Shown here: one piece after another, positions 1 through 64,000 of the stretch
Position numbering within the stretch: position 1 is the stretch's first letter
Layout of the letters: each line of letters opens with the position of its first letter
NCBI RefSeq assembly: GCF_030818485.1
Contig: NZ_JAUTAJ010000004.1
Span: 718,501 to 782,500 of the forward strand
Length of the DNA: 64,000 nucleotides
Source: Pseudoroseomonas cervicalis
Lineage (GTDB): Bacteria > Pseudomonadota > Alphaproteobacteria > Acetobacterales > Acetobacteraceae
Reading direction: 5' to 3'
Notes under the pieces: model-generated
The model's input: the letters and a program-made list of their open reading frames with translations, nothing else
Database searches by the model: none
Told to the model about the DNA's origin: nothing
Program-made: the position numbers and the translations under genes

Positions 1-446
1 AGCCCCGGCTCCAGCCGGTGGCGCAGGAAGATGCTGCGCGCCGACAGGTCCAGATGCAGCGCCGCGGCCGGGTCGGAGCTGGCCACCACCTGGCCGCTGG
101 CATCCAGCAGCGCCATGCTGCCCAGATGCCGCGTCGCCTCGGCGGGGGCGAAGAGCAGCGGCGTGTCGACCAGCTCCTCCTCGCGCAGCCAGGCGGCGTT
201 GCGCGCCACCGCCGCCAGGGCGCGGTCATAGATGTCGATCTGCCGCTGCATGTCCTGGCCGAGCGCCAGCAGCAGGTTCTGCGCGTTGCGCTCGGCGCGG
301 TCCCAGGCGTCGCTGCGCAGTTCCCAGAGCTGCAGCAGGGTCAGGGCGGCGAAGCAGAGCGGCAGCAGCAGGCCGAGCCACAGCGCCGCGCGCCGCTCCC
401 GCCGCAGCTTGCGCCGCTCCGGCCGGGCGGGGCTGGTGGTGCTCAT
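1..446 (-). CDS. Membrane sensor protein, N-terminal part (3' end outside window)
   Basis: Only the first 148 residues are present; the gene runs off the left edge. After a basic N-terminus (RPERRKLRRERR) there is one hydrophobic segment at about residues 20-38, followed by a helical stretch (ENA-type NLLLALGQDMQRQIDIYDRAL) typical of the start of periplasmic Cache/PDC sensor domains. Such domains usually precede GGDEF, histidine-kinase or chemoreceptor modules, but the output domain is not in the window, so the role in signalling is inferred. The start ATG at 446 is the first in frame before the transmembrane segment. The gene is divergent from the LysE gene, with 243 bp between the two starts. 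Confidence 0.7.
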   Translation of the reverse strand, partial: MSTTSPARPERRKLRRERRAALWLGLLLPLCFAALTLLQLWELRSDAWDRAERNAQNLLLALGQDMQRQIDIYDRALAAVARNAAWLREEELVDTPLLFAPAEATRHLGSMALLDASGQVVASSDPAAALHLDLSARSIFLRHRLEPG

Positions 447-643
447 GCCGCGCCCCGGCCGGTGGCGCCGCCACGCCGCGCGCACGGCGCCGCGCGCGGG
501 GCGGGCGGGGCGGGGCGGCGGGCGCGGGCATGCATGCGCGGGAATCCCGGGCTAGTGGTGACCCCCGCAGGTATAGGCCCAGTCGCGCGCCAATGCATCG
601 GCCGTGCTGCGGGGGCAAAAGCGGGCCGCGCCGCGGCCGAAAT

Positions 644-660
644 GGTCAGTGACATTGACC
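644..660. promoter_or_regulatory. Inverted repeat and -35-like box upstream of the LysE gene
   Basis: GGTCA-N7-TGACC is a perfect dyad at 644-648 and 656-660. Its right arm is part of TTGACC (655-660), a good -35 box lying 35 nt before the ATG at 690; a weak -10 (TCTGTT, 678-683) follows at 17 bp. A repressor bound here would block the promoter. The operator role is inferred; no adjacent regulator gene is visible. Confidence 0.4.
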
Positions 661-689
661 TAAATAGCGCGAGCTGCTCTGTTGCCGCC

Positions 690-1277
690 ATGGATATGCT
701 GCCCGCCCTGCTGGGATTCGCCATCGCCGCCTCGGTCACGCCGGGGCCGAACACGCTGATGATCGCCGCGATCGGCGCCCAGGGCGGCTGGGCCCGGGCG
801 CTGCCGGCCATGCTCGGGGTCTCGGTGGGCTTCGCCCTGCTGCTGGCGCTGGCCGCGCTGGGCCTGGCCGCGCCGCTGGCGGCGCTGCCCTGGCTGCAGG
901 GGGCGCTGCGCTGGCTGGGCGGGGCCTGGCTGCTCTGGCTGGCCTGGCGCATCGGCACCGCGCCGCCGCCCGACCCCGCCGCCGCGCCGCGCCGCCTGCC
1001 GGGCTTCTGGGCGGCGGCGGCGCTGCAATGGGTCAACCCCAAGGCCTGGCTGGTGGCGCTGGCGGCGCTGGCCAGCTTCGCCCGGCCCGGCGCGCCGCTG
1101 CAGGGCGGGCTGGCGGTGGTGCTGGTCTTCGGCCTGGTCTCCTTCCCCTGCCTGGCGGTCTGGGCGGCGCTGGGCGCCGGGGCGGGGCGCCGGCTGGCGA
1201 CACCGCGCGCCTGGCGCCTGGCCAATGCCGCGCTGGGCCTGCTGATGGCGGCCAGCCTGCTGCCGCTGCTGCTGTGA
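690..1277 (+). CDS. LysE/RhtB family amino-acid exporter
   Basis: A 195-residue polytopic membrane protein with the family's N-terminal signature (FAIAASVTPGPNTLMI, residues about 9-24) and around five to six hydrophobic segments. LysE/RhtB proteins export amino acids or their analogues through the inner membrane; the substrate cannot be read from sequence. The conserved segment WVNPKAWL (mid-protein) supports the family call. The start at 690 is chosen because homology begins there; the frame is open further upstream but that part looks non-coding. There is no clear Shine-Dalgarno, and TTGACC lies 35 nt upstream, so the mRNA may be leaderless. A strong hairpin follows the stop codon. Confidence 0.88.
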   Translation: MDMLPALLGFAIAASVTPGPNTLMIAAIGAQGGWARALPAMLGVSVGFALLLALAALGLAAPLAALPWLQGALRWLGGAWLLWLAWRIGTAPPPDPAAAPRRLPGFWAAAALQWVNPKAWLVALAALASFARPGAPLQGGLAVVLVFGLVSFPCLAVWAALGAGAGRRLATPRAWRLANAALGLLMAASLLPLLL

Positions 1278-1284
1278 TCCCCGG

Positions 1285-1320
1285 CGGCTGAAGCCCGCGG
1301 CCTGACGCGGGCTTCAGCCG
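1285..1320 (+). terminator. Perfect 15-bp hairpin after the LysE gene
   Basis: Arms 1285-1299 and 1306-1320 are exact complements (CGGCTGAAGCCCGCG) around a 6-nt loop. It starts 7 nt after the stop codon and lacks a T-tract, so it may terminate inefficiently or stabilise the 3' end. Confidence 0.65.
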
Positions 1321-1383
1321 GCCGACACGCTGCTGTCATGCGGGCATGCTAGACCCGGGCGCGGACCTGCCAGGAGGAGCCCG

Positions 1384-2979
1384 ATGGACAGCACCGCCCG
1401 CCACATCCTGGCGCTGTCCCGCCGCGGCGCGCTGCGCGGCGGGCTTGGCCTGGCGGCGCTGGCGGCGCTGCAGCCCTCCGCCGCGCGGCAGGCCTGGGCG
1501 CAGCCGCGCTTCGACGCCGATCCCTTCGCGCTTGGCATTGCCTCCGGCGATCCCTGGCCGGATGGGGTGGTGCTGTGGACCCGGCTGGCGCCGGAGCCGC
1601 TGGCGCCGGGCGGCGGCATGCCGAAGCGCGCCGTGCCGGTGCGCTGGGCGGTGGCCGAGGATGCGGCGATGCGCCGCGTGGTGCAGCAGGGCGAGGCGCT
1701 GGCGCGGCCGGAGCTGGGCCATGCCGTGCATGTCGAGCTGTCCGGCCTGCGCCCGGGCCGCCCCTACTGGTACCGTTTCCAGGCCGGCGAGGCGCTGTCG
1801 CGCATCGGCCGCACCCGCACCGCGCCGGCCGCCGATGCCGCGCCGGCGGCGCTGCGCTTCGTCAATGCCGGCTGCCAGAATTACGAGCAGGGCCATTTCA
1901 CCGCCTGGCGCCATGTGGCGGAGGAGGAGGCGCTCGACTTCGTCTTCCACTATGGCGACTACATCTATGAGGGCGGCGCGCGCGGCGGCCAGCCGCGCCG
2001 GCACAACGGCGCCGAGACCTACAGCCTGGACGAGTACCGGGCGCGCTACGCCCTCTACAAGCTGGACCCCGACCTGGCGGCGGCGCAGGCGGCGCATCCC
2101 TTCCTGCATTCCTTCGACGATCATGAGGTCGACAACAACTGGGCCGGGGAGTTCTCCGAGGAGGATGGCAGCCGCCCCGATCGCCCTGGCGTGCCGCCGG
2201 AGATCTTCGCCCTGCGCAAGCAGGCCGCCTTCCAGGCCTGGTACGAGCATATGCCGCTGCGCCGGGCCCAGCTGCCGCGCGGCCCGGCGATCCAGGCCTG
2301 GCGGGGCTTGCGCTTCGGCGGGCTGCTGGAGGTGGCGGTGCTCGACACCCGTAGCGGCCGCACCGACCAGCCCTGCGGCGACACCACCGCCGCCCCCTGC
2401 GAGGGCTGGGCCGACCCCGCCGCCCGCATGATGGACCCGGCGCAGGAGGCCTGGCTGCTCGACCGGCTGCGCCCGGGCCGCGCCCGCTGGCAGCTGCTGG
2501 CGCATCAGGTGCCGATCCTGCGGCGCGATTTCGGCGGCCCCGGCGCGCCGCGCTGGGCGATGGACAAATGGGATGGCTACCCGGCGGCGCGGGAGCGGCT
2601 GCTGGCCCATGTCGAGGCGGTGCGGCTGCCCGGCCTGCTCGCCGTCTCGGGCGATGTGCACGCCGCCTGGGCCGGCACGCTGCATCGCGACGCGGCGGGG
2701 CCGGAGGGGCCGGCCCTGGGCTGCGAATTCACCGCCACCTCGATCAGCTCGGGCGGCGACGGGTCGGAGCAGCTGTCCTCCACGCCCCGGGTGATGGCGC
2801 AGAACCCGCATCTGGCCTTCTTCAACAACCGCCGCGGCTACACGCTGCACGAGTTGGGGCCCGACCGCATGACCGCCCGCTTCCGCGCCCTGGCCGAGGT
2901 GACGCGCCCCGGCGCGGCGCGGGAGGATCGCGGCGCGCTGGTGGTGGAGCATGGCGCCAGCCGGCTGCTGCCCGGCTGA
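1384..2979 (+). CDS. phoD: PhoD-family alkaline phosphatase, Tat-exported
   Basis: A 531-residue metallophosphatase that releases phosphate from phosphomono- and diesters in the periplasm or outside the cell. The N-terminus has a twin-arginine signal (SRRGALRGGLGLAALAAL) followed by the PhoD N-terminal domain (FALGIASGDP, VLWTRLAP). The catalytic metallophosphatase part shows FHYGDYIYEGG, DDHEVDNNW, LLAHQVPI, VSGDVHAAW and EFTATSISSGGDG, the usual Ca/Fe ligand motifs. Length is normal for the family. CAGGAGGAG lies directly upstream of the ATG. The neighbours give no Pho-regulon hint, and I do not see a clear Pho box. Confidence 0.93.
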   Translation: MDSTARHILALSRRGALRGGLGLAALAALQPSAARQAWAQPRFDADPFALGIASGDPWPDGVVLWTRLAPEPLAPGGGMPKRAVPVRWAVAEDAAMRRVVQQGEALARPELGHAVHVELSGLRPGRPYWYRFQAGEALSRIGRTRTAPAADAAPAALRFVNAGCQNYEQGHFTAWRHVAEEEALDFVFHYGDYIYEGGARGGQPRRHNGAETYSLDEYRARYALYKLDPDLAAAQAAHPFLHSFDDHEVDNNWAGEFSEEDGSRPDRPGVPPEIFALRKQAAFQAWYEHMPLRRAQLPRGPAIQAWRGLRFGGLLEVAVLDTRSGRTDQPCGDTTAAPCEGWADPAARMMDPAQEAWLLDRLRPGRARWQLLAHQVPILRRDFGGPGAPRWAMDKWDGYPAARERLLAHVEAVRLPGLLAVSGDVHAAWAGTLHRDAAGPEGPALGCEFTATSISSGGDGSEQLSSTPRVMAQNPHLAFFNNRRGYTLHELGPDRMTARFRALAEVTRPGAAREDRGALVVEHGASRLLPG

Positions 2980-3044
2980 GCAGCCCGGCCTTGGCCGTAT
3001 GGAACGCCGCCCTCCCGCCGCAACCCGGCCAGGGTCGGGATGGG

Positions 3045-3061
3045 CGCAGGGCTTCCCTGCG
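3045..3061 (+). terminator. Short hairpin between phoD and DAHP synthase gene
   Basis: CGCAGGG-CTT-CCCTGCG, a 7-bp stem 65 nt after the phoD stop codon, without a T-run. It is a weak terminator candidate. Confidence 0.35.
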
Positions 3062-3148
3062 GCGGGCGGGCGGATCGGCGGTAGCCCTGCACCCTGACCT
3101 CGGTCTATCCTGACCGGCCAAGAATGACTTTTGAGGACGCTGAGTGTC

Positions 3149-4528
3149 ATGACGGTGCGCGGGTGGCAGCCCGGAAGCTGGCGCGAAATGCCGATCCGGC
3201 AGGTGCCGGATTATCCGGACCAGGCCAGGTTGAACGCTATGGAATCCCGGCTCGCGAGCTTTCCCCCGCTGGTTTTTGCAGGTGAGGCCCGCAGGCTGCA
3301 GCAGTCCCTGGCCCAGGCCGGGCAGGGGCGGGCCTTCGTGCTGCAGGGCGGCGATTGCGCCGAGAGCTTCGCCGATTTCCAGGCGAACCCGATCCGCGAC
3401 ACCTTCCGGGTGCTGCTGCAGATGGCGGTGGTGCTGACCTTCGGCGGCTCGCTGCCGGTGGTGAAGCTCGGCCGCATGGCCGGGCAGTTCGCCAAGCCGC
3501 GCTCCTCGGACACCGAGACGCAGGATGGCGTCACGCTGCCCTCCTATCGCGGCGACATCATCAACGGCCCCGAATTCACCCCCGAGGCCCGGGTGCCCGA
3601 TCCGGCGCGGATGGAATTCGCCTATATGCAGTCGGCCGGCACGCTGAACCTGCTGCGCGCCTTCGCCACCGGCGGCTATGCCGATCTGCACGAGGTGCAT
3701 CGCTGGAATCTGGGCTTCGTCGCCCGCTCGCCGCTGGTCGACCGCTATCGCGACCTGGCCGCGCGCATCGACGAGACGCTGCGCTTCATGGCCGCCTGCG
3801 GCATGTCGAACGCCCCCCAGGTGCGCGAGACCGAGTTCTACACCAGCCATGAGGCACTGCTGCTTCCCTATGAGGAGGCGCTGACCCGCGTCGATAGCAC
3901 CACCGGCGACTGGTATGCCTGCTCGGCCCATTTCCTGTGGATCGGTGACCGCACCCGCCAGCCGGAGGGCGCGCATGTCGAGTTCCTGCGCGGGGTGAAG
4001 AACCCGCTCGGCCTCAAGGTCGGCCCGACCACCGATCCCGACGAGCTGGTGAAGCTCACAGAGATCCTGAACCCGGAGAACATCCCGGGCCGGCTGACCC
4101 TGATCAGCCGCATGGGGGCCTCCAAGGTGGCCGACAAGCTGCCGCCGCTGCTGCGCGCCGTGAAGCGCGCAGGCCGCGAGGTGGTGTGGATCTGCGACCC
4201 GATGCACGGCAACACCCACACCGCCGGCAGCTACAAGACCCGCTCCTTCGACGCCATCCTGTCCGAGCTGCGCGGCTTCTTCGACACGCACCAGGCGGAG
4301 GGCACCTGGGCCGGCGGCGTGCATGTCGAGATGACGGGCAGCGACGTCACCGAATGCATCGGCGGCGCGCACAAGCTGTCGGAGGCCGATCTCTCCGCCA
4401 ACTACGCCACCTTCTGCGACCCCCGGCTGAATGCCGAGCAGGCGCTGGAGCTGGCCTTCCTGGTCGCCGAGGAGCTGAAGGCGCGGCGGCCCGAGGGGGC
4501 GGTGCTGCCGCTGATCGCCGCGCAATGA
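3149..4528 (+). CDS. aroG: Class II 3-deoxy-7-phosphoheptulonate synthase
   Basis: Catalyses phosphoenolpyruvate plus erythrose-4-phosphate to DAHP, the first step of the shikimate pathway. The 459-residue protein is of the plant/mycobacterial class II type: [48 protein letters not shown] and the PEP/metal-site segment [11 protein letters not shown] are all present. I chose ATG 3149 because the N-terminus of homologues (W-x-P-x-SWR) begins just after it; an in-frame TTG at 3131 is less likely. The last four bases overlap the next gene as ATGA, so the two are probably translationally coupled. tyrA lies nearby on the other strand, giving an aromatic amino-acid neighbourhood. Confidence 0.94.
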
Positions 4529-5730
4529 CCGACGGGCTGCCGCCGCCGGGCGGCCCCTCCCGCGGGCCGGCCCATGGCCCGTCGGGCGGTCCGGTGGGCG
4601 ATGAGGCCATCGCCCGCCAGACCGACGCCTATTTCAACCGCACCAAGGCCATCGTGCAGCGCTTCGGCGATGCCGCGGTGACCTATGCGGTGTTCCTCCG
4701 CCGCCCCGTGGTCAGCGCGCCGCGGCTGATGATCGACTGGCTGGAGCGCGTCGCCGCCGAGCGCGGCACACGCTTCGAGATCGAGCTGATGCACAAGGAA
4801 GGCGAATGGGTGGGCGCGGGCGATCCGCTGATCTACCTGACCGGCTCCTTCACCCATCTCTCCGATCTCGAGACCATCTATCTGCAGAAGCTGGGCCCGG
4901 CCTGCGTCGCCGCGCACAATGCCTACCAGATGTGCCTGGAACTGCCCCAGGCGGCCTTCCTGGCCATGGAGGCGCGGCACTGCGCCGGCGCCGAGATGCA
5001 GGAGATGATGGCTTATGCCGCCGCCGTCGGCAGCGCCGCCGCCCAGCGCGAGGGCGCGCGCGGCTTCATCGGCAATGCCAACGACCTGACGGCGCATTGG
5101 TTCGGCAATGCGCGCGGCTATGGCACCATGCCGCACGCCCTGATCGGCTATGCCCGCAGCACCGTGCGCGCCGCCGAGATGTTCCACGATGCCTTCCCGG
5201 ACGAGCCGCTGACCGTGCTGGTCGATTATTTCGGCCGCGAGGTGACGGACACGCTGGCGCTGTGCCAGCGCTTCCCGGAGTTGGCGGGCGAGGGGCGGCT
5301 TTCCGTCCGCCTCGACACCCATGGCGGCCGCTTCCTGGAGGGGCTGGACCCGGCGGAATCCTATGCGGTGCTCGAGCGCCAGGCGCCCGGCGCCATCCGC
5401 CGCTACCGCTCCGACACCGAGCTGCGCCACCTGGTGGGCACCGGCGTCTCCGCCGCCGCCATCTGGCGCATGCGCGAGGCGCTGGACCAGGCCGGCTTCC
5501 CCAAGGTGCGCATCGTGGCGTCCTCGGGCTTCGGGGTGACCAAGTGCCGGGTGATGAACGAGGCGCGCGCGCCGGTCGATGTCGTCGGCACCGGCAGCTT
5601 CATCCCCAACACCTGGAGCGAGACCTACGCCACCGCCGATATCGTCTCCTATGACGGTGTGGCGCGGGTGAAGCTGGGGCGCGAGTTCCTGCTGCACAAG
5701 AATGGTGCGCGGAAGAAGAACAGCAATTAA
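4525..5730 (+). CDS. pncB: Nicotinate phosphoribosyltransferase family protein
   Basis: A 401-residue protein of the NAPRTase family, which joins nicotinate to PRPP with ATP hydrolysis in NAD salvage. Recognisable segments are [13 protein letters not shown] (the substrate-tunnel start), [60 protein letters not shown] and GTGSFIPN (phosphate binding near the C-terminus). The first 25 residues are a Gly/Pro-rich extension, [14 protein letters not shown]..., of unknown role. The start overlaps the DAHP synthase stop codon (ATGA). Pairing NAD salvage with DAHP synthase is unusual. A triple-hairpin repeat begins one base after the stop codon. Confidence 0.88.
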
Positions 5731-5731
5731 G

Positions 5732-5849
5732 GGTTCTTTTTTGTAAAAAAGAACCAAAAAATTTTTGTCAGTTGGCGTCCCGCTTATGGCCATAGGCGGG
5801 ACGCCAAACTGATAAAGTCTTTTTGCTTCTTTTTCTTCAGAAAAAGAAG
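5732..5849. repeat. Family A triple-hairpin element, copy 1 (convergent terminator)
   Basis: Three consecutive hairpins fill the gap between two convergent stop codons. Hairpin 1 (5732-5755) pairs GGTTCTTTTTT with AAAAAAGAACC. Hairpin 2 (5769-5811) has the core TTGGCGTCCCGC (5772-5783) paired with 5796-5807, and its loop is itself a TATGGCCATA palindrome. Hairpin 3 (5826-5849) pairs CTTCTTTTTCT with AGAAAAAGAAG. The same module recurs at 44688-44804 (inverted) and 60942-61057. Poly-T/poly-A stems would give U-tracts on both strands, so a bidirectional terminator is the likely function (inference). Confidence 0.85.
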
Positions 5850-5853
5850 ATTC

Positions 5854-6588
5854 TTATGCTGCTAATTTCACATCGGATGCCAGCAGCGCCCCCGCCCGCG
5901 CCAGCAGCTGCGCCTTCACCTCCGCCACATAGGGGTTGTCCTCGGTGATGGTGCGGAACAGCGCCTCGGAATCCTGTGACACCTGGCCGGTGGCGCGCAT
6001 CAGCAGCTCGAAGCTCGGCGTGGTGTGGGGCAGGTCGGGCATCTCCAGCCCGGAGACCAGACGCGCCACCAGATGCGTCAGCCCCTGCACCCAGGCCATC
6101 TGCCGGTCATGCTCCTCCGGCGTCATGGTCACCAGCTGAAGGCCGAGGCGCCGCAGCATCCGCAGCGCCAGCCGTGCCCGCGCCCCGCCGCCGGGGCAGG
6201 CGACCAGCCGCAGTCCTTCGATCCCGTCGCGCCCGCTTTGCGGCCCGAACAGCGGGTGGGTGCCCAGCAGCTCGACATGCGGCGGCAAAGCCTCCCGCAG
6301 CAGGGCGAGCGGCCGGGTCTTGATCGAGCAGACCTCGACCACCAGCGCGCCGGGGCGCAGATGCGGGGCGATGGCGCGCGCCACCTCGGCCAGGCGCGCC
6401 ACCGGCACGGCCAGGATGACCACGGGTTGGCGGGCGGCCTCGGCCAGGGACGCGCTGCCGGGCTGCGCCGGGTCGTGCCCCAGCACCGGGCCGAGCTTCT
6501 CCAGATGCGGCCGGCAGAAGGCCCCGAAGGCGCCAAGGCCGATCAGCCCCATGCGGGGGGCGGCGGCAGGGAAGGCGGGAAGCGACAT
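5854..6588 (-). CDS. tyrA: Prephenate/arogenate dehydrogenase family protein
   Basis: A 244-residue NAD(P)-dependent dehydrogenase that oxidatively decarboxylates prephenate (or arogenate) toward tyrosine. It shows an N-terminal dinucleotide-binding loop (GLIGLGAFG), VVILAVPV and VVEVCSIKTRPL, then the family's catalytic segment GTHPLFGPQSGRDGIEG and a helical C-terminal part (MAWVQGLTHLVARLV). There is no ACT domain or fused chorismate mutase; the length is short but complete for the compact type. A Rho-independent terminator on the same strand lies 46 nt before the start codon, preceded by a tiny ORF with Tyr-Tyr codons, which suggests attenuation control. Confidence 0.87.
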   Translation of the reverse strand: MSLPAFPAAAPRMGLIGLGAFGAFCRPHLEKLGPVLGHDPAQPGSASLAEAARQPVVILAVPVARLAEVARAIAPHLRPGALVVEVCSIKTRPLALLREALPPHVELLGTHPLFGPQSGRDGIEGLRLVACPGGGARARLALRMLRRLGLQLVTMTPEEHDRQMAWVQGLTHLVARLVSGLEMPDLPHTTPSFELLMRATGQVSQDSEALFRTITEDNPYVAEVKAQLLARAGALLASDVKLAA

Positions 6589-6633
6589 GGTGACCCTCGG
6601 GGCTTACACCGCCGCCGGGAGGGCCATTCCAAC

Positions 6634-6657
6634 AAAAATGCCGCCCCAGGGCGGCAT
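6634..6657 (-). terminator. Intrinsic terminator in the tyrA leader (attenuator candidate)
   Basis: Read on the minus strand, ATGCCGCC-CTGG-GGCGGCAT is followed by TTTTTGTT. It sits between the leader ORF stop (6690) and tyrA (6588). It could also be the terminator of the upstream peptidase gene, but a terminator this close to a biosynthetic gene, after a Tyr-Tyr ORF, fits an attenuator. Confidence 0.75.
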
Positions 6658-6689
6658 CGTTCGAACAGACAGGCTTCGACCGCGCCGCG

Positions 6690-6740
6690 TTATGTCGAGC
6701 GGCGGTAATACAGGCGCGGGGCGGGCGCGGTCGTCTTCAT
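6690..6740 (-). CDS. Candidate Tyr leader peptide, 16 residues
   Basis: The minus-strand ORF encodes MKTTAPAPRLYYRRST followed by TAA. Two adjacent tyrosine codons (TAT TAC) sit immediately before CGCCGC (segment 1), which can pair with GCGGCG just after the stop codon (segment 2). Segment 2 can alternatively pair with GCCGC in the 5' arm of the downstream terminator. This is the standard layout of a ribosome-mediated attenuator, here in front of tyrA. There is no Shine-Dalgarno; a promoter places +1 at or next to the ATG, so the peptide may be read from a leaderless RNA, as for trpL of Sinorhizobium. An in-frame ATG at 6749 is the alternative start. The function is inferred from layout only. 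Confidence 0.55.
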   Translation of the reverse strand: MKTTAPAPRLYYRRST

Positions 6741-6747
6741 CGCCGCC

Positions 6748-6777
6748 ATGATGGGCGCGGCGAAACGCCCGCGTCAA
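6748..6777 (-). promoter_or_regulatory. Promoter candidate for the Tyr leader and tyrA
   Basis: On the minus strand TTGACG (6777-6772) and CATCAT (6753-6748) are separated by 18 bp. The -35 box overlaps the stop codon of the peptidase gene. The expected +1 is at 6741-6740, the first base of the leader ATG. Confidence 0.45.
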
Positions 6778-8186
6778 GCCATGACGGGGCGCTTCCAGGG
6801 CGCGTAACGCGACGCCTCCTCCTGCCCCAGGCGGGAGAGCAGCAGCGGCCAGGCGCGCAGCCCGTCCTCCAGCGAGGAGAGGCGGAAGAACTCGTTCGGC
6901 GCGTGCACATCCTCATCCGGCATGGCGAAGCCGAACATCAGCGTGTCGATGCCCAGCTCCTCCTGGAAGATGCCGGTGATCGGCAGCGTGCCGCCGATGC
7001 GGGCACGGGCCGGGGCGCGGCCCATCGTCTCCCGCACCACCGCCTCCGCCGCGACCAGCAGCGGGTGGCCCTCCGCCAAAGTGGAGGCGGGGGAGCCGCC
7101 GCCGGGCGGGCTGACCTCCAGCACCACGCCCGCCGGGACGCGGGCCTGCAGATGCTCGACGATGCGGGCCCGGGCGCGGTCCGGATCCTGCCCCGGCACC
7201 AGCCGGGCGGTGATCTTGGCCTGGGCGATGGCGGGGATCACGGTCTTGCTGCCGGCACCGGTATAGCCGCCCCACATCCCGTTGACGTCGATGGTGGGCC
7301 GCAGCGTCAGCCGCTCCCGCACCGAATAGGCCGGGTCGCCATGCGGCAGGGCGCCGGCGCTGGCATAGAACTCGGCCTCGTCGGCGGCGAGCTCCGCCGC
7401 ATCGGCGCGGTCGCGGTTGGTGAGCGGCGTGGCGTCGCTGTCGAAGCCCTCCACCTGCACGCGCCCCTGCTCGTCATGCAGCGAGGTCACCAGCCGCGCC
7501 AGCTCGTGCAGCGCGTTGCGCACGGCGCCGCCATAGCGGCCGGAATGCATGTCCTTGGCGGCGGAGCGCAGCGTCACCTCCAGCTTGCACAACCCGCGCG
7601 CGCCGGTGTTCAGCGTCGGGATGGTGGTGCTGGCCCGCCCGCCATCGGCCGAGAGCACGGCATCCGCCGCCAGCAGGGCGCGGTACTTGGCCAGCAGCGG
7701 GCGCAGGCTGGGGCTGCCGGTCTCCTCCTCGCCCTCCAGGAAGAACTTGATGTTCACCGGGCAGCCGCCCGGCGACGCCAGGAAAGCGCCCACGGTCTCC
7801 ACCGCGATCAGGGTCGAGCCCTTCACATCGGAGGCGCCGCGCGCATAGAGCCGGCCATCGCGGATGCTGGGCTCGAAGGGCGGGGTCACCCATTGCTCCA
7901 GCGGGTCGGGCGGCTGCACGTCGTAATGGCCATAGACCAGGATGGTGGGCCTGCCCGGCGCGCCCAGCCATTCGCCATAGACCGCCGGCTGGCCGCCGCC
8001 CTCCAGCAGTTGCACCTGCTGCAGCCCGAGTTCCTCCAGCCGCCGCAGCAGGAAGTCCCGCGTCGCCCGCATGCCCTCGGCATAGGCCGGGTCGGTGCTG
8101 ACGCTGGGCAGGCGCAGCAGGGCCATCAGCCGCTCCAGGATGGCATCCTTCTGCGACAGCAGCTGTTCGGCAACGGCCTGGCTCAT
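6774..8186 (-). CDS. M20 family metallopeptidase (dipeptidase)
   Basis: A 470-residue zinc peptidase of the M20/M25/M40 clan, cytoplasmic (no signal peptide), of the carnosinase-like dipeptidase type. Metal and catalytic motifs are in order: VYGHYDVQPPDP (His, Asp), GASDVKGS (bridging Asp), FLEGEEETGSPS (catalytic Glu pair) and SADGG. The dimerisation domain (GARGLCKLEVTLRS to RLVPGQDP) is complete and a C-terminal His lies in DEDVHAPNE. It hydrolyses small peptides; the exact substrate is unknown. The gene is divergent from the hydroxyacid dehydrogenase gene at 8318. Confidence 0.9.
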   Translation of the reverse strand: MSQAVAEQLLSQKDAILERLMALLRLPSVSTDPAYAEGMRATRDFLLRRLEELGLQQVQLLEGGGQPAVYGEWLGAPGRPTILVYGHYDVQPPDPLEQWVTPPFEPSIRDGRLYARGASDVKGSTLIAVETVGAFLASPGGCPVNIKFFLEGEEETGSPSLRPLLAKYRALLAADAVLSADGGRASTTIPTLNTGARGLCKLEVTLRSAAKDMHSGRYGGAVRNALHELARLVTSLHDEQGRVQVEGFDSDATPLTNRDRADAAELAADEAEFYASAGALPHGDPAYSVRERLTLRPTIDVNGMWGGYTGAGSKTVIPAIAQAKITARLVPGQDPDRARARIVEHLQARVPAGVVLEVSPPGGGSPASTLAEGHPLLVAAEAVVRETMGRAPARARIGGTLPITGIFQEELGIDTLMFGFAMPDEDVHAPNEFFRLSSLEDGLRAWPLLLSRLGQEEASRYAPWKRPVMA

Positions 8187-8317
8187 GGCACTCTCCCTGT
8201 CTCGTCGGGTTCTTTTGTCGGCGCTTTGGCGGCGGTGGGGAAGGGGGCGGGCCCGCGGGCCGCGCCGGGCTGAAGCGGTGTCTTGACGCGGGCGCCAGCC
8301 CTGCGACCCTCCGCCCC

Positions 8318-9310
8318 ATGCGCATCCATGTCCAGAATCCGGCCGACGAGACGGTCTTCCCCATCACCGAGCAGCAATGGCATTCCGCCATCGCCCGCTC
8401 CCCCGACATGGCGGATCTCGAGGTCAGCTTCGCCAGCGACGATGAAGGCTTTGCCCGCGGCATGGCGGAGGCCGAGGCCATCGTCACCTGGACCCGGGTG
8501 GTGCATCAGCGCTTCCCGAAAGGCGCCCTGCCGGGGCTGGCGCCGAAGCTGAAGCTGATCTTCTGCACCTCCGCCGGCCTCGACAAGCTGGCGCCCTTCG
8601 ACTTCCTGCCCCCCGGCGTCGCGCTGCTGAACAACCGCGGCACCCATGCCGCCAAGGCCGGCGAATTCGGCATCATGGCGCTGCTGATGCTGGCCAACCA
8701 CATCCCCGCCTTCGCCCATGACGCGCGGGAAGGGCGCTGGGCGCCGCGCTTCGGCTCGGTCCTGGCCGGGCGCAGCGTCTGCATCGTGGGGCTGGGCTCG
8801 CTCGGCGGCGGCGTGGCGGCGCGGGCGAAGCAGTTCGGCATGAAGGTCATCGGCGTGCGCAACAGCGCCGCCCCGCACGAGTCGTGCGACGAGGTGGTAG
8901 CGCAAGCCGATATCGACCGCGTGCTGCCGCGCGCCGAATTCCTCGTCCTCGCCTGCCCGCTGACGCCGCAGACCCAGGGGCTGTTCGACCGCCGCCGGCT
9001 CTCCCTGCTGCCGAAGGGGGCGAAGGTGGTGAATATCGGGCGGGGTCCGCTCTGGGACCAGGACGCGGTCTGCGATCTGCTGGAGAGCGGCCATCTCGCC
9101 GGCGGCGTCACCGACGTCACCGTGCCGGAACCGCTGCCCGCCGACTCCCGCCTGTGGCGGACGCCGGGGCTGTTCGTCACGCCGCACATGTCCTCCGACG
9201 ATCCGGGGACCTACAATGACCGCAGCCTGGACATCTTCTTCGACAACCTCCGCGCCTGGCGGAAGGGCGAAGCCCTGCCGACGCAAGTGACCGCCGAGCG
9301 CGGGTACTGA
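8318..9310 (+). CDS. D-2-hydroxyacid dehydrogenase (NAD-binding)
   Basis: A 330-residue member of the D-isomer-specific 2-hydroxyacid dehydrogenase family, closest in layout to glyoxylate/hydroxypyruvate reductases. The nucleotide loop is VGLGSLGGG, and the catalytic triad is visible as Arg in NIGRGPLW, Glu in VTVPEPLP and His in TPHMSSDD. The substrate-binding N-terminal part contains FCTSAGLDKL. It interconverts a 2-keto acid and a D-2-hydroxy acid with NAD(P)H; the substrate is not determined. The ATG has no clear Shine-Dalgarno, and TTGACG lies at 8283-8288, 35 nt upstream, so the transcript may start at the ATG. The gene ends at a family B palindrome shared with the convergent gpt gene. 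Confidence 0.87.
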   Translation: MRIHVQNPADETVFPITEQQWHSAIARSPDMADLEVSFASDDEGFARGMAEAEAIVTWTRVVHQRFPKGALPGLAPKLKLIFCTSAGLDKLAPFDFLPPGVALLNNRGTHAAKAGEFGIMALLMLANHIPAFAHDAREGRWAPRFGSVLAGRSVCIVGLGSLGGGVAARAKQFGMKVIGVRNSAAPHESCDEVVAQADIDRVLPRAEFLVLACPLTPQTQGLFDRRRLSLLPKGAKVVNIGRGPLWDQDAVCDLLESGHLAGGVTDVTVPEPLPADSRLWRTPGLFVTPHMSSDDPGTYNDRSLDIFFDNLRAWRKGEALPTQVTAERGY

Positions 9311-9366
9311 GACAATAAAAAAGGCCAGGGGAATGAATTCCCCTGGACCCCTTCTTTTTTCTTTCA
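9311..9366. repeat. Family B palindrome, copy 1 (bidirectional terminator)
   Basis: CCAGGGGAAT-GA-ATTCCCCTGG (9325-9346) is a perfect 10-bp stem with a 2-nt loop, flanked by AAAAAAGG on the left and CCTTCTTTTTT on the right, giving a T-tract on either strand. It lies between the convergent hydroxyacid dehydrogenase gene and gpt. Its reverse complement closely matches the end of the element at 58214-58339. Confidence 0.82.
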
Positions 9367-9367
9367 G

Positions 9368-9847
9368 TTACTTGGCGGCGGCGGTGCGGGCGATGGGGGC
9401 CACGAATTGCGGCTCGGTGTCCCAGGGGAACAGGATCCAGGTGTCCTGGCTCACCTCGGTGACGAACGTGTCCACCAGCGGCTTGCCGGCGGGCTTGGCA
9501 TAGACAGTGGCGAAATGCGCCTTGGGCAGCATGCCGCGCACCACCTTGGCCGTGGTGCCGGTGTCGACCAGATCGTCCAGCACCAGCCAGCCATCGCCAT
9601 CGCCGGCGGCGATCGGCGGCTTGGCCACCACCGGCTCGCCCTTCTTCTCCTCGTCATAGGTGATGATCGAGACACTCTCGATCAGCCGGCAATCCAGCTC
9701 GCGGGCGATGATCGCCGCCGGGATCAGCCCGCCACGGGTGATGGCGACGATGCCCTTCCAGGGGCCGCGCTCCACCAGCCGCCAGGCCAGCGCCTTGCTG
9801 TCTCGGTGAAGCTGGTCCCAGCTGACGGTGTAGTAGCGCGAGGCCAT
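9368..9847 (-). CDS. gpt: Xanthine-guanine phosphoribosyltransferase
   Basis: A 159-residue type I phosphoribosyltransferase for purine salvage (xanthine or guanine plus PRPP gives the nucleotide). It contains [18 protein letters not shown] (the typical Gpt start), [11 protein letters not shown], the PRPP-binding motif [16 protein letters not shown] and the C-terminal WILFPWDTE that marks Gpt. The start ATG at 9847 lies 2 nt after the csaA stop codon, so both are in one operon. Length matches Gpt (about 150-165 residues). Confidence 0.93.
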
Positions 9848-9849
9848 TC

Positions 9850-10191
9850 TCAGAACATCCTGCCGCCATTCGGGACGGCGAAATCGGGTCGGATCAGCAC
9901 CACGGCCCCCTCGGCATCGGGCAGGCCCAGCGTCAGGACCTGGCTCTCGAAACCGGCGATGCGGCGCGGCGGGAAGTTCACCACGCACAGCACCTGCCGG
10001 CCGATCAGCTTGTCCGGCGTATAATGCACCGTGATCTGCGCGGAGGAGCGGCGGATGCCGAGCTCGGGCCCCAGATCGATCTCCAGCCTGTAGGCGGGCT
10101 TGCGCGCCCCCTCCAGCACCTGGGCATCGACCACGGTGCCGACGCGGATGTCGAGGCGGTCGAAATCTTCGATCGTCGCGGTGGCTTCCAT
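9850..10191 (-). CDS. csaA: tRNA-binding domain protein, CsaA type
   Basis: A 113-residue OB-fold protein of the free tRNA-binding domain family (CsaA). It has [15 protein letters not shown] near the N-terminus, [21 protein letters not shown] and [20 protein letters not shown], ending in PNGGRMF, close to the family C-terminus. CsaA has been described as a secretion chaperone in Bacillus and binds tRNA; the role in alphaproteobacteria is unclear. It is the first gene of a two-gene operon with gpt. The start at 10191 gives the full domain. Confidence 0.88.
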
Positions 10192-10297
10192 TCCGGTTCG
10201 ATAGCGCAGCCCTGGCCCCGGCGGAAGGGCGGATTGCCGTGGCGGCGCCCCCATGCCAGCGTCCGGGGCGGGAAACGCTCCGGGAGCAACGAACACG

Positions 10298-11065
10298 ATG
10301 GCCGAGGCCCTGCCGACCACCCCCTCCCTGCGCTGCGACGGGCAGCGCGCGCTGGTCACCGGCGCCTCGCGCGGCATCGGCCGCGCCGCCGCCCTGGCGC
10401 TGGCCGCCGCCGGGGCCGAGGTGGTGATGACCGCGCGCGCCCTCGACGAGATGCAGGCCACCATCGCCGCGGCCGGCCCCGGCCTGAAGCTCTCCGCCCA
10501 TGCGCTGGACGTGACCGACCGCGCCGCGGTGCGCGCCCTGGTGGAGCGCGAGGGGCCCTTCGACATCCTGGTCAACAATGCCGGGACCAATATCCGCGAG
10601 CCCTTCACCGAGGTGAAGGATGCGAGCTTCGACGCCCTGGTCGACCTGAACCTGCGCGCCGCCTTCACCGTGGCCCAGGCGGTGGCCGCGGGCATGGTGG
10701 CGGCGGGCAGGGGCGGCAGCATCATCCACCTCTCCTCGGTGAACGGGCATGTCGGCGGGCTGAACCGCACCGTCTACACCGCCACCAAGCACGGCATCGA
10801 AGGGCTGAGCAAGGCGATGGCCGCCGAGCTGGGTCCGAAGGGCATCCGCGTCAACACCATCTGCCCCGGCTTCGTCGAGACGCCGCTGACCGCCGGCCTG
10901 CTGTCCGACGAGAAATTCCGCGCCGCCCATCTCCGCCGCACGCCGCTCGGCCGCATGATGGGCGTCGAGGACATCATGGGCGCGGTGGTCTTTCTGGCCT
11001 CCCCCGCTTCCGCCATGATCAGCGGCGCCTCGCTGCTGATCGATGGCGGCTTCTGTTCCGTTTGA
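10298..11065 (+). CDS. SDR family oxidoreductase
   Basis: A 255-residue short-chain dehydrogenase with the NAD(P) loop TGASRGIG, the structural motif NNAG, the catalytic Ser (HLSSVNG) and YxxxK ([10 protein letters not shown]), and the C-terminal [12 protein letters not shown]. The tenth-residue region suggests a cytosolic classical SDR such as a gluconate-5-dehydrogenase-like enzyme; the substrate is not known. An upstream in-frame ATG at 10253 would add 15 residues, but 10298 is preferred because GGGAG lies upstream and homology begins after it. The gene starts a same-strand row with the GGT-like and amidase genes. Confidence 0.85.
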
Positions 11066-11085
11066 GACCTGTCCGAAAGAATCCC

Positions 11086-12693
11086 ATGCGCGACTTCCAC
11101 TCCCCCGGCCGCAGCCCCGTCCTTGCCATGAACGGCATGGCCGCCACCTCCATGCCGGCGGCCTCGCTCGCCGCCATCGACATCCTGCGCCAGGGCGGCA
11201 ACGCCATGGACGCCGCCATCGCCGCCGCCGCCGTGCTGGCGGTGATCGAGCCGCAATCCACCGGCATCGGCGGCGACAATTTCTGCCTGTATGCCCCGGC
11301 GGGCACCGGCCAGGTGGTCGCCATGAACGGCTCGGGCCGCGCGCCGGCCGGTGCCACGCCCGAGAAGCTGCGCGCCGATGGGCTGACCGCCATGTCGGCG
11401 ACCTCCGCCCATTCGGTGACGGTGCCGGGCGCGGTCTCCGCCTGGGACAAGCTGAACAAGGCGCATGGCAGGCTGTCCCTGGCGCAGATCCTGGCGCCGG
11501 CTATCAAGCTGGCCGAGGAAGGCCACCCGGTGCATGCCCGCGTCGCCTCCGACTGGGAGGCGGCCGCCGGCAAGCTGGCGAAGAACGAGGCGGCCTCGCG
11601 CCATTTCCTGAAGGATGGCAAGCCCTTCGCCATCGGCGACAAGTTTGCCCAGCCGGCGCTGGCCCGCACGCTGCGCGCCATCGGCGAGAAGGGCGCCCGC
11701 GCCTTCTATGAGGGCGAGATCGCGGCCGACATGGTGGCGACGCTGCGCGCCGCCGGCGGCACCCATACCGAGGCCGATTTCGCCGCCGGCCTCGAGGTCG
11801 CCGAGTTCGTCACGCCGATCCAGACGCGCTGGAAGGGCCTCGACATCTTCCAGTGCCCGCCCAATGGCTCGGGCCTGCTGGTGCTGCAGATGCTGGGCGT
11901 GCTCGGCCGGATGGAGACGCCGGAGGGCGGCCCGCTTTCCGCCACCCGCCTGCACCGCCATGTCGAGGCGGCGCGCCTGGCCTATCGCGACCGCGACGGC
12001 TTCCTGGCCGACCCGTCCCAGGTCGAGGTGCCGGTGGCGAAGCTGACCTCGGATGAATACACCGAGGCGCTGCGCGGCCTGATCCGCGACGATGTGGCGA
12101 TGCGCGAGCTGCCGCCGGCCGGCATGGCGGCGATGCTGCCGAAGCACCGCGACACCGTCTATCTCTGCGTCGTCGATGCCGAGGGCAATGCCTGCTCCTT
12201 CATCAACTCGCTCTTCGAGAGCTTCGGCTCCGGCATCCTGGCCGAGAAGAGCGGCGTGATGCTGCACAATCGCGGCTTCGGCTTCCGGCTGGAGGAGGGG
12301 CACCCGAACTGCATCGCCCCCAACAAGCGGCCGATGCACACCATCATCCCCGGCATGGTCATGCAGGATGGCCGCGCCATCATGCCCTTCGGCGTGATGG
12401 GCGGGCATTTCCAGCCCATGGGCCAGACCCTGTTCCTGACCAACCATTTCGAGTTCGGCCTCGACGTGCAGAGCGCGCTCGATCTGCCGCGCCTCTTCCC
12501 CTACCAGGGCAAGCTGCAGATCGAGCGCGGCATCCCGGTGGCGGTGGTCGACCAGCTGAACCGCATGGGCCATGTCTGCGAGCTGATCGACAAGCCGCAT
12601 GGCGGCGGCCAGGCGATCCTGATCGATCATGCGCGCGGGGTGCTGGTCGGCGGCTCCGATCCGCGCAAGGATGGCTGCGCGCTGGGCTACTGA
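11086..12693 (+). CDS. Gamma-glutamyltransferase-like Ntn hydrolase (no signal peptide)
   Basis: A 535-residue protein of the gamma-glutamyltransferase family, made as one chain and expected to self-cleave before Thr357 ([15 protein letters not shown]), which becomes the nucleophile of the small subunit. The large-subunit hallmark [28 protein letters not shown] and small-subunit segments [21 protein letters not shown] and MGGHFQP are present. It has no signal peptide, unlike periplasmic GGTs, which fits cytoplasmic relatives such as the oxamate amidohydrolase HpxW. The start is 20 nt after the SDR stop codon. Substrate unknown; with the following amidase gene, an amide or gamma-glutamyl-conjugate catabolic role is a guess. 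Confidence 0.86.
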
Positions 12694-12702
12694 GCCCGAT
12701 GC

Positions 12703-12738
12703 GGCGCCGGGCGGCGATCCCGCCCGGCGCCTTTCTTT
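12703..12738 (+). terminator. Rho-independent terminator after the GGT-like gene
   Basis: GGCGCCGGGCGG (12703-12714) pairs perfectly with 12720-12731 around a 5-nt loop, followed by TTTCTTT. It would separate the SDR/GGT transcript from the amidase gene. Confidence 0.8.
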
Positions 12739-12766
12739 CCGTGTGCCACAGCAAGGAATCCGCCGC

Positions 12767-14257
12767 GTGACCGAGCCCTGCGACCTCTCCGCCGTCACCC
12801 TGCGCCGCCTGATCGGCGAGAAGAAGCTCTCGCCCGTCGAGCTGCTCGATTCCTGCCTGAAGCGCATCGGCGAGGTCGACCATGCGGTGAACGCCATGGT
12901 CGCGCTGGACGAGGCCGGCGCCCGCAGGGCGGCGAAGCAGGCCGAGCATGCGGTGATGCAGGGCGAGAAGCTCGGGCCGCTGCACGGGCTGCCGCTCGGC
13001 ATCAAGGATCTGGACGAGACGGCGGGGCTGGTCACCACCTTCGGCAGCCCGATCTTCAAGGACCATGTGCCGGCGCGGGATTCCACCATGGTGGCCGATC
13101 TGCGCGCCGCCGGCGGCATCGTGCTCGGCAAGACCAATACGCCGGAATTCGGCGCCGGCGCCAACACCCGCAACGCCGTCTATGGCGCGACCGGCAACCC
13201 CTTCGATCCGACGCGCTCGGCGGCCGGCTCCTCCGGCGGCTCGGGCGTGGCGCTGGCCTGCTCCATGGTGCCGCTGGCCTCGGGCTCGGACACCGGCGGG
13301 TCCTTGCGCAACCCGGCCGCCTTCAACGGCATCGTGGGTTTCCGCCCGAGCCCCGGCATGGTGCCGGCGGAGCGCCGCCTGCTGGGCTGGTCGAACCTGC
13401 CGGTGCTGGGCCCGATGGCGCGCGATGTCGGCGACCTGGCGCTGATGCTCTCGGTCATGGCGGCCGATCATGGCGTCGACCCGCTGGCCTACACCCTGCC
13501 GGACCGCGATGTCCGCCGCGGCATGGCCTTCGACGAGGCGATCGATCTCTCCAGCCTGCGCGTCGCCGCGACGCCGGATTTCGGCTTCGCGCCGACCGAG
13601 AACCATATCCGCGAGGTCTTCGCCAGCCGCGTGCAGGCGCTCTCCCCGCTCTTCGGCCGGGTCGAGGAGGCGACGCCCGATTGCGAGGGCATCGACGAGG
13701 TCTTCGCCATCCTGCGCGCGCTGAACTTCCTGGCCGCGCATGAGGAGAAGGTGCGCAAGCGGCCGCAGGATGTCGGCCCGAATGTGCGCGCCAATGTCGA
13801 GGAGGGTCTCGGCTACAGCGCCAATGACGTGGCCCGCGCCTCGGTGCAGCAGACGAAGATCTACCGCAACTGGCAGGATTTCTTCCAGCGCGGCTATGAC
13901 GTCATCATCTCGCCGGCCATCACCCTCTCGCCGCGCCCCTGGGCCGAGCTGTATCCGGCCGAGATCGACGGCAAGCCGACCAAGAACTATTTCCACTGGC
14001 TGGCGCTGGCCTATGCGGTGACGGTGCCGGGGCATCCGGCGATCTCGCTGCCGCTCGGCGTCGACAAGGCGGGGCTGCCCTTCGGCCTGCAGATCGTGGG
14101 GCCCCGCGGCGGCGATGCGCTGGTGGTGGCGGTGGCCGCGGCGATCGAGGTGGCGGTGGCGGGCGATGCGACGCTGGCCCGCCCGGTGCCGGATCTGGCG
14201 AAGCTGCGCGCGGCGCGGCCGATCCGCGAGATGCCGAACTTCCTCAGCTTCGACTGA
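12767..14257 (+). CDS. Amidase-signature family amidase
   Basis: A 496-residue amidase-signature hydrolase with the Ser-cisSer-Lys triad: Lys80 in GLPLGIKD, the cis-Ser in SAAGSSGGSG (155) and nucleophile Ser179 in GSDTGGSLR. It cleaves carboxamides to acid plus ammonia; the substrate is not predictable. It is probably not GatA, because no GatB/GatC genes accompany it. The GTG start at 12767 is preceded by AAGGA (12753-12757) and begins where family homology begins. It follows the GGT-like gene but is separated from it by an intrinsic terminator. Confidence 0.9.
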   Translation: MTEPCDLSAVTLRRLIGEKKLSPVELLDSCLKRIGEVDHAVNAMVALDEAGARRAAKQAEHAVMQGEKLGPLHGLPLGIKDLDETAGLVTTFGSPIFKDHVPARDSTMVADLRAAGGIVLGKTNTPEFGAGANTRNAVYGATGNPFDPTRSAAGSSGGSGVALACSMVPLASGSDTGGSLRNPAAFNGIVGFRPSPGMVPAERRLLGWSNLPVLGPMARDVGDLALMLSVMAADHGVDPLAYTLPDRDVRRGMAFDEAIDLSSLRVAATPDFGFAPTENHIREVFASRVQALSPLFGRVEEATPDCEGIDEVFAILRALNFLAAHEEKVRKRPQDVGPNVRANVEEGLGYSANDVARASVQQTKIYRNWQDFFQRGYDVIISPAITLSPRPWAELYPAEIDGKPTKNYFHWLALAYAVTVPGHPAISLPLGVDKAGLPFGLQIVGPRGGDALVVAVAAAIEVAVAGDATLARPVPDLAKLRAARPIREMPNFLSFD

Positions 14258-14265
14258 GGCGGCGG

Positions 14266-14291
14266 GCCCCGGGGGCCACGGCCCCCGGGGC
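14266..14291. terminator. 11-bp hairpin between convergent genes
   Basis: GCCCCGGGGGC-CACG-GCCCCCGGGGC lies 8 nt after the amidase stop codon and 6 nt from the stop codon of the convergent Bug-receptor gene. No T-tract; probably a shared terminator. Confidence 0.6.
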
Positions 14292-14297
14292 TGGGCC

Positions 14298-15281
14298 TCA
14301 GGCCGGCTGGATGTTGCCGCGCCGGACCACCTCGGTCCAGCGCGCGATCTCGCGGCGCTGGAATTCCTGGAAGGCTTCCGGCGTGCTGGCGACGACCGAG
14401 AAGCCGATGCGGTCCATCTGCTCCACCGTCGCCGGGTGGCGCAGCGCGGCTGCGATGGCGGCGTGCACGCGCCCCAGCAGCGGCTGCTCCATCTTCGGCG
14501 GCGCCGCCATGGCCTGCCAGGAGGAGACGACAAAATCCTGCAGCCCGGCCTCGGCCGCCGTCGGCACCTCGGGCAGCAGCGGGTGGCGCTGCTCGGAGGT
14601 CACCAGGATCGGCTTCACCTGCCTGTCGCGGATGAAGGGCGTGATGAAGCCGAGATTCTGGAAGGAGAGCTGCACATTGCCGGCAATCAAATCGGTGGTC
14701 GCGGGCGCGCCGCCGGCATAGGGGATGTGCGCCATGCTCGTGCCGGTCAGCTGCTTGAACAGCTCCATCGTCAGATGGTCGGAGGAGCCGACGCCGCTGG
14801 TCGAATAGGAATCCTGCGCGCCGCTGCGCTTCAGCCAGGGCACCAGCGTGGCGAGGTCGTTCGCCGCCACCTGGCGCGGATTGACCACCAGCACATTCGG
14901 CGTCGAGACCGACTGGGTGAGGTTGGTGAAATCCTTCTCCGGATCATAGCCCAGATTGGGCCGCAGCGCCTTGTTGATGGCGAAGGTGCTGATGGGGGCG
15001 GCCATCAGCAGATGCCCATCCGGCGTGGCGCGGGCCAGCGCCCGGGCGCCGATCTCGCCCGCCGCGCCGGGGCGGTTCTCCACCACCACGGGCTTGCCCA
15101 GCGCCTCGGTCATGCGCTGCGCGACGGCGCGTCCGATGATGTCGGAGGAGCCGCCCGGCGCGAAGGGCACGATGATGGTGACGGGCTTGGCCGGCCATTC
15201 CTCGGCCGCGCGCAGCGGGCGGCCGAGCAGCAGGGCGGGCGCGGCGAGCCCGCCCAGCCGCAGCAGGTGACGACGATTCAT
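14298..15281 (-). CDS. Tripartite tricarboxylate transporter (Bug) solute-binding protein
   Basis: A 327-residue periplasmic binding protein of the Bug/TctC family. It begins with a Tat-like signal (MNRRHLLRLGGLAAPALLLG) and then shows the family motifs WPAKPVTIIVPFAPGGSSDIIGR, VVVENRPGAAGEIGA, the NPRQVAAN region, HIPYAGGAPATTDLIAGNVQL and PTAAEAGL. It binds an organic acid for uptake by TctA/TctB membrane proteins, but neither gene is in the window, so it is an orphan receptor here. It is the last gene of the operon with the arabonate-type dehydratase, which suggests a sugar-acid or hydroxy-acid ligand (inference). Confidence 0.9.
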   Translation of the reverse strand: MNRRHLLRLGGLAAPALLLGRPLRAAEEWPAKPVTIIVPFAPGGSSDIIGRAVAQRMTEALGKPVVVENRPGAAGEIGARALARATPDGHLLMAAPISTFAINKALRPNLGYDPEKDFTNLTQSVSTPNVLVVNPRQVAANDLATLVPWLKRSGAQDSYSTSGVGSSDHLTMELFKQLTGTSMAHIPYAGGAPATTDLIAGNVQLSFQNLGFITPFIRDRQVKPILVTSEQRHPLLPEVPTAAEAGLQDFVVSSWQAMAAPPKMEQPLLGRVHAAIAAALRHPATVEQMDRIGFSVVASTPEAFQEFQRREIARWTEVVRRGNIQPA

Positions 15282-15319
15282 TGTTGTTTTCTCCTTGGAC
15301 GTCGGGGGGAGGGGGCGCG

Positions 15320-16036
15320 CTAGCGCCCGTTCTGCTTCCTCCAGGCGGCGAAGAGCTCGAGATTGCTCTCATCGGTCGGCGGGTAGAGGCCGAGGATGCT
15401 CTGGCCGCCGCGCACCTTCTCGGTGACGAAATCCTCGAAGGCCGTCATCTCGGTCGCCTCGGTGGCGATCTCGTCCGCCAGATGCGCGGGGATGACGATG
15501 ACGCCGTCATTGTCACCCACGATGACATCGCCCGGGAAGACCGGCGCGTCGCCGCAGCCGATCGGCACATTGATGTCGATCGCCTGGTGCAGCGTCAGAT
15601 TGGTCGGCGCCGAGGGGCGGCTGTGATAGGCCGGCATATCCAGCGTCGCGATCTCCGCGCTGTCGCGGAAGCCGCCATCGGTGACGACACCGGCGACGCC
15701 GCGCTGCTGCAGCCGGGTCACCAGGATGCCGCCGGCGGAGGCGGCGCGCGCATCCTTGCGGCTGTCCATCACCAGCACGGCGCCGGGCGGGCATTCCTCC
15801 ACCGCCTTGCGCTGCGGGTGGCCGCGGTCGCGGAACACGTCGAGCTTGTTGAGGTCCTCGCGCGCCGGCATGTAGCGCAGCGTGAAGGCCTCGCCCACCA
15901 TGCTCTCGGTCATGGGGTGCAGCGGCTGCACGCCCTGGATCATCTGGGTACGGAAGCCGCGCTTGAACAGCGCGGTGGCCAGCGTGGCGGTGCTGACCTG
16001 CTTCAGCTTGTCGCGGGTCTCGGGGCTCAGGGCCAT
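15320..16036 (-). CDS. RraA-like family protein, aldolase candidate
   Basis: A 238-residue protein of the RraA/HMG-aldolase fold. It carries the motif G103-x20-Arg124-Asp125-x2-Glu128 (within VVTDGGFRDSAE), which is associated with the metal-dependent 4-hydroxy-4-methyl-2-oxoglutarate / 4-carboxy-4-hydroxy-2-oxoadipate aldolases rather than with the RNase E inhibitor RraA. In this operon, 16 nt after the dehydratase gene, the likely job is retro-aldol cleavage of a 2-keto-3-deoxy sugar acid to pyruvate plus an aldehyde, or decarboxylation of a 2-keto diacid. That role is inferred from context; the annotation 'RNase regulator' would be misleading. Confidence 0.82.
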   Translation of the reverse strand: MALSPETRDKLKQVSTATLATALFKRGFRTQMIQGVQPLHPMTESMVGEAFTLRYMPAREDLNKLDVFRDRGHPQRKAVEECPPGAVLVMDSRKDARAASAGGILVTRLQQRGVAGVVTDGGFRDSAEIATLDMPAYHSRPSAPTNLTLHQAIDINVPIGCGDAPVFPGDVIVGDNDGVIVIPAHLADEIATEATEMTAFEDFVTEKVRGGQSILGLYPPTDESNLELFAAWRKQNGR

Positions 16037-16052
16037 GGCGTGTCGCCTTCGC

Positions 16053-17804
<1,752 letters not shown>

Positions 17805-17816
17805 GGCGGGCAGGCC

Positions 17817-18782
17817 TCAGACGGGGTCCATGGGGGGGCGGCCGGCCGTGACGGCCGCGATGTTGTCGAGGGCGCGCATCGCCATCGCGTCGCGCGTCTC
17901 CAGCGTGGCGCTGGCCACATGCGGCGTCAGGAACACGTTCGGCAGCGCCGCGAAGCGCGTGTCGTAGTCTGGCTCCTTGCGGAACACGTCGAGCCCGGCG
18001 GCGAAGAGATGCCCGCTGGTCAGCGCCTCCAGCAGCGCCTCCTCATCGACCAGCGAGCCGCGCGCGGTGTTGACGAAGACGGCGCCCCTGGGCAGGGCGG
18101 CGAAGGCGGCGCGGTCCATCAGCACGCCGCTCTGCGCGCCGCCCGGCAGATGCAGCGACAGGATCTGGCAATGCGGCAGCATCTCGGCCATCGAGGCGAA
18201 GTATTCCGCGCCCTGCTCCAGCTCCGGCGCCAGGCGGTTGCGGTTGTGGTAGAGGATGCGCATGCCGAAGCCGCGGGCGCGCTGCGCCATGGCGCGGCCG
18301 ATGCGCCCCATACCGACGATGCCGAGCGTCTTGCCCGAGGGCCGCACCCCCAGCATGTCCGGCAGGCCGAGCCCCTTGCGCCAGCCCTGGCGCATCAGCG
18401 CCTCATACTCATGGGCGCGGCGGCAGGCGGCCAGCAGCAGCAGGAAGGCGAGATCGGCGGTGCAGTCGGTCAGCACATCCGGGGTGTTGGTCACCAGGAT
18501 GCCGCGGGCGCGGGCGGCGGCGGCGTCCATATGGTCATAGCCGACGCTGCTGTTGGCGATCAGCTTCACATGCGCCGGCAGGCGGGCGATGGCGGCCTCG
18601 TCCAGCTTCACCTTGGGGCCGATCAGCAGCGCCTCGGCCCCATGCGCGGCGGCGGCGGCGATCGCTTCCTCCGCGGTCATGTCCTGCTCGGCCAGCTTCG
18701 CGTCGAAGTCGCGGCGGGCACGCTCCGTGGCGGCAGGGGTCAGGCGGCGCGCCACCAGGATACGGGGCAGGGGGCTCGGCAT
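17817..18782 (-). CDS. D-2-hydroxyacid dehydrogenase (glyoxylate reductase type)
   Basis: A 321-residue NAD(P)-dependent dehydrogenase, first gene of the catabolic operon. It shows SSVGYDHMD and TNTPDVLTDCTADLAF in the substrate domain, the nucleotide loop GIVGMGRIGRA, and the catalytic Arg (NTARGSLVDE), Glu (DVFRKEPDYD) and His (LTPHVASAT). These features are close to glycerate dehydrogenase/glyoxylate reductase. The start at 18782 is preceded by AAGGAGA. If the pathway yields glycolaldehyde or glyoxylate, this enzyme could reduce or oxidise the C2/C3 product (inference). The gene is divergent from a GntR regulator. Confidence 0.9.
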   Translation of the reverse strand: MPSPLPRILVARRLTPAATERARRDFDAKLAEQDMTAEEAIAAAAAHGAEALLIGPKVKLDEAAIARLPAHVKLIANSSVGYDHMDAAAARARGILVTNTPDVLTDCTADLAFLLLLAACRRAHEYEALMRQGWRKGLGLPDMLGVRPSGKTLGIVGMGRIGRAMAQRARGFGMRILYHNRNRLAPELEQGAEYFASMAEMLPHCQILSLHLPGGAQSGVLMDRAAFAALPRGAVFVNTARGSLVDEEALLEALTSGHLFAAGLDVFRKEPDYDTRFAALPNVFLTPHVASATLETRDAMAMRALDNIAAVTAGRPPMDPV

Positions 18783-18828
18783 GGCGTCTCCTTCTCGGCC
18801 GTCCTCCGGGGCGGCGCTTGGGCGGAGA

Positions 18829-18882
18829 GTACGGAACATCATGTTGTACGGCAACCCGCCGATATTTCGGATTTCGCGAAAC
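18829..18882. promoter_or_regulatory. Candidate GntR operator region between divergent genes
   Basis: The 117-bp divergent gap holds AACAT-C-ATGTT (18835-18845), flanked by two direct GTACGG copies (18829-18834 and 18846-18851), and a perfect 10-bp palindrome TTTCGCGAAA (18872-18881). FCD-type GntR regulators usually bind short dyads between their gene and the target operon, so these are the best candidates. Confidence 0.45.
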
Positions 18883-18899
18883 GGCGCTAGCATGGCGCC

Positions 18900-19604
18900 A
18901 TGCCGCCGCTTTCCCTCGACGACGCCCCGCCCCTGCTGCAGCCGATCGGCCGCCGCCCCAGCGCGGGCGAGCTGGCCTTCACCAGCCTGCGCGCCGCCAT
19001 CCTGGGGCTGAGCCTGGAGCCCGGCGCGGTGCTGTCCCGCGCCGCGCTGGCGGCGCAGCTCGGCCTCAGCCAGACCCCGGTGCGGGAGGCGCTGCTGCGG
19101 CTGCAGGCGGAAGGGCTGGTCGAGGTGGTGCCGAGCGCCTCGACCCGCGTCGCGCGCATCGATCTGGAGAGCGCCGGCCAGGCGCGCTTCCTGCGCCTGG
19201 CGCTGGAGCTGGAGCTGGTGCGCGGGCTGGCGCGGCAGGCGCCGCCCGGGCTGGCGGCGGTGCTGCAGGGCTGGCTGGCGCGGCAGGAGGGGCTGCTCGG
19301 CGACCATGCCGGCTTCGCCGCCGCCGATGACGGGCTGCATGCGGCGCTGTACGAGGCGGCCGGCCAGGCGCCGCTCTGGGCGCTGGTGCAGAGCCGCAGC
19401 GGGCATCTGGACCGGCTGCGCCGGCTGCATCTGCCGGCGCCGGGCAAGGCGGAATCGATCCTGGCCGAGCACCGCGCCCTGGTGGAGGCCATCCTGGCCG
19501 GGGATGCGGCGCAGGCGGCCTCCCGGCTGCGCGCGCATTTCGCCGGCACGCTGGGCGAGATCGCGCAGATCCGCCAGGCGCGGCCCGATTTCTTCCGCGG
19601 CTGA
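18900..19604 (+). CDS. GntR family transcriptional regulator (FCD subfamily)
   Basis: A 234-residue repressor-type regulator. The N-terminal winged helix-turn-helix covers about residues 20-85 (GELAFTSLRAAILGLSLEPGAVLSR, then LGLSQTPVREALLRLQAEGLVEV), followed by a helical FCD ligand-binding domain with EHRALVEAILAGD and the metal/ligand His in RLRAHFAGTL. The gene is divergent from the dehydratase operon, so it most likely senses a pathway intermediate and controls that operon (inference). The first 20 residues are somewhat longer than usual. A hairpin shared with the convergent VOC gene follows. Confidence 0.9.
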   Translation: MPPLSLDDAPPLLQPIGRRPSAGELAFTSLRAAILGLSLEPGAVLSRAALAAQLGLSQTPVREALLRLQAEGLVEVVPSASTRVARIDLESAGQARFLRLALELELVRGLARQAPPGLAAVLQGWLARQEGLLGDHAGFAAADDGLHAALYEAAGQAPLWALVQSRSGHLDRLRRLHLPAPGKAESILAEHRALVEAILAGDAAQAASRLRAHFAGTLGEIAQIRQARPDFFRG

Positions 19605-19625
19605 GGCGGGGCAGGCGGCCCCGCC
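19605..19625. terminator. Hairpin between convergent gntR and VOC genes
   Basis: GGCGGGGC (19605-19612) pairs with GCCCCGCC (19618-19625) around a 5-nt loop; outer CTGAGGC/GCCTCAG arms (19601-19607, 19631-19637) offer an alternative pairing. It spans the whole inter-stop gap. Confidence 0.55.
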
Positions 19626-19633
19626 CCGCAGCC

Positions 19634-20482
19634 TCAGCCGGCGAAGCTCAGCGCCAGGCCGCAGGCATCGGCGGCGCGCACGGTCAGCCGGCCCGGCTGC
19701 TCCAGCGGGGTGATGCCACCCTGGCGCAGCGCGGCGGCGGCGGCGGAGAGCTCGGCGCGCAGCGTCAGCGCCACCATGCGGTCGGTGCCATCCCCGGGCA
19801 GGGGCGGCAGGGCGTCGCCCCAATGTAGCGCCGCCGCCTCGGGCCGCAGCACCAGCAGGCGGGCGCCGCCGGCGGCCAGGATGGCGCGGCCGCCCGGCAG
19901 CTCCTGCACCGCATCGGCGCCGAACAGCGTGGCGTAGGGGGCGATGGCGCGGGCGGGGTCGTTGCTGACCACGCCGAACTCGGCGATGCCGGTGACGCCA
20001 TTGGCGTGGCGCTGCCATTCCTGGCGCCAGACCAGCTCCGGCGTGAAATGGTGGCAGAAGAAGACGCGGCCGTTGAAGGCCACCTCCGCGCCCAGATGCG
20101 TCACGCGGAAATGCGCGTCGCGGGTGCTGCCATCGGGCAGGGCGACGGGGCGGGTGAATTCGCGGCTTTCCGAGACCGGCAGGCCGGCCGCCGCCACGCG
20201 GTCGCGGAAATCGGCATCGCCGGTCGGCTTGAACACCAGCCCGCCCAGGCCGTTCGGCATCTGCCACAGCGCGCCCGGATTGGTGGCGCGGGCGGGCTCA
20301 TAGCCCAGCAGCTCCAGATAGTCGGTGCCGAAGATCGCCAGGTTGTTGCTGGAGCCCATGGAGTGGTGGCCGCGCTCGGTCAGCTGGAAGCCGAGCCGCG
20401 CATATTGCGCCGCGGCCTGGTCCAGCTCGGGGCCGACATGGATCACCACATGGTCGATGGCGGGCTTCAGCAGCGCGGTCAT
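19634..20482 (-). CDS. VOC superfamily protein (glyoxalase-like domain)
   Basis: A 282-residue protein of the vicinal-oxygen-chelate fold in the two-module glyoxalase-like arrangement. The first module begins IDHVVIHVGPELDQAAAQYARLGFQLTERG and continues with SNNLAIFGTDYLELLGYE. Possible metal ligands are the His in DHVVIH, the Glu in YLELL and the His pair in FFCHHFTPE. The second module starts at ITGIAEFG-type residues (GVTGIAEFGVV). The reaction is unknown; relatives include dioxygenases, isomerases and resistance proteins. It is convergent with the GntR gene and probably transcribed alone. Confidence 0.82.
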   Translation of the reverse strand: MTALLKPAIDHVVIHVGPELDQAAAQYARLGFQLTERGHHSMGSSNNLAIFGTDYLELLGYEPARATNPGALWQMPNGLGGLVFKPTGDADFRDRVAAAGLPVSESREFTRPVALPDGSTRDAHFRVTHLGAEVAFNGRVFFCHHFTPELVWRQEWQRHANGVTGIAEFGVVSNDPARAIAPYATLFGADAVQELPGGRAILAAGGARLLVLRPEAAALHWGDALPPLPGDGTDRMVALTLRAELSAAAAALRQGGITPLEQPGRLTVRAADACGLALSFAG

Positions 20483-20574
20483 GCAACATCCTCCGGTTCG
20501 GGCGGCGATACTGGACGCTGGAGGGGGCTTTGCGAAGCCCGGCTGCGATTGCCACGCATTTGCTCTAAGCGCAT

Positions 20575-20593
20575 GAAAAGATTTGAACTTTTC
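20575..20593. promoter_or_regulatory. Inverted repeat upstream of mbfA
   Basis: GAAAAG-N7-CTTTTC (20575-20580 and 20588-20593) lies 62 nt before the mbfA start. mbfA is iron-regulated (by Irr) in Bradyrhizobium and Agrobacterium, so an iron-responsive regulator site is plausible. The dyad does not obviously match a published Irr box. Confidence 0.35.
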
Positions 20594-20654
20594 TGATCTT
20601 CAGCTTGCCCCGCCGCGCCTGTGGGCGGAAAAACGCGGCAGGAGAGACGGAATC

Positions 20655-21612
20655 ATGAAGCGCTTCGAGGAGCTGAGCGAGGCCGAGACCCTGGCCCTCG
20701 CCATCGCCAATGAGGAGGAGGATGCGCGCATCTATCGCAGCTTCGCGCTGCGGCTGCGCCCGGCCTATCCCGGCACCGCCGCGCTGTTCGACGGCATGGC
20801 GGAGGAGGAGCAGGGCCACCGGCACCGGCTGCTGGCGCTGTACCAGCAGAAATTCGGCGCCGAGATGCCCTACATCACCCGCCAGGATGTGCGCGGCTTC
20901 CTGAAGCGCCACCCGGTCTGGCTGGCGCCGGATCTGCGGCTGGAGACGGTGCGCGCCCAGGCGGCGCTGATGGAGCGCGAGGCCGGGCGTTTCTATGCCC
21001 GCGCCCGCCGAGCGGGCGCGCGATGTCGAGATCCGCCGCCTGCTGGGCGACCTGGCCGAGGTGGAGCAGAAGCATGAGGCGCGCGCCGCGGCGCTGGAGG
21101 CGGAGGCGCTGCCCGAGGGGGTGCGCCGCGCCGAGGATGTCGAGGCGCGGCGGATGCTGCTGCTGCAGGTGGTGCAGCCGGGGCTGGCGGGGCTGATCGA
21201 TGGTTCGGTCTCGACCCTGGCGCCGATCTTCGCCGCCGCCTTCGCCACGCAGAATTCCGGCGATGCGCTGCTGGTGGGGCTGGCGGCCTCGGCCGGGGCG
21301 GGCATCAGCATGGGGCTGACCGAGGCGCTGTCGGATGATGGCGCCATCACCGGCCGCGGCCATCCCTGGCTGCGCGGCGCGGTGTGCGGGGTGATGACGG
21401 CGCTGGGCGGCCTGGGCCACACACTGCCTTACCTGATCGGCGATTTCTGGACGGCGACGGCGGTGGCGGCGCTGGTGGTGGCGGTGGAGCTGTTCGCCAT
21501 CGCCTGGATCCGCTGGCGCTACATGGAGACGCCCTTCGGCAGCGCGATCCTGCAGGTGGTGCTGGGCGGCGCGCTGGTGCTGCTGACCGGCATCCTGATC
21601 GGCAGCGCCTGA
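20655..21612 (+). pseudogene. mbfA: Membrane-bound ferritin / iron exporter MbfA, frameshifted
   Basis: Two overlapping frames together encode one MbfA protein of about 318 residues. The first (from ATG 20655, Shine-Dalgarno GGAGAGA) gives the ferritin-like domain: ETLALAIANEEEDARIY, GMAEEEQGHRHRLL, RQDVRGFLKRHPVWLAP, up to GRFYARA. The second continues AERARDVEIRRLLGDLAEVEQKHE and then the VIT1-like membrane part with about five hydrophobic segments to 21612. The joint is at 21003-21009 (GCCCGCC), where one extra base shifts the frame; the total length of 958 nt is 3n+1. The protein would export or detoxify iron. It may be a true pseudogene, a sequencing error or programmed frameshifting. 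Confidence 0.85.
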
Positions 21613-21621
21613 CGGCGGGGT

Positions 21622-21644
21622 CCGGGGGGACCCTGTCCCCCCGG
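21622..21644. terminator. 10-bp hairpin between mbfA and ABC gene
   Basis: CCGGGGGGAC-CCT-GTCCCCCCGG sits in the 39-bp gap between convergent stop codons. It is GC-only without a T-tract. Confidence 0.6.
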
Positions 21645-21651
21645 CGGGGGT

Positions 21652-23400
21652 TCAGGGGACAGCGCCCCCTGTTCTTTCCTGTTCCTGCAGCCGGCCTTCG
21701 GCGAAACGCAGCACCCGGTCATGATGCTGTGCGACGGCCGGCCGGTGCGCGATGGAGAGGATGCCCGTCTCCGGCAGCTGCCGCCGCAGCGTGGCGTAGA
21801 GGTTCTCCTCCGCCTCCGGGTCGAGCGAGGCGGTGGCCTCGTCGAGGAACAGCCAGCGCGGCTTCAGCAGCAAAGCGCGGGCCAGGGCCAGGCGCTGCTG
21901 CTCGCCGCCGGAGAGGCGGCGGTCCCAGGCCTCGCTCTCATCCAGCCGCGGCGCCAGGGCGCCGAGCCCGGCCTGGTCGAGGGCCGCCAGGATCTGGGCT
22001 TCGGAGAATTCGGCCGCCGCATGCGGATAGGCGATGGCGTCGCGCAGCGTGCCGAGCGGCAGATAGGGCCGCTGCGGCAGGAACAGCGTGTCGCCCGGCG
22101 GCATGGCGAGCTGGCCGCGGGCGAAGGGCCAGATGCCCGACAGCGCCCGGAACAGGGTCGATTTGCCGCTGCCGGAGGCGCCGGTGACCAGCACCGCCTC
22201 GCCCGGCTGCAGGCCGAGCGCCGCATCCTCGGCCAGGACCCGGCCATCCGGCAGGGCCAGGCGCAGCGCCTCGGCGCGCAGCGCGCCGTCGCGGGAGGGG
22301 TGGCGGGCCAGGCCCTCGCCGGCGGCGGAATGGGCGGCGGAGAGGGCGCGCTGGAAGCCGGTCAGGCGCTCCACGGTGGCGCGCCATTCGGTCAGGCGGG
22401 CGTAGTTGGTGACGATCCAGGACATGGCGCCCTGCACCTCGCCGAAGGCGGAGGAGGTCTGGATCAGCCCGCCCAGCGGCATGCGCCCGGCGAAATAGGC
22501 GGGGGCGGCGACGACGATCGGGAAGATGACGGCCAGCTGCGCATAGCCCGAGGTGAAGAAGGTCAGCTGCTTGGTGGCGCGCATGATGCCCCACCAGTTC
22601 TGGATCACCGCGCCGAAGCGGGCGAGCAGGCCGCGCTGCTCCTGCGCCTCGCCGCCATGCAGGGCGACGCCTTCCATGTTCTCGCGGAAGCGCACCAGGG
22701 CGTAGCGGAAATCGGCCTCGACGCGCTGCTGCAGGAAGTTCAGCCCGATCAGCTTGCGGCCGATGCGGTGTGCCAGGAAGGTGCCGACCACCGAATAGAC
22801 CAGCGCCACCCAGACCATGTAGCCGGGGATCGAGACGCCCAGCACCTCCATCGGCCCGGACAGGCCCCAGAGCACGAAGACGAAGGAGAGCAGCGTCACC
22901 ACCGCGTTCATCAGCCCGAGGCCGAGGGCGAGGCTGTCGTCGACGAAGAGGCGCATATCATCGGCGATGCGCTGGTCGGGGTTGTCGGTGCCCTGGTCGG
23001 TCAGGCTGATGCGGTAATAGGCGCGGCCCTGCAGCCAGCCGGTGAGGAACCGCTCGGTCAGCCAGCGGCGCCAGCGGATTTGCAGCGCCTGCTGCAGGTA
23101 GAGGGCGTAGACGCCGACCAGGATGTAGATCGCGGCGACCAGGGTGAAGCCCGGCATGAAACCGTCCTCATCGCCATGGCCCCACAGGATCAGCTGGGTG
23201 AAGGCGTTGAAATCCTTCGCTTCCAGCGCGTTGTAGAAGGCCCGCTGCCAGTAGGTGAGCAGCACGCCCATGCCGACCAGGGCCAGGTTCAGCAGGATGA
23301 CGATGGCGAGCAGCGCGCGCGCCCGCCAGCGCTCCTCGCTGTTCCAGTAGGGGCGGGCCAGGGCCCAGGCATCCCGCAGGAAGGGGGTGAGGCTGCGCAT
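21652..23400 (-). CDS. ABC transporter, fused permease/ATPase (YddA/SbmA-BacA-like)
   Basis: A 582-residue half-transporter with the membrane domain first and the ATPase last. About six hydrophobic segments span residues 25-310, including the YddA/BacA signature YWQRAFYNALEAKDF and RWRRWLTERFLTGWLQGRAYYR, with the loop DNPDQRIADD. The ATPase has Walker A GASGSGKST, signature LSGGEQQRLALARALL, Walker B RWLFLDEATASLD and the switch His in SIAHRP. It works as a homodimer in the inner membrane; relatives move peptides, very-long-chain acyl groups or cobalamin. The substrate is unknown. The gene is convergent with mbfA. Confidence 0.9.
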   Translation of the reverse strand: MRSLTPFLRDAWALARPYWNSEERWRARALLAIVILLNLALVGMGVLLTYWQRAFYNALEAKDFNAFTQLILWGHGDEDGFMPGFTLVAAIYILVGVYALYLQQALQIRWRRWLTERFLTGWLQGRAYYRISLTDQGTDNPDQRIADDMRLFVDDSLALGLGLMNAVVTLLSFVFVLWGLSGPMEVLGVSIPGYMVWVALVYSVVGTFLAHRIGRKLIGLNFLQQRVEADFRYALVRFRENMEGVALHGGEAQEQRGLLARFGAVIQNWWGIMRATKQLTFFTSGYAQLAVIFPIVVAAPAYFAGRMPLGGLIQTSSAFGEVQGAMSWIVTNYARLTEWRATVERLTGFQRALSAAHSAAGEGLARHPSRDGALRAEALRLALPDGRVLAEDAALGLQPGEAVLVTGASGSGKSTLFRALSGIWPFARGQLAMPPGDTLFLPQRPYLPLGTLRDAIAYPHAAAEFSEAQILAALDQAGLGALAPRLDESEAWDRRLSGGEQQRLALARALLLKPRWLFLDEATASLDPEAEENLYATLRRQLPETGILSIAHRPAVAQHHDRVLRFAEGRLQEQERTGGAVP

Positions 23401-23659
23401 CGGGAAGGGCTTTTCGTCGGAGGGAAGCGGAGGGCAGGGCAGGGAAGCCCGGCGCGGGGTGCGCGGCGGGCGGGGCCGGGCTCAGCCGGCGGCGCGGCGT
23501 GGCGGCGGCTGGCCGGCACTGCTGCGGCCATGGCCGGGGCGCGCGGCCGGCGCCGGCGGGTTCGGCCGCGGGAGAAGCGGGGTTGGGCGAAGCGGGGCCG
23601 CGCCGCGCGGCGGGGCGCGGCGGCGGCGGTCGGGCGGGGAGAGGGTCAGGCGCGTGCGG

Positions 23660-23935
23660 TCACGATTCATGCGGGGCGCGCAGGCGGATCACGCCGCGCA
23701 CCTCCTCGGCCGGCACCGGCTTGCCCTTGCGCAGGATCTCCACCCGGCCCTCCTTCTGCAGCCGCAGCGCCGCATGGCGCACCGGCGTCATCAGGCTGCG
23801 CCAAGTCTCCTCCGGCGCCAGGGCGCGGGCCACCTCGCTCGGGCAGATGGAGCTGCCGGGGCCGCGCGCCGCGGTCTGGCGCAGGATCTCCTCGGCGAGG
23901 CGCTCGGGCGAGGGGCGGGGGGGCAGGCTGGACAT
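23660..23935 (-). CDS. DUF3253 domain protein
   Basis: A 91-residue soluble protein matching DUF3253 throughout: LAEEILRQTAARGPGSSICPSEVARAL, WRSLMTPVRHAALRLQKEGRVEILRKGKPV and a terminal GVIRLR. The fold is predicted to be winged-helix-like and the function is unknown. It starts 17 nt after the stop codon of the MFS gene, so the two are probably co-transcribed. The 259-nt stretch between its stop codon and the downstream ABC gene holds no convincing gene. Confidence 0.85.
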   Translation of the reverse strand: MSSLPPRPSPERLAEEILRQTAARGPGSSICPSEVARALAPEETWRSLMTPVRHAALRLQKEGRVEILRKGKPVPAEEVRGVIRLRAPHES

Positions 23936-23952
23936 CGAAGCGGACTTTCAGT

Positions 23953-25314
23953 CTAGGCGCGGCGCGGCGCGGACAGGCGGGAGAAGCTGATGAGGGCGGC
24001 GGCGCCGGCAATGCAAGAGGCAACCGTCAGCGCCAGGATCGGCCCGTCCTCCCCGGCCAGGCGCAGGGTGAGCGCGCCGAGCGCCGCACCGCTGGTCTGG
24101 CCGAGCAGCCTTGCGGTGGAGAGCATGCCGCTGGCGCCGCCGCTGCGCTCGCGCGGGGCGGAGGAGAGCAGGGTGCGGTTGTTCGGGCTCTGGAACAGGC
24201 CGAAGCCGAGGCCGCAGAGCGCGATGCGCCAGCCGAGGTCGAAGGCGCTCGGCGCGTCGGGCAGCGCGGCCAGCGAGGCGAGGCCGATCGCCATCAGCAC
24301 CAGCCCGACGCCGCCCAGCAGGCCGGCGGGGATGCGGTCCGAGGCGCGGCCGGCCAGCGGCGAGACGACGATCAGCACCAGCGGCCAGGGTGTCATCAGC
24401 AGCCCGGTCTCCACCTGGCTGCGGCCGAGATTGTGCTGCAGGTAGAAGGGCAGCGCCACGAAGGCCAGCATCTGCGCCGCGAAGGAGGCGATGGAGGTGG
24501 CGACCGACAGGCTGAAGACCGGGATGCGCAGCAGGTCCACCGGCAGCAGCGGCGCCGGGCGGCCGCTCTGCCGCCGCACCAGCGCGATGCCGGCCAGGAT
24601 GCCGCCCGCCAGCAGCCCGCCCCAGGCCCAGGCGGGCGCGCCATGCGAGAACTGCTCCAGCGCCGTCATCACCAGGCCGAAGGTGGCGGCGCTGAGCAGG
24701 GCGGAGGCGGCGTCGAAGCGGCGCCCGGCGCGCGGCGTCTGCGGCAGGAAGCGCAGCGCCAGCAGCAGGGCCAGGCAGCCCAGGGGCAGGTTGACGGCGA
24801 AGATCCAGGGCCAGTGCGCGACGCCCAGGATGGCGGCGGCGACGCTCGGCCCCAGCACCGAGGAAAAGGCCACCACCAGCGCGTTGATGCCCACCCCCTG
24901 GCCGAGCAGGCGCTGCGGATAGATGTAGCGGACGAGCGCGGTGTTGACGCTCATCAGCCCGGCCGCGCCGAAGCCCTGCACCACCCGCGCCGCGACCAGG
25001 CCGGTCAGCGAATCCGACAGCGCGCAGAAGAAGGAGGCGATGGTGAAGATGGCCAGGCCGGTGCGGTAGACCCGCTCATGCCCCACCAGCTCGCCCAGCG
25101 AGGCCAGCGGCAGCAGCGAGACGACGATGGCGATCTGGTAGGCGTTCACCACCATGATCGCCTCGGAGGAGGAGACCCGCAGATCGGCCGCGATGGCCGG
25201 CAGGGCGACATTGGCGATGGAGGAATCCATCACCGCCATGGCGATGGAGACGGCGAGCGCGAGAACCGCCCAGCGCCGCTGTGGCGGCGGCAGGCCATCG
25301 GTATCCTGAGGCAT
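23953..25314 (-). CDS. MFS transporter, DHA2 (drug:H+) family
   Basis: A 453-residue, 14-helix-type major facilitator of the EmrB/QacA (DHA2) group. Motifs are MDSSIANVALPAIAADL (helix 1, D-x-x-I-V-N-V-A-L-P), GELVGHERVYRTG (motif A), RVVQGFGAAGLM (motif B) and GLGFGLFQSPNNRTLLSSAP in the second half. It probably exports small toxic compounds. The start ATG at 25314 is preceded by GGAGGA; an in-frame ATG at 25368 would add 18 residues rich in Arg/Pro and is less likely. Confidence 0.9.
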   Translation of the reverse strand: MPQDTDGLPPPQRRWAVLALAVSIAMAVMDSSIANVALPAIAADLRVSSSEAIMVVNAYQIAIVVSLLPLASLGELVGHERVYRTGLAIFTIASFFCALSDSLTGLVAARVVQGFGAAGLMSVNTALVRYIYPQRLLGQGVGINALVVAFSSVLGPSVAAAILGVAHWPWIFAVNLPLGCLALLLALRFLPQTPRAGRRFDAASALLSAATFGLVMTALEQFSHGAPAWAWGGLLAGGILAGIALVRRQSGRPAPLLPVDLLRIPVFSLSVATSIASFAAQMLAFVALPFYLQHNLGRSQVETGLLMTPWPLVLIVVSPLAGRASDRIPAGLLGGVGLVLMAIGLASLAALPDAPSAFDLGWRIALCGLGFGLFQSPNNRTLLSSAPRERSGGASGMLSTARLLGQTSGAALGALTLRLAGEDGPILALTVASCIAGAAALISFSRLSAPRRA

Positions 25315-25533
25315 GCGGGGCGTTGTCCTCCTGGCAAGGTTGGGGCGACCGGGCGGGAGGCGAAGCATGCGCCTGGGCGTGGCGGCGCGCCAGGGGCCGT
25401 CAAGGCAGGGAAGGGGTGCGGCGAAAGCGGGGCAGGCCGGCCCTGGCCGGGGCCGGTCGCGCCCGGGCGCTGTCGGGTATCGGGTCGGGCGGGCCGTGCC
25501 CCCTGCAACGGCCCGCTCCGCCCTTCATGCCCC

Positions 25534-25589
25534 GGGCGCCAGGCAATGGGCGCCAGGCAATGGGCGCCAGGCAATGGACGCCAGGCGAT
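25534..25589 (+). repeat. 14-bp tandem repeat, four copies
   Basis: GGGCGCCAGGCAAT is repeated exactly three times (25534-25575), followed by a fourth copy with two changes (GGACGCCAGGCGAT, 25576-25589). It lies in the 294-bp gap between the MFS start and the DUF1194 stop codon. Apart from this array and GC-rich sequence, I see nothing else there. Copy number is likely to vary between strains. Confidence 0.9.
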
Positions 25590-25608
25590 GGCCGCCCAGC
25601 GCCCCGCC

Positions 25609-26370
25609 TCAGGCGAAGGCGCGCTCGACCAGCGGGCCCGGCGGCGCGTTCAGCGCGATCTCGCGGATGATCTTGCGGCGCACCGCATTCTCGAAGGCGG
25701 TGAAGCCCTCGGCCACCATCAGGAAGGCGCCGGGGCCGCCGATCACCTGGTCGCGGTAATATTCGTCGAGCGGCGGGTTCAGCGCGGCGAATTGCGCCGG
25801 GGGCGGGGTCTTGTCCAGCACCGCCAGCCCGTTCAGCACGATGCCGCGCTGCAGCGCCTCCTCCCGCGCCTGGGCCAGCGGGCGGCCGGAATTGTTCACC
25901 CCGTCGCCGGAGATGTCGACCACCTGGCGCGTGCCCTCATAGCCCTGGCCGAACAGGCCGGCGGCATAGTCGATGGCGCCCGAGATCGAGGTGTAGAGAT
26001 GCGTCCGCCGCGGCGCCGCGTCGATGGCGGCGGCGAAGCGGGCGGCGCTGGCCGGGCCGTCGACCCGCATCCAGGGCACCAGCAGCTCCTGGATGTTCCA
26101 GTCCGACCAGGTGAAGAAGGTGACGGCGATGGCGCCGATCGCGCCGCGCGCGATGCCCTCGGTCAGGCGCGGATCGCGGAAGGCCTGGGCATAGCCGTTG
26201 AACTGCAGCTCCTGCTCCTCCGGGTCGACGGAGCGGCTGACATCGACGGCGAGCACCAGCTCGACATCGACCGGTTCCAGCGCGGCGGCACGGGCGCGCG
26301 GGCTGCGGAGCAGGGCGGGGGCGGCCAGCAACCCGGCCGGGGCGAGGCGGAGAAAGTGGCGGCGGCGCAT
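25609..26370 (-). CDS. DUF1194 protein, exported VWA-like domain
   Basis: A 253-residue protein with a Tat-type signal (MRRRHFLRLAPAGLLAAPALL) and a von Willebrand A-like domain: ELVLAVDVSRSVDPEE (MIDAS Asp-x-Ser-x-Ser), TSISGAIDYAAGLF (MIDAS Thr position) and VVDISGDGVNN. This matches DUF1194. VWA domains bind partner proteins through a metal ion; the partner is unknown. It is transcribed alone, divergent from a small proline-rich gene. An extended tail after GGPGAFLMVAEGF matches the family. Confidence 0.87.
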   Translation of the reverse strand: MRRRHFLRLAPAGLLAAPALLRSPRARAAALEPVDVELVLAVDVSRSVDPEEQELQFNGYAQAFRDPRLTEGIARGAIGAIAVTFFTWSDWNIQELLVPWMRVDGPASAARFAAAIDAAPRRTHLYTSISGAIDYAAGLFGQGYEGTRQVVDISGDGVNNSGRPLAQAREEALQRGIVLNGLAVLDKTPPPAQFAALNPPLDEYYRDQVIGGPGAFLMVAEGFTAFENAVRRKIIREIALNAPPGPLVERAFA

Positions 26371-26464
26371 GCGTCCTCCAGGGGGCGGGCGTTGCCTTGG
26401 ACTTCCTCCGTCACTCGATCGACATTATTGTGCATCGCAACAAAAACGCCACGATAGAATGCGC

Positions 26465-26480
26465 CTCACGGTGCCGTGAG
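26465..26480. promoter_or_regulatory. Short dyad in the DUF1194/proline-rich gene gap
   Basis: CTCACGG-TG-CCGTGAG is a perfect 7-bp dyad in the 182-bp divergent gap. A -10-like TAGAAT (26455-26460) precedes it for the plus-strand gene. Regulatory role is speculative. Confidence 0.3.
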
Positions 26481-26552
26481 TGCAAGTTTCCGCGGTGCCT
26501 GTGGCAACCAGGGCACAGGCCGGACCTTTTCCCTGCAGCAAGGGAGAACTCC

Positions 26553-26801
26553 ATGCCCAACCTGTCCCCCCGCGGCGCGGCGCGCCTGATCCCGATCGGC
26601 ACCATCCTGTGGTCGCAGACGCCGATCCCCCCCAGCGACCCGCCAAGCCCGGTGCCGCCGCCGGCGCCCGAGACGCCCGGCCCCGACCTGCCGGAGCCGC
26701 CGATCGACGAGCCGCCCGGCCCGGACCAGCCGACGCCGGACGCGCCCGGCATCCCGCCGGTGGGCGACCCGCCCGGCGCCCCGCCGGCCCGGGTGCAGTA
26801 G
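26553..26801 (+). CDS. Small proline-rich hypothetical protein
   Basis: An 82-residue ORF with a good ribosome-binding site (AAGGGAGAA) before ATG 26553. It has a short N-terminal part (MPNLSPRGAARLIPIGTILW) and a low-complexity tail in which more than a third of residues are Pro, with DPPSPVPPP and EPPIDEPPGPD patterns and many Asp/Glu. There is no cleavable signal or clear transmembrane helix. I do not recognise a family; similar acidic Pro-rich small proteins occur in Acetobacteraceae. GC-rich DNA readily gives Pro-rich reading frames, so expression is not certain, but the Shine-Dalgarno supports it. Confidence 0.5.
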   Translation: MPNLSPRGAARLIPIGTILWSQTPIPPSDPPSPVPPPAPETPGPDLPEPPIDEPPGPDQPTPDAPGIPPVGDPPGAPPARVQ

Positions 26802-26814
26802 CGGCGCAGGGCAT

Positions 26815-26832
26815 GGCGGGCCCCCGCCCGCC
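26815..26832. terminator. Hairpin between convergent small gene and esterase gene
   Basis: GGCGGGC-CCCC-GCCCGCC, a 7-bp stem in the 48-bp gap between the stop codons at 26801 and 26850. Confidence 0.45.
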
Positions 26833-26849
26833 GGCCCGGACGCCCCGCG

Positions 26850-28511
26850 TCAGAAATTCAGCGCGGCCCAGGCCGCGCAGCGATGCGCCCCGAGCGGTGG
26901 CGGGATCATCCCGCTGCCGCCGGGGCGCAGCCGCATCAGCCGCGGCGCGCCCGGCTGCCAGAGCGGCCAGGCGGGCAGCGCCTCCGGCGTCCCGGCCGGG
27001 GCGTCGGGATCGCCCAGGCCGGCGAAGCGGCCCCAGGCCGCCTGCATGCCGCGCGACAGGGCGCGCTGCGCCGGGCTCATCGCCGCCGGGTCGGCCAGCG
27101 CCCAGGCGCTGCCCAGCACGAAGGCGATCTCCCCGGCATGATAGGCGCCGAGCGGCGGCAGCAGCGGCAGAGCGGGCAGGCGCGACGGCGCCGCCGGATC
27201 GTCGAACAGATAGGCGCGCACCGGCAGCAGCGGCGCCAGCCGCTCGGCCAGGGCCAGGGTCGGGCAGGCGAAGACCGCATCGGTGACCAGCCGGGCGAAG
27301 CTCAGCGCCTCATTGGCCTCCAGCCCGGGCGGGTAGGCGGCCAGCGCCTGCGGCGCCAGCGCGCCGAACAGGCGGGTGACGGCGCGGCGATGGCTCTCCT
27401 CGCTGAACAGCTCGCCGGTCAGGCGGTAGAGCACGCCGAACAGCCGCCCCTCCTCGGCATTGTAGCCGAGCAGCACCGGCACGCGGTGGATGCGGCCCTG
27501 CGCGATGGCCTCGGCGGGGGCCAGCGGCAGCACGCTGTCGCCGGCGATGGCGCCCCAGCTGGTCGGGCCCATCAGCCCGCGCGCCGGATGCGGCTGGCCG
27601 GCCAGCGCCCGCGCCGCCTGGCCGCGCAGGCATTCGGCCTGGCGGGGTTGCGCCGCGGCGTCGGCGGCCGGGCCGCAGCCCAGCGCCTCGGCATAGGCCA
27701 GGCCCGCCGCCTCGGCCTCGGCCAGCGGCAGGGTGGAGAAGGCGGTCTGGCAGGCGCCGCTCTGCAGGATGGCGCGGTGGAACAGCCCCGCCGCGCCGGG
27801 CGAGGCCAGCTGCAGGCAGGCGCTCCAGGCGCCGGCAGATTCCCCGAACAGGGTGACATTGTCCGGATCGCCGCCGAAGCGGGGGATGTTGCGCTGGACC
27901 CAGCGCAAGGCCGCCTGCTGGTCCAGCAGGCCGAGATTGGCGGCGCCGCCCGCCGCCGCGCGCAGCGCCGGATGCGCCAGGAAGCCCAGCGCCCCCAGCC
28001 GGTAGTTCGGCGCCACCAGGACCACGCGCTGGCTCTCGGCCAGGCGGCTGAGGTCGTATTGCCGGTTGCTGCCCACCACCAGCCCGCCGCCATAGAGCCA
28101 GACCATCACCGGCAGGCGCTCGCCCGGCCGGGCGGTGGCGGGGGCGTAGACATTCAGGTTGAGGCAATCCTCCTCGCCCGCCTGCATCCAGGTGGCGGTC
28201 TGCCCCTGCAGATAGGCCGGGCTGAAATTCTGCAGGCAGCCGGGGCCGAGGCGCGTGGCGTCGCGCGGCGCGCTCCAGGGCTCGGGCGGCGCGGGCGGCA
28301 GCCAGCGGCGGGGGCCGGTGGGCGGCGCGGCGAAGGGGATGTTCAGGAAGGCCTGGCCCTCCGGCGCGGCGACACCCTGCACCGGGCCGGCCTCGGTCTC
28401 CACCTGGATCGGCCGGGCGGCGGGGGCCTCGACCAGATGCCGCACCCCGCCCGGATCGCCATCGCAGGCACCGAGCAGCAGCGCGGCGAGCAGCAGGGCC
28501 GGCAGGCGCAT
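26850..28511 (-). CDS. Type-B carboxylesterase/lipase, lipoprotein
   Basis: A 553-residue alpha/beta hydrolase with a lipoprotein signal ([16 protein letters not shown], lipobox LLGAC) placing it in the periplasm or on a membrane. Family hallmarks are [11 protein letters not shown], the oxyanion loop [14 protein letters not shown], the nucleophile motif [11 protein letters not shown], the acidic residue region [10 protein letters not shown] and the catalytic His in [15 protein letters not shown]. It hydrolyses carboxylic esters of unknown nature. The gene is convergent with the small proline-rich gene and lies downstream of ompA on the same strand, separated by an intrinsic terminator. Confidence 0.9.
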
Positions 28512-28658
28512 CGGCGGGGCTCCTCGGGTCGGGGCGGGCGGCGCGGGGCCGCGGCGGCGGGGTGGCGGGCAGGGGGCGATGGCGGACTGAGAGCGATGGG
28601 CGGGCGGCAGGGTTGCATGGCGCCGGCCGGGCCGCGCTGCCGGCGGGGGCGCCGCATG

Positions 28659-28684
28659 AAAAAAGGGGCGCCTTGCGGCGCCCC
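28659..28684 (-). terminator. Rho-independent terminator of the OmpA gene
   Basis: On the minus strand GGGGCGCC-GCAA-GGCGCCCC is followed by TTTTTT. It lies 28 nt after the OmpA stop codon. Confidence 0.88.
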
Positions 28685-28711
28685 CTCTCTCCGGTCGCGA
28701 TCGCGGGCTGC

Positions 28712-29920
28712 TTAGCGCAGCACGATCTCGACGCGGCGGTTCTGCGGCTCGCGCACACCATCGGCGGTCGGGACCAGCGGACGGCTCTCGCCGAAGGCCT
28801 GGACCGTGATGGCCGAGCGGTTGACGCCCAGGCGGACCAGCTCGGCGGCCACGGCGTCGGCGCGACGCTGCGACAGGCGCTGGTTGTACTGCGGCGAACC
28901 CGAGCGGTCGGCATGGCCGGCCACCTCGATGCGGGTCGTCTGGGTGCGGGCGGAGTTCTGCGCGGCCTCGCTGATGATCTGGCGGGCACGGTCCGTCAGG
29001 TCGGCGCGGTCGAAGTCGAAGAACACCAGGTAGGTGCGGGCCGGGGCCGGGGCGGCGGCGGGCGCCGGGGCCGCGACCGGCACCGGGGCCGGCGGGGTCG
29101 GCTGGTTGAAGGCGTAGCGCAGGCCGACCATCACCGAATGGTTGTGCAGCTGGTCGGCCTCGAAGCGGCCGGTGCCGACGGTGGCGCCGTTGGCGGCCAC
29201 GGTGCGGCCCTTGTAGTGGCTCTGCAGCGCGCCGGTGTAGCGATATTCGAGGGTCAGCGACAGGCCCGGGGCGGACTCGATCGGGAAGGCCACGCCGGCG
29301 ATGCCCTGATAGGCGAACTGGCCGACCGTGTCGTCGATGCGCACGGTGTTGCCCGGCGCGCCGATCTGCGTGCCGCGCGCGTCGAGATCGGTCCAGATCC
29401 AGCCCACGCCACCGCCGATATACGGCACCATCGCCACCGGCATGTTCGGGAACCAGCGCGGCAGCTGGAAGTCGTAGAAGGCGTTCAGCATCACGCCGTA
29501 CTGCTGCTGCTCACCATCGATGCCGCGCATGCCGACGCCCGGGCCACCGGCGCGGCCCTGGAAGCCGCCCATGCGGTCGACATTGTTGTAGCGGTAATTG
29601 CCCTCGATCTCGGTGCGGAAGCCGTTGCCGAAGCCGTAGCCGATCGAGAGGGCGCCGACGAAGCCTTCCTCGAAGCCGAGATTGCCCTGCCGGTTGCGGT
29701 TGTTGTTGGCGAAGTAGGAGCCGTTGCCGCCCAGCGAGTTCAGGCCGCGGGCGTCGGAGTGGTTCCAGCCGGCGCCGGCACCGATATAGACGCCCGTCAC
29801 CGGCTGCGCGGCGGGGTTGGGCACGAAGCCGGAATACCAGGGGGAGGAAGCCTCCTGAGCCATGGCGACGGCGGGGGTGGCGAGGATGGTGGCTGCGAGC
29901 AGCAGACGGCGGAATGACAT
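28712..29920 (-). CDS. OmpA family outer-membrane protein
   Basis: A 402-residue envelope protein. A Sec signal (MSFRRLLLAATILATPAVAMAQ) leads to an eight-stranded beta-barrel-type domain (VYIGAGAGWNHS, GALSIGYGFGNGFRTEIEGNYRYNN, YIGGGVGWIW, LTLEYRYTG, VMVGLRYAF), then a Pro/Ala linker of about 30 residues and a C-terminal OmpA peptidoglycan-binding domain (VFFDFDRADLT, ARTQTTRIEVAGHADRSG, YNQRLSQRRADAVAAEL, NRRVEIVLR). It anchors the outer membrane to peptidoglycan. The start is placed at 29920, just before the signal peptide; the open frame continues upstream without coding character. A 5' leader with a dyad and a perfect downstream terminator suggest a monocistronic, strongly expressed gene. 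Confidence 0.93.
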   Translation of the reverse strand: MSFRRLLLAATILATPAVAMAQEASSPWYSGFVPNPAAQPVTGVYIGAGAGWNHSDARGLNSLGGNGSYFANNNRNRQGNLGFEEGFVGALSIGYGFGNGFRTEIEGNYRYNNVDRMGGFQGRAGGPGVGMRGIDGEQQQYGVMLNAFYDFQLPRWFPNMPVAMVPYIGGGVGWIWTDLDARGTQIGAPGNTVRIDDTVGQFAYQGIAGVAFPIESAPGLSLTLEYRYTGALQSHYKGRTVAANGATVGTGRFEADQLHNHSVMVGLRYAFNQPTPPAPVPVAAPAPAAAPAPARTYLVFFDFDRADLTDRARQIISEAAQNSARTQTTRIEVAGHADRSGSPQYNQRLSQRRADAVAAELVRLGVNRSAITVQAFGESRPLVPTADGVREPQNRRVEIVLR

Positions 29921-30232
29921 GTGTTTGTTCCCTAGCAACCCATTCGACGGGCGCAGGGAAAACCACAGTTTCACCGCGCAGTTTCGGACCGGTTCTGCAA
30001 CGGAACCCCCTTGTGGCAGAATAGCCACAATCTGGCTTCGGTGCTGATCCGAACTCTCAAGAGCGGGTCCTAACCGCCTTTTACGCTTGCCAGTTTTTCC
30101 GGACGATGCGCAGGCGTTTCAAGGGTTGCAGGCTTGGCCCCTGCCGATTCGCTGCGCCGCAACGCGCCGCGGCGGCGCGTTGCATGCGACAACGGTTACG
30201 TTTTTGTGAAGGGAAACCGCTGCAACGCGGGC
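29921..30232. other. 312-bp intergenic region upstream of the OmpA gene with two dyads
   Basis: No gene is seen. TTGTGGC-N6-GCCACAA (30011-30017, 30024-30030) is a perfect dyad about 90 nt before the ompA start and could fold in its mRNA leader or bind a regulator. GCAACGCGCCG-CGG-CGGCGCGTTGC (30159-30183), an 11-bp stem 50 nt past the DUF924 stop codon, is a likely terminator of that gene. The stretch 30031-30130 is relatively AT-rich and probably holds the ompA promoter, but I cannot place it with confidence. Confidence 0.6.
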
Positions 30233-30823
30233 TCAGAAGCCGGCGCCCGGCTGCGCCAGATAGGCGGCCTCGGCGGCGCTGCTCGCCCGGCCGAGCGTCG
30301 CGTTGCGATGGGGGAAGCGGCCGAATCGCGCCACCACGGCGCGGTGCCGCCAGGCATAGTCGATGACGCCACCCGCGCCGCGATGCGGCGCATGGTCGCG
30401 CAACCCCTCGAACAGGGCCACCGACAGGTCCTGATCCGCCATCGCCTCCGAATGCTCGAAGGGCAGGTACAGGAAGACGCGCTGCACCGGGTGCAGGGCG
30501 CGGTCCTGGCCCTGCTCCAGCACCGCGCGGCGGGCGATGGCGCGGGCATGCGCGTCGCTGGCGAAGGCCTCCGCGCTGCCGCGGAACAGGTTGCGCGGGA
30601 ACTGGTCGAGCAGGATCAGCAGCGCCAGCGTGCCCTCGGGCGCCGCCGCCCAGCCATCCAGCGCGCCCTCCCGCGCCGGCACCACCAGCGCGCTGAAGCG
30701 CTGGCGGATGGCCTCGTCGAAGGTATCGTCGCGGCGGAACCAGGCCTCGCGCATCACCGTCGCATCGCCCTGGAACCAGAATTCCAGGATCTCCAGCGCC
30801 GCGCTCATCTCCGGGCCGCTCAT
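30233..30823 (-). CDS. DUF924 family protein
   Basis: A 196-residue alpha-helical protein of the DUF924 family. The characteristic order is present: ILEFWFQGDA near the start, FDEAIRQRFSAL, GTLALLILLDQFPRNLFRGSAEAFASD, HPVQRVFLYLPFEHSE and FGRFPHRNATLGRASSAAEAAYL. The fold resembles tetratricopeptide-like repeats and the function is unknown. Its ATG overlaps the stop codon of the FAD/Fe-S dehydrogenase gene (ATGA), so it is translationally coupled to it. ATG 30808 is an alternative start five residues in. Confidence 0.88.
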   Translation of the reverse strand: MSGPEMSAALEILEFWFQGDATVMREAWFRRDDTFDEAIRQRFSALVVPAREGALDGWAAAPEGTLALLILLDQFPRNLFRGSAEAFASDAHARAIARRAVLEQGQDRALHPVQRVFLYLPFEHSEAMADQDLSVALFEGLRDHAPHRGAGGVIDYAWRHRAVVARFGRFPHRNATLGRASSAAEAAYLAQPGAGF

Positions 30824-33735
30824 TGCGGGCGCAGCGCGCGCGCCAGGAGCTGCACCGAATGCAGCGCCGTGCGGCCCGAGAGATCGCGGATCTGGTGCCG
30901 GCAGGAGGTGCCATCGGCGATGATGACATCCTCCGCGCCGGCGGCGCGGATGGCGGGCATGAGGGAAAGTTCGGCCATGGCCTTGCTGGTCTCCAGGTTC
31001 TTCGCCTCATAGCCGAAGCTGCCGGCCATGCCACAGCAGGAAGAGGCGATCGGCGTCACCTCCAGCCCCGGGATTTTCCGCAGGACCTGCACGGCGGCGG
31101 GGAAGGCGCCGAAGGCCTTCTGGTGGCAATGGCCATGGATATGCGCTCGCGCCGTGCCGGTGGCGTGCAGCGGCAGCTGGTCGCCCTCCTTCGCCAGGAA
31201 CTCGCTCAGCAGCATGGCGCGGTCCGCCAGCTTGCGGCTCTCCTCGCCCGGCAACAGCGACAGAAACTCGTCGCGCAGCGTGGTCAGGCAGGAGGGTTCC
31301 AGCCCGATCACCGGCGCGTCGCTGGCGGAGAGCGCCTCCAGCGTGCGGCGCGCCTCCTCCCGCGCGCGGTCGACCATGCCGGCGGCGAGGTAGGAGCGGC
31401 CGCAGCAGAGCGGCCGGCCGGAGGCGGCGCGCGCCGGCCGCACGCGGTAGCCCGCCCGGCCCAGCACCAGCACCGCGTCGCGCAGCACCTCGGGCTCCAT
31501 GGAGCGGTTGAAGCTGTCGGCGAAGAGCAGCACCTCGCGCTTCGGCCCGGCCGTCACCGCCTCGGCATCGCGGAAGGGGCGGGGGCTGAAATGCGGCAGG
31601 CTGCGCCCGGCGGCGAGGCCGAGGAAGCGCTCCGACAGCTTCGCCAAAAGCGGCACGCGGTCGCGCAGCGCCGGCAGCCAGGGGGCGCGGCTGGCCCAGG
31701 GCGCCCAGCGCGGCAGCGAGGCGATCAGCCGGTCCTTCAGCGACAGCCCGTGCCTGCGGGCGCGGGCGTGCTGCACCTCGATCTTCATCTTCGCCATGTC
31801 GACGCCGGTCGGGCATTCGCGCTTGCAGCCCTTGCAGGAGACACAGAGGGAGAGCGCCTCCGCCACCTCCTCGCCGGCCAGCGCGTCGGGGCCGAGCTGC
31901 CCGGTCAGCGCCAGGCGCAGCGTGTTGGCGCGGCCGCGCGTCAGATGCTGCTCGTCCCGCGTGACGCGGTAGGAGGGGCACATGACATTGGCGTCGAATT
32001 TCCGGCAGGTGCCGTTGTTGTTGCACATCTCCACCGCGCCGAGGAAACCGCCCTGCGGCCCCGGCCAGGCGGACCAGTCCAGCGCCGGCGTCACCGCGGG
32101 GTCGGCGCGGTAGTCGGGCGGGTAGCGGAACAGGCTGCGGTCATCCATGCGCGGCGGGCGGACGACGCGGCCGGGATTCATCAGCCCGGCCGGATCGAAG
32201 GCGTCCTTCACCGCCTCGAAGGCGCGCACGATGCGGCTGCCGAACATCGCCTCGTGGAACTCGCTGCGGACGATGCCGTCGCCATGCTCGCCGGAATGGC
32301 TGCCCTTGTATTCGCGGACAAGCGCGAAGCATTCCTCGGCGATGGCGCGCATCTTCGCGACATCCTCGCCCTGCTTCATGTTCAGCACGGGGCGGACATG
32401 CAGGCAGCCGACGCTGGCATGGGCGTACCAGGTGCCCTTGGTGCCGTGCCGCTCGAACACCTCATTGAGCCGCTCGGTGTAGTCGGCGAGGTCCGGCAGG
32501 TCGACGGCGGTGTCCTCGATGAAGGAGACCGGCTTCCCGTCGCCCTTCATGCTCATCATGATGTTGAGGCCCGCCTCGCGCACCTCGGCGATGGCGGCCT
32601 GGAAACCGGCCTCGGTCGCGCGCACCACGGCGCCCGGATAGCCGAGATCGCCCATCATCTCGTCCAGCCGGTCCAGCTCGCCCAGCAGCGCGGCATCGTC
32701 ATCGCCATGGAATTCGACGATCAGCAGCGAGTCCGGCTCGCCCAGCACGATGCGGTCGATGGTGGCGCGGTAGATCGGGATGGAACGGCCGAGATCGATC
32801 ATGGTGCGATCGACCAGCTCGACCGCCTCGGGGTTCAGCGTCACCAGATGCTCGCTGGCCGCCATGGCGGCGCGGAAGCTCGGGAACTGGCAGATGCCCA
32901 GCACCTTGCGCGGCTTGATGGGCGACAGCTTCAGCTGCAGCGCGGCGGAGAAGGCGAGGGTCCCCTCGCTGCCCACCAGCAAGCGGGCGAGGTTGCCGCG
33001 GCCCGACGCGCGCGCCTCCGGCGTCAGCGCATCGATGTTGTAGCCGCCGACGCGGCGCAGCTGCTTCGGGAAGCGCGCGGCGATCTCCGCCGCCTCGCGC
33101 GTGCCGAGCGCCTCCAGCGCGCGCAGCAGGGTGGCGACACTCTCCGGCGTCTCCGCCCCCGCCTCCAGCGCCGCGCCGAAGACATGGCGCTGGCCGTCCG
33201 GCAGGATGGCGTCGACCGCGAGCACATTGTCCGCCATCAGCCCGTAGCGGATCGACTTGCTGCCGCAGGAATTGTTGCCGGCCATGCCGCCGATGGTGCA
33301 GCGCGCCCAGGTGGAGGGATCGACGGGGAAGAATTTCTTCCGGCTCTTCAGGCTGTCGTTCAGGGCGCCGAGGGTGATGCCGGGTTCCACCCAGGCGGTG
33401 CCGGCTTCCTCGTCCACCGCCAGCACGCGGCGCAGATGCTTGGTGCAGTCCAGCACCAGGGCCCGATTCACCGTCTGGCCGCACTGGCTGGTGCCGCCGC
33501 CGCGCGGCAGCACCGGCACGCCCTCCGCCCGGCAGATCGCCATGGCGGCCTCGACATCGGCGATGGTCTTCGGCACCAGAACGCCGATCGGCTCCACCTG
33601 GTAGATGCTGGCATCGGTGGCGTAGCGGCCGCGATCGGCGGGGGCGAATTTCACTTCCCCCTCGGTCTCGCGCCGCAGCCGCTCCGCCAGGGCGCTGTCC
33701 CCCGGCCGATGCTTCGCGTGATGGATGGCGTTCAT
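30820..33735 (-). CDS. FAD-binding and Fe-S-binding oxidoreductase (D-lactate dehydrogenase type)
   Basis: A 971-residue fusion of a FAD-linked oxidase and a GlcF-like iron-sulfur module, as in YdiJ. The FAD (PCMH) domain has GVPVLPRGGGTSQCGQTVNRALVLD and TIGGMAGNNSCGSKSIRYG; the substrate-side domain includes GTWYAHASVGCLHVRP and GSHSGEHGDGIVRSEF. The C-terminal half carries 4Fe-4S cysteines (CNNNGTCRK...MCPSYR and CVSCKGCKRECPTGVDM) and two CCG motifs (PLCCGRSY, SSCCGMAGSFGYE). It oxidises a D-2-hydroxy acid such as D-lactate or 2-hydroxyglutarate and passes electrons to the membrane chain. Substrate is inferred from family only. Confidence 0.92.
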   Translation of the reverse strand: MNAIHHAKHRPGDSALAERLRRETEGEVKFAPADRGRYATDASIYQVEPIGVLVPKTIADVEAAMAICRAEGVPVLPRGGGTSQCGQTVNRALVLDCTKHLRRVLAVDEEAGTAWVEPGITLGALNDSLKSRKKFFPVDPSTWARCTIGGMAGNNSCGSKSIRYGLMADNVLAVDAILPDGQRHVFGAALEAGAETPESVATLLRALEALGTREAAEIAARFPKQLRRVGGYNIDALTPEARASGRGNLARLLVGSEGTLAFSAALQLKLSPIKPRKVLGICQFPSFRAAMAASEHLVTLNPEAVELVDRTMIDLGRSIPIYRATIDRIVLGEPDSLLIVEFHGDDDAALLGELDRLDEMMGDLGYPGAVVRATEAGFQAAIAEVREAGLNIMMSMKGDGKPVSFIEDTAVDLPDLADYTERLNEVFERHGTKGTWYAHASVGCLHVRPVLNMKQGEDVAKMRAIAEECFALVREYKGSHSGEHGDGIVRSEFHEAMFGSRIVRAFEAVKDAFDPAGLMNPGRVVRPPRMDDRSLFRYPPDYRADPAVTPALDWSAWPGPQGGFLGAVEMCNNNGTCRKFDANVMCPSYRVTRDEQHLTRGRANTLRLALTGQLGPDALAGEEVAEALSLCVSCKGCKRECPTGVDMAKMKIEVQHARARRHGLSLKDRLIASLPRWAPWASRAPWLPALRDRVPLLAKLSERFLGLAAGRSLPHFSPRPFRDAEAVTAGPKREVLLFADSFNRSMEPEVLRDAVLVLGRAGYRVRPARAASGRPLCCGRSYLAAGMVDRAREEARRTLEALSASDAPVIGLEPSCLTTLRDEFLSLLPGEESRKLADRAMLLSEFLAKEGDQLPLHATGTARAHIHGHCHQKAFGAFPAAVQVLRKIPGLEVTPIASSCCGMAGSFGYEAKNLETSKAMAELSLMPAIRAAGAEDVIIADGTSCRHQIRDLSGRTALHSVQLLARALRPQ

Positions 33736-33799
33736 GCGGCAATCCTGGCGTGTGTCGTCCCGGGCGGACCCTAGCGCGGGCGCGCCCCCCTGTCCGATC

Positions 33800-33805
33800 T
33801 ATAAT
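33800..33805 (+). promoter_or_regulatory. Consensus -10 box in the divergent gap
   Basis: TATAAT lies 91 nt before the aminotransferase ATG. A matching -35 is not obvious at 16-18 bp. The same AT patch read on the other strand (ATTATAGA) could serve the FAD/Fe-S gene. Confidence 0.35.
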
Positions 33806-33895
33806 GCTCATCAATCCGACAAGGCGAACTCATTGGCGCCGGACATGGGACGGCCCGTAAGACCATCGCCAGAACCCCGAGGGGAGGAGAGATCC

Positions 33896-35080
33896 ATGGC
33901 CTATTTCCAGTCCAAGCCGAGCGCCGGCCGGCATTTCCTGCAGATCCCGGGCCCGACCAATGTGCCGGACAAGGTGCTGCGGGCGCTGGACAACCCGACC
34001 ATGGACCATCGCGGCCCGGATTTCGGCCTGCTGGGCAAGCAGCTGCTGGAGAAGGTCAAGGCCGTCTTCCAGACCACCCAGCCGGTGATCATCTACCCGG
34101 CCTCCGGCACCGGCGCCTGGGAAGCGGCGCTGGTCAACACCCTCTCCCCCGGCGACACGGTGCTGATGTGCGAGACCGGGCAGTTCGCCTTCCTCTGGCG
34201 CGAGATGGCCGAGCGGCTGGGGCTGAAGCCGGAGCTGATCCAGACCGATTGGCGCCGCGCGGTGGATGTGCCCGGCATCGCGGCGAAGCTGCGCGCCGAT
34301 ACCGGCCACGCCATCAAGGCGGTCTGCGTCGTGCACAATGAGACCTCGACCGGCTGCACCAGCCGCATCGACGAGGTGCGCGCGGCGCTGGACGAGGCCG
34401 GCCACCCGGCGCTGCTGCTGGTCGACACCATCTCCTCCCTCGGCAGCATCGACTACCGGCATGATGAATGGGGCGTCGATGTCACCGTCGCCGGTAGCCA
34501 GAAGGGGCTGATGCTGCCGCCCGGCCTGTCCTTCAATGCCATCAGCCCGAAGGCGCTGAAGGCGTCGGAGAGTGCCAAGCTGCCGCGCAGCTTCTGGGAC
34601 TGGAAGCCGATGCTGGCCTCCAACGCCACCGGCTACTTCCCCTACACCCCGGCCACCAACATGCTCTACGCGCTGGACACGGCGCTGGACCTGCTGCTGG
34701 CCGAGGGGCTGCAGAATGTCTTTGCCCGCCATGACCGCCATGCCGAGGCGACGCGCCGCGCCGTGCGCGCCTGGGGCCTGGAGGTGCAGTGCGAAGATCC
34801 GCGGCACTATTCCTCGGCGCTGACCGCGGTGCGGCTGCCGGAGGGGCATTCGGCCAATGCGCTGCGCGCCGCCATCCTGGAGAAGTTCAACATGAGCCTG
34901 GGCAATGGCCTGGGCCGGCTGAACGACCGGGTGTTCCGCATCGGCCATCTGGGCGATTTCAACGACCTGGCGCTGATGGGCACGCTGAGCGGCGTCGAGA
35001 TGGGGCTGCGCATCGCCGGCGTCCCGCACCAGCCGGGCGGGGTGAAGGCGGCGATGGATTACCTGTCGGGCAATGCCTGA
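33896..35080 (+). CDS. Serine-glyoxylate aminotransferase family protein
   Basis: A 394-residue class V PLP-dependent aminotransferase. The N-terminal FLQIPGPTNVPDKVLRALDNPTMDHRGPDF, cofactor-site residues IIYPASGTGAWEAAL, NETSTGC and the PLP aspartate LLVDTISSLGSIDYR, and the Schiff-base lysine in VAGSQKGLMLPPGLSF are all typical of SGAT of methylotrophs and of AgxT. It transfers the amino group of serine to glyoxylate, giving hydroxypyruvate and glycine. ATG 33896 follows GGGGAGGAGA. Divergent from a hydroxyacid-oxidising enzyme, it may be part of glyoxylate/hydroxypyruvate handling (inference). Confidence 0.92.
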   Translation: MAYFQSKPSAGRHFLQIPGPTNVPDKVLRALDNPTMDHRGPDFGLLGKQLLEKVKAVFQTTQPVIIYPASGTGAWEAALVNTLSPGDTVLMCETGQFAFLWREMAERLGLKPELIQTDWRRAVDVPGIAAKLRADTGHAIKAVCVVHNETSTGCTSRIDEVRAALDEAGHPALLLVDTISSLGSIDYRHDEWGVDVTVAGSQKGLMLPPGLSFNAISPKALKASESAKLPRSFWDWKPMLASNATGYFPYTPATNMLYALDTALDLLLAEGLQNVFARHDRHAEATRRAVRAWGLEVQCEDPRHYSSALTAVRLPEGHSANALRAAILEKFNMSLGNGLGRLNDRVFRIGHLGDFNDLALMGTLSGVEMGLRIAGVPHQPGGVKAAMDYLSGNA

Positions 35081-35086
35081 ATGCGG

Positions 35087-35247
35087 GGGGGAAGAATGAA
35101 TTCTTCCCCCTTTCCTTCAGGCTGCCGCCGTCTGCCGGCCAGGCGGGACGCTTCGCTGGGCCGGAGCGGCCCGGCGAAGTGGAGCGCCTCCCGTCCCGGC
35201 CATGACCGGCAGCCGACAGAAAAAGGGGAATTCATTCCCCTGCGCCT
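35087..35247. repeat. Family B element, copy 2 (multi-hairpin, convergent genes)
   Basis: Starts with GGGGGAAGAAT-GA-ATTCTTCCCCC (35087-35110), 6 nt after the aminotransferase stop codon, and ends with AGGGGAAT-TC-ATTCCCCT (35224-35241) followed by a T-run. Between them is a nested palindrome: CTGCCGG...CCGGCAG outside, GGGACG...CGTCCC, and CTTCGC-T-GGGCC paired with GGCCC-G-GCGAAG at the tip. It shares TTCAGGCTGCCGC, GGCCAGGCGGG and CAGCCGACA with the element at 58214-58339. Confidence 0.8.
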
Positions 35248-35267
35248 TTTTGCTCTGGCTGCCAGCC

Positions 35268-36281
<1,014 letters not shown>

Positions 36282-36375
36282 GATGGCTCCCACAGGGGGT
36301 GCGAAGGCGGGGCCGGCGCGCGGGCCGGCGGGTCGGGTCCGATATGGGGAGCGGGCAGGGCGAAGGGCAGGGGTG

Positions 36376-36419
36376 CTTGGCAGCCATGCCCCTCCCACCC
36401 CAATTTGGGGGCAGCCAAG
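36376..36419 (+). promoter_or_regulatory. Nested dyad just before the DUF1244 start
   Basis: CTTGGC (36376-36381) pairs with GCCAAG (36414-36419) and encloses CCCCAA-T-TTGGGG (36398-36410). The outer right arm touches the Shine-Dalgarno AAGGAGAG, so folding of the leader could hide the ribosome site. Confidence 0.35.
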
Positions 36420-36432
36420 GAGAGCCAGAGCC

Positions 36433-36741
36433 ATGACCCCTGAGATCGACGCCGCCACCCGCACCGAGCTGGAGGCCGCCGCCTTCCGCCGCCTGGTCGA
36501 GCATCTGCGCGAGCGCAGCGATGTGCAGAATATCGACCTGATGAACCTGGCGGGCTTCTGCCGCAACTGCCTCAGCCGCTGGTACCGCGAGGCCGCCGAG
36601 GCGCGCGGCATCGCCCTGCCGGACCCGGCGGCGCGGGAGATCGTCTACGGTATGCCCTATAAGGAGTGGCAGGCGAAGCACCAGAAGGAGGCGACGCCGG
36701 AGCAGAAGGCGGCCTTCGCCGCGCAGAACCCGGGCCATTGA
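36433..36741 (+). CDS. DUF1244 protein
   Basis: A 102-residue soluble protein that matches DUF1244 over its length: [41 protein letters not shown] and [22 protein letters not shown]. The conserved FCRNCLSRW cysteine pair may bind a metal or act as a redox pair; the function is unknown. AAGGAGAG lies ahead of the ATG. It is followed on the same strand by the GapR gene 183 nt later. Confidence 0.9.
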
Positions 36742-36924
36742 GGCCGGGCTGCCGCCCGGCGGCCATGTCCCGGCCCCGGGCGGCGCTCGCGAGACTGCGC
36801 CATTGAGGAACCGCCGCCGGCCGCGCTATACCCCGCCGCCTCGGCCCTCGGGCGGGCCTGGCCTGCCTGGGGAAAATCGCGCGGCGGGCCAAGGGCTTGC
36901 CGCTGGAACTTACGGAGCGGCTTG

Positions 36925-37197
36925 ATGTCCGACGCGGCGGAACACGAGGAACAGGACACCGAGGTCGGCGGCATCGCCGCGGACCGGCTCCGCTCGATCA
37001 TCGAGCGGGTGGAGCGGCTGGAGGAGGAGCGCAAGGCGCTCGCCGACGACATCAAGGACATCTTCGCCGAGGCGAAGTCGGCCGGGTTCGAGGTCAAGGT
37101 GATCCGCCAGATCATCCGCCTGCGCAAGCAGGAGCCGGCCGAGGTGGAGGAGCAGGAGACGCTGCTCGACCTCTACCGCCGCGCCCTCGGCATGTGA
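36925..37197 (+). CDS. gapR: GapR family nucleoid protein (DUF2312)
   Basis: A 90-residue, mostly helical, basic-acidic protein with the GapR core GGIAADRLRSIIERVERLEEERKALADDIKDIFAEAKSAGFEVKVIRQIIRLRK. In Caulobacter GapR encircles overtwisted DNA ahead of replication and transcription and assists topoisomerases. Length and end (TLLDLYRRALGM) agree with the family. The start ATG 36925 follows ACGGAG at about 11 nt. It is one of the alphaproteobacterial marker genes of this window. Confidence 0.92.
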   Translation: MSDAAEHEEQDTEVGGIAADRLRSIIERVERLEEERKALADDIKDIFAEAKSAGFEVKVIRQIIRLRKQEPAEVEEQETLLDLYRRALGM

Positions 37198-37448
37198 GCG
37201 GGCGGGGCGGGCCTGGTCCCGCCCCGCCGAACGGCCCGGCCCGACGCCGGGCCGGCCGCCGGCGCCGCGCCCCGGCCGCGGACGGGATCCCGGCCGGGGA
37301 CAAGTTTCTGTCACCCCGGCGGGGCTTGAACCGGGCGGCCCATGGCCCTTTTCTGCCGGGCGCGTCCGGCCCGAAACCGGGCCGCCCAGCCGCACCGCCT
37401 CCGCCGCCGGCTGGCCTTCCAGCCTGCCCCCAGCGCCGGAGTCCGCCC

Positions 37449-38732
37449 TTGCGCGCCACGCCTCTCGTCAACACCCTCGTCACCGTGCTGGCCCTGCTCT
37501 TCGGCTATGCGCTGCTGCAGATGGGCAACACGCTGCAATCCTCGCTGCTCACCGTGCGCGGCGGGCTGGAGGGGTTCAGCGCCACCGAGATCGGCCTGGT
37601 CGGCAGCGGCTTCTATCTCGGGCTGATGGCGGGGTCGCTGCGCGGCGAGCGGCTGGTGCAGGCGGTGGGCCACACCCGCGCCTTCGCGGCGCTGGCGGCC
37701 ATCGCCTCCTCGGTGCCGCTGCTGCATCTGATGCTGGTCGATCCCTGGCTCTGGCCGCTGGGGCGGGCGCTGACCGGCTTCTGCTTCGCCGGGCTGTTCA
37801 TCGTGGTGGAAAGCTGGCTGAACGGCGCCGCCGCCTCGGCGGTGCGCGGCCAGCTGCTCAGCATCTATGGCATGACCGGCATGATCGCCGGCGTCGCCGG
37901 TCAGATGCTGCTGACCACGGCCAGCCCGCGCGGCTTCGTGCTGTTCTGCCTGATCTCGATGATCATCTCCTTCGCCCTGGTCCCGGTGGTGTTGTCGCGC
38001 GCCCAGGCGCCCTCCGACCCGGGCGGCGAGGCGCGGCGGCTCGACCTGCGCTGGCTCTACGCGCTGTCGCCCTTCGGCGTGGTGGCGGCCTTCCTGGTCG
38101 GGGTCAGCACGGCGTCCTACTATTCGCTGGGGCCGCTCTTCGCCCAGCGGCTGGGGCTGCCGGCGGGGCAGGTGGCGGTGTTCATGGCCTGCGGCTCGCT
38201 GGGCGGCTTCATCGCCACCTGGCCGATGGGCTGGCTGTCCGACCGCATCGACCGGCGCGGGCTGATCGTCGGGCTGACGCTGGTGGCCGCCGCGGCGCTG
38301 CTGGCCATGGTGCTGCTGGTGCCCGACCACCCGCCGATCTGGATGACCTTCAGCCTGGTGGCGCTGTTCGGCGCGCTGGTGATCCCGACCTACAGCCTGG
38401 TGCTGGCGCATGTGAACGACCATGTGCCGCCGGGCGGCTTCGCCGCCGCCTCGGGCGGGCTGCTGATCCTGTGGGGCGCGGGTTCCGCCCTCGGCCCGGT
38501 GCTGGGCGGCTTCGCCATGTCCTGGCTGGGCAATGCCGGGCTGGGCTGGCTGATCCTCTCGGCCCAGGCCGGCATCGCGGTCTGGGGGCTGTGGCGCATG
38601 CGCCGCCGCGCCGCGCCGCAGGAGAAGGAGAGCTTCCTGGTCATGCCGGTGCAGCCGGTCACCACCACCCTGGTGGCGGTGGCGGAGGATGCCGCCATCG
38701 ACCGCAAGGAAGCCGAGGCGGCGCAGCCCTGA
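37449..38732 (+). CDS. MFS transporter
   Basis: A 427-residue, 12-helix major facilitator of the YcaD type. It begins TPLVNTLVTVLALLFGYALLQMGNTLQSSLLTVRGGLEGFSATEIGLVGSGFYLGLMAGSL and has RALTGFCFAGLFIVVESWLNG and GWLSDRIDRRGLIVG (motif A in the second half). The TTG start at 37449 is chosen because GGAG sits 7 nt upstream and there is no in-frame ATG before the first helix. The soluble tail (about 40 residues, PQEKESFLVMPVQPVTTTLV) is typical of YcaD-like proteins. Substrate unknown. Confidence 0.85.
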   Translation: MRATPLVNTLVTVLALLFGYALLQMGNTLQSSLLTVRGGLEGFSATEIGLVGSGFYLGLMAGSLRGERLVQAVGHTRAFAALAAIASSVPLLHLMLVDPWLWPLGRALTGFCFAGLFIVVESWLNGAAASAVRGQLLSIYGMTGMIAGVAGQMLLTTASPRGFVLFCLISMIISFALVPVVLSRAQAPSDPGGEARRLDLRWLYALSPFGVVAAFLVGVSTASYYSLGPLFAQRLGLPAGQVAVFMACGSLGGFIATWPMGWLSDRIDRRGLIVGLTLVAAAALLAMVLLVPDHPPIWMTFSLVALFGALVIPTYSLVLAHVNDHVPPGGFAAASGGLLILWGAGSALGPVLGGFAMSWLGNAGLGWLILSAQAGIAVWGLWRMRRRAAPQEKESFLVMPVQPVTTTLVAVAEDAAIDRKEAEAAQP

Positions 38733-39052
38733 GGCGCGCGGGCCGGCCGCGCCGCCGGCCCCGCTTGCGCCGCAGGAGCGAGGAAACGCCCCGCTTCGCA
38801 AACCAGGGGTTGCGGAGGGGCGGCCGAGCGCCTATCTGCTGTCCAAGGCCGCCGGAAGGCGTGCCCCGGGCCGCCCAGGCCCGGACAGCCGACCACCGCC
38901 AGAGCGGTGGCGGCGTCGCAGGATTTTCCTGCAACCTTTTGCCCCGCATCGGGTTTTTGGCCGGCATGAGACCGGCCACGATCGCGGACACCCTGACAAC
39001 CCAACGACGTGACCGGGTGGCGCCAACCATGCGCCGCGTCCCGGAGAAAGAT
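38733..39052 (+). other. 320-bp non-coding stretch with three hairpins
   Basis: No gene is seen. CCACCGC-CAGA-GCGGTGG (38893-38910) is a possible terminator for the MFS gene, followed by GCAGGA-TTT-TCCTGC (38918-38932) and GGCCGG-N7-CCGGCC (38959-38977). The promoter of the small gene at 39053 should lie between 38980 and 39030, but I cannot place it with confidence. Confidence 0.5.
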
Positions 39053-39223
39053 ATGTATCTGAACAAGCACATCCCCACCCCGGCCGAGACCGCGATGAGC
39101 GCGGCGACCGTGGTGAACGAACCCCGCCAGGCCGTGGCGGCGCCGAAGCTGTCGCAGCAGGCGCTGACGGCCGGCCTGTCCCAGGCGGAGATCCGCCGGC
39201 TGGTGCTCGACACCATCGGCTGA
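39053..39223 (+). CDS. Small hypothetical protein, 56 residues
   Basis: Encodes MYLNKHIPTPAETAMS at the start and ends GLSQAEIRRLVLDTIG. GGAGAAAG lies 7 nt before ATG 39053, an excellent ribosome site; an ATG at 39029 in the same frame has none. The middle is Ala/Gln-rich and the C-terminal 20 residues would form an amphipathic helix. No family is recognised. It stands alone between long non-coding stretches and is followed by three strong hairpins in a row, which suggests a separate, tightly terminated transcript. It could be a regulatory peptide or an RNA with a short ORF. Confidence 0.55.
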   Translation: MYLNKHIPTPAETAMSAATVVNEPRQAVAAPKLSQQALTAGLSQAEIRRLVLDTIG

Positions 39224-39239
39224 GGCCCCGCAGGGCCTG

Positions 39240-39327
39240 GGCCGTGGGGGCAGACCCCACGGCCGGCATGCCGGGCGGAGCAACCGCCCGGACCAAGTTT
39301 TCAGCCCGGGCGGTGCGCCGCCCGGGC
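39240..39327. terminator. Three consecutive GC hairpins after the small gene
   Basis: GGCCGTGGGG-GCAGA-CCCCACGGCC (39240-39264), CCGGGCGG-AGCAA-CCGCCCGG (39271-39291, then ACCAAGTTTT) and GCCCGGGCGG-TGCG-CCGCCCGGGC (39304-39327). All stems are perfect, 8-10 bp. The middle one has a T-run and is the best terminator. Confidence 0.7.
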
Positions 39328-39423
39328 ATGGCCTCCCCGGCGGCAGAGACGCCGGGATGATGGCCAGGCCGGGCGGCAGGACTCTCCGGCGGGTGGCGCG
39401 GGCAACGGCCCGGCGCACCCCAC

Positions 39424-39448
39424 AAAAAAGGGGCGGCAGCGCCGCCCC
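39424..39448 (-). terminator. Rho-independent terminator of the acyl-CoA synthetase gene
   Basis: Minus-strand GGGGCGGC-GCT-GCCGCCCC followed by TTTTTT, 29 nt after the stop codon. Confidence 0.85.
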
Positions 39449-39476
39449 CCTTCCGCAAACCGCCGACAGAAACGCC

Positions 39477-41183
<1,707 letters not shown>

Positions 41184-41397
41184 CGGGCAAGCGGTGTCCT
41201 CTGGCAGCGGCGGCGAAGGGAAAGGGACGCGGTCGGAAAGGCGGTGTCATGCCGCGAAGTTGCGCAGCCGGCCGGGGCCGGTGCGGGCGCGCCCCGGTGC
41301 CGTGCCGGGCGAAGTGTCGCCGCCGGTCTGGCGCCGGCTGGGCAGGCAAAAGCCGCGCCCCGGGCGGGATGCGGCGCAGGATCGGGCAGGGGGGCGC

Positions 41398-41425
41398 TTG
41401 GCCTGCCCGCTCAGGGGCTTATATC
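41398..41425 (+). promoter_or_regulatory. Promoter candidate for pepF
   Basis: TTGGCC (41398-41403), a 16-bp spacer and TATATC (41420-41425). The expected +1 near 41432 gives a leader of about 27 nt. The rest of the 275-bp divergent gap (41184-41458) shows nothing else I can name. Confidence 0.5.
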
Positions 41426-41458
41426 GGGAGGAGCAGAACCACAACCGCAAGGCGTCCC

Positions 41459-43321
41459 GTGCAGCTTTCCCATCTACGCCCCGCCCCCCACGACACGGCC
41501 GCCCGCCAGGGCGGGAGCGGCGAGGCCGGGTCGCTCCCGGTCTGGGATCTGTCCGATCTCTATGCCGGCTCCGGCGATCCGCGGCTGGCCGCCGATCTCG
41601 ACCGCGCCGAGGCCGAGGCGCGCGCCTTCCACGAGGCCCATGCCGGCAAACTGGAAAAAATGTCCGGCGACGCCCTGGCCGAGGCCATCGCGACCTATGA
41701 GCGGATCGAGGAGGTGCTGGGCCGGGTGATGTCCTATGCCTCGCTGGTCTTCGCCGGCGATGCGCAGGATGCCGCCAATGGCCGCTTCTACCAGACCATG
41801 CAGGAGCGGGTGACGGCGATCTCCAGCCACACCCTGTTCTTCAGCCTGGAGCTGAACAAGCTCGAGGAGGCGGTGCTGGAGAAGAAGATCGCCGGCTCGA
41901 AGGCGCTGGCCCGCTGGCAGCCCTTCCTGCGCGACCTGCGCGTCTTCCGCCCGCACCAGCTCTCCGACGAGGTCGAGCGCCTGCTGCACGAGAAGGAGGT
42001 GACCGGCCGCGCCGCCTGGAACCGCCTGTTCGATGAGACCATCGCCGGCATGGAGGTGAAGGTCGGGGACGAGGTGCTGAACGTCTCCGGCGCGCTGAAC
42101 AAGCTCTCCGACCGCGACCGCGCGGTGCGCGAGGCGGCGGCCCGGGGCGTCTCCGCCGCCTTCGGCGAGAAGGCGCGGCTGTTCACCCTGATCACCAACA
42201 CCCTGGCGAAGGACAAGGAGATCATCGACGGCTGGCGGAACTATCCGCGCCCCGGCAGCAGCCGCAACCGCGCCAACATGGTCGAGGATGCGGTGGTGGA
42301 CGCGCTGGTCGACGCCGTCGTCGCCAGCTTCCCGGCGCTGTCGCACCGCTACTACGCGATGAAGGCGAAGTGGCTCGGCCTGCCCAAGCTGCAGCATTGG
42401 GACCGCAACGCCCCCCTGCCGGCCGAGGATGACAGCGACATCCCCTGGGATGCGGCGCGCGACCGGGTGCTCAAGGCCTATCACGGCTTCAGCCCGGAGC
42501 TGGGGCGGATCGGGAAGGAATTCTTCGACAAGCCCTGGATCGACGCGGCGCTGCGGCCGGGCAAGGCCTCCGGCGCCTTCGCGCACCCCACCGTGCCCTC
42601 GGCGCATCCCTATCTGCTGCTGAACTACCACGGCAAGGCGCGCGACGTGATGACGCTGGCGCATGAGCTGGGCCATGGCGTGCACCAGGTGCTGGCGGCC
42701 GACCAGGGCTATCTGATGTCCGGCACGCCGCTGACCCTGGCCGAGACGGCCTCGGTCTTCGGCGAGATGCTGACCTTCCGCGCCGTGCTGGATGCCGAGA
42801 CCGACCCGAAGCGGCGCCGCGCCCTGCTGGCCGGCAAGGTCGAGGACATGCTGAACACGGTGGTCCGCCAGATCGCCTTCTACCGCTTCGAGACCCTGCT
42901 GCACGATGCCCGCCGCAAGGGCGAGCTGTCGCGCGAGGAGATCGGCGCGCTGTGGATGCAGGTGCAGGTGGAGAGCCTCGGCCCGGCCTTCGAGTTCACG
43001 CCGGATTACGAGATCTACTGGTCCTACATCCCGCACTTCATCCACACGCCCTTCTATGTCTACGCCTACGCCTTCGGCGACTGCCTGGTGAACGCGCTCT
43101 ACGGCGTGTTCCAGGAGGGCAGCGTGAAGGATTTCCAGCAGAAATATCTGGAGCTGCTGAAGGCCGGCGGCACGCTGCGGCACAAGGAGCTGCTGGCGCC
43201 CTTCGGGCTCGACGCCTCGGACCCCGCCTTCTGGCACAAGGGGCTGAACGTCATCGCCGGCTTCATCGATGAGCTGGAGCGCGCCGATGGGCGCGACGAA
43301 TTGGAGCGCGAGGATGGCTGA
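41459..43321 (+). CDS. pepF: M3 family oligoendopeptidase F
   Basis: A 620-residue zinc metallopeptidase that cuts oligopeptides in the cytoplasm. The zinc site is LAHELGHGVHQ (His402, Glu403, His406) with the third ligand Glu in TLAETASVFGEML. The N-terminal helical half starts WDLSDLYAGSGDPRLAADLDRAE, as in PepF/PepB proteins, and the tail YIPHFIHTPFYVYAYAFGDCLV is typical. The GTG start at 41459 has AAGG about 6 nt upstream and is the only start that precedes the homologous region closely. The last 8 nt overlap the following ABC1 kinase gene. Confidence 0.92.
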   Translation: MQLSHLRPAPHDTAARQGGSGEAGSLPVWDLSDLYAGSGDPRLAADLDRAEAEARAFHEAHAGKLEKMSGDALAEAIATYERIEEVLGRVMSYASLVFAGDAQDAANGRFYQTMQERVTAISSHTLFFSLELNKLEEAVLEKKIAGSKALARWQPFLRDLRVFRPHQLSDEVERLLHEKEVTGRAAWNRLFDETIAGMEVKVGDEVLNVSGALNKLSDRDRAVREAAARGVSAAFGEKARLFTLITNTLAKDKEIIDGWRNYPRPGSSRNRANMVEDAVVDALVDAVVASFPALSHRYYAMKAKWLGLPKLQHWDRNAPLPAEDDSDIPWDAARDRVLKAYHGFSPELGRIGKEFFDKPWIDAALRPGKASGAFAHPTVPSAHPYLLLNYHGKARDVMTLAHELGHGVHQVLAADQGYLMSGTPLTLAETASVFGEMLTFRAVLDAETDPKRRRALLAGKVEDMLNTVVRQIAFYRFETLLHDARRKGELSREEIGALWMQVQVESLGPAFEFTPDYEIYWSYIPHFIHTPFYVYAYAFGDCLVNALYGVFQEGSVKDFQQKYLELLKAGGTLRHKELLAPFGLDASDPAFWHKGLNVIAGFIDELERADGRDELEREDG

Positions 43322-44684
43322 GGAGCGCGAGGGCAGTTCCCTGTTCGGTGAGCTGCGGCGGATGGCGCGCACCTCCGGCGCGGTGGGCGGCATCGCCGCC
43401 CGCGTGGCGGGGGAGCGTTTCCTCGGCATCAAGACCGACCGCACGGCGCATGCCGGCGACCTGAAGGCGGTGCTGGGCGGGCTGAAGGGCCCGCTGATGA
43501 AGGTCGCCCAGTTCCTGACCACCATCCCCAACGCCCTGCCGAAGGAATACGCGGCCGAGCTGGCGGCGCTGCAGGCCAACGCCCCGCCGATGGGCTGGGC
43601 CTTCGTCCGCCGCCGCATGGCCAGCGAGCTGGGCCCCGACTGGCAGAGCCGCTTCGCCAGTTTCGGCCAGGAGGCCTCGGCCGCCGCCAGCCTGGGGCAG
43701 GTGCATCGCGCCACCCTGCCGGATGGAAGGCTGGTCGCCTGCAAGCTGCAATACCCGGACATGCCGAGCGTGGTGGAGGCCGATCTCCGCCAGCTGAAGC
43801 TCGCCATGAACGTCTTCGCCCGGATGGACGACGCCATCCAGCATGACGATGTCTATGTCGAGCTGTGCGACCGGCTGCGCGAGGAGCTGGATTACGAGCG
43901 CGAGGCGGCGCAGATGCGGCTCTACAACCGCATGCTGGCCGATGAGCCGACGGTGCGCACGCCGGAGCCGATCGAGGGCTATTGCAGCAAGCGGCTGCTG
44001 ACCATGAGCTGGCTGGATGGCCGGCCGATCCTGGACCGGCTGGCCGAGGACCCCTCGCAGGAGGAGCGCGACGCCTATGCCACCGCGCTGTTCCGCGCCT
44101 GGTACGTGCCCTTCTACCGCTATGGCGTGATCCATGGCGACCCGCATCTGGGCAACTACCAGGTGCGGCAGCCGACCGAGGCCAGCCCGGCCGGCATCAA
44201 CCTGCTCGATTACGGCGCCATCCGCGTCTTCCCGGCGAGCTTCCTGCGCGGCGTGGTCATGCTGTACGAGGCGCTGCGCGACAACGACCAGGACAAGGCC
44301 GCCGAGGCCTATCGCATCTGGGGCTTCACCGATCTCTCCAAGGAGAAGATGGAGGTGCTCGGCCTCTGGGCGAAGTTCCTGCACGAGCCGCTGCTGGATG
44401 ACCGGGTGCGGCCGATCCAGGAGAGCGACGACCCGGATTTCGGCCGCAAGGTCGCGGCCGAGGTGCATGCCGGGCTGAAGCGCACCGGCGGCGTGCGGCC
44501 GCCGCGGGAATTCGTGCTGGTGGATCGCGGCGCGGTCGGGCTGGGTAGCGCCTTCCTGCGGCTGAATGCGCGGCTGAACTGGCACCGCCTGTTCAACGAG
44601 CTGATCGAGGGCTTCGACGCCGATAAGCTGGCGGAGCGGCAGCAGGCGGCGCTGCGCGAGGCGGGGGTGCCGCCTGTTGTTTAA
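43314..44684 (+). CDS. ABC1 (AarF/UbiB-like) atypical kinase family protein
   Basis: A 456-residue ABC1/ADCK-type atypical kinase. It shows the KxGQ-like region GPLMKVAQFLTTIPNALPKEYAAELAALQ, the Ala-rich nucleotide loop EASAAASLGQVHRA, the ATP Lys in VACKLQYPDMP, the catalytic loop VIHGDPHLGNYQV and the metal-binding DYGA (in place of DFG). Family members act as ATPases supporting ubiquinone synthesis or membrane lipid homeostasis. It lacks the C-terminal membrane helices of UbiB, so it is a paralogue. It overlaps pepF by 8 nt and is translationally coupled. A family A hairpin module begins 3 nt after the stop codon. Confidence 0.88.
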   Translation: MAEEREGSSLFGELRRMARTSGAVGGIAARVAGERFLGIKTDRTAHAGDLKAVLGGLKGPLMKVAQFLTTIPNALPKEYAAELAALQANAPPMGWAFVRRRMASELGPDWQSRFASFGQEASAAASLGQVHRATLPDGRLVACKLQYPDMPSVVEADLRQLKLAMNVFARMDDAIQHDDVYVELCDRLREELDYEREAAQMRLYNRMLADEPTVRTPEPIEGYCSKRLLTMSWLDGRPILDRLAEDPSQEERDAYATALFRAWYVPFYRYGVIHGDPHLGNYQVRQPTEASPAGINLLDYGAIRVFPASFLRGVVMLYEALRDNDQDKAAEAYRIWGFTDLSKEKMEVLGLWAKFLHEPLLDDRVRPIQESDDPDFGRKVAAEVHAGLKRTGGVRPPREFVLVDRGAVGLGSAFLRLNARLNWHRLFNELIEGFDADKLAERQQAALREAGVPPVV

Positions 44685-44687
44685 TTT

Positions 44688-44804
44688 CTTCTTTTTCTGA
44701 AGAAAAAGAAGCAAAAAGACTTCTTTCAGTTTGGCGTCCCGCCTCAGGCTATCAGCGGGACGCCAACTGAAAGAAGGTTTTTGGTTCTTTTTTCAAAAAG
44801 AACC
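44688..44804. repeat. Family A triple-hairpin element, copy 2 (inverted)
   Basis: Same module as at 5732-5849 but in the opposite orientation. Hairpin 3 is 44688-44711 (CTTCTTTTTCT-GA-AGAAAAAGAAG), hairpin 2 is 44720-44776 (long stem, core TTGGCGTCCCGC paired with GCGGGACGCCAA), and hairpin 1 is 44783-44804 (GGTTCTTTTT paired with AAAAAGAACC). It fills the gap between the convergent ABC1 kinase and radC stop codons. Confidence 0.85.
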
Positions 44805-44813
44805 CTTTGCTTT

Positions 44814-45572
44814 CTACAGTAAACCTGTCGCCCTGAATGACAGATGCCGCCCATTGCCCACGATCAGATGGTCATGCAGCACGATGCCGAGCGTGGCGGC
44901 GGCGGCGCGGATCTCGGCGGTCATCTCGATATCCGCCTGGCTGGGGGTGGGGTCGCCGCTGGGGTGGTTGTGCACCAGGATCAGCGCGGTGGCCTGCAGC
45001 TCCAGGCAGCGCTTCACCACCTCCCGCGGATAGACGGGGGTGTGGTTGACCGTGCCGCGCGCCTGGGCCTCGTCGGCGATCAGGCGGTTGCGGCTGTCGA
45101 GGAACAGGATGCGGAACTGCTCCACCCGCTCCCGCGCCAGGGCGGCGTTGAGATAGCCGGTCAGCTTCTCCCAGTTGCTCAGCACGGGCCGGTCCATCAC
45201 CTCGGCCCGCATCAGGCGCAGCGCGGAGGCCTGGGCGGTCTTCAGCGCGGCGATGCCGGCCTCGCCCAGCCCCTCCACCTGGCGCAGCTCGGTGGCGGGG
45301 GCGGAAAGTGCATTGGCGAAGCTGCCGAAGCGGGCCAGCAGCGCGCGCGCCACCGGCTTGGTGTCGCGCCGGGGCAGGGCCAGGAACAGCAGCATCTCGA
45401 TCAGCTCGTGATCGGCCAGCGCGTCGGGGCCGGCCTGCAGCAGCCGCGCGCGCATCCGGGCGCGGTGGCCCTCGGCGGCGGAGGCCAGCGGCCGCGACAC
45501 CGGCGCGCCATCGAACTCGATCAGCGTCGGCAGGCCGATGGCCGCCTCCGCCATGCCGCGCATCTTGCGCAT
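44814..45572 (-). CDS. radC: RadC family (JAB/MPN domain) protein
   Basis: A 252-residue protein with an N-terminal helix-hairpin-helix-like UPF0758 region (RARLLQAGPDALADHELIEMLLFLALPRRDTKPVARALLARFGS, VEGLGEAGIAALK) and a C-terminal JAB1/MPN metalloprotease fold. The JAMM motif is LVHNHPSGDPTPSQAD (His201, His203, Asp in the SGD segment). RadC was once tied to DNA repair, but its real role is unclear. ATG 45572 has GAGGGAGGG upstream; 45554 is an alternative. Confidence 0.92.
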   Translation of the reverse strand: MRKMRGMAEAAIGLPTLIEFDGAPVSRPLASAAEGHRARMRARLLQAGPDALADHELIEMLLFLALPRRDTKPVARALLARFGSFANALSAPATELRQVEGLGEAGIAALKTAQASALRLMRAEVMDRPVLSNWEKLTGYLNAALARERVEQFRILFLDSRNRLIADEAQARGTVNHTPVYPREVVKRCLELQATALILVHNHPSGDPTPSQADIEMTAEIRAAAATLGIVLHDHLIVGNGRHLSFRATGLL

Positions 45573-45672
45573 GGGACGCCCTCCCTCGCCCCAAGGTTGA
45601 GCGGGGCGGGGGAGAATTGTCCAGCAAAGAGCGATCAGGCGGTGCCGGACACCGCCCGGGGCAGGTTTCGGC

Positions 45673-46479
45673 TCAGGCCGCGTAGGGCGGCTTGTGCAGG
45701 CCGGCGGGGGAGTAGGTGAAGACCTCGCAGCCGGTCTCGGTCACGCCCACCATATGCTCGAACTGGGCGGAGAGGCTGCGGTCGCGGGTGACGGCGGTCC
45801 AGCCATCATCCAGCACCTTCACGTCGGGCTTGCCGATATTCACCATGGGCTCGATGGTGAAGAACATGCCGGGCTTCAGCACCGCGCCCTCGCCGGGGCG
45901 GCCGAAATGCAGCACGTTGGGCGCGGCGTGGAAGGTGCGGCCGATGCCATGGCCGCAGAAATCGCGCACCACGCCGAAGCGCTGCTTCTCGACATAGCTC
46001 TGGATGGCGTGGCCGATATCGCCCAGCCGCGCGCCCGGCTTCACCGCGGCGATGCCGCGCAGCAGGCTCTCATAGGTGACGTCGAGCAGCAGCTTGGCCT
46101 TGGTGCTGGCCTGGCCGGCCACATACATGCGGCTGGTGTCGCCATACCAGCCATCCAGGATGACGGTGACGTCGATGTTCAGGATGTCGCCATCCTGCAG
46201 CGCCTTCGGCCCCGGGATGCCGTGGCAGACCACGTGGTTGATCGAGATGCAGGTCGATTTCGGATAGCCCCGGTAGCCGAGGCAGGCCGAGATGGCGCCA
46301 TTGTCGCGGATGAACTGGTCGCAGAGATCGTCCAGCCGCTCGGTGGTGACACCCGGCTTCACATGGGGGGTGATCATGTCCAGCGTCGCTGCGGCCAGCT
46401 GGCCGGCGCGACGCATCCCCTCGAAATCTTCCGGCGCGTGCAGCGTGATCCGCCGCGCCTCGGCACCCGATTGTTCCAT
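45673..46479 (-). CDS. map: Type I methionine aminopeptidase
   Basis: Removes the initiator methionine from nascent proteins. The 268-residue enzyme has the five metal ligands in NIDVTVILDGWYGDTSRM (two Asp), GHGIGRTFH (His), FTIEPMV (Glu) and SAQFEHMVGVT (Glu), plus the substrate-site His in NHVVCHGIPG. The length fits type Ia. The first twenty residues (MEQSGAEARRITLHAPEDF) are a normal short extension. No Shine-Dalgarno is visible and a promoter 37 nt upstream suggests a leaderless mRNA. radC lies 100 bp downstream on the same strand. Confidence 0.95.
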   Translation of the reverse strand: MEQSGAEARRITLHAPEDFEGMRRAGQLAAATLDMITPHVKPGVTTERLDDLCDQFIRDNGAISACLGYRGYPKSTCISINHVVCHGIPGPKALQDGDILNIDVTVILDGWYGDTSRMYVAGQASTKAKLLLDVTYESLLRGIAAVKPGARLGDIGHAIQSYVEKQRFGVVRDFCGHGIGRTFHAAPNVLHFGRPGEGAVLKPGMFFTIEPMVNIGKPDVKVLDDGWTAVTRDRSLSAQFEHMVGVTETGCEVFTYSPAGLHKPPYAA

Positions 46480-46487
46480 GACGCAGG

Positions 46488-46516
46488 AAGATGCGCGGGC
46501 CCGGCGCCGGTTGCAA
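46488..46516 (-). promoter_or_regulatory. Promoter candidate for map (leaderless)
   Basis: On the minus strand TTGCAA (46516-46511), a 17-bp spacer and CATCTT (46493-46488). The A of the ATG at 46479 is 9 nt after the -10 box, at the expected +1. Confidence 0.45.
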
Positions 46517-46577
46517 GGCGCGGCGCGCGCGGGGCAGGGCTACGCGGCGGAGAGGGCGGGGCCTGCCCGGCGGGCCG

Positions 46578-47465
46578 TCAATGCGGCTTCTCGCCGCTGC
46601 GGTGCTCCACCGTGCCCAGCGCCGAGGCCAGCGAGACCTGGCCGCTGCCGCGCGGCGCCGGCTGCGGCTGGTTCGGCCCCGGCGCCCAGCCGGTCAGGGT
46701 CAGCAGCTCCAGCGACACCGGCAGCAGCCCCTCCGGGTCCAGGGGCAGGGCGCCGAGCGCCAGCGGGAACAGGGCGCGGGGCGGGGTGCGCGGGTCGCGC
46801 GCCAGCACGGCGTTGCTCTCGCCGGCCGCCTGCAGGTCGCGCAGCAGGGCCAGCGGGGTGCGGTAGCGCAGCCCGATGCGCTCGCGGTCGGCCACCGGCA
46901 TGGCGAAGCCGGCGCGCTGCAGCAGGGCGGCGCCGTCGCGCAACTCGGGGAAGGGGGAGATGCGCGGGCTGAGCCCGTCGCGCAGCCCGGATTCGGCCGT
47001 GGCCAGGGCCTCGCGCAGCTTCTGCAGCGTGCCGAGCGCCGGCAGCGAGGCCAGGAACAGCCCGTCCGGCGCCAGCGCCCGGCGGATCTGCAGCAGCGTG
47101 CCGGGCAGGTCGTTCACCCAGTGCAGCGACAGGCTGGCCACCACCAGGTCGAAGCTGCCGGGGGCGAAGGGCAGCCATTCCTCATCCCCCGCCAGCGGCA
47201 GCCCGCCGGCGCGGCGCGCCATGCCGGGGGCGAGGTCCATGGAGATCACGCATTCCACCCCGCGCGCCCGCAGCGCCGGCGCCACCACACCCCGGCCGCC
47301 GAGGTCGAGGGCGCGGGCGAAGCGCCGGGTGGTGTCGTCCAGCCGGTCCAGCAGCCGCTCGGCCGCGTCCTCCAGCACCGGGGCGACGCGGTCGATGCCG
47401 GGGGCCGCGCGCTCGCGGCGCCGCCGCACCAGGGACCGGTCGAAGACCTGCATGGCATCGCTCAT
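46578..47465 (-). CDS. SAM-dependent methyltransferase (BioC/NDUFAF5-like)
   Basis: A 295-residue class I methyltransferase. It begins MSDAMQVFDRSLVRRRRERAAP, the usual start of the alphaproteobacterial NDUFAF5/BioC-like group, followed by the SAM loop ARALDLGGRGVVAPAL, acidic residue region VECVISMDLAPGM, and motif SFDLVVASLSLHWVNDLPGTL. It may methylate malonyl-ACP (BioC role) or assist assembly of complex I; neither can be decided from sequence. Note LDLGGRG, less canonical than DxGxGxG. The gene is divergent from comF with back-to-back -35-like boxes. Confidence 0.85.
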   Translation of the reverse strand: MSDAMQVFDRSLVRRRRERAAPGIDRVAPVLEDAAERLLDRLDDTTRRFARALDLGGRGVVAPALRARGVECVISMDLAPGMARRAGGLPLAGDEEWLPFAPGSFDLVVASLSLHWVNDLPGTLLQIRRALAPDGLFLASLPALGTLQKLREALATAESGLRDGLSPRISPFPELRDGAALLQRAGFAMPVADRERIGLRYRTPLALLRDLQAAGESNAVLARDPRTPPRALFPLALGALPLDPEGLLPVSLELLTLTGWAPGPNQPQPAPRGSGQVSLASALGTVEHRSGEKPH

Positions 47466-47494
47466 GCGCGTCAGGTGCGGCATCGCCCGGCGCG

Positions 47495-47534
47495 GCGCAA
47501 GTCCGGTTGCGGCCTGGCCGGATAGGACGATAGG
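47495..47534. promoter_or_regulatory. Back-to-back -35 boxes between methyltransferase and comF genes
   Basis: CGCAA-N6-TTGCG (47496-47511) provides TTGCGC reading left (47500-47495, exactly 35 nt before the methyltransferase ATG) and TTGCGG reading right (47507-47512) with GATAGG at 47529-47534 for comF. The dyad could also be an operator controlling both. Confidence 0.4.
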
Positions 47535-47553
47535 CTCACGAAATGGTGAGGTC

Positions 47554-48423
47554 ATGCCCGCCCCACGCCCCGGCGGGGGCATCCTGATGCCGGGCTGGCG
47601 CGGCCTGGCGCGGCTCGGCCGGCGCTGGGATATCCGCCATTGGGGCGCCCGGCTGGGCGGCGCGGCGCTGGATCTGGTGCTGCCGCCGCGCTGCCTGTCC
47701 TGCGGCGAGGCGGTGCTGGAACAGGGCACGCTCTGCGCCGAATGCTTCCGCGCCACGCCGCTGATCGCGCCGCCCTGCTGCGACCGCTGCGGCGTGCCCT
47801 TCCTGCATGCCGGCCAGGGCGAGCGCCCGGCGCGGGACCCGCTGGCCCCGCGCGGCGGCGCGCCACTCTGCCCGCGCTGCCTGGCGTCGCCCCCGGCCTA
47901 TGGACAGGCGCGCGCCGCCTATTGGTACGGGGAGGGGGCGAAGCGCCTGATCCTCGGCCTGAAATATGCCGACCGGACGGAGCTGGCCGGGCCGCTGGCG
48001 CGGCAGATGGCGCAGGCCGGCGCGCCGCTGCTGGCGCGGGCCGAGCTGATCCTGCCGGTGCCGCTGCATCGCTGGCGGCTGCTCGGCCGCCGCTACAACC
48101 AGGCGGCGCTGCTGGCCGCGGCCCTGTCGCGCCGCTCCGGCCGCCCCTGGGCGCCCGACCTGCTGCGCCGCACCCGCCGCACCGCGCCGCTGGGCGAGCG
48201 CGGCGCGGCCGAGCGTGCCGCGGCGCTGGAAGGCGCCTTCGCTCTGGCGCGTGGCGCCGCTCCGCGCATCGCCGGGCGGCGGCTGCTGCTGGTGGATGAC
48301 GTGCTCACCTCCGGCGCCACCGCCTCGGCCTGCGCGGAGGTGCTGTTGCGGCATGGCGCGGCGAGGGTCGATGTGCTGGCCGCCGCCCGGGTGCCGGATG
48401 CCGCCCTGCTGCGCGAGGGCTGA
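47554..48423 (+). CDS. comF: ComF family protein (phosphoribosyltransferase-like)
   Basis: A 289-residue protein with an N-terminal zinc-binding part (LPPRCLSCGEAV, LCAECF, CCDRCGVPF, CPRC) and a C-terminal type I phosphoribosyltransferase fold with the PRPP-type motif RLLLVDDVLTSGATASAC. The signature LPVPLHRWRLLGRRYNQAALLA is typical of ComF/GntX. It helps DNA uptake in competent species; in most proteobacteria its job is unclear. ATG 47554 follows GGTGAGG; ATG 47588 is an alternative. An unannotated, GC-rich 135 bp separates it from the glutaredoxin gene. Confidence 0.9.
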   Translation: MPAPRPGGGILMPGWRGLARLGRRWDIRHWGARLGGAALDLVLPPRCLSCGEAVLEQGTLCAECFRATPLIAPPCCDRCGVPFLHAGQGERPARDPLAPRGGAPLCPRCLASPPAYGQARAAYWYGEGAKRLILGLKYADRTELAGPLARQMAQAGAPLLARAELILPVPLHRWRLLGRRYNQAALLAAALSRRSGRPWAPDLLRRTRRTAPLGERGAAERAAALEGAFALARGAAPRIAGRRLLLVDDVLTSGATASACAEVLLRHGAARVDVLAAARVPDAALLREG

Positions 48424-48523
48424 GCGGCCGCGCGCCACGCGCGTTTTCCCGCGCTCCGCGCCCTCCTCCCCGCGCTTCGCACTCTCCCTGCGCTTCGCGC
48501 ATGGCTTCGCTGCCGCAACGCTC

Positions 48524-48552
48524 TTGACCGGGGGCGCGGCGGCGCCGATGTG
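48524..48552 (+). promoter_or_regulatory. Promoter candidate for glutaredoxin (leaderless)
   Basis: TTGACC (48524-48529), a 17-bp spacer and a weak GATGTG (48547-48552). The -35 box lies 35 nt before the ATG at 48559. Confidence 0.4.
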
Positions 48553-48558
48553 TCATGC

Positions 48559-48819
48559 ATGGCCAAGGTCGAAATCTACACCACCGCGTTCTGCCCCTAT
48601 TGCTCGCGCGCCAAGCTGCTGCTCGGCCGCAAGGGCGTCGGCTTCACCGAATACGACGCGCCGAACGGTTCGCCGGAGCGGCAGGATGCGATCCGCCGCT
48701 CGGGCGGGCGCACCACCGTGCCGCAGATCTTCATCGGCGATCAGGCGATCGGCGGCTGCGACGACCTCTTCGCGCTGGACCGGGCGGGCAAGCTGGATCC
48801 GCTGCTGCAGGCGGGCTAA
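48559..48819 (+). CDS. grxC: Glutaredoxin 3
   Basis: An 86-residue dithiol glutaredoxin. The redox motif is TAFCPYCSRAK (Cys-Pro-Tyr-Cys), followed by the glutathione-site segments TTVPQIFIGDQAIGGCDDLFALD. It reduces protein disulfides and glutathione mixed disulfides in the cytoplasm. An in-frame GTG at 48550 exists, but ATG 48559 matches the family start (MAKVEIYTT). It is followed by the DUF1178 gene 108 nt later on the same strand, a common pairing with comF in alphaproteobacteria. Confidence 0.94.
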   Translation: MAKVEIYTTAFCPYCSRAKLLLGRKGVGFTEYDAPNGSPERQDAIRRSGGRTTVPQIFIGDQAIGGCDDLFALDRAGKLDPLLQAG

Positions 48820-48927
48820 GGGGCGCGCCCCCGGCGCAGCGCACCGCGCCGGGGCGGCCAGGAGAGGCTTCCGCCGCAGGCGCGGGCCCGGCGGGCGGGG
48901 GTGCGGCAGGATGAACCGGACCAGGGC

Positions 48928-49416
48928 ATGATCCACTACCAGCTCCGCTGCGACCAGGACCACGGCTTCGATGGCTGGTACAAGGACAGCGCGGCCTTCG
49001 AGAAACTGGCCGCGGCAAGGCTGATCGACTGCCCGGTCTGCGGCAGCGACAAGGTGCAGCGCGCGCTGATGGCGCCGGCCATCGCCCGGACGCGCGACGC
49101 CGCCCCGCCGCCGGCCGAGGCCCCGGCCGCCGCGCCGCCTGCCGCCCCGCCGGCGCCGCCGCCCGGCGCGCCGCAGGCCGCCGCCGGGCCGATGCCGGCG
49201 CAGCTGGTCGCCCTGCTGCAGCGCATGCGCGCCGAGGTGGAGAAGAGCTGCGACTATGTCGGCAGCGATTTCGCCGAGGAGGCGCGCCGCATGCATCGCG
49301 GCGAGAGCGAGCGGCGCGGCATCTATGGCGAGACCAGCGATGCCGAGGCCGAGGCGCTGAACGAGGAGGGCATCGACATCGCCCGCCTGCCCTGGGTGCC
49401 GCGCGCCGACGGCTGA
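48928..49416 (+). CDS. DUF1178 family protein
   Basis: A 162-residue soluble protein beginning MIHYQLRCDQDHGFDGWYKDSAAFEKLAAARLIDCPVCGS, the classic DUF1178 zinc-ribbon-like start with cysteines at LRC and CPVC. A linker of about 35 residues made of Pro and Ala follows, then the conserved C-terminal half (VEKSCDYVGSDFAEEARRMHRGESERRGIYGETSDAEAEAL). The function is unknown. ATG 48928 is used because homology starts exactly there; the open frame to GTG 48901 is not conserved. Confidence 0.9.
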   Translation: MIHYQLRCDQDHGFDGWYKDSAAFEKLAAARLIDCPVCGSDKVQRALMAPAIARTRDAAPPPAEAPAAAPPAAPPAPPPGAPQAAAGPMPAQLVALLQRMRAEVEKSCDYVGSDFAEEARRMHRGESERRGIYGETSDAEAEALNEEGIDIARLPWVPRADG

Positions 49417-49418
49417 GG

Positions 49419-49925
49419 CTAGCCGGCCGACCCGGCGGCCTGCCCCGGGCTGGTCCCTGCGTCGCTCCCTGCGCCGCTCCCTGGGCCGGTCTCCGGGCCG
49501 GCGGGGGCGGCGAAGCGCACCCGGCCCTCGGCATCGATCGGCCAGTCCGGGTTCCAGGCGATCTCCCAGGCATGGCCGTCCGGATCGGCGACATAGCCGC
49601 GCAGGCCGCCATGCGGCGGCGCCTCGGCGGCGCGCAGCAGCATGCCGCCGCTGGCCGCCAGCCGCTCCAGCAGCGGCTGCACCTCCGACGGGCCGGCGAC
49701 ATTGTGCGCCAGGGTGAAGCCCGAGGAGGTGGCCGGCATGGTGCGGCGCAGATCCTCCTCCAGCGCCTCGCGCTGCCACAGGCCGAGCACGAAGCCGTTC
49801 ATCTGGTAGAACAGGATGCCGGGTGCCTCGAAGACCGGCTGCCAGCCGAAGCCCTTGGCATAGAAGCGCCGGGCGCGGTCCGGATCGGCGACGCCCAGGG
49901 TGATCACCGCCACGCTCTGCTGCAC
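49419..49925 (-). CDS. VOC family protein
   Basis: A single-module vicinal-oxygen-chelate protein of 168 residues from GTG 49925 (MQQSVAVITLGVADPDRARRFYAKGFGWQPV), the typical start of the family; an ATG at 49994 would add 23 residues without homology. Other conserved parts are GILFYQMNGFVLGLW, GFTLAHNV, and GYVADPDGHAWEIAWNP (metal-binding Glu). The tail of about 35 residues is low-complexity Gly/Ala/Ser. Relatives include glyoxalase-like and bleomycin-resistance proteins. The stop codon lies 3 nt from that of the convergent DUF1178 gene. Confidence 0.82.
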   Translation of the reverse strand: MQQSVAVITLGVADPDRARRFYAKGFGWQPVFEAPGILFYQMNGFVLGLWQREALEEDLRRTMPATSSGFTLAHNVAGPSEVQPLLERLAASGGMLLRAAEAPPHGGLRGYVADPDGHAWEIAWNPDWPIDAEGRVRFAAPAGPETGPGSGAGSDAGTSPGQAAGSAG

Positions 49926-50015
49926 CAAGGCCCGCGCTCCCTCTCCCGGGCGACAGGCTAGCAGCGGCGCTGCCGGATGCCACCGCCCCGCCATGGCGGC
50001 GGGGTCACGAGGCGG

Positions 50016-50489
50016 TCAGCCGGCGGCCATCGGCCCGGGCGCCGCGACCTCCGCCTCCCGCAGCCGGGAGGCCAGCAGCCGCAGCGTGTCGCGCAGCTGG
50101 GCCAGCTCCGCGGCCGGCAGGCCGGCGGCGCAGCGCAGCACGCCCGGAATCGCCGCCGCCACCGGGCGCAGCGCCTCGCCCTTCGGCGTCAGCCGGATGC
50201 GGACGATGCGGGCATCGCGCGCGTCGCGCTGGCGCGTCACCCAGCCGGCCGCCTCCATGCGCTTCAGCAGCGGCGTCAGCGTGCCGCTGTCGAGGAACAG
50301 CCGCTCGCCCAGCTCGCGCACCGAGCGGTCATCGCCCTCCCAGAGCTGCAGCAGCACCAGATATTGCGGATAGGTCAGCCCGTGCGGCTCCAGCAGCGGG
50401 CGATAGGTCTGCCCGAAGGCATGCGCCGCCGCATAGACGGCGAAGCAGAGCTGCTCCTCGAGCGGCAGCGGGGCGGGGATATCGGTCAC
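50016..50489 (-). CDS. ohrR: MarR family regulator, OhrR type
   Basis: A 157-residue winged-helix repressor. Cys15 in EEQLCFAVYAAAHAF is the reactive cysteine of OhrR, which is oxidised by organic hydroperoxides and releases DNA. The DNA-binding part runs through LTYPQYLVLLQLWEGDDRSVRELGERLFLDSGTLTPLLKRMEAAGWVTRQRDARDARIVRIRLT. The GTG start at 50489 has AGGAG 7 nt upstream. It is divergent from ohr, the standard arrangement, with two matching dyads between them, so it most likely represses ohr and itself. Confidence 0.93.
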   Translation of the reverse strand: MTDIPAPLPLEEQLCFAVYAAAHAFGQTYRPLLEPHGLTYPQYLVLLQLWEGDDRSVRELGERLFLDSGTLTPLLKRMEAAGWVTRQRDARDARIVRIRLTPKGEALRPVAAAIPGVLRCAAGLPAAELAQLRDTLRLLASRLREAEVAAPGPMAAG

Positions 50490-50520
50490 GGGCGGGCTCC
50501 TGTCTCCGTGAAGATATATA

Positions 50521-50567
50521 GCGCACAATGGGATTGACAATGGATCGTGGGCAATTAGATTGTGCGC
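50521..50567 (+). promoter_or_regulatory. ohr promoter overlapped by two OhrR-type operators
   Basis: Two CAAT-N3-ATTG dyads (50526-50536 and 50552-50562) are 26 bp apart centre to centre. They are framed by a perfect long-range dyad, GCGCACAAT (50521-50529) and ATTGTGCGC (50559-50567). The ohr promoter is TTGACA (50534-50539), a 16-bp spacer and TAGATT (50556-50561); each box overlaps one dyad. A TATATA at 50515-50520 may be the ohrR -10 on the other strand. Confidence 0.8.
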
Positions 50568-50627
50568 AACTGAACGCCGCCCTGGCGTTCGGCCCCAGAC
50601 CGACCACGACCCATCCGGAGATGAGCC

Positions 50628-51050
50628 ATGAAGATCCTGTACCGCACCCGCGCCACCGCCACCGGCGGCCGTGACGGTTCCGCCCGCAGCGAGGACGGGC
50701 TGCTCGATGTCCGCCTGGCCGCGCCCAGGGAGCTGGGCGGCGCCGGCGGCGCCACCAACCCCGAGCAGCTCTTTGCCGCCGGCTATTCCGCCTGCTTCAT
50801 CGGCGCCATGAAGTTCGTGGCCGGGCAGCAGAAGCTCGCCCTGCCGGCCGATGTCTCGGTCACCGCCGAGGTCGGCATCGGCCCGCGCGACGATGGCGAG
50901 GGTTTCGGGCTCGAAGTGGTGCTGAACATCGCCCTGCCGGGGCTGGAGCAGGCGGCGGCCGATGCGCTGGTCGAGCGCGCCCACCGCGTCTGCCCCTACA
51001 GCCACGCGACGCGCGGCAATATCAGCGTGGCCAGCAAGGTCACGGTCTGA
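50628..51050 (+). CDS. ohr: Organic hydroperoxide resistance protein
   Basis: A 140-residue thiol peroxidase (Ohr/OsmC family) that reduces organic and fatty-acid hydroperoxides with the help of lipoylated proteins. The two redox cysteines are Cys56 (GYSACFIGAMKFV) and Cys122 (HRVCPYSHATRGNI). Arg and Glu residues of the active site are in the N-terminal segment (TNPEQLFAAGY). ATG 50628 lies 60 nt after the expected +1. It is divergent from ohrR and should be induced by organic peroxides. Confidence 0.95.
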   Translation: MKILYRTRATATGGRDGSARSEDGLLDVRLAAPRELGGAGGATNPEQLFAAGYSACFIGAMKFVAGQQKLALPADVSVTAEVGIGPRDDGEGFGLEVVLNIALPGLEQAAADALVERAHRVCPYSHATRGNISVASKVTV

Positions 51051-51167
51051 GCCGAAGGCGGCGGCGGGGCAGGCCCTGCCGCCCTGGCCGGCGGGGAGAA
51101 GCCCCGCCGGCCGCGCGGGGGCGGCGGGACGGTGAGAACCCTCTCCCGCCGGCCGCCGCGGGTCGTG

Positions 51168-51896
51168 TCAGTCGCGCCGCGCCGCGACGATGTAGTTGAT
51201 CCCGACATCGCGGCTCTCGCGCCATTGCCGCCCGCCCAGGCTGGCGGTCATGCCGGCAATGTCGGTCACGCGCAGCCCGGCGCGGCGCGCCTCCGCCCCC
51301 AGCTCGGCCGGGGTGACGAACATCCGCCAGTCATGCGTGCCGCGCGGCAGCAGCCGCGCCACATATTCCGCGCCGAGCTTGGCGAACAGGAAGGAACGCG
51401 GCGTGCGGTTCAGGGTGGAGAGGAACACCATCCCCCCCGGCCTCACCACCGCCGCCAGCGCCGCCAGGAAGGCGGCGCGGTCGCTGACATGCTCGATCAC
51501 CTCGAGCGAGACCACGGCGTCGTAGCGGCGCCCCTCGGCCGCCAGCGCCTCCGGCGTCGCCTGGCGGTATTCGATGGCGAGCCCCGATTGCGCCGCATGG
51601 GCGCGCGCCGCTTGCAGCGCCCCGGGCGCCGCGTCGATCCCGGTGACGCGGGCGCCGAGCCGCGCCAGGCCCTCGCTGGCCAGCCCCGCGCCGCAGCCGA
51701 CATCGAGGATCTCGAGCCCGGACAGCGCCTCGCCCGGCCGGCCCTGGGCGGCGGCCAGGCGGCGGGCGATCCAGCCACAGCGCAGCGGGTTCATCCGGTG
51801 CAGCGGCGCCATCGGCCCCGACGGGTCCCACCAGCCGCCGGCCAGCGCGTCGAATTTGGCGATCTCGCCCGGCAGGGCGGTGGTCTCGGCGGTCAT
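51168..51896 (-). CDS. ubiG: Ubiquinone O-methyltransferase
   Basis: Carries out the two O-methylations of ubiquinone synthesis. The 242-residue enzyme has EIAKFDALAGGWWDPSGPMAPLHRMNPLR (UbiG signature), the SAM loop EILDVGCGAGLASEGLARLGA, SLEVIEHVSD and TLNRTPRSFLFAKLGAEYVARLLPRGTHDWRMFVTPAEL, all in order. Length is typical. It is divergent from lysC, with 143 bp between the starts. Confidence 0.95.
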   Translation of the reverse strand: MTAETTALPGEIAKFDALAGGWWDPSGPMAPLHRMNPLRCGWIARRLAAAQGRPGEALSGLEILDVGCGAGLASEGLARLGARVTGIDAAPGALQAARAHAAQSGLAIEYRQATPEALAAEGRRYDAVVSLEVIEHVSDRAAFLAALAAVVRPGGMVFLSTLNRTPRSFLFAKLGAEYVARLLPRGTHDWRMFVTPAELGAEARRAGLRVTDIAGMTASLGGRQWRESRDVGINYIVAARRD

Positions 51897-51943
51897 GGCG
51901 CGGTCTCCGGGCTCGGGCGGGGCGGGGCCGCGTGCGTTCGCGG

Positions 51944-51971
51944 TTGCGGCCTCGCCCGCTCGCCGTTATCT
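51944..51971 (+). promoter_or_regulatory. Promoter candidate for lysC
   Basis: TTGCGG (51944-51949), a 16-bp spacer and TTATCT (51966-51971), about 60 nt before the lysC-proximal sequence and 69 nt before the ATG. Confidence 0.4.
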
Positions 51972-52039
51972 GTCCCAGCCCCGCGCCGGCCGCAACCGTG
52001 GCCGGTCTCATTCTCGGACCCCGATCCTTCAGAGCCCGC

Positions 52040-53260
52040 ATGGCACGCATCGTGATGAAGTTCGGCGGCACGTCCGTCGCCGACCTGGACCGTATCCGCA
52101 ACGTCGCCAACCGGGTGAAACGGGAAGTGGATGCGGGCAATGAGGTGGCGGTGGTGGTCTCCGCCATGTCCGGCGTCACCAACCAGCTGGTGAAATGGTG
52201 CCAGGAGCTTTCGCCTCTGCACGACGCGCGGGAATACGATACCGTCGTCGCCACGGGCGAGCAGGTGACGATCGGGCTGCTGGCCATCGCGCTGCAGACC
52301 ATCGGCGTCGATGCCCGCTCCTGGCAGGGCTGGCAGGTGCCGATCCTGACCGATGGCGCGCATGGCAAGGCGCGGGTCGAGGAGATCAAGGGCGAGGCGC
52401 TGATCGAGCGCATGCGGGCCGGCCAGGTGCCGGTGGTGGCGGGCTTCCAGGGCATCGGCCCGGACAACCGCGTCACCACCCTCGGCCGCGGCGGCTCCGA
52501 CCTCTCGGCGGTGGCGATCGCCGCGGCGGTGAAGGCGGATCGCTGCGACATCTACACGGATGTCGACGGCATCTACACCACCGACCCGCGCATCGTGCCG
52601 CGCGCGCGCAAGCTGCCGGCGGTCGCTTATGAGGAGATGCTGGAACTGGCCTCGGTCGGCGCCAAGGTGCTGCAGACCCGGTCGGTGGAACTGGCGATGA
52701 AGCAGCGGGTCCGGGTGCAGGTGCTGTCCTCCTTCGAGGACAAGCCGGGCTCGATGGTCGTGGATGAGGATGAGATCGTGGAACAGCCGCTGGTGACGGG
52801 CGTCGCCTATTCCCGCGACGAGGCGAAGGTGACGCTGCGCCGGGTGCCGGACAAGCCCGGCATCGCGGCCGAGGTGTTCGGCCCGCTCTCGGCCGCCAAT
52901 GTCAATGTCGACATGATCGTGCAGAATCTGGGCGCCGACGGCACCACCGACATGACCTTCACCGTCGGCAAGACCGACCTGCCGCGCGCCCGCGACGTGC
53001 TGGAGAAGGCCCGCCCGACCATCGGCTTTGAGACGGTGATCGCCGATCCGGAGGTCGCCAAGATCTCCATCGTCGGCATCGGCATGCGCAGCCATGCCGG
53101 CGTCGCCGCCACCATGTTCAAGACGCTGGCGGAGAAGGGCATCAACATCCAGGTGATCTCGACCTCCGAGATCAAGACCTCGGTCCTGGTCGGCGCCGAG
53201 TATACCGAGCTCGCGGTGCGTGCCCTGCACAGCGCCTATGGGCTGGATTCGGAAGGCTGA
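52040..53260 (+). CDS. lysC: Aspartate kinase
   Basis: Phosphorylates aspartate at the start of the lysine, methionine and threonine pathway. The 406-residue enzyme starts MARIVMKFGGTSVADLDRI (nucleotide site), then TVVATGEQVTIGLLAIAL, GRGGSDLSAVAIAAAVKADRCDIYTDVDGIYTTDPR (substrate site) and two C-terminal ACT domains (SRDEAKVTLRRVPDKPGIAAEVFGPLS; KISIVGIGMRSHAGVAATMFKTLAEKGINIQVISTSEIKTSVLV) for feedback control. Length is right for the monofunctional alpha-type enzyme. The nitronate monooxygenase gene starts 2 nt after its stop codon. Confidence 0.95.
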   Translation: MARIVMKFGGTSVADLDRIRNVANRVKREVDAGNEVAVVVSAMSGVTNQLVKWCQELSPLHDAREYDTVVATGEQVTIGLLAIALQTIGVDARSWQGWQVPILTDGAHGKARVEEIKGEALIERMRAGQVPVVAGFQGIGPDNRVTTLGRGGSDLSAVAIAAAVKADRCDIYTDVDGIYTTDPRIVPRARKLPAVAYEEMLELASVGAKVLQTRSVELAMKQRVRVQVLSSFEDKPGSMVVDEDEIVEQPLVTGVAYSRDEAKVTLRRVPDKPGIAAEVFGPLSAANVNVDMIVQNLGADGTTDMTFTVGKTDLPRARDVLEKARPTIGFETVIADPEVAKISIVGIGMRSHAGVAATMFKTLAEKGINIQVISTSEIKTSVLVGAEYTELAVRALHSAYGLDSEG

Positions 53261-53262
53261 GC

Positions 53263-54303
53263 ATGGATTCGCAGACTGACCTGGCCCCCGGGGCTGGCGC
53301 CATCGACGCGCTGATGGCCCGGGGCGCGGCCTTCCTGGGCACCGAATACGCCATCCTGGGCGGCGCGATGAGCTGGGTCAGCGAGCGCAACCTGGTGGCC
53401 GCCCTCTCCAATGCCGGCGCCTTCGGTGTCATCGCCTGCGGCGCGATGATGCCGGACCGCCTGGCCGAGGAGATCGCGGCGACCCAGGCGCTGACGGACA
53501 AGCCCTTCGGCGTGAACCTGATCACCATGCATCCGAACCTGCTGGAGCTGGTGCAGGTCTGCCTGGACGCGAAGGTCGGCCATATCGTCTTCGCCGGCGG
53601 CATCCCGCCCGGGCCCGCCATCAAGGCGGCCAAGGAGGGCGGCGCCAAGGTCATCTGCTTCGCGCCCGCTTTGGCGCTGGCCAAGAAGCTGGTGCGCTCC
53701 GGCGCCGATGCGCTGGTGATCGAGGGCTCCGAGGCCGGCGGCCATATCGGCCCGGTCAGCCTGACGGTACTGGCGCAGGAGATCCTGCCGCATATCCGCG
53801 ACGTGCCGGTCTTCGTCGCCGGCGGCATCGGCCGCGGCGAGGCCATCCTCTCCTATCTGGAGATGGGCGCGGCCGGCGTGCAGCTCGGCACGCGCTTCGT
53901 CTGCGCGTCCGAATGCGTGGCGCATCCGAACTTCAAGCGCGCCTTCCTGCGCGGCGCGGCGCGCGACGCGCTGCCCACCGTGCAGCTCGACGAGAATTTC
54001 CCGGTGATCCCGGTGCGCGCCCTGCAGAATGAGGGCACCAAGCGCTTCCTGGAGCATCAGGCGGCGGTCATCGCCCGCTTCAAGGCGGGCGAGGTGACCA
54101 AGGAGGCCGGCCAGCTCGAGATCGAGCATTTCTGGGCCGGCGCGCTGCGCCGCGCCGTGGTCGATGGCGATGTCGAGCAGGGCAGCCTGATGGCCGGCCA
54201 GAGCGTCGGCCTGGTGACCAAGGAGCAGCCGGCGGCCGAGATCATCGCCGAGCTGCTGGACCAGGCGCGCGCCGCCCTGCTGGCCCGCCGCGCGGGCGTC
54301 TGA
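53263..54303 (+). CDS. Nitronate monooxygenase family protein
   Basis: A 346-residue FMN-dependent TIM-barrel enzyme of the nitronate monooxygenase/2-nitropropane dioxygenase family. Motifs are YAILGGAMSWVSERNLVAALSNAGAFGVIACG, KPFGVNLITMHP, HIVFAGGIPPGPAIKAAKEGGAKVICF, ALVIEGSEAGGHIGP (catalytic His) and VFVAGGIGRGEAILSYLEMGAAGVQLGTRFVCASE (FMN phosphate). It oxidises nitronates or a related substrate. It begins 2 nt after the lysC stop codon, so it is probably co-transcribed; no metabolic link is obvious. Confidence 0.9.
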   Translation: MDSQTDLAPGAGAIDALMARGAAFLGTEYAILGGAMSWVSERNLVAALSNAGAFGVIACGAMMPDRLAEEIAATQALTDKPFGVNLITMHPNLLELVQVCLDAKVGHIVFAGGIPPGPAIKAAKEGGAKVICFAPALALAKKLVRSGADALVIEGSEAGGHIGPVSLTVLAQEILPHIRDVPVFVAGGIGRGEAILSYLEMGAAGVQLGTRFVCASECVAHPNFKRAFLRGAARDALPTVQLDENFPVIPVRALQNEGTKRFLEHQAAVIARFKAGEVTKEAGQLEIEHFWAGALRRAVVDGDVEQGSLMAGQSVGLVTKEQPAAEIIAELLDQARAALLARRAGV

Positions 54304-54383
54304 CGCGGGATCGGGCGGCGGCCGGCCGGGCGCGCCGCCCGCCGGTCCGCCCCGCCCGTCGCCGCACCTCACCGCAATTCGGT

Positions 54384-54412
54384 TTGCCGCGCGACGCGCG
54401 GCGCGATAGGTG
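54384..54412 (+). promoter_or_regulatory. Promoter candidate for rodZ (leaderless)
   Basis: TTGCCG (54384-54389), a 17-bp spacer and TAGGTG (54407-54412). The GTG start at 54421 falls at the expected +1. Confidence 0.4.
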
Positions 54413-54420
54413 TTCTCCGC

Positions 54421-55590
54421 GTGCCCTACGACCTCAAACGCCTTCCCCGGTCCGACAGCCAGCCCGCCGAGGCCGCGCGGGTGGGCGAGGAATTGCGCGA
54501 GGCGCGGCTCGCTTTGGGCGTGAGCCTGGAGGAGCTGGCCGACCAGCTGCGCATCAACCGCCGCTACCTGGCCGCCCTGGAAGAGGGGCGGGTGCGCGAC
54601 CTGCCGGGTGTCGCCTATGGCACCGGCTTCGTGCGCAGCTACGCCCAGTCCATGGGCCTGGACGCGCCGGATCTGGTGCGCCGCTTCCGCGAGGGCGCCG
54701 GCGGCGCCAGCCGCCCCAAGGACCTCGTCTTCCCCGAACCGGTGCCGGATCGCGGCGTGCCGGCGGGGGCGGTGATCCTGCTCGGCGCCGTGCTGGCGAT
54801 CGGCGGCTATGCCGCGTGGTACCAGTGGAGCGGCTCGGCCGAGCGCAGCGTGGATTCGGTGCCGGTCCTGCCGCCGCGCCTGGAGCAGAGCGCGCGCGAG
54901 GCCGGCCTGCCGCCGCTGCCCAATGGCAGCGCGGGCGGCGCCGGCGCGCCCTCCGGCGCTGCCCCGGGCGCTCCGGCCGCGCCCGGCGCCCCGCCGGCGG
55001 CGGCGCCCCAGGGCCCGGCGTCCCAGGGCACGGCGCCTCAGGCTGCGGCGCCCAATGCCACGCCGGCCCAGCCCGGCGGCCCGGCCCCGAACGCCGCCGC
55101 GCCGCGCGGCACCGCCCCGGCGGCGCCCCAGCAGGGCACGGCCCCCGGCCAGACGCCCGGCGCCACCGCCCCGGTCGCGCCCGGCGTGACCGGCCCCGGC
55201 ACGCAGAATGGCGCGCCCATCGCCCCCGGCACCACCGGCGCGCCGGCGGCGCCCGCCCCGCCGCCGCTGGCGCCCTCCGGCACCGCCGAGGCGCCGGCCG
55301 GCAATGGCCAGGGCATCGTGCTGCGGGCCAGCCAGGATTCCTGGGTGCAGGTGCGCGATTCGCGCAGCGGCCGGGTGGTGTTCAGCCGCGTGCTGCGCCC
55401 GGGCGAGACCTATGAGGTGCCGCAGGCGCCCAATCTGGTGCTGACCACCGGCAAGGCCGAGGCCCTGGCGATCGAGGTGGGCGGCGTGCCGAGCCCGGCC
55501 ATGACCGACCAGGTCGGCGTGCGGCGCGACATCCCGCTGGACGCCGCCCGGCTGCGCGAGGCCCAGCCCGGCCAGCTGCCCAGCCGCTAG
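54421..55590 (+). CDS. rodZ: RodZ-like helix-turn-helix membrane protein
   Basis: A 389-residue protein with an N-terminal Xre-type HTH_25 domain (VGEELREARLALGVSLEELADQLRINRRYLAALEEGRVRDLPGVAYGTGFVRSYA), one membrane helix at about residues 118-137 (AGAVILLGAVLAIGGYAAWY), a long Pro/Ala/Gly linker and a C-terminal DUF4115 domain (GIVLRASQDSWVQVRDSRSGRVVFSRVLRPGETYEVP). RodZ links MreB to the elongasome and sets rod shape. The GTG start at 54421 has no Shine-Dalgarno. It precedes ispG and hisS, a conserved order in Rhodospirillales. Confidence 0.92.
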   Translation: MPYDLKRLPRSDSQPAEAARVGEELREARLALGVSLEELADQLRINRRYLAALEEGRVRDLPGVAYGTGFVRSYAQSMGLDAPDLVRRFREGAGGASRPKDLVFPEPVPDRGVPAGAVILLGAVLAIGGYAAWYQWSGSAERSVDSVPVLPPRLEQSAREAGLPPLPNGSAGGAGAPSGAAPGAPAAPGAPPAAAPQGPASQGTAPQAAAPNATPAQPGGPAPNAAAPRGTAPAAPQQGTAPGQTPGATAPVAPGVTGPGTQNGAPIAPGTTGAPAAPAPPPLAPSGTAEAPAGNGQGIVLRASQDSWVQVRDSRSGRVVFSRVLRPGETYEVPQAPNLVLTTGKAEALAIEVGGVPSPAMTDQVGVRRDIPLDAARLREAQPGQLPSR

Positions 55591-55716
55591 CGCCGCGCCG
55601 GCGGTCCCGCCCGGCCCCGCGCGGGGCGCGGGCGGGCTCCGCCGCCGGCATGGCTTGGCCAGCCGCCGCTCTGCTGCCATATCGGCCCCATGCCCCAGCG
55701 GAAGGCCTGAACCGCC

Positions 55717-56892
55717 ATGTCCTATCGCCCCTACCAGCAGATCCTGCGCCGCAAATCCCGGCAGATCCGCGTCGGCAAGGTGCTGGTGGGCGGAGACGCG
55801 CCGATCTCCGTCCAGACCATGACCAACACGCCGACTGAGGATGCCGCGGCCACCATCGCGCAGATCCGCCGGGCGGAGCTGGCTGGCGTCGACATCGTGC
55901 GCGTCTCCTGCCCGGACGAGGCCTCGACCGCGGCGCTGGCCGAGATCGTGCGCGAGGTGAATGTCCCGATCGTCGCCGACATCCACTTCCACTATAAGCG
56001 CGCGCTGGAAGCCGCCGCGGCCGGCGCCGCCTGCCTGCGCATCAATCCGGGCAATATCGGCAGCAAGGAGCGGGTGAAGGAGGTCGTGAAGGCCGCTCGC
56101 GACCATGGCTGCTCGATCCGCATCGGCGTCAATGCCGGCAGCCTGGAGCGGCACCTGCTGGAGAAGTATGGCGAGCCGAACCCGGAGGCGCTGGTGGAAA
56201 GCGCGCTGTGGCACGCGGCGCATCTGCAGGAGCTGGATTTCCACGAGTTCAAGATCAGCGTGAAGGCGTCCGACGTCTTCCTGGCGGTCGCCGCCTATCA
56301 GCAGCTGGCCGAGGCCTGCGACCACCCGCTGCATATCGGCATCACCGAGGCGGGGGGGAAGCGCACCGGCACGGTGAAGAGCTCGATCGGCCTGGGCAGC
56401 CTGCTCTGGGCCGGTATCGGCGACACGCTGCGCGTTTCGCTCTCCGCCGAGCCGGAGGAGGAGGTGCATGTCGGCTGGGACATCCTGAAGTCCCTCGGCA
56501 TCCGGCACCGCGGCGTCAAGATCATCTCCTGCCCCTCCTGCGCCCGGCAGGGCTTCAACGTCATCGAGACGGTGGCGGCGCTGGAGGAGCGGCTGGCGCA
56601 TATCGAGGTGCCGCTGAGCCTGTCGATCATCGGCTGCGTGGTGAACGGCCCGGGCGAGGCGCTGATGACCGATATCGGCGTGACCGGTGGCGGCAATGGC
56701 CGGCACATGGTCTATGCCGCCGGCAAGACGCATCACACGATGGGCCAGGACGGCATGGTCGACCATATCGTCGGCCTGGTCGAGGCGAAGGCGGCGGAAA
56801 TCAAGGCGGCCCTGCCGAAGGACGGCGCGGCCGCGAACAACGAGGGCGGGCACCCGGCGCCGGGCGCCCCCAGCAAGCAGGCAGCGGAGTAA
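55717..56892 (+). CDS. ispG: 4-hydroxy-3-methylbut-2-enyl diphosphate synthase (flavodoxin)
   Basis: The penultimate step of the MEP isoprenoid pathway, using a [4Fe-4S] cluster. The 391-residue protein has [27 protein letters not shown] at the N-terminus, [36 protein letters not shown] and cluster cysteines in [11 protein letters not shown] and [12 protein letters not shown]. The C-terminal 20 residues ([16 protein letters not shown]) are a low-complexity extension. In the 126-bp gap from rodZ a GCCCGC/GCGGGC palindrome may attenuate read-through. hisS follows 5 nt after the stop codon. Confidence 0.95.
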
Positions 56893-56897
56893 CGGCG

Positions 56898-58217
56898 TTG
56901 AGCGGAATGCAGCCGGTTCGTGGCACCAAGGATCTGATCGGCGACGCGTTCCGCCGCCACCACCATGTCGTCGAGACGGCGCGCCACGTCACCGGCCTGT
57001 ACGGGCTGGAGGAATGGGCGACGCCGATCTTCGAGGCCACCGGCGTCTTCGCCCGCACCCTCGGCGACACCTCCGACGTGGTGACTAAGGAGATGTACAG
57101 CTTCGAGGATCGCGGCGGCGATTCCGTCACGCTGCGGCCCGAGGGCACCGCCGGCATCTGCCGCGCGCTGGTCTCGAACGGGCTGACCCAGGGCGGGCTG
57201 CCGCGCAAGGTGTTCTATGCCGGCCCGATGTTCCGCTATGAGCGGCCGCAGAAGGGCCGCTACCGCCAGTTCCACCAGATCGGCGCCGAGATCCTGGGCG
57301 CCGCCGAGCCGCTGGCCGATGCCGAGGTGATCGCCTGCGGCTGGCAGATCCTGCAGCATCTCGGCATCGATGACGGGGTGGTGCTGGAGATCAACACGCT
57401 GGGCGACGCCCCCAGCCGCGACGCCTATCGCGCCGCGCTGGTTGCCTATTTCACCGCCCACCGGGAGAAGCTCTCCGCCGACAGCCAGACGCGGCTGGAG
57501 AAGAACCCGATGCGCATCCTCGACAGCAAGGATGCCGGCGACAAGGCGCTGGTGGCCGATGCGCCGACCATCTTCGAGCATCTGACGCCCGAGGCCGCGG
57601 CCTTCTTCGAGAAGGTGCTGGGGCATCTGGACCGTTTCGGCGTGCCCTACCGGAAGAACCCGCGCATCGTGCGCGGGCTCGACTATTACAGCCACACCGC
57701 CTTCGAGTTCGTCACCGACCGGCTGGGCGCCCAGGGCACGGTGATGGCGGGCGGCCGCTATGACGGGCTGGTGCAGGAGATGGGCGGCCCCGCCACCCCG
57801 AGCGTCGGCTGGGCCGCGGGCATCGAGCGCCTGTCCGAGCTGCTGGCCGAGACGCCGGAGGCGACGCGCCCGGTGGCCGTCATCCCGGTCTCCGAGGCCG
57901 AGGAAGGCCCGGCGCTGGAGCTGCTGCAGATGCTGCGCGCCAGCGGCGTGCCGGCCGAGATGGCCTATAAGGGCAATCTGAAGAAGCGCATGGAGCGGGC
58001 CAACCGCATCGGCGCCCAGGCGGCGGTCATCCTCGGCGAGAGCGAGGTGGCGGAGAATGTCGTCCTGGTGCGCAACCTGCAGGATGGCACGCAGGAGCGG
58101 GTTGGCATGCCCGGCCTGCTCTCGGCGCTCGCCGCCGCCGGGGTGGTGGATGCCATGCTGGAGCAGGTGGTCGAGGGGCTGGAACTGGTCGCTGACGACG
58201 GCGAAGAAGAGAACTGA
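56898..58217 (+). CDS. hisS: Histidine-tRNA ligase
   Basis: A 439-residue class II aminoacyl-tRNA synthetase charging tRNA-His. Motif 1 is in [54 protein letters not shown], motif 2 in [24 protein letters not shown], the His-specific motif is [13 protein letters not shown] and motif 3 is in [17 protein letters not shown]. The C-terminal anticodon-binding domain is complete. The TTG start at 56898 is chosen because GGAG sits 8 nt upstream; ATG 56907 (MQPVRGTKD) is the alternative. The stop codon lies within the first hairpin of a family B element. Confidence 0.94.
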
Positions 58218-58339
58218 AAGAAATCTGAGGGATTTCTTTCAGGCTGCCGCTCCCGGGTGGCCAGGCGGGCCGCCAGCCGACAACGGAGGCTGGCCCTGAC
58301 AGAAAAAAGAAGGGGGCTTGGGGGAATTCATTCCCCCAA
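58214..58339. repeat. Family B element, copy 3 (between hisS and prfA)
   Basis: Begins with CTGAAAGAAATC-TGAGG-GATTTCTTTCAG (58214-58242), which includes the hisS stop codon, and ends with TTGGGGGAAT-TC-ATTCCCCCAA (58318-58339). The inner part shares TTCAGGCTGCCGC, GGCCAGGCGGG and CAGCCGACA with copy 2, and ACAGAAAAAAGAAGGGG with copy 1 (inverted). It is the only copy between genes on the same strand. Confidence 0.8.
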
Positions 58340-58359
58340 CCTGCCCTTGGAAAGCACGG

Positions 58360-59415
58360 ATGAAACTGCCGGAAAAGCTCGACCGCCTGCTCTACCGCGC
58401 CGATGAGCTGCGGGCCCTGCTGGAGACGGCGGAGGGCGCGCAGGTCGGCGCGCTGGCCAAGGAATTGTCCGAGCTGGAGCCGCTGGTGGCGCAAGTGGAG
58501 GCGCTGCGCGCCGCCGAGCGCGCCCGCGACGAGGCCGAGGCGCTGATGGCCGACCCCGAGATGCGCGAGCTGGCCGAGGCCGAATACTACGCCCAGCGCG
58601 ACGCCGTGCCGGTGCTGGAGCGCGAGCTGCGGCTGATGCTGCTGCCCAAGGATGCGGCGGATGCCGGCAGCGCCATCCTGGAAATCCGCCCCGCCGCCGG
58701 CGGGGACGAGGCCGGGCTGTTCGCCGCCGAGCTGTTCGCCGCGTACCAGAAATATGCCGCGTCGCGCGGCTGGCGCTTCGGCGTGCTGGATTATGACGAG
58801 TCGGAGCTCGGCGGCATCAAGGGCGCGGTGGCCGAGGTGGAAGGGCAGGGGGTCTTCGCCCGGCTGAAATTCGAGAGCGGGGTGCACCGCGTCCAGCGCG
58901 TGCCGGCGACCGAGACGCAGGGGCGCATCCACACCTCCACCGTGACCGTCGCCGTGCTGCCGCAGGCGGAGGATGTGGATGTGCAGATCAATGAGAGCGA
59001 TCTGCGCATCGACACCTACCGCGCCAGCGGCGCCGGCGGCCAGCATGTGAACAAGACCGACAGCGCCGTGCGCATCACCCACATCCCCACTGGCACGGTG
59101 GTGGCGATGCAGGAGGAGCGCAGCCAGCACAAGAACCGCGCCAAGGCGATGAAGGTGCTGCGCGCCCGGCTGTACGAGGCGCAGCGCAGCCAGGCGGTGG
59201 CCAGCCGCTCGGCCGACCGGCGCGCCCAGGTCGGCACCGGCGACCGGTCGGAGCGCATCCGCACCTACAATTTCCCGCAGGGGCGCGTGACCGACCACCG
59301 CATCGGCCTGACGCTGCACAAGATCGACCGGGTGATGCAGGGCGAGATGGACGACATCATCGATGCGCTGATCGCCGAGGACGAGGCCGCGCGCCTCGCC
59401 GCCGAGGGTGTCTGA
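58360..59415 (+). CDS. prfA: Peptide chain release factor 1
   Basis: Releases the finished peptide at UAA and UAG codons. The 351-residue protein has the catalytic Gly-Gly-Gln in [25 protein letters not shown], the helical domain 1, and the codon-recognition region ([27 protein letters not shown]; the Pro-Ala-Thr of RF1 is visible as VPATE). The tail [37 protein letters not shown] is standard. It overlaps prmC, which methylates that Gln, by 8 nt. Confidence 0.95.
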
Positions 59416-60271
59416 CTGCGCCGACCCCGCCGGCACGGTGGGGGCCTTCCTCTGCCGCGCCGGGCAGCGGCTGCGCGCCGCCGCCATCGAGGCGCCGCGG
59501 CTGGAGGCCCGGCTGCTGCTGGCCGAGGCCATGGCGACCAGCCAGGAGGCCCTGCTGCGCGAGCCGCGCGCGGCGGTGGCGCCGGCGGCCGCGACCCGCT
59601 TCGCCGCGCTGCTGCAACGCCGCCTGGCGCATGAGCCGATGGCCTATCTGCTGGGCCGCCAGGGCTTCTGGACGCTGGAGCTGGAGGTCTCGCGCGACAC
59701 GCTGATCCCGCGCGCCGATTCGGAAGCCATCGTCGAGGCGGCGCTGGAGGTCTTTTCCGGTTCCGGCGGGCGGGTGCTGGACCTTGGCACCGGCACGGGC
59801 TGCCTGCTGCTGGCCGTGCTGGCGGAGCGGGAAGGGGCCTTCGGGGTGGGGGTGGATCTTTCCCCCGGCGCGGCGGCGCTGGCGGCGCGCAACGCGGCGC
59901 GTAACGGGCTGGCCGGGCGCGCCGCCTTCCTGGCGGGGGATTGGGACACGGCGCTGGCCGGGCGCTTCGACCTGGTGCTGTCCAACCCGCCCTATATCGA
60001 AAGCGCCGTGGTGCCGGGGCTGATGCCCGAGGTGGCGGGGCATGAGCCCGCCCGGGCGCTGGATGGCGGGGCGGATGGGCTGGACGCCTACCGGGTGATC
60101 GTGGCGGCGCTGCCGCGCCTGCTGGCGCCGGGCGGCCACGCCGTGCTGGAGCTGGGGCAGGGTCAGGCGCCGGCGGTCTCCGCCCTTGCGGCGGCGGCGG
60201 GGCTGGCGAGTCGGGCGCTGCGGCCGGATCTGGGCGGGGTGGAGCGCGCCCTGGTTCTGGCTGCCCGCTGA
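59408..60271 (+). CDS. prmC: Release-factor glutamine N5-methyltransferase
   Basis: Methylates the Gln of the GGQ motif in release factors. The 287-residue enzyme has an N-terminal helical domain ([54 protein letters not shown]), SAM loop [16 protein letters not shown] and the diagnostic [11 protein letters not shown]. The GTG start at 59408 lies within the last codons of prfA, so translation is coupled. The gene order prfA-prmC-DUF4167 is typical of alphaproteobacteria. Confidence 0.95.
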
Positions 60272-60281
60272 AAAAAACCGT

Positions 60282-60310
60282 TTGGCGCTGCAGCGCGGTC
60301 GGACTAGGGT
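60282..60310 (+). promoter_or_regulatory. Promoter candidate ahead of the DUF4167 gene
   Basis: TTGGCG (60282-60287), a 17-bp spacer and TAGGGT (60305-60310). A CCCCGGC/GCCGGGG hairpin (60337-60357) follows in the leader of about 180 nt. Confidence 0.3.
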
Positions 60311-60495
60311 GGCCTTGCGGACCCGGGCGGAGTGCCCCCCGGCAGGACCCGCCGGGGCGGCCCATATGGCAGGTGCCATCGCCCCCCGGCGCCGCAGCGA
60401 TGCAACACCATCAGCCAGTGCCCCAGGGGCAGGACGGTGCTTCACCGGTCCGGTTGCCTGCAGGGCGCCAGCATGAGACGGCGAACGCAACACCG

Positions 60496-60930
60496 ATGAA
60501 CATGAAACGCATGCGCGGCCGCGGCGGCCATCGCCACGGCGGCGGCGGGGGCGGCGGCGGCGGTCAATTCCGCCAGAACAACCACCAGCCGATGAACCGC
60601 AACCATGTGTTCGACTCGAACGGGCCGGACATGCGGCTGCGGGGCACCGCCCAGCAGCTTTTCGAGAAGTATCTGCAGCTCGGCCGCGACGCGACGGGCG
60701 CCGGCGACCGCGTGATGGCCGAGAGCTATTTCCAGCACGCCGAGCATTATTTCCGCATCCTGAACGCCATGGCCCAGGCCGCGCAGGCCCAGGCGCCGCG
60801 CCGCCCGCAGAACGGGGCCGAGGGCGGCGAGGGTGGCGAGGCGCCGTCCGAGGCGCAGGCCGAGATGAACGGCCAGCCCGCCTATGAGGGCGAGGCCGAG
60901 GGCGCCGAGCAGCGCGAGAGCGTGCAGTAA
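60496..60930 (+). CDS. DUF4167 domain protein
   Basis: A 144-residue protein with a basic, glycine-rich start (MNMKRMRGRGGHRHGGG and a run of Gly), then the DUF4167 core NRNHVFDSNGPDMRLRGTAQQLFEKYLQLGRDATGAGDRVMAESYFQHAEHYFRIL, and an acidic Gly/Glu/Ala tail of about 50 residues. The charge split suggests RNA or nucleoid binding, but the function is unknown. ATG 60496 starts at the conserved region; there is no strong Shine-Dalgarno. It is usually found next to prmC, as here. A family A module follows. Confidence 0.88.
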   Translation: MNMKRMRGRGGHRHGGGGGGGGGQFRQNNHQPMNRNHVFDSNGPDMRLRGTAQQLFEKYLQLGRDATGAGDRVMAESYFQHAEHYFRILNAMAQAAQAQAPRRPQNGAEGGEGGEAPSEAQAEMNGQPAYEGEAEGAEQRESVQ

Positions 60931-60941
60931 GCAAGGGAAGC

Positions 60942-61057
60942 GGTTCTTTTTGAAAAAAGAACCAAAAACCTTCTTCCAGTTTGGCGTCCCGCCTCAGGCC
61001 TGAAGCGGGACGCCAACCGGCAAAGTCTTTTTGCTTCTTTTTCTTCAGAAAAAGAAG
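60942..61057. repeat. Family A triple-hairpin element, copy 3
   Basis: Same orientation as copy 1. Hairpin 1 is 60942-60963 (GGTTCTTTTT paired with AAAAAGAACC), hairpin 2 has its core TTGGCGTCCCGC (60981-60992) paired with 61005-61016 and a loop that is itself a TCAGGCCTGA palindrome, and hairpin 3 is 61034-61057 (CTTCTTTTTCT paired with AGAAAAAGAAG). It lies between the convergent DUF4167 and MOSC stop codons. Confidence 0.85.
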
Positions 61058-61066
61058 ATTTCTGTC

Positions 61067-61825
61067 TTAATTCGGCAGCTCTTCCAGCGCATCGCCCACC
61101 GCGACGCGCCCGCCTTCCTCGACGGTCGCGTGCACGCCGAGATCGGCATGGCCGAAATGCTCGCGCAGCAGGCGCGGGATATCGAGGTCGCGCTCGCCGG
61201 TCTGCAGATTCACCTGGGTCGCCGGGCAGCGCACCGTGCGCTTGAAGACGGCCAGCCGGGCGGCGCCCAGCAGCACCTCCCGCCCCACCCAGTCGAACTC
61301 CGCCCAGGCCGGCAGGCCGCTGAAATAGATGTTGGCGCGAAAGCGCAGCGGGTCGAGCTTCTGGCCGATCGCCTGCTCCAGCGCCGCAAGGCTGGCCAGG
61401 TTGATCAGCGAGACGCCCTTCTTCTTCTGGTCGGTGAAGGCATGGCCCGGGGCCTCGGTGAAGCGGGGCGTTCCGCGCGCTTCCTCGCCCAGATAGCGGG
61501 TGAGCGCGGTGCCGAGGGCGGCGCGGCCCTCCTCGGTGCCGGTCTCGGCGCTGAGCGGCGCCTCGCCGGGGATGCGCAGCGCCAGGCGGCCGCTGCGCTC
61601 GTCATAGGCGGAGGCCAGCAGCGCCAGCTTCGCATTGGCCATCAGGCAGGCGAAATTCTGCTTGGGCAGGAAGCGCGGCGCCGCTTCCTCGAAGGGGGCG
61701 TCGCCCTGGACCAGGGCGAAGCGCCGGTCCTGGGGCAGGCATTCGCCGGCGGTGAGCTCCACCTCCTCCAGCGCCTCGGCCGAGAGGCCCTTCACGGGGT
61801 AGCGGTAGAGACGCTCGACGCGCAT
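61067..61825 (-). CDS. MOSC domain-containing protein
   Basis: A 252-residue protein of the MOSC_N plus MOSC type. The N-terminal beta-barrel part starts [39 protein letters not shown]; the MOSC part has [49 protein letters not shown] and the conserved Cys of [21 protein letters not shown], which binds molybdenum cofactor in mARC-like enzymes. It may reduce N-hydroxylated compounds or deliver sulfur or Moco. The frame stays open far upstream, antisense to clpB, but ATG 61825 is the start at the homologous N-terminus. Confidence 0.9.
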
Positions 61826-61857
61826 CGGTTCAGCTCCTGATTTTCCGGCCGCGGCCT

Positions 61858-61881
61858 CTTGAAGCGGCGCGGCATCCCGTA
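61858..61881 (+). promoter_or_regulatory. Possible heat-shock (RpoH) promoter of clpB
   Basis: CTTGAA (61858-61863), a 12-bp spacer and CCCGTA (61876-61881), roughly the sigma-32 pattern. The match at -10 is incomplete, so this is only a candidate, supported by clpB being a standard RpoH target. Confidence 0.35.
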
Positions 61882-61960
61882 CCACATCCAAGCACGAGCG
61901 GTGACCGGCGTCGCCTTCTGAGGGGCGCCGGAGCACCGGTTGCCTCGGAGGAGGGACAGA

Positions 61961-64000
<2,040 letters not shown>

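Follow-up and report, generated by a model that had tools for sequence, protein, structure and literature searches.

A probable leaderless tyrosine attenuator in front of a second prephenate dehydrogenase gene in Pseudoroseomonas cervicalis and related alphaproteobacteria

In a stretch of 64,000 nucleotides from Pseudoroseomonas cervicalis (hereafter, the window), the prephenate dehydrogenase gene tyrA-2 is very probably controlled by a tyrosine-specific transcription attenuator that is ribosome-mediated and leaderless, as judged from the DNA of the window and of its relatives. A first-pass annotation of the window had proposed a ribosome-mediated attenuator at this position, and this interpretation gains support from the conservation of a Tyr-Tyr (YY) pair in the leader peptide, from the lack of a Shine-Dalgarno word ahead of the leader ORF and from the predicted alternative pairings of the leader RNA.

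The gene downstream of the leader

The tyrA-2 gene (5854..6588, minus strand, ATG at 6588) encodes a prephenate dehydrogenase of 244 aa, in which PDH_N and the beginning of PDH_C can be recognised. The protein reaches the cut-off of none of the 16 NCBIfam models that were listed, and its best match among solved structures is a chain of 5t9f named prephenate dehydrogenase 1, which we take to be a plant enzyme. The host genome has another TyrA of 295 aa, which passes NF005694 (413 bits vs. a cut-off of 409 bits) and whose gene, located elsewhere in the genome, adjoins reading frames that by eye are hisC-like and chorismate-mutase-like. The gene of the window is a second tyrA, a point that the first-pass annotation had missed. 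A second, weaker match was found in 10 of the 12 family genomes having a strong tyrA-2 match. The other tyrA was considered as a second target and dropped, as a short ORF of the leaderless type was found at none of its 19 loci (18 in relatives and one in the window's genome). We also noticed a class II DAHP synthase gene near tyrA-2 (3131-4528, plus strand); a scan in front of it found no aromatic-rich short ORF.

Organisation of the leader region

The leader lies between an M20 peptidase gene upstream (8186-6774) and tyrA-2 downstream (6588-5854), both on the minus strand, as are all the elements given below. The promoter TTGACG-N18-CATCAT and the 16-codon ORF claimed in the first pass could be read on this strand as described. 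The -35 element TTGACG (6772..6777) overlaps the stop codon of the M20 peptidase gene, the weak -10 element CATCAT (6748..6753) follows after a spacer of 18, and the ORF MKTTAPAPRLYYRRST, with 16 codons plus stop, occupies 6690..6740, its ATG being at 6740 and its TAA at 6692-6690. The putative regulatory Tyr-Tyr pair, TAT TAC, forms codons 11-12 (6705..6710). A simple scan of positions 6000-7500 on both strands gave a single promoter-like site, the leader promoter (0.0 on average in shuffles, sd 0.2), and a single terminator-like site, the 3:4 hairpin described below (0.3 on average in shuffles, sd 0.6).

An ORF of 10-24 codons starting with ATG or GTG 35-37 nt after TTGAC was present at 2 of the 29 TTGAC sites of the window, namely the leader and one ORF without Tyr. 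The YY pair occurs in 2 of the 256 ATG-started ORFs of 10-24 aa of the window, both on the minus strand, and we take them to be the two nested starts of the leader ORF. A second in-frame ATG is located 9 nt upstream of the leader ATG (MAAMKTT...), where it overlaps the -10 element. The inner ATG was favoured as the leader start because of the promoter spacing in relatives.

The 1:2, 2:3, 3:4 layout of the earlier annotation could be traced segment by segment. Segment 1 (6699..6733) consists of a distal arm near 6733-6722, which is the arm that pairs in the predicted fold, and/or of CGCCGC (6704-6699), which stands directly 3' of the Tyr codons. Segment 2, CGCGGCGCGGTCG (6677..6689), is immediately 3' of the leader stop, contains GCGGCG (6688-6683) and has segment 1 or segment 3 as its possible partner; segment 3, GCCGCC (6650..6655), is common to the antiterminator and the terminator. 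In the antiterminator hairpin 2:3 (6651..6688), which is suggested by the fold and by the comparison of own with swapped arms, an outer helix is predicted between GCGGC of segment 2 and GCCGC of segment 3, and an inner helix between TCGAA and TTCGA. The Rho-independent terminator claimed 46 nt before tyrA was recovered at that distance from the tyrA-2 ATG as hairpin 3:4, GATGCCGCCCTGGGGCGGCATT with its T-rich tail (6631..6658, stem 6658-6637). Further downstream, segment 5, CCCTC (6619..6623), can pair, according to the fold and the swap test, with segment 6, GAGGG (6594..6598), which is the Shine-Dalgarno sequence of tyrA-2, in what we propose as a second layer of control.

In the mechanism suggested by this arrangement, the A of the leader ATG would be the first base transcribed, and translation of the 16-codon leader by a ribosome would set in at once. 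With Tyr-tRNA plentiful, the ribosome would get to the stop codon and cover segment 2, allowing 3:4 to fold; with no ribosome on the leader, 1:2 would form and 3:4 would fold as well. Upon folding of 3:4, RNA polymerase would terminate about 46 nt before tyrA-2. With Tyr-tRNA scarce, the ribosome would stall at codons 11-12 and mask segment 1, segment 2 would pair with segment 3 to give the antiterminator, and tyrA-2 would be transcribed.

Conservation of the leader ORF and its Tyr codons

Orthologues of tyrA-2 were found in all 17 genomes of the genus and, at E<=1e-30, in 43 of the 397 family genomes sampled, the two samples together giving 46 distinct family loci. The carriers include Pseudoroseomonas cervicalis, P. 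aestuarii, P. coralli, P. rhizosphaerae and P. deserti. For leaders and tyrA genes with more than one possible start in frame, the start was chosen by us; the leader count was repeated without choice, by searching the 400 nt before each tyrA-2 match for TTGAC with a start codon 35-38 nt on and an ORF of 9-35 codons. In this choice-free scan, any ORF at the promoter spacing was found at 43 of the 46 family loci and a YY leader ORF at 40. Tyr-His takes the place of YY in leaders L006 and L061, a single Tyr is left in L060, and the scan returned no leader ORF at L056, where the leader frame is shifted, or at L007 and L063. Among the 40 YY leaders the pair is spelled TATTAC in 34, TATTAT in 4 and TACTAC in 2; it falls at codon 11 in 33, and the distance from the second Tyr to the stop is four codons in 38. 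Outside YY, the peptide varies by clade (RLYYRRS, RWYYRPL, SRYYRPRH, GLYYAPH), and in L004 and L057 the leader ORF extends over segment 2, reaching 25-26 codons.

Beyond the family, tyrA-2 was present in 10 genomes of a 385-genome sample of the class. A YY leader with promoter spacing precedes it at 4 of these 10 loci (L079, L080, L081 and L082), and none was found within the 1500 nt searched at the other 6. In L081, the hairpin core known from the distant family members is present, with TTTTTT directly behind it. A lack of conservation of the Tyr codons in orthologous leaders had been named in the first pass as an observation that would refute the attenuator; the pair proved to be kept at 40/46 family loci, with synonymous variation, and at 4/10 loci of other families. 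Among the points counting against the attenuator are the absence of the YY leader from the remaining 6/46 and 6/10 loci, the extension of the ORF over segment 2 in L004 and L057, the weak -10 element of the window and the presence of only two Tyr codons in the leader.

Alternatively, the 3:4 hairpin could simply serve to terminate the M20 peptidase gene upstream, with the small ORF a product of chance; the window promoter overlaps the stop codon of that gene, and the hairpin starts 116 nt downstream on the same strand. However, among the 14 of 46 loci at which the upstream neighbour was resolved, M20 is on the same strand in 8, M20 is divergent in 3 and another gene is divergent in 3, and leader and hairpin are present at all six divergent loci (L004, L056, L057, L005, L055 and L058, the frame being shifted in L056). 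Because of these six loci we rejected the upstream gene's terminator, and a chance ORF is at odds with YY being kept through synonymous codon change, so that we regard this explanation as highly improbable. As a separate observation, a short tandem repeat was seen by eye in L034, where it lies towards the 3' end of the gene upstream and at most 330 nt before the tyrA-2 match.

The start of the leader

In all 44 leaders, TTGAC stands 35-38 nt before the leader start codon, and a 4-mer Shine-Dalgarno word precedes the leader in none of the 44; such a word was found before the tyrA-2 start in 34 of 44. A C stands directly before the leader start codon in 37 of the 44. A spacing of 35-38 nt is that expected if transcription begins at the A of the AUG, as in rnTrpL of S. 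meliloti, for which a transcription start at the A of the leader AUG is reported in PMC7298713. We thus infer, in line with the first-pass annotation, that the leader is leaderless, with +1 on the A of its ATG or adjacent to it.

A leaderless, terminated RNA of about 107 nt with a conserved peptide would resemble the trans-acting rnTrpL, as described in PMC7298713. The element could thus mainly yield a trans-acting small RNA and/or peptide, similar to rnTrpL/peTrpL, with attenuation being secondary. Outside YY, however, the peptide differs between clades, and the constant feature of the element is its place before tyrA-2; we therefore find a mainly trans-acting element unlikely, while a trans-acting RNA or peptide may have an added role next to attenuation.

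Alternative pairings and the terminator

A ribosome positioned on the Tyr codons was simulated by masking the first 40-46 nt of the leader. Under these conditions, a 2:3 antiterminator, mutually exclusive with the terminator, was predicted in 44 of 44 leaders with a best-pair P of 0.67-1.00, by a permissive measure in which at least one pair is counted; L007 and L063, where the leader is absent, are in no fold count. To this we added a swap test, in which the own arms were compared with arms exchanged across species in 42 of the 44 leaders, omitting L056 (frame-shifted) and L073 (leader same as that of L072).

The full 2:3 arms paired better in the own than in the swapped combination in the pooled 23 close leaders (p=0.0014), and so did the inner helix (p=0.0004 in the 23 close leaders, p=0.0002 in all 42), although the swap test ignores relatedness and pooled p values consequently reflect clades in part. 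For the full arms, the comparison gave p=0.15 in group g1b, 0.07 in g4+g98, 0.43 in the 12 distant leaders and 0.58 in g42, and for the inner helix p=0.09 in the 19 distant leaders. Hairpin 3:4 gave p=0.004 in the pooled close leaders and 0.16 and 1.0 in distant groups, and hairpin 1:2 p=0.0002 in the pooled 23 close leaders, being not significant elsewhere. The antiterminator arms thus pair better within species clearly in the close group, but not in the distant group.

The 10 nt that follow the 3:4 stem contain 5 T or more at 21 of 24 close loci, and at only 1 of 20 distant loci. This distant variant, without a U-tract after 3:4, was unexpected and had no counterpart in the earlier annotation. 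With fewer than 5 T of 10, 19 of the 20 distant loci are unlikely to use intrinsic termination of the ordinary kind, and a different mechanism may operate in the relatives that lack a U-tract.

Possible control of translation

The lack of a T-rich tail in 19 of 20 distant relatives would fit a control acting wholly on tyrA-2 translation, by sequestration of its Shine-Dalgarno sequence, with 3:4 as part of a switch and not a terminator. Hairpin 5:6 is predicted to be able to cover the tyrA-2 Shine-Dalgarno sequence, and segment 4 to be able to pair with segment 5; both pairings were better in the own than in the swapped combination, with p=0.0002 in 23 close and 0.02 in 12 distant leaders for 4:5, and p=0.0002 and 0.0024, respectively, for 5:6. 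The distance from the leader start to the chosen tyrA-2 start is also kept, at 136-164 nt in 44 of 44. On the other hand, the T-rich tail is present in the window and at 21/24 close loci, and clade g42 shows no gain of own over swapped arms (4:5 p=0.34, 5:6 p=0.13); group g4+g98 gave p=0.29 for 4:5 and p=0.23 for 5:6. Moreover, the antiterminated state brings no consistent rise in the predicted exposure of the Shine-Dalgarno sequence: the exposure is higher in 12 of 24 close loci (mean 0.26 to 0.28) and in 16 of 20 distant ones (mean 0.37 to 0.42), mostly by slight rises. Control by translation only is in our opinion improbable, and, since a consistent rise in exposure was not found, a translation-control layer added to the attenuator is kept as a possibility that the predicted pairings only suggest.

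If such a layer exists, attenuation and translation control could be combined in a two-stage RNA domino, which we put forward tentatively and consider somewhat doubtful. Stalling at the Tyr codons and the resulting 2:3 pairing would leave segment 4, made up of the loop and the 3' arm of the terminator, free for pairing with segment 5, and the 4:5 pairing would release the tyrA-2 Shine-Dalgarno sequence from hairpin 5:6. Close relatives would then use both termination and translation control. The distant ones, having lost the U-tract, would retain a leader peptide that senses an amino acid and acts solely on the initiation of translation.

Relation to known systems

A known riboswitch or RNA family was considered and rejected, as none of the families of Rfam 15, T-box included, had a match at gathering score in the window; the best match below the threshold was RF00624 P9 (21.9 bits vs. 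43). The classical pheA/pheST, his and thr leader-peptide attenuators share with the window leader the 1:2, 2:3, 3:4 layout with control codons; they serve other amino acids and, unlike the window leader, have an ordinary ribosome binding site before the leader. The primary paper on AroR of C. glutamicum, the nearest system to ours with a Tyr codon, is that of Neshat et al. 2014.

As described in PMC11802643, AroR precedes the aroF operon, and has in common with the window leader a leader peptide with a Tyr codon, an aromatic-pathway gene and stalling that raises transcription. However, its codons are Phe-Tyr-Phe and its gene encodes DAHP synthase, whereas the window leader has only Tyr-Tyr and precedes tyrA-2. 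The same text reports that AroR is induced by Phe limitation with no response to Tyr, which counts against the Tyr-specific reading of our leader. The trpL/trpE(G) system of S. meliloti (rnTrpL, peTrpL), another alphaproteobacterium, is similar in having an ORF at the RNA 5' end, tandem codons for the product and an antiterminator/terminator switch (PMC7298713); it differs by its consecutive Trp codons before trpE, the leader of the window having no Trp and placing Tyr codons before tyrA-2. The uORFC-8-2 motif before cysS in Rhodobacterales (PMC8632094) is likewise an attenuator of alphaproteobacteria that was found by computation and whose short ORF has two tandem codons (Cys-Cys) towards its end, but concerns cysteine, an aminoacyl-tRNA synthetase gene and a different order from that of the window's host.

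The first-pass annotation knew of no established Tyr version, and among the matches listed in our literature search, judged by titles and abstracts with subscription literature mostly outside coverage, none was a Tyr-specific leader-peptide attenuator. In a 2005 paper (PMC1262725), His, Thr and Phe are assigned to attenuators and tyrosine to T-boxes; the words 'tyrosine' and 'tyrA' do not occur in the main text of an attenuation survey (PMC2965389), and the accessible part of PMC13410324 mentions Tyr codons only for the action of a plant alkaloid. The proposed mechanism is classical, and the Tyr specificity and the leaderless Tyr form appear to be new. If confirmed, the attenuator would extend the range of known leader-peptide attenuators by a sensor specific for tyrosine and explain the control of a second, short TyrA in Roseomonas-like and some other alphaproteobacteria. 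It would also be another leaderless leader besides trpL, one where loading of the ribosome on a bare 5' AUG has to be fast enough for a race with RNA polymerase, and the related leaders with and without a U-tract would offer a direct test of how control by termination might give way to control by translation.

Other leaders with aromatic codons

The RNA models R1 and R2 contain few base pairs (6 and 14) and work mostly as sequence profiles. R1 gave 26 matches, and inspection was confined to those with a locus, which 14 of the 26 lacked; the R1 match L092 is coding sequence. Five family genomes carry a leader ORF with the core RFWYR(W/R)Y (L091 in G120, L093 in G004, L094 in G094, L095 in G069 and L097 in G014), in which Phe, Trp and Tyr codons occur together, with no Shine-Dalgarno by eye and with a GCCGCC...GGCGGC hairpin and a T-rich tail downstream. 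In L093 and L094, the gene downstream is a class II DAHP synthase. These leaders are possibly an all-aromatic attenuator, comparable to AroR. A 14-base word taken from them gave only background in the window's genome. Finally, in one genus of another family (L106, L107 and L108), leaders with Trp-Tyr-Phe codons were seen before an ORF for a GNAT acetyltransferase (Pfam assignment for L107), with TTGACA and a TATA-type -10 (TATACA, TATAGA and TATAAG) just 5' of the ATG and with a terminator-like hairpin.
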